Shown: piece after piece, positions 1 to 13,086 of the stretch
How positions within the stretch are numbered: position 1 is the first letter of the stretch
How the letters are laid out: each line of letters opens with the position of its first letter
Source of the DNA: an uncultured Panacagrimonas sp.
Lineage (GTDB): Bacteria > Pseudomonadota > Gammaproteobacteria > Nevskiales > Nevskiaceae
NCBI GenBank assembly: GCA_946481265.1
Contig: CAMLNE010000084.1
Location: forward strand, 1 to 13,086
Reading direction: 5' to 3'
Length of the DNA: 13,086 nt
Position numbers and translations under genes: made by a program
The notes under the pieces: generated by a model
What the model saw: the letters and a program-made list of their open reading frames with translations, nothing else
Told to the model about the DNA's origin: nothing
The model's database searches: none

Positions 1-132
1 CTGCGCTTCTACCTGTCGCGCCTGCAGGACTGGGTGTACCCGCGCGAGGGTGGCCTGGTGCACGTGAAGGATCCGGATGCCTATCGGCGCATCCTCGAGT
101 TCCACCGCGAGCACGAGCTGCCACTGGCCTGA
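1..132 (+). CDS. C-terminal fragment of an unidentified protein
   Basis: Frame 1 is open from the window edge to a TGA at 130-132 and encodes about 43 residues. They begin [17 protein letters not shown] and end HREHELPLA. The composition (aromatic and charged residues mixed, no repeat bias) and GC-rich third positions look like real coding sequence. I do not recognise the family from this tail. It lies 124 bases upstream of glnK on the same strand. A promoter-like sequence sits in the gap, so it is probably not in the glnK operon. Confidence 0.6.
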
Positions 133-208
133 GCCCGCTGGGTTCCGCCGCCGGCCGTGGCGTGACATGGCGCACGGGCGGTCGCGGTTCTTGCCGGGGG
201 TCCGACTT

Positions 209-220
209 GGTTAGACTGGC
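209..220 (+). promoter_or_regulatory. -10-like promoter element for glnK-amtB
   Basis: GGTTAGACTGGC contains the -10-like hexamer TAGACT (212-217), 39 bases before the glnK ATG. A TTGCCG at 191-196 could act as -35, but the spacer is only 15 bases. The same GG-Y-TA-RRM-T-SGC pattern occurs ahead of the first DUF4124 gene and sugE. I found no well-spaced sigma-54 -24/-12 pair, although glnK-amtB operons are often sigma-54/NtrC controlled. Confidence 0.4.
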
Positions 221-256
221 GCGCCTGCGATTTCCCTGCTAACGAGAGTCCTGCCC

Positions 257-595
257 ATGAAAATGCTCATTGCCGTCATCAAGCCGTTCAAGCTCGACGC
301 CGTCCGTGAAGCGCTCGCCGATATCGGCGTGCAGGGCATGACGGTGACGGAGGTCCGCGGCTTCGGGCGCCAGAAGGGCCATACCGAGCTGTATCGCGGC
401 GCCGAGTACACGGTGGACCTGCTGCCCAAGATCAAGCTGGAAGTCGCACTTGCGCCGCCGATGGTGGATCGCGCGATCGAGGCGATCCAGAAGAGCGCCA
501 AGACCGGCCAGATCGGTGACGGCAAGATCTTCGTCTACGACCTCGACCAGACCGTGCGCATCCGCACCGGCGAATCGGGCGCGGACGCAGTCTGA
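257..595 (+). CDS. glnK: PII nitrogen regulatory protein (GlnK/GlnB family)
   Basis: 112 residues, the normal PII length. PII is a trimeric cytoplasmic sensor of 2-oxoglutarate and ATP/ADP; GlnK blocks the AmtB channel when ammonium is plentiful. Visible hallmarks are the N-terminus MKMLIAVIKPFKLD, the T-loop segment with VRGFGRQKG (residues 33-41) and YRGAEY ending at Tyr51, the residue uridylylated by GlnD, Lys58 in LPK, and the C-terminal GDGKIFV...RIRTGE block. Gln39, a 2-oxoglutarate/ATP ligand in the family, is present. A purine-rich GAGAG lies about 8 bases before the ATG. By residue choice (HTELYRG, V/IYD) it resembles GlnB as much as GlnK; I use glnK because amtB follows immediately, the usual glnK-amtB arrangement. 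Confidence 0.95.
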   Translation: MKMLIAVIKPFKLDAVREALADIGVQGMTVTEVRGFGRQKGHTELYRGAEYTVDLLPKIKLEVALAPPMVDRAIEAIQKSAKTGQIGDGKIFVYDLDQTVRIRTGESGADAV

Positions 596-672
596 GACGG
601 ACGGACGGTCGCCGAGGAAACGGCGGCCTCGCGACATCGCACGCTGACGGGACCGGGCGACGAAGTACCAGG

Positions 673-702
673 GGATGCGGGCATCCGGTCAACTTCGACC
701 GG
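673..702 (+). other. Hairpins in the glnK-amtB intergenic leader
   Basis: The 123-base gap between glnK and amtB contains a 5-bp stem GGATG/CATCC (673-686, loop CGGG) and a 6-bp stem CCGGTC/GACCGG (685-702, loop AACTTC). They share bases 685-686, so they cannot both be fully paired. The second ends 2 bases before the amtB Shine-Dalgarno AGGGGAG (705-711). They could stabilise the mRNA or modulate amtB translation; function is inferred only from position. Confidence 0.4.
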
Positions 703-718
703 CCAGGGGAGAAGGAGC

Positions 719-1999
719 ATGAAACGATGGCTTGGCGCGGCCCTTGCCGCCTTTCCGTGCATGGTCCTTGCCCAGGAACCCGATCCTGGCGACACCGCCT
801 GGATCCTCACGTCCATCGCCCTGGTCCTGTTCATGACCTTGCCGGGCCTCGCGCTGTTCTACGGCGGCCTGGTACGCAGCAAGAACGTGCTGTCGGTCCT
901 CATGCAGTGCTTTGCGATCACCTGCATGGTCTCGATGATGTGGCTGGTTTTCCTCTACAGCCTGGTCTTCGACGCGGGCGGGCCGCTGATCGGCGGCCTG
1001 GACAAGGCCTTCTTCGCCGGCGTCGAGGAGGGCTCGGTCAACGGCAGCATTCCCGAGACTGCCTTCGCGATGTTCCAGCTCACTTTCGCGGTGATCACAC
1101 CTGCGCTGGTGGTCGGCGGGTTCGCCGAGCGCATGCGCTTCGCCTCGATGCTGCTGTTCTCGGCGCTGTGGGTGACCCTGGTCTACGCGCCCATCTGCCA
1201 CTGGGTGTGGGCCGCCGACGGCTGGCTCTACAAGCTGGGCCTGCTCGATTTCGCCGGCGGCACGGTGGTGCATGTCACCGCGGGCGTGGCGGCCCTGGTA
1301 TCGGCGATCGTGCTGGGCAAGCGCCAGGGCTTCCCGCATACCGCGATGATGCCGCACAACATGACCATGACCGTGACCGGCGCAGCCATGCTCTGGGTCG
1401 GCTGGTTCGGCTTCAACGGAGGATCCGCGCTGAGTGCCGGCGGCAACGCCGCGATGGCCATCCTGGTCACCCACCTGTCGGCCGCCGCGGGGGCCAGCGC
1501 CTGGGCCGTGATGGAGTGGCTGCGTTACGGCAAGCCCTCGGCACTGGGCACCGTCACCGGCATGGTGGCGGGCCTGGGCACGATCACGCCCGCCTCCGGC
1601 TACGTCGGTCCTGGCGGTGCGCTGCTGATCGGCCTGATCGCGGGCGCGGTCTGTTTCCACGCGACCAACTTCCTGAAGCGCCGGTTGCGCATCGATGACT
1701 CGCTCGACGTGTTTCCTGTGCACGGCGTGGGCGGCGTGCTCGGCACCTTGCTGGCCGGCATCTTCGCGTCCAGCGCGCTGGGCGTCTTCAGCGGCCAGGG
1801 CTATGCCCCGGGCATGGACATGGGCTCGCAGTTCGGCGTGCAGGCGCTGGGCGTGGCCGTCACGGCCGGCTATACCGCCGTCGTCAGCTATGTGCTGCTC
1901 AAGCTGATCGACGCGACGATGGGCCTGCGCGTCAGCGCGGAGGCCGAATCCGCCGGCCTGGATACCGCCGAGCACAACGAGCGCGGCTACGACCTCTGA
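719..1999 (+). CDS. amtB: Ammonium transporter AmtB
   Basis: 426 residues, an inner-membrane Amt/Rh ammonium channel. The N-terminus (MKRWLGAALAAFPCMVLA before QEP) reads as a cleavable signal peptide like that of E. coli AmtB. Family landmarks are all present: FYGGLVRSKN near residue 47, the external Phe gate region near 119-124, LDFAGGTVVH with Asp177 and first pore His185, WFGFNGGSA at 229-237, and second pore His335 in VFPVHGVGG. The cytoplasmic tail (MGLRV...GLD) resembles the region that engages GlnK in E. coli. The ATG at 719 has AGGGGAG at 8-base spacing; a second AAGGAG abuts the start too closely to be the main site. It is the second gene after glnK, and the pair forms a sensor-transporter unit at the inner membrane. 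Confidence 0.97.
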   Translation: MKRWLGAALAAFPCMVLAQEPDPGDTAWILTSIALVLFMTLPGLALFYGGLVRSKNVLSVLMQCFAITCMVSMMWLVFLYSLVFDAGGPLIGGLDKAFFAGVEEGSVNGSIPETAFAMFQLTFAVITPALVVGGFAERMRFASMLLFSALWVTLVYAPICHWVWAADGWLYKLGLLDFAGGTVVHVTAGVAALVSAIVLGKRQGFPHTAMMPHNMTMTVTGAAMLWVGWFGFNGGSALSAGGNAAMAILVTHLSAAAGASAWAVMEWLRYGKPSALGTVTGMVAGLGTITPASGYVGPGGALLIGLIAGAVCFHATNFLKRRLRIDDSLDVFPVHGVGGVLGTLLAGIFASSALGVFSGQGYAPGMDMGSQFGVQALGVAVTAGYTAVVSYVLLKLIDATMGLRVSAEAESAGLDTAEHNERGYDL

Positions 2000-2008
2000 A
2001 AAGGACCC

Positions 2009-2036
2009 GGCGCTGCGTCGATCGGACGAACGCGCC
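2009..2036. terminator. Hairpin between convergent amtB and a minus-strand gene
   Basis: An outer stem GGCGC (2009-2013)/GCGCC (2032-2036) encloses an inner stem CGTC (2016-2019)/GACG (2025-2028) with loop GATCG. It sits exactly between the two convergent stop codons. There is no clear U-tract on the plus side. On the minus side a T-rich stretch (CCTTTT) follows only after several bases. It is likely a shared 3'-end structure. Confidence 0.4.
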
Positions 2037-2975
2037 TCAAGGCCTGTCCGTGCCCGCGATCCGCTCGCCGCCAGGCTCCGTCGTCAGGCCGAATCCCAGC
2101 AGCGCGGGCCAGTCGGCGATCGGGTAGAGACGGATATTGCGCAGGGCCACGTCACCGGGCGGATCGATCAGCGCGTGGAAATAGCTGGAATCGCGCACCA
2201 CCCGGCGGGCCGCAAGCGCGGTCGACTCGCTCCACTTCCATCTTTCCTTTCTCGCTCGCCGATCCAGGGCTTCGACCATCGCCGCCTCCCAGGCGGTGCG
2301 ATTCAGGCGCGAGCGCGCAGCCGATACGTCCTTGAAGCGCGCCAATAGGCCGCCATCCTCGAACTCGAGCTCGAGCCGGCGGACCAGGATCTGATCCGGC
2401 GCGCGATCGAACACCCGGGGCGATCCCTGGAGACGGGCGTCGAGAACGGCGCGGCCGAGTTGCGCTCCCAGCGCATCGAGACGCAGCAGCGCCAGATTCG
2501 ACGACGCGAGGTACTGCAGGTCGAAATCGAGGTCGAACCGCAGCTCGGTGTAGCCCAGGTCGTACAGGGTGGGGGGCGGCACGCGGGACGGATCCGGCGA
2601 GTCCGATGTCTGCGCACGTCGTTCGGCCACCGGCACGCGCACGTCGACCAGGCGCCCGCGCAGGCGGGCAATCGTGCCGTCTTCGCCGCGGCGCATCTCG
2701 TCGACGCGCAGCTCGCGCGCCTGGATGCGCAGGCCGGTGGACGTCCCGAGCGCCATCTGCAGGCCGCCCGCAGGCTCGAACGACAGCCCCCAGACGCGGC
2801 CGGCGCCCCAGGGAAACGGCCAGAGGCGCTCGTAATGAAGGTCGCCGTGCGGAACCAGCCGCGCCACCCACCGCGCGGCGGCCTCGTGCGTGCGTTGCAC
2901 CAGCCAGTACTGACCTGCGCAGGCGGCGACCACCGCGATCAGTCCAACGCGCCAGAGAACAGTGCCGAGTTTCAT
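2037..2975 (-). CDS. Membrane-anchored protein of unknown function
   Basis: 312 residues that I cannot assign to a family. Residues about 5-22 (TVLWRVGLIAVVAACAGQ) form one N-terminal hydrophobic segment with no convincing signal peptidase site, so it is probably an inner-membrane anchor with a periplasmic body. The body alternates short hydrophobic strands with charged turns (for example TELRFDLDFDLQYL and RRLELEFEDGGLLARF), suggesting a beta-rich fold. A distant relation to YdgA/DUF945- or AsmA-type proteins is possible but unproven. There is no Shine-Dalgarno before the ATG. A TACAAT lies 7 bases upstream, which would put the transcript start at the start codon. It is convergent with amtB and divergent from the DUF4124 pair. 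Confidence 0.8.
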   Translation of the reverse strand: MKLGTVLWRVGLIAVVAACAGQYWLVQRTHEAAARWVARLVPHGDLHYERLWPFPWGAGRVWGLSFEPAGGLQMALGTSTGLRIQARELRVDEMRRGEDGTIARLRGRLVDVRVPVAERRAQTSDSPDPSRVPPPTLYDLGYTELRFDLDFDLQYLASSNLALLRLDALGAQLGRAVLDARLQGSPRVFDRAPDQILVRRLELEFEDGGLLARFKDVSAARSRLNRTAWEAAMVEALDRRARKERWKWSESTALAARRVVRDSSYFHALIDPPGDVALRNIRLYPIADWPALLGFGLTTEPGGERIAGTDRP

Positions 2976-2982
2976 GGAACGG

Positions 2983-2988
2983 ATTGTA
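2983..2988 (-). promoter_or_regulatory. -10 element TACAAT, possible leaderless start
   Basis: On the minus strand TACAAT matches the sigma-70 -10 consensus at 5 of 6 positions and ends exactly 7 bases before the ATG at 2975. Transcription starting about 7 bases downstream would begin at the A of the ATG. I see no good -35. Confidence 0.4.
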
Positions 2989-3145
2989 GGTGCCGATTCA
3001 CATCGCGGCTTCGGGCGCGGCGGACGCGTGGTCCGCTGCGTGGCGTCGCCATCATTCCGGTCCGGCCGGAGGAACCGGGGTCAGCGTCCGGCAGCGCGGC
3101 CACCCACCATCTGCAGGCGCCGGTTACGGGCGGGTGAGAAATGCA

Positions 3146-3157
3146 GGCTAGACTCGC
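3146..3157 (+). promoter_or_regulatory. -10-like promoter element for the DUF4124 pair
   Basis: GGCTAGACTCGC carries TAGACT (3149-3154). Transcription would start near 3161, leaving a short leader before the ATG at 3185. No clear -35 is visible. The motif matches those ahead of glnK and sugE. Confidence 0.4.
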
Positions 3158-3184
3158 CGCGTCGCGATGACCGGACGAACACCC

Positions 3185-3589
3185 ATGCGCGCTGTGCTGA
3201 TCGCCTTGTGCACCCTGTTGATCATCGGCGGCGCGTCCGCAGCGGACGAACGCATCTACCGGTGGACGGGGCACGACGGAAAGGTCCATTACGGTGACCT
3301 GCCACCACCGGGGGCGCGCGAGGTACGCAACTTCGATCGCAAGGTCGGCACCGCGGCACCCACCGAGCCGGCCGACCATGCGCCGCCCAGCGCCGAGCAG
3401 CTGGCCGAACAGGAAGCCGAGTGCGCGAACAAGCGCGCACAGCTCAACACCTACAGGAACGCCACACGCCTGGTCGAGCGCGACGCCCTGGGACGCGAGC
3501 GGGAATTCACCCTCGCCGAACGCGAGCAGATCATTGCCCGCACGCAGGCAGACCTCGAAACCCGGTGCGGCGACGCACCCCAGGAGTGA
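3185..3589 (+). CDS. Secreted DUF4124 protein, first of a tandem pair
   Basis: 134 residues with a signal peptide (MRAVLIALCTLLIIGGASA, cleavage before ADE) followed by a DUF4124 motif, RIYRWTGHDGKVHYGDLPP (residues 23-41). DUF4124 proteins are small envelope proteins common in gammaproteobacteria, with no established function that I know of. The C-terminal half is charged and helical, with cysteines at 80 and 128 that could form one disulfide. I chose the ATG at 3185 rather than the in-frame ATG at 3167: it gives a standard signal peptide, and 3167 lies only about 5 bases after the predicted transcript start. The next gene encodes a paralogue. The two are probably one transcript. Confidence 0.85.
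   Translation: MRAVLIALCTLLIIGGASAADERIYRWTGHDGKVHYGDLPPPGAREVRNFDRKVGTAAPTEPADHAPPSAEQLAEQEAECANKRAQLNTYRNATRLVERDALGREREFTLAEREQIIARTQADLETRCGDAPQE
3582..3586 (+). promoter_or_regulatory. Shine-Dalgarno inside the preceding gene
   Basis: AGGAG lies in the last codons of the first DUF4124 gene, 10 bases before the ATG at 3597. It fixes the start of the second gene and suggests translational coupling. Confidence 0.7.
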
Positions 3590-3596
3590 CCTGCGC

Positions 3597-4073
3597 ATGA
3601 GTGCAGCCGTACGCGCCGGGATGGCGCTGATCCTCGCTGTCTGCGTGATCGGCGTCGCGCAGGCGCGCAGCGTCTACCGCTGGGTCGACAGGAACGGAGT
3701 CGTCCATTACGACGACACCAACTCCGGCGGCCAGCGCATGACGCGCGAATATCTCGCCGACCGCGTGATCCCGGATGAACCCGAATGGGCCGGCGTGATT
3801 CCCGGCGATCTGGTGGCCGAGGTCCGGCAGCGCTGCGACAACGCGCGCGAGCGGCTGGCGAACTACCGCACGGCGTCGGAAATCTACGGGCGCGATCCGA
3901 GCGGCAATGTCTACCGGCTGTCCGTCCGGCAGGCGCGGCTCATGGTGGCCGAGCTGCAGGCCGAAAGCGATCGCTACTGCCGGCCCGACGCGGCGCAGCG
4001 CGAACACGCCGACCGCATCGCCCAGGCCAGGGCCGAGCGGGCGCGCAAGGCGCTGCCCTCGACGCGGCGCTGA
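3597..4073 (+). CDS. Secreted DUF4124 protein, second of a tandem pair
   Basis: 158 residues: signal peptide (MSAAVRAGMALILAVCVIGVAQA, cleavage before RSV), then SVYRWVDRNGVVHYDD (25-40), a clearer DUF4124 match than its neighbour. Residues 80-128 align without gaps to the first protein: both have Cys80 and Cys128, an N at 82, L at 87, YR at 90-91, A at 93, D at 100 and G at 103. That makes them tandem paralogues with a probable conserved disulfide. The tail after 130 is rich in Ala, Arg and Glu and is absent from the shorter copy. The frame stays open well upstream of 3597, but that stretch overlaps the previous gene and lacks coding character, so the ATG at 3597 with its Shine-Dalgarno is the start. 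Function is unknown. Confidence 0.85.
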   Translation: MSAAVRAGMALILAVCVIGVAQARSVYRWVDRNGVVHYDDTNSGGQRMTREYLADRVIPDEPEWAGVIPGDLVAEVRQRCDNARERLANYRTASEIYGRDPSGNVYRLSVRQARLMVAELQAESDRYCRPDAAQREHADRIAQARAERARKALPSTRR

Positions 4074-4081
4074 GCGCTCCC

Positions 4082-4098
4082 GGCGCCGGAATGGCGCC
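4082..4098 (+). other. Hairpin before the transporter-acyltransferase gene
   Basis: GGCGCC (4082-4087) and GGCGCC (4093-4098) flank a 5-base GGAAT loop, giving a 6-bp GC stem in the 45-base gap. There is no U-tract. It may attenuate readthrough from the DUF4124 genes or be incidental in GC-rich DNA. Confidence 0.3.
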
Positions 4099-4118
4099 AT
4101 CCTGACCGGCCCCTCCCG

Positions 4119-6002
4119 ATGAGCGAAAACAGCCAGTTCCGCCTGCTTTCCGAACGCCGCTTCGGGCCGTTCTTCGCCACCCAGACACTCGGCGCGTTCA
4201 ACGACAACGTCTTCAAGAACGCGCTGGTGATTCTGGTCACCTTCGGTATCGCCGGACTGTCGGCCGAGCAGGTCAGCGCCTACGTGAACCTTGCCGCGGG
4301 GCTCTTCATCCTGCCCTTCTTCCTGTTCTCGGCCACGGCCGGGCAGATCGCGGAGAAGTACGAGAAGTCCGCCCTGATTCGGATCATCAAGCTGGCCGAG
4401 ATCGTGATCATGCTGCTGGCCGCGCTGGGCCTGTGGCTGGGCAACGTGCAGATGCTGTTCGGCGTGCTGTTCCTGCTCGGCATGCAGTCGGCAGTGTTCG
4501 GACCTGTGAAGTATTCGATCCTGCCGCAGGCCCTGCACGAGAAGGAGCTGGTCGGTGGCAACGCGCTGGTGGAGGCGGCCACCTTCCTGGCGATCCTGCT
4601 CGGCACGCTCCTCGGCGGCTGGCTGATCACGCTGCATGGCGGGGCCACGACGGTGAGCGTGGTGGTGCTGGCGGTGGCCGTGGGCGGCTACCTGACCGCG
4701 CGCGCCATCCCCCACTCCGCCGCGGCGGCCCCCGGGCTGCGTATCGACTGGAATCCGCTGACCGAGACCTGGCGCAATTTCCAGTTCATGCGCACCAACC
4801 GCACGGTGTTCCTGTCGGTGCTCGGCATTTCCTGGTTCTGGCTGTACGGCGCGACCTTCCTGTCGCAGCTGCCCAACTACACCAAGGTGTACCTGGGCGG
4901 GAACGAGCAGGTCGTCACCCTGCTGCTGACCGTGTTTTCACTGGGCATCGGCGTCGGCTCGCTGCTATGCGAGCGCCTTTCCGGACACAAGGTGGAGATG
5001 GGCCTGGTGCCGCTGGGTTCGATCGGCCTGACCGTCTTCGGCATCGACCTGTACTTCGCCGCACCGGTGGCCGCGCAGGTCGGCGACCTCGGTGCGGCAG
5101 CCTTCCTGGGCGACCCGGGCAATCATCGCGTGCTGTGGGACCTGGTGCTGATCGGCCTGTTCGGCGGTTTCTACATCGTCCCGCTCTATGCCCTGATCCA
5201 GGCCCGTTCGGAGCCCTCGCACCGCTCGCGCATCATCGCCGGCAACAACATCCTCAATGCATTGTTCATGGTCGCCTCGGCGATCGTCTCGGTGCTGCTG
5301 CTCGAAGCCGGCCTCAGCATCCCGCAGCTTCTGCTGACGGTCGCGGTGATGAACGCGGCGGTGGCGATCTTCATCTACTCGCTGCTGCCCGAATTCCTGA
5401 TGCGCTTCCTGGTCTGGCTGCTGATCAGCCTGCTCTACCGCGTGCGCACGCAGGGCCTGGAGCACATTCCGGACGAAGGTGCGGCGATCCTCGCGCCGAA
5501 CCATGTCAGCTTCGTCGATGCCCTGATCATCGGCGGCACCGTGCGTCGCCCGATCCGCTTCGTGATGTACCACCGGATCTTCCGCATCCCGGTGCTCAAC
5601 TTCATCTTCCGTACCGCGCGCGCGATTCCGATCGCACCGGCACGCGAGGACGCTGCCCTGCTGGAGAAGGCCATGGCCGAGATCGAGTTGGCGCTGCGCA
5701 ACGGCGAGCTGATCGGCATCTTCCCCGAAGGCGGCCTGACCCCGGACGGCTCGATCCAGCCGTTCCGGCCCGGCATCGAGAAGATCTTGGCGAGCACGCC
5801 GGCACCGGTGATTCCAATGGCGGTGCGCGGCCTGTGGTCGAGCATGTGGTCGCGCCGCGCTTCGGCCATGGGTCGCGCGCGCCTGCCGCGGCGCTTTCGC
5901 GCGCGCATCGAACTTCGGGCCGGCACACCGATGGATGGCGCCGGCCTGAAGGCGTCCGATCTCGAGGCGCGGGTGCGCGAACTGCGCGGCGACCGGCCTT
6001 GA
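4119..6002 (+). CDS. LplT-like MFS transporter fused to PlsC-like acyltransferase
   Basis: 627 residues with two domains. Residues 1 to about 430 are a 12-helix-type MFS transporter whose start (FGPFFATQTLGAFNDNVFKN, 15-34) is typical of the LplT lysophospholipid flippase family. Residues about 445-600 are a glycerolipid acyltransferase: NHVSFVD (461-467, the catalytic NHx4D box), a lipid/acyl-binding FPEGG (535-539) and PVIPMAVRG (563-571). The likely job is to bring lysophospholipid to the inner face of the inner membrane and re-acylate it. In E. coli these jobs are split between LplT and Aas; this protein has no AMP-binding acyl-ACP synthetase domain, so it would need a ready acyl donor. 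There is no obvious Shine-Dalgarno; the start is supported by the family N-terminus. Its 3' end faces the methyltransferase-like gene with 6 bases between stops. Confidence 0.9.
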   Translation: MSENSQFRLLSERRFGPFFATQTLGAFNDNVFKNALVILVTFGIAGLSAEQVSAYVNLAAGLFILPFFLFSATAGQIAEKYEKSALIRIIKLAEIVIMLLAALGLWLGNVQMLFGVLFLLGMQSAVFGPVKYSILPQALHEKELVGGNALVEAATFLAILLGTLLGGWLITLHGGATTVSVVVLAVAVGGYLTARAIPHSAAAAPGLRIDWNPLTETWRNFQFMRTNRTVFLSVLGISWFWLYGATFLSQLPNYTKVYLGGNEQVVTLLLTVFSLGIGVGSLLCERLSGHKVEMGLVPLGSIGLTVFGIDLYFAAPVAAQVGDLGAAAFLGDPGNHRVLWDLVLIGLFGGFYIVPLYALIQARSEPSHRSRIIAGNNILNALFMVASAIVSVLLLEAGLSIPQLLLTVAVMNAAVAIFIYSLLPEFLMRFLVWLLISLLYRVRTQGLEHIPDEGAAILAPNHVSFVDALIIGGTVRRPIRFVMYHRIFRIPVLNFIFRTARAIPIAPAREDAALLEKAMAEIELALRNGELIGIFPEGGLTPDGSIQPFRPGIEKILASTPAPVIPMAVRGLWSSMWSRRASAMGRARLPRRFRARIELRAGTPMDGAGLKASDLEARVRELRGDRP

Positions 6003-6017
6003 GCCTCCTCAGGGGCC
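5995..6017. terminator. Hairpin spanning both convergent stop codons
   Basis: GGCCTTGAG (5995-6003) pairs with CTCAGGGGCC (6008-6017), with one bulge and a G-U pair, around a CCTC loop. Both stop codons (6000-6002 plus, 6009-6011 minus) lie in the stem. No U-tract follows on either side. Confidence 0.35.
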
Positions 6018-6821
6018 GGGCTTGATGAAGCGCAGGGTCATGCGGTCGGACTCGCCGATGGCGAGATAGCGCTCCCGATCCTTGTCTCCCAGGCGCAGGC
6101 TGGGCGGCAGCGTCCACACGCCCTTCGGGTGATCCGTGTCGTCCTGCGGATTGGCATTGATCTCGGCGCGTGCATCGAGCTTGAATCCCGCCGCCTGCGC
6201 CAGTTCGATCACCAGGGCCTCGGTGACATAGCCCGAGCTCTTCATCTTCTCCAGCGAAGTGCCGGGCCGGGCACGGTGTTCGACCACGCCGAGCACGCCC
6301 CCCGGCGCAAGGGCGTCGAAGAAGGCCTTGAACATTTGCTGCTCGAAGCCGCCCTTGAGCCAGTTGTGCACGTTGCGGAAGGTCAGCACCAGGTCCGCGC
6401 TGCCGGCCGGCGCCGCCGTCCAGGAATCCGGGATGCCAAGCTCGGTGATGGCCGGCGTACCGTAGCGCGCCGGATCGGCCTGGAACGTCGCGCGCAGCTT
6501 CGTCATCAGGTCGATGCGCCACGGCGGCACATCCGGCCCGGTCGTGACAAAGCCGGCAGCGATGTACTGGCCGGATTCGCGCAGATAGGGCGCGAGGATT
6601 TCCGCGTACCAGCCCGCGCCGGGCCAGATCTCCACCACCTTGGATTCGGGCTTCAGGCCGAAGAAGCGCAGCGTCTCGGCAGGGTGGCGCCAGGCGTCGC
6701 GGGCGCGGTTCTCGGCGTTTCGCTGCGGATCGGCCAGTACCGTCTCGAGGCCCGCGTCCGCGGCAACCCGCGAGGCGATGCCGAGCAGGGCCAGCACGAG
6801 GACAAATCGGAACAGGCGCAT
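6009..6821 (-). CDS. Exported SAM-methyltransferase-like protein (COG4798 type)
   Basis: 270 residues. The N-terminus MRLFRFVLVLALLGIASRVAA is a signal peptide, with cleavage near residue 20-21. The rest resembles class I SAM-dependent methyltransferases: a motif-I-like glycine-rich loop VVEIWPGAGWYAE (62-74), a TFRNVHNW block (148-154), LAPGGVLGVVEH (171-182) and AGFKLDA (211-217). Substrate is unknown. The open frame extends to 6914, but the ATG at 6821 has a good Shine-Dalgarno and makes the signal peptide N-terminal; the extra upstream residues would cover a large palindrome. SAM is cytoplasmic, so an exported copy is puzzling. It is downstream of the SUMF1-like gene on the same strand. 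Confidence 0.85.
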   Translation of the reverse strand: MRLFRFVLVLALLGIASRVAADAGLETVLADPQRNAENRARDAWRHPAETLRFFGLKPESKVVEIWPGAGWYAEILAPYLRESGQYIAAGFVTTGPDVPPWRIDLMTKLRATFQADPARYGTPAITELGIPDSWTAAPAGSADLVLTFRNVHNWLKGGFEQQMFKAFFDALAPGGVLGVVEHRARPGTSLEKMKSSGYVTEALVIELAQAAGFKLDARAEINANPQDDTDHPKGVWTLPPSLRLGDKDRERYLAIGESDRMTLRFIKPGP

Positions 6822-6827
6822 CGGGAG

Positions 6828-6833
6828 TCTCCT
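6828..6833 (-). promoter_or_regulatory. Shine-Dalgarno that sets the methyltransferase start
   Basis: The minus strand reads AGGAGA, 6 bases before the ATG at 6821, favouring that start over in-frame ATGs further upstream. Confidence 0.7.
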
Positions 6834-6883
6834 GAAGGGAAGTCGCATGAGCACGAAGGCGGCATCCTGCCATGCACCGTGAT

Positions 6884-6905
6884 GGCGCGAGGCCGGCCTC
6901 GCGCC
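6884..6905. repeat. Perfect palindrome with 11-base arms
   Basis: The half-site GGCGCGAGGCC is followed directly by its exact reverse complement. As RNA it would fold into a 9-bp stem with a CCGG loop. It lies between the SUMF1-like stop and the methyltransferase start. With no U-tract after it, it is not a textbook intrinsic terminator, though it may still end transcription or protect mRNA. Confidence 0.75.
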
Positions 6906-6955
6906 TGACGCCAAAGCGACCTCCGCCGCCGTGACCGAAATAGCGTTAACAGGCC

Positions 6956-8074
6956 CTAGGGCATATGGATCGTCGAGGCGTCCGTCGCCCCGGCATCCCG
7001 CAGGGGCCCGCTTGAATCCCCCGAGGCCATCTCGGGTTCGTCCAATGGCGGCAGCTCGCGAACCACACGGAAGCCGAAGGCGTCGCCGTACCCGGTCGCC
7101 GAATCGGCATCGCGCTTGGCGACGCGCAGCGTACGGGGATGGTTGCCCCAGCCGCCGCCGCGATTCACCCGCTTGCTGCAGTCACCCCCCTGGGTCCAGG
7201 CCGACCCGTCGGTGGGCGCACCGGTGTAGTCGTTGTGCCAGCAGTCCTGCACCCACTCCCAGACATTGCCCTGCATGTCGTACACGCCCCAGGGGTTGGG
7301 CGGGTAGCTGCCGACCGGCGCGGTGAAGGCATAGCCGTCAAGGCAGTGGACGCTCCAGAACCAGTTGGGCCGCAGGTTGTGCCCCGCGATGTCCAGGAGG
7401 TTGGCATTGTCACAGCCCGTGGCGATCGACTCGCCCCAGGGAAAGCTCGTCGTGGTGCCCGCCCGCGCCGCGTACTCCCATTCGGCCTCGGTGGGCAGCC
7501 GGTAGCGGTGGCCGGTCTTGCGGCTGAGCCAGGCGACGTACTGCTGCGCGTCGAGCCAGCTGACATTGATGACCGGGTGGAAGCCGCGGCCCCAGCCCAG
7601 GTCGTCGGGTCGTCGCTGGCAGAAGCCGTCGGCCCAGCAGGCGTCCCACTCCAGGAAGGTGGTCTCGAAGCGGCCGATGGCGAAGGGACCAACCTGCACT
7701 TCGCGGACCGGACGCTCGTAGTTGAGGCCGGTATCACCGAGCTCCCCCATCAGGAAGCGGCCGCCGGGCAGCGTGACCATGTCGGGTGTGTCGACGCAGT
7801 CTCGCCACACGTCGTGCGCCGCCCTGGATCCGGCCTTCCCGGTGGGCACGCAGGTCGGGGTCCTGCGGTCCTTCACCGCCGACTTGACCGCCGCGTCGGT
7901 GCGCGCCCGATCATGCCTCCTGCTTTTTGCCTTCGCCTTCGCGGGCGGCGCGGCGGCGGCCGCTTCCTCTGCCGCTATCGCATCCGGCGACTGCGCCTGG
8001 GCGGTGACGGCGCTGGCGAACAGGAGCAGGCCGATCGCCCAGGGGAACGTGATTCGCGCAGTGGCACCCGGCAT
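6956..8074 (-). CDS. Exported SUMF1/FGE-sulfatase-domain protein
   Basis: 372 residues with a signal peptide (MPGATARITFPWAIGLLLFASAVTAQA, cut before QSP), an Ala/Lys/Arg-rich linker (about 33-72), and a formylglycine-generating-enzyme-like domain (about 97-340). Domain hallmarks are MVTLPGGRFLMG (99-110), HPVINVSWLDAQQYVAWL (166-183), YRLPTEAEWEYAARAG (191-206), WGVYDMQGNVWEWVQD (262-277), RVNRGGGWG (302-310) and GFRVVRE (334-340). True FGEs carry two copper-binding cysteines in the segment after RGGSW; here it reads GNHPRTLRVAKRDAD with none. It is therefore unlikely to oxidise sulfatase cysteines. It may be structural, binding or another SUMF1-fold enzyme. Several cysteines (75, 93, 146, 152, 221, 244, 278, 299) could form disulfides. 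No sulfatase is nearby. Confidence 0.88.
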   Translation of the reverse strand: MPGATARITFPWAIGLLLFASAVTAQAQSPDAIAAEEAAAAAPPAKAKAKSRRHDRARTDAAVKSAVKDRRTPTCVPTGKAGSRAAHDVWRDCVDTPDMVTLPGGRFLMGELGDTGLNYERPVREVQVGPFAIGRFETTFLEWDACWADGFCQRRPDDLGWGRGFHPVINVSWLDAQQYVAWLSRKTGHRYRLPTEAEWEYAARAGTTTSFPWGESIATGCDNANLLDIAGHNLRPNWFWSVHCLDGYAFTAPVGSYPPNPWGVYDMQGNVWEWVQDCWHNDYTGAPTDGSAWTQGGDCSKRVNRGGGWGNHPRTLRVAKRDADSATGYGDAFGFRVVRELPPLDEPEMASGDSSGPLRDAGATDASTIHMP

Positions 8075-8079
8075 CAGGC

Positions 8080-8086
8080 CCTCCTT
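8080..8086 (-). promoter_or_regulatory. Shine-Dalgarno that sets the SUMF1-like start
   Basis: The minus strand reads AAGGAGG, a full match to the anti-Shine-Dalgarno, 5 bases before the ATG at 8074. In-frame ATGs at 8128 and 8188 are less likely because they would bury the signal peptide. Confidence 0.8.
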
Positions 8087-8101
8087 CGGATCCGAGCCTC
8101 G

Positions 8102-8107
8102 ATCATA
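8102..8107 (-). promoter_or_regulatory. -10 element for the SUMF1-like gene
   Basis: TATGAT on the minus strand matches the -10 consensus at 5 of 6 positions. Transcription would start near 8095 and give a short leader carrying the strong Shine-Dalgarno. No clear -35 is visible. Confidence 0.4.
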
Positions 8108-8208
8108 AGCGTGGGAAGAGGCGACCATGCCAGGTGGTTCAGGGTTCCGTTCCCCCGCCTTCCACGGGCATGCCGCCGACGCCGCCATGCCGGCCGCTCC
8201 CGCCGGGC

Positions 8209-8220
8209 GGACGGCCGTCC
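8209..8220. repeat. 12-base palindrome between divergent genes
   Basis: GGACGGCCGTCC is a perfect palindrome, extended imperfectly by GGC/CGCC on its flanks. It lies about 34 bases upstream of the sugE -10 element and could be an operator or simply GC-rich sequence. Confidence 0.35.
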
Positions 8221-8250
8221 CGCCGCGATGGACGCGTGATCGGAGAGGCA

Positions 8251-8262
8251 GGTTAAGATCGC
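8251..8262 (+). promoter_or_regulatory. -10-like promoter element for sugE
   Basis: GGTTAAGATCGC holds TAAGAT (8254-8259). The predicted transcript start, near 8266, falls at the foot of the first riboswitch hairpin, so the aptamer would sit at the extreme 5' end of the mRNA. Confidence 0.5.
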
Positions 8263-8266
8263 CGGC

Positions 8267-8317
8267 GCGCAGGGACGACCCGGCGCCATCGGCACGCCTA
8301 CTCCCGGGGACGGCCCC
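8267..8317 (+). ncRNA. Guanidine-II (mini-ykkC) riboswitch
   Basis: Two hairpins with the class-defining ACGR loops. Hairpin 1 (8267-8286) is GCGC, an A-G mismatch, then GGG-ACGA-CCC and GCGC. Hairpin 2 (8306-8317) is GGGG-ACGG-CCCC. The linker is 19 bases, within the range known for this class. In guanidine-II RNAs each ACGR loop binds one guanidinium and the two loops dock, exposing the ribosome-binding site. The coding start follows 23 bases after hairpin 2, behind a purine-rich GAGCGAG (8324-8330). The downstream gene is SugE/Gdx, the usual guanidinium exporter under this control. Loop sequences, spacing, promoter position and gene identity agree. The anti-Shine-Dalgarno pairing is not obvious to me; only a short CUC/GAG match between linker and 3' region is visible. 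Confidence 0.88.
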
Positions 8318-8340
8318 ATTCCCGAGCGAGATTCGCCGTC

Positions 8341-8658
8341 ATGTCGAGCTGGATCGTGCTGGCCTTCGCCGGCCTGCTGGAAGTGGTTTTTGCCGTCGCC
8401 CTCAAACAGAGCCGCGGCTTTTCCCATCTGCCGATGACCTTGCTGGCGGCACTTGCCATGATCGGCAGCCTCGGCCTGCTCGCGCTGGCGATGCGCGAGA
8501 TCCCGATCAGCGCGGCCTACGTGGTCTGGACCGGAATCGGTGCCGTCGGCACCGTCCTCGTCGGCATCCTGCTGTTCGGCGAGGCGGCCTCCACCCTGCG
8601 CCTGGCCAGCATCGCGCTGATCCTGGCCGGGATGATCGGTCTGAAGTTCGGCTCCTGA
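8341..8658 (+). CDS. sugE: SMR-family guanidinium exporter SugE/Gdx
   Basis: 105 residues with four transmembrane helices, the normal small-multidrug-resistance size. The sequence tracks E. coli SugE: SWIVLAFAGLLEVVFAVALK with essential Glu14, then AYVVWTGIGAVGTVLVGILLFGE (residues 60-82) and RLASIALILAGMIGLK at the end. Gdx-type members export guanidinium in exchange for protons as antiparallel dimers. The riboswitch-like leader supports the guanidinium-exporter subtype rather than an EmrE-like multidrug pump. The ATG at 8341 fits the family N-terminus; the ribosome-binding site is weak, as expected if translation is controlled. It is convergent with speD. Confidence 0.95.
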   Translation: MSSWIVLAFAGLLEVVFAVALKQSRGFSHLPMTLLAALAMIGSLGLLALAMREIPISAAYVVWTGIGAVGTVLVGILLFGEAASTLRLASIALILAGMIGLKFGS

Positions 8659-8686
8659 GGCCGGGCGCCCGGCGCCGCCAGGAGCC
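8650..8686. terminator. Long hairpin between convergent sugE and speD
   Basis: GGCTCCTG (8650-8657, overlapping the sugE stop) pairs perfectly with CAGGAGCC (8679-8686). Between them lies a 14-base palindrome GCCGGGCGCCCGGC (8660-8673) that can form an inner hairpin. There is no U-tract. It is probably a shared transcript-end or mRNA-protecting structure for both genes. Confidence 0.5.
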
Positions 8687-8698
8687 CCGCTGCGGGCA

Positions 8699-9496
8699 TC
8701 AGCGCTGGATGTTGCGGCCGTAGAAAACTTCCATGATCTCGTGGTTGACGCGATCGCGGATGCGCTTGGCTTCGCGCGGCGGCAGCTCGGAGACACCTTC
8801 GCCGAACAGGTAGGTGTCCAGGTCCAGTTCCTTGAGCCGCATCTTGGTGTGGAAGATGCTCTCCTGGTAGACGTTGACGTCCACCATGTCGTACCGGTCG
8901 CGCAGGCTGCGCGAGATGAAGTTCTGGATCGAGTCGATCTGGTGATCGATGAAGTGCTTCATGCCGCGCACGTTGCGGGTGAAGCCGCGCACGCGGTAGT
9001 CCATCACCACGATGTCGCTCTCGAAGCTCTTGATCAGGAAGTTCAGCGCCTTGAGCGGCGAGATCTTTCCGCAGGTCGACACGTCGATGTCGGCGCGGAA
9101 GGTGCTGATGCCCGAGTCCGGATGCGTCTCCGGGTACGTGTGCACCGTGATGTGGCTCTTGTCCAGGTGCGTGACCACGGACTTCTTCTTGGCCGTGGTC
9201 GGCGTCGGCAGGCCGTCGTGGTGTCCTTCCGAGATCAGCATCGTCACGCTCGCGCCCTGCGGATCGTAGTCCTGGCGCGCGACGTTGAGGATGTTGGCGC
9301 CGATGATGTCCGCCACCTCGGTCAGGATCGCGGTCAGGCGCTCGGCGTTGTAGGCCTCGTCGATGTACTCGATGTACTCGCGCTTGTGCTCCGTGGTGCG
9401 CGCGTAGCAGATGTCGTAGATGTTGAACGACAGCGACTTCGTGAGGTTGTTGAATCCGAGCAGCTTGAGCTTCGGATTACTGGTGGGTTTGGCCAA
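8699..9496 (-). CDS. speD: S-adenosylmethionine decarboxylase proenzyme (SpeD)
   Basis: 265 residues, matching the E. coli-type SpeD length. It decarboxylates SAM to supply aminopropyl groups for spermidine synthesis. Highly conserved blocks are [22 protein letters not shown] (near 11-32), [11 protein letters not shown] (75-85), [18 protein letters not shown] (110-127), [20 protein letters not shown] (133-152) and [10 protein letters not shown] (166-175). Ser114 in LDKSH is the self-cleavage residue that becomes the pyruvoyl group, and Cys142 is the conserved catalytic cysteine. The start is a TTG at 9494-9496 with GGGAGA 5 bases upstream; there is no nearby in-frame ATG and the family N-terminus begins here. 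It sits downstream of the osmC-family gene with a candidate promoter in between. Confidence 0.97.
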
Positions 9497-9501
9497 GCGG
9501 G

Positions 9502-9507
9502 TCTCCC
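9502..9507 (-). promoter_or_regulatory. Shine-Dalgarno for the TTG start of speD
   Basis: The minus strand reads GGGAGA, 5 bases before the TTG, which supports the non-ATG start. Confidence 0.65.
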
Positions 9508-9517
9508 GAGAACGCGC

Positions 9518-9537
9518 GCGCCCGGCTCTCCGGGCGC
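9518..9537 (-). other. Hairpin in the speD leader
   Basis: GCGCCCGG and CCGGGCGC form a perfect 8-bp stem with a 4-base loop (AGAG in the mRNA). It begins only a few bases after the predicted transcript start near 9542 and ends 21 bases before the TTG. It could be a 5' stabilising hairpin or a regulatory leader. It also lies downstream of the osmC stop, so it could weakly terminate that transcript. Confidence 0.5.
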
Positions 9538-9548
9538 CATAAACGCGG

Positions 9549-9554
9549 ATTATG
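9549..9554 (-). promoter_or_regulatory. -10 element for speD
   Basis: CATAAT on the minus strand matches the -10 consensus at 5 of 6 positions. It lies in the gap between the osmC-family gene and speD and predicts a leader of about 46 bases. No clear -35 is visible. Confidence 0.4.
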
Positions 9555-9593
9555 GGGCAGGACGGTGACGTACGTGCGTCCCTGCCTGCGCCG

Positions 9594-10016
9594 TCACGCG
9601 GATGGGCGGATCTCGTGCGAATGGGTGACGTTCACTCCGCCTCGCTTGAGCATGATCGAGGCCGAGCAGTACTTGTCGGCAGACAGCTCCACGGCCCGCT
9701 TCACCTGCTTGTCGCTGAGCCCTTCACCGCTGATCACGAACTTGAGATGGATGTCGGTGAAGACCTTGGGCTCGGTGTCCGCCCGCGTGCCCTCGACCTC
9801 GACGAAACAGTCCGTCACCGGCTGGCGCGCCTTCTTGAGGATGTGGATCACATCCACTGCCGAGCAGGCCCCCACCGACATCAGCATCAGTTCCATCGGC
9901 CGCGCGCCGAGATTGCGCCCGCCGATCTCGGCGGGTCCGTCGATCACCACCGCGTGACTGCTGCCCGTCTCCCCGACGAAAGCGGCGTTCTCCACCCACT
10001 TGATCCGCGCCTGCAT
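9594..10016 (-). CDS. OsmC-family peroxiredoxin-like protein
   Basis: 140 residues, the OsmC/Ohr family size. The two redox cysteines are present: Cys51 in [12 protein letters not shown] and Cys117 in [21 protein letters not shown] (40-51) and the C-terminal HSHE are also family-like. OsmC proteins reduce organic peroxides; this subgroup is the kind found beside CRP-type regulators, and its substrate is unclear. The ATG at 10016 has AAGGGA 7 bases upstream. The frame is open far beyond it but overlaps the divergent crp-like gene antisense, so the longer version is not real. As I recall, Pseudomonas aeruginosa has the same vfr, OsmC-like, speD gene order, so this is probably an old conserved cluster. 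Confidence 0.92.
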
Positions 10017-10047
10017 GGTGCTGTCCCTTGAAGTGCTTGAGGCCCCG

Positions 10048-10056
10048 ACAATTGTG
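10048..10056. promoter_or_regulatory. ACAATTGT palindrome in the divergent osmC/crp-like promoter region
   Basis: ACAATTGT (10048-10055) is an 8-base palindrome in the 93-base divergent gap. On the minus strand CACAAT (10056-10051) could be the -10 element of the osmC-family gene. On the plus strand TGTGCTACTTT, with TG before a -10-like TACTTT (10058-10063), could start the crp-like gene. The overlap would link the two promoters. Confidence 0.3.
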
Positions 10057-10109
10057 CTACTTTCAGGGAAAACAAGGCGCGCGCCTGCGCGCCCCGGGAG
10101 CCGAAGGGG

Positions 10110-10724
10110 ATGTTTCACAAGCCTGCCATCAAGGAGTTCATCGATTTTTCGCGCAAGCGGAGCTTCGGTCCGAAGCACAACATCCTCAACGCTGGCGACG
10201 AGCCGCGTTCGCTCTACCTGATCGTCGAGGGCTCGGTCAGCGTGCTGACCAAGGAGGGCGATCGCGAGATGGTCCTGGCCTACCTCAACCCCGGCGAGTT
10301 CTTCGGCGAGATGTGCCTGTTCCCCGAGCAGCGCACCCGCACCGCGATCGTGCGCTCGCGCACCCCCATCCTGGTCGCCGAGATGGAACTGGCCACCTTC
10401 CGCGATTTCGTGCGCAAGCAGCCGGACATCATGTTCGAGGTCGCAGGACAGCTCGCCGCGCGCCTGCGCGACACCAGCCGCCGCCTGCGCGACCTCGCCT
10501 TCCTCGATGTGGCCGGGCGCCTGGCGCATGAACTGCTGGAGCTCTGCCGCAAGCCGGACGCAATGCTCAATCCCAAGGGGATCGTGATCAAGACCAGCCG
10601 CCAGGAGCTCGCGCGCATCGTGGGCTGTTCACGCGAGATGGCCGGTCGCGTGCTCAAAAAGCTGGAGGAAGACGGCATCATCGCCAGCCAGGGCCGCTCG
10701 ATCCTGGTGTTCAATCCGGCCTGA
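10110..10724 (+). CDS. CRP/FNR-family transcription regulator (Vfr/Clp-like)
   Basis: 204 residues: cyclic-nucleotide-binding domain (about 10-115), dimerisation helix, then a winged helix-turn-helix (about 160-204). The phosphate-binding region GEFFGEMCLF (62-71) with Glu67, then RTA (77-79), matches the cAMP pocket of E. coli CRP (Glu72, Arg82, Ser83 as Thr). Thr122-Ser123 matches CRP Thr127-Ser128. The recognition helix GCSREMAGRVLKKLEEDG (172-189) keeps the three base-contacting residues Arg175, Glu176 and Arg180, so a TGTGA-N6-TCACA-type target is expected. It may be a cAMP sensor like Vfr or respond to another ligand, as Xanthomonas Clp does to cyclic di-GMP. GGGAG lies 9 bases before the ATG; a second AAGGGG abuts it. 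Confidence 0.93.
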   Translation: MFHKPAIKEFIDFSRKRSFGPKHNILNAGDEPRSLYLIVEGSVSVLTKEGDREMVLAYLNPGEFFGEMCLFPEQRTRTAIVRSRTPILVAEMELATFRDFVRKQPDIMFEVAGQLAARLRDTSRRLRDLAFLDVAGRLAHELLELCRKPDAMLNPKGIVIKTSRQELARIVGCSREMAGRVLKKLEEDGIIASQGRSILVFNPA

Positions 10725-10782
10725 GCCGCGCGCCGCCAGGCGCCGCTGGTCCGGCACCACATCGGCAAGTTTCGAAACCGGT

Positions 10783-10806
10783 GCCCCCCGACTTCTCGCC
10801 GGGGGC
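10783..10806. terminator. Hairpin between the crp-like and DUF885 genes
   Basis: GCCCCC (10783-10788) pairs with GGGGGC (10801-10806), enclosing CGA/TCG and a CTTC loop with a 2-base bulge. It touches the minus-strand TAG stop (10806-10808). A 10-base palindrome GTTTCGAAAC lies at 10769-10778. No U-tract is visible. Confidence 0.35.
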
Positions 10807-12650
10807 TACGGTGCGGACCGCGCCGCGATCCAGGCATCCACGTTCTGCTCGAGCAGGTCCAGCGGTAGCGGACCGCTGCCCAGCACGACGTCATGGAAGG
10901 CCCGTACGTCGAACCGCTCGCCGAGCTTCTCCTGCGCCCGCTTGCGCAGTTCGCGAATCTTGAGCTCGCCGATCTTGTAGGCCAGTGCCTGCGCCGGCAT
11001 GGCGAGGTAGCGATCGACCTCGACGGCCACCTCGTCGGCGGACATCGCCGTATTGGCCAGCGCGTACTCGCGCGCGCGCTTGCGCGTCCAGCCCTTGGCG
11101 TGCAGGCCGGTGTCGACCACCAGACGCACGGCGCGCCACATCTCGAAGCTGAGCCGACCGAAGCGCGAGCCGGCGTCCTGGTACAGGCCCAGTTCCTCTC
11201 CGAGCGATTCGGCATACAGCCCCCAGCCCTCGACGAAGGCGGTCAGTTCCAGGCCGTGCCGGCGGAAGTCCGGCAGGTCCGCCAGTTCGTTTGCCAGGGC
11301 GATCTGCAGATGGTGTCCCGGCACCGCTTCATGCAGGGTCAGCGCCTCCATCTCCCAGCCGGCCCGGGTCTCCGGTTTCCAGGTATTGGCGTAGAAGTAG
11401 CCCGCGCGCGCGCCGTCCGCCGACGGCGGGTAGTAATAAGCGGCAGGTGCCGAGGGAGCGGCGAGCTCCGGGATCGCGCGCACGCCGTAGGGCGTGCGCG
11501 GCAACTTGCCGAACAGGCGCGGCAGCTCCGGGTCGATGCGCTTGGCGATCGCGCGATACGCGTTCAGCAGGGCAGCCTCGTCGCGATACTGGTAGCGCGG
11601 ATTCCAGCTCAGCTTCTCCCTGAAACGGGCCATGCTGCCGCTGTGTCCGGCCTGCCGCATCAGACTGCTCATCTCAGCGCGCAGGCGCGACACTTCGGAC
11701 AGGCCCAGCTCGTGAAGCTGGTCAGGCGCGAGCCGGCTGTCGGTGTGATGCCGTATGAGCCAGGCATAGAACTCGGCGCCGCGCGGCTGGGCCGACAGGC
11801 CGATGTCCCGGTCAGGACAGGCGGGGATGTACTCCTTCTCGAGGAATTCGTGCAGCGTGCGCAGCGCCGGCACCGCCGTCTCGAGGATGGCCGACTGCGC
11901 GGCCAGCTCGAGCTGGGTTTGCACGTCCTGCGCGATCGTCTCGGGGTACTTCCGGAACGGTGCGTAGAAAGGGCTGTCCTGCGCACGTGTGACCAGCTGC
12001 TGCTCGATCTGCGGCAGCACGCGCTCCATGACGATGCGCGGGCGTAGCCGCTTCTCGGCCATGCCGGTGCGCATGAGCGCGATGGTCTGCTCCACCAGCG
12101 TGTCGAGACCCTGCAGGCGGGCCAGCCAGTTCTCGTAGTCCCTGACCGTGGCGAACGGGGTGAACTCGATGATCTGCGCCAGCAACTGCACGCCCTCCAA
12201 CTGGCTCAGCGGCATCAGCTCGGGTTTGAACAGCTCGCCCTGGAGGCGGTCTTCCAGGTGGCGACGGAACAGGTCGTAGTTGAGTTGCTCGGCTGGCGGC
12301 AGCCGGTCGCGGCCGATGCGCTCGAGTCGCGAAAGCGCCGCGCGATCCTGCGCGTAATCGGCCTGGATGATCTCGGGACTCAGGTCGTCCCATCGATCGT
12401 TGTAGCGGCGATCGCCCAGGTAGGTGGCCAGGATCGGACTGCGTTCGAGACGTCGCTGCCAGGTTTCATCGAACAGCCCGCGCAGTTCGTCGGTGCGCTG
12501 CTGCTCGACGGCGGCGGGGTCCAGCGGGCCCGGCAGCGGCGACGTATCGCCGACCGGCGTCGGGTCACCGCAAGCGCAGAGCCCGGCCAGCAACAGCGCC
12601 AGGCCCAGCGCTCGCAGGCGGCGCACGCCGCTTCGGGTACCGGACACCAT
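10806..12650 (-). CDS. DUF885 lipoprotein, probable metallopeptidase
   Basis: 614 residues. The N-terminus is a lipoprotein signal: RRLRALGLALLLAGLCAC ends in an LCAC lipobox with Cys27 as the likely lipidated residue, followed by GDPTPVGDTSP. Gly-Asp at +2/+3 may favour either membrane. The rest is a DUF885 protein. Its signature LHEAVPGHHLQIAL (about 439-452) is an HE-x3-GHH metal-binding motif, followed by FVEGWGLYAESLGEE (472-486) with a probable third ligand, and YLAMPAQALAYKIG (548-561). DUF885 proteins are thought to be zinc peptidases of the cell envelope; substrate is unknown. I chose the ATG at 12650 because it gives a normal lipoprotein signal. The in-frame ATG at 12728 would add 26 Pro/Arg-rich residues, but it overlaps the upstream stop as ATGA, so coupled initiation there cannot be excluded. 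Confidence 0.9.
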   Translation of the reverse strand: MVSGTRSGVRRLRALGLALLLAGLCACGDPTPVGDTSPLPGPLDPAAVEQQRTDELRGLFDETWQRRLERSPILATYLGDRRYNDRWDDLSPEIIQADYAQDRAALSRLERIGRDRLPPAEQLNYDLFRRHLEDRLQGELFKPELMPLSQLEGVQLLAQIIEFTPFATVRDYENWLARLQGLDTLVEQTIALMRTGMAEKRLRPRIVMERVLPQIEQQLVTRAQDSPFYAPFRKYPETIAQDVQTQLELAAQSAILETAVPALRTLHEFLEKEYIPACPDRDIGLSAQPRGAEFYAWLIRHHTDSRLAPDQLHELGLSEVSRLRAEMSSLMRQAGHSGSMARFREKLSWNPRYQYRDEAALLNAYRAIAKRIDPELPRLFGKLPRTPYGVRAIPELAAPSAPAAYYYPPSADGARAGYFYANTWKPETRAGWEMEALTLHEAVPGHHLQIALANELADLPDFRRHGLELTAFVEGWGLYAESLGEELGLYQDAGSRFGRLSFEMWRAVRLVVDTGLHAKGWTRKRAREYALANTAMSADEVAVEVDRYLAMPAQALAYKIGELKIRELRKRAQEKLGERFDVRAFHDVVLGSGPLPLDLLEQNVDAWIAARSAP

Positions 12651-12724
12651 GCTCAGCGCCTGCGAAGGAACCGGACGCCGTGGCGAGGGCGCGTGCAGCG
12701 GGCGGGGACGTTCTTCAAGGACTC

Positions 12725-13086
12725 TCATTCCAGATTCAGCTTCTTCACCTTGTAGCGCAGCTGCCGGAACGTCAGGCCCAGCAGGGCCGCAGCCTTGGTC
12801 TTGTTGTAGCGGGTCTTTTCCAGTGCGTCCTGGATCGCCCGGCGTTCGAGTTCCTCGACGCGATCGTCGAGACCGGCGGTGGAGACGGTCCCCGCCGGGT
12901 GCGTTGCCGCATTCGCCGGGCGCGTCGAGGGCTCGGCGCCGTGGTCCTCGAAGCCGGTCATCGCCACGCGCAGCTGCAGATCCTCGGCCGTGATCGCGGC
13001 GCCGTCGGACAGGGTCAGGGCACGCTCGAGGATGTTCTCCAATTCGCGGACGTTGCCCGGGAATTCGTAGCTGAGCAGCAGCCGCT
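12725..13086 (-). CDS. 3' part of a sigma-54 activator, probably PilR
   Basis: Open to the right edge, so the N-terminal receiver and most of the AAA+ domain lie outside the window. The visible part starts with the end of the sigma-54 interaction domain, LLLSYEFPGNVRELENILER, with the family PGNVREL signature. A variable linker follows, then a Fis-type helix-turn-helix: DRVEELERRAIQDALEKT, then NKTKAAALLGLTFRQLRYKVKKLNLE. The GLTFR-x-LRYK-x-KKL ending resembles PilR, the activator of type IV pilin genes, more than NtrC, but the fragment alone does not settle this. Its TGA overlaps an ATG in frame with the DUF885 gene downstream. Confidence 0.9.
   Translation of the reverse strand, partial: RLLLSYEFPGNVRELENILERALTLSDGAAITAEDLQLRVAMTGFEDHGAEPSTRPANAATHPAGTVSTAGLDDRVEELERRAIQDALEKTRYNKTKAAALLGLTFRQLRYKVKKLNLE

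Follow-up and report, generated by a model that had tools for sequence, protein, structure and literature searches.

Guanidine-II riboswitches carry two hairpins with ACGR loops and G+C-rich stems, and in the available text of PMC7544219 the linker between them is given as 7-40 nt. The class is described as controlling translation by an anti-Shine-Dalgarno sequence in the linker (PMC9094411), and the off state of the P. aeruginosa switch as a P0 helix with the anti-Shine-Dalgarno sequence (PMC9561414). Huang et al. proposed a stem loop over P2 and the ribosome site that cannot form together with the folded switch (PMC5486947). In E. coli, constitutive gdx expression is reported for a strain whose 20-bp deletion takes in P2, and its authors put this down to the loss of the P2 loop (PMC13064478; all five sources as far as their text was available).

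The sugE leader and its gene product

The window, a stretch of 13,086 nt from an uncultured Panacagrimonas sp., was analysed for a hairpin pair in front of sugE (Table 1). The earlier note had placed two ACGR hairpins 19 bases apart and sugE 23 bases past the second, and both distances were exact on direct reading: the spacer runs from 8318 to 8340 and the ATG starts at 8341. The part of P1 named there was the inner GGG-ACGA-CCC (8272-8281); the full stem has a single A.G mismatch at 8271/8282. When the whole window was searched with cmscan against 4227 families, RF01068 (Guanidine-II) was the sole match at the gathering threshold (8267-8318, forward strand, E 0.0022), with 32.5 bits exceeding the cut-off of 32 bits by 0.5 bit only. 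Scanned alone, the region 8100-8700 gave RF01068 at E 1e-4 and no other match up to E 10. The covariance model thus bore out the earlier assignment to the guanidine-II (mini-ykkC) class.

Table 1 Features of the sugE leader and gene, in window positions
Feature	Position	Strand	Description
-10-like hexamer TAAGAT	8254..8259	+	without recognisable -35
P1 hairpin, guanidine-II aptamer	8267..8286	+	GCGC-A-GGG-[ACGA]-CCC-G-GCGC, loop ACGA 8275-8278
P1-P2 linker	8287..8305	+	19 nt
P2 hairpin	8306..8317	+	GGGG-ACGG-CCCC, loop ACGG 8310-8313
GACGGC, P2 loop and closing pair	8309..8314	+	5' strand of the proposed off helix, exact complement of 8335-8340
TCCC	8320..8323	+	competes for GGGG 8306-8309, alternative P2
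Weak Shine-Dalgarno-like GAGCGAGA	8324..8331	+	best 16S-tail match, -5.0 kcal/mol, spacing 9
GCCGTC	8335..8340	+	3' strand of the proposed off helix, six bases directly before ATG
sugE/gdx	8341..8658	+	105-aa SMR transporter; Glu14, Phe17, Ser43, Tyr60, Trp63

The locus is like RF01068 in its two G+C-rich ACGR hairpins, its linker, which lies within the published range, and the SMR exporter (SugE) gene directly downstream, 23 nt past P2. It differs in its low score, in the P1 mismatch and in a proposed helix between the P2 loop and positions -6 to -1 instead of a linker anti-Shine-Dalgarno. The E. coli gdx (sugE) leader likewise has ACGA in P1 and ACGG in P2, but has a GGAG Shine-Dalgarno sequence where the window has only GAG-type matches (PMC13064478, available text). 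The guanidine-II RNA of Gloeobacter violaceus is alike in the stem loop proposed over P2 and the ribosome site; a pairing of the P2 loop with a start-adjacent hexamer, as proposed for the window, is not named in the available part of PMC5486947.

The nearest loci with DNA were L001/L061/L185 from a Panacagrimonas sp. bin (72% protein identity to the window SugE) and L184 (75-76%). L001/L061 and L184 both have the two hairpins at the same place and Phe17. Of 12 related loci scanned, four have RF01068 at or over the gathering cut-off upstream of sugE (L001 40.3, L002 39.5, L014 40.0 and L017 44.2 bits); the family scored 34.2 bits before sugE in the L184 genome and was found at E <= 0.01 in 37 of 85 genomes of the relatives' order, 34 of them over the cut-off. 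The RF01068 hit, the SMR/Gdx gene that follows and the occurrence of the hairpin pair in relatives support the claim of a guanidine-II riboswitch controlling sugE. Judged by these sequence features, the RNA before sugE is almost certainly a guanidine-II riboswitch and an ordinary further member of the known class. The leader as a whole showed no unusual folding stability (z -0.19).

Further from the gene, an 18-kb region around L184 (L214) contains, about 6 kb from sugE, a methyltransferase-like and a sulfatase-modifying-factor-like ORF with 74% and 68% identity to neighbours of sugE in the window; in 12 kb of L001 no window gene other than sugE recurs. A mobile origin was rejected, since 69 plasmid records match part of the query and none reaches 80% coverage. 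Near the window end, at 12725-13042, an ORF resembles only the C-terminal part of sigma-54 activators (NifA/FlbD-like, Fis-type helix).

The earlier note had also taken a -10-like element as marking the transcript start. The hexamer is present, ending 15 nt upstream of the P1 loop, and TAGAAT stands at the same distance in L061. No sigma-70 promoter-like pair was found in 8100-8800, however, so that a transcript start at P1 is still a presumption. Counted without a chance control, a -10-like hexamer (at least 4 of 6 bases) stands 13-19 nt before the P1 loop in 8 of 20 sugE leaders (the window, L061, L064, L007, L008, L009, L011 and L063), and aptamer-first transcripts therefore look common. 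L001 and L184 have TTGACC 16 nt before the -10 TAGAAT, as read by eye, whereas the window has no TTGACC. The compact layout, thought to stand out, is not special, since the 8 leaders are similar and L001/L061 and L184, the two nearest relatives with DNA, share the hairpin pair and its distance to the -10. What we take to be the 16S tail sequence was used for the Shine-Dalgarno match in Table 1. Upstream of the presumed promoter, at 8209-8220, lies a perfect 12-bp palindrome, GGACGGCCGTCC, which also folds as an ACGG hairpin; it might serve as an operator or have arisen by chance in DNA this rich in G+C.

The sugE product matched Pfam PF00893 with 86.9 bits. Its best solved matches were 6wk5 (82.8 bits, E about 2e-22), which we take to be Gdx-Clo, and the near-identical chain 8vxu; EmrE gave 33.2 bits. 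With the NCBIfam SugE equivalog NF008512, the top of 22 families listed, it scored 119.9 bits at a cut-off of 126. The Glu/Ser/Tyr/Trp site (E13, S42, Y59 and W62 in Gdx-Clo) is kept in the window protein and is intact in 120 of 120 proteins listed, the window's own (P0001) included, of 2023 found. At the Trp16 of Gdx-Clo stands the window's Phe17; among the 120 listed proteins the first 29, again counting the window's own, have Phe at position 17 and the other 91 have Trp. Trp16 is conserved among Gdx proteins and W16G reduces but does not abolish exchange, according to the available text of PMC7695847, so Phe for Trp is a real departure. The closest solved relative and the site residues support a Gdx-type guanidinium exporter as the probable product. 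Phe in place of the Gdx Trp16 also occurs in L203, L206, L208-L213, L155 and L023.

Pairing partners of P2

The free folding of the window leader was predicted at nine transcript ends. P1 had a pairing probability of 0.93-0.97 and P2, without ligand, one of 0.02-0.14. Similarly, among 20 leaders P1 reached at least 0.88 in 16 and P2 stayed at or below 0.14 in 16. The alternative P2, GGGG 8306-8309 with UCCC 8320-8323, had a mean pair probability of 0.08-0.87 depending on the transcript end and was strongest (0.80-0.87) at ends 8341, 8346 and 8380. The helix of GACGGC with GCCGUC reached 0.78 at +20 (end 8360) and 0.66 at +30 (end 8370) and was low elsewhere, with 0.05 at +6, 0.16 at +12 and 0.02 at +45; for ends 8341 and 8380-8440 it did not exceed 0.02.

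When P1 and P2 were both forced, the ensemble lay 1.3-2.5 kcal/mol over the free one, energies that are within model error; a gap of this predicted size could be closed by the ligand. Forcing opened 8335-8343 only at ends 8360 (unpaired 0.36 to 0.56) and 8370 (0.38 to 0.56), left it nearly unchanged at six other ends reaching it, and did not expose the weak Shine-Dalgarno (unpaired 0.49 to 0.38, leader folded to +36). The folding models alone support the loop-to-start helix only in part. A general complementarity of P2 to the downstream region was rejected, 37 canonical leaders being no better than their shuffles (mean z 0.18); the window gave z 1.18, with 0.20 of the shuffles equally good, and 30 leaders with a variant P1, many of them close kin, a mean z of 1.35.

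The hexamer was compared across the loci retrieved, whose 134 distinct SugE-like starts comprised 43 with a canonical pair, 33 with a variant P1, 3 with a single hairpin, placed in neither group, and 55 with none. Rows were excluded when the SugE match started after residue 6, when no start codon was in reach, when too little upstream DNA was present or when the last 70 bases were identical. An exact complement of the leader's own P2 hexamer (GACGRC) between P2 and the start was found in 11 of the 76 paired leaders. All 11 end at -1 and thus occupy -6 to -1; the remaining positions of the 1335 examined gave none, and the complement of the other loop type was absent from all 76. Both hexamers were absent from the 55 SugE starts without hairpins and from a background of 1099 starts of mechanical ORFs with 200 codons or more.

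These 11 leaders represent about six lineages: the window with L184, L071, L020, L150, L136 and a group of five (L169, L170, L172, L173 and L175). Within the window clade the pairs are ACGG/GCCGTC in the window, ACGG/CCCGTC in L185, which covers the locus of L061, and ACGA/GTCGTC in L184; relative to the window, loop and start have changed together in L184, and five of six pairs are kept in L185. Since the three canonical leaders among the 11 with ACGG in P2 (window, L150 and L136) have ACGA in P1, the start-side bases follow P2 and not P1. Folding predicted the helix well for L184 and L071, only at certain lengths for the window and L150, weakly for L020 (at most 0.28), and not for L136 (at most 0.03) or the group of five (at most 0.08). 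The 65 of 76 leaders without the complement mean that other off states must exist.

A looser motif, CGTC at -4 to -1, occurred in 14 of the 76 leaders (10 of 50 clusters), in 3 of 55 SugE starts lacking the hairpin pair (p 0.024) and at 8 of 988 ORF starts, many of them mechanical. The P2 loop base and base -5 were G/C in 6 clusters, A/T in 3 and A/C in 1 (p 0.033), with clusters cut at 60% identity over 60 bases and the window, L061 and L184, which are one clade, counting as three. On the sequence comparison, these results suggest that the ligand-binding loop of P2 is also able to pair immediately upstream of the start codon. This helix is absent from the available text of PMC7544219, PMC9094411, PMC12335538, PMC7695847, PMC9561414, PMC5486947, PMC13064478, PMC9788692, PMC2864571 and PMC7266159, and none of the literature matches listed has it by title or abstract start, which does not prove its absence.

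Variant leaders and other guanidine-II-like sites

Some leaders before sugE have a 6-nt P1 loop CCACGN in place of ACGR, with a canonical P2 (L016, L020, L022, L028, L029, L041, L050 and L054, and further L156-L165, L167-L170, L172-L183, L186, L188, L189 and L215-L218). Within the family to which L028's genome belongs, 27 of 199 genomes have the pattern (backward control, 10 of 199); in the class it was found in 2 of 385, L028's genome included. Of the 27 loci, 23 are distinct leaders immediately upstream of a SugE-like ORF; L163, L166, L171 and L176 make up the remainder. With a model built from eight variant leaders, matches at E <= 0.001 were obtained in 3 of 240 genomes of the class; in L001's order, 4 of the 6 genomes tried matched. 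RF01068 gave no match at E <= 1 in six variant loci. When ten related genomes were searched singly, the sole weak RF01068 hit with the variant pattern was L103 (the L016 leader), at 23.4 bits below the gathering cut-off of 32.

The loop was CCACGT in 26 of 33 leaders, CCACGA in 5 and CCACGC in 2, CCACG being fixed by the search pattern. The CCACGN leaders are possibly an undescribed guanidine-II variant; no account of them appears among the literature matches listed. In 11 of 30 variant leaders, which are close kin (L041, L050, L157, L158, L159, L162, L164, L165, L168, L181 and L182), the 3' side of P2, CGGCCC, is exactly complementary to GGGCCG overlapping a GGAGGG Shine-Dalgarno; this pairing may be a second kind of P2-based off helix.

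Guanidine-II hits also stand before ORFs other than sugE (L060, L075, L076, L078-L080, L082, L084-L092, L094-L096 and others). These are long ORFs starting MF.KVLIANRGAIA, which presumably are biotin carboxylase-like and resemble such enzymes, and ORFs of about 275-285 aa sharing an N-terminal motif.

Alternative readings and proposed switching

The off state could instead be of the P. aeruginosa kind, with the flanks and the linker forming a P0 helix and an anti-Shine-Dalgarno covering the Shine-Dalgarno sequence. That arrangement is backed by mutation in P. aeruginosa (PMC9561414, available text), and the window linker contains CUC at 8301-8303 and has GAG at 8324-8326 near the start. In two of 20 leaders (L064 and L068) the linker pairs better than 90% of its shuffles, but over all 20 the linker as anti-Shine-Dalgarno showed no excess of downstream pairing (mean z -0.08). 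The window linker gave -9.2 kcal/mol against a shuffled mean of -10.8, and its Shine-Dalgarno is weak, which makes a P0 helix here unlikely. The earlier statement that an anti-Shine-Dalgarno partner is not evident therefore holds for a classical linker partner and fails for the P2 loop, which complements -6 to -1. Alternatively, the off state may consist of the alternative P2 only, and the loop-to-start match would be a bystander. The high predicted probability of GGGG/UCCC at three ends speaks for this, yet the alternative P2 alone leaves the start codon uncovered, and the hexamer recurs at one exact position and changes along with the loop; we consider this reading doubtful.

A decayed, non-switching copy of the riboswitch would explain the A.G mismatch, the narrow pass of the Rfam cut-off and the lack of the -35 that L184 and L001 show. 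It is very improbable, because both loops, the flanking G-C pairs, the loop-to-start match and the ORF are all undamaged and the binding-site residues are kept save Trp16. The pump might also export another substrate, as a Qac-like or shifted SMR protein, with the RNA sensing guanidinium or a relative for some other reason. Besides the Phe and the SugE score under its cut-off, this could be read from the distribution of Phe-type starts, which are commoner without a hairpin pair (15 of 55) than with a canonical (4 of 43) or variant pair (0 of 33); of the 19 such starts among the 134, 15 lack a pair. Gdx-Clo is by far the closest solved SMR protein, however, and the window-clade members found with DNA (window, L061 and L184) have both Phe and the riboswitch in 3 of 3 cases, so that another substrate is very unlikely.

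The preferred reading, which is very probable, is that the guanidine-II riboswitch turns on translation of a guanidinium exporter, with a predicted off state made by the P2 strand. By analogy with published work on the class, the two docked loops would bind guanidinium and translation would rise. Without ligand, P1 would be formed and P2 would not be the favoured fold, its strand pairing elsewhere: GGGG with UCCC or, blocking initiation more directly, GACGGC with GCCGUC against the start codon. Because docking with ligand depends on the P2 loop, the bound state and the off helix would be mutually exclusive, and the start region would be released. The E. coli P2-deletion phenotype fits an off state that needs P2 (PMC13064478, available text). 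The P2-loop partner in the off state and the Phe at the Trp16 position are what goes beyond the earlier note, and we lean slightly towards the view that the loop-to-start helix truly belongs to the off state.

For leaders without an obvious anti-Shine-Dalgarno, the six pre-start bases matching the P2 loop offer a concrete off state, and ACGG/GCCGTC and ACGA/GTCGTC form a natural compensatory pair. Evenly balanced is the wider proposal of a distinct guanidine-II platform, in which the P2 loop itself sequesters by the GACGRC complement at -6 to -1, recurring in Alpha- and Gammaproteobacteria (about six lineages, with classes taken from the named loci used as centres), tracking the A/G choice of the loop and, in the window, controlling a Gdx of the Phe16 subclade. 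If it is true, the ligand site and the off helix would be the same bases. The Phe16 Gdx clade, whose three members with DNA are all under guanidine-II control, lends itself to the question of what role Trp16 has.
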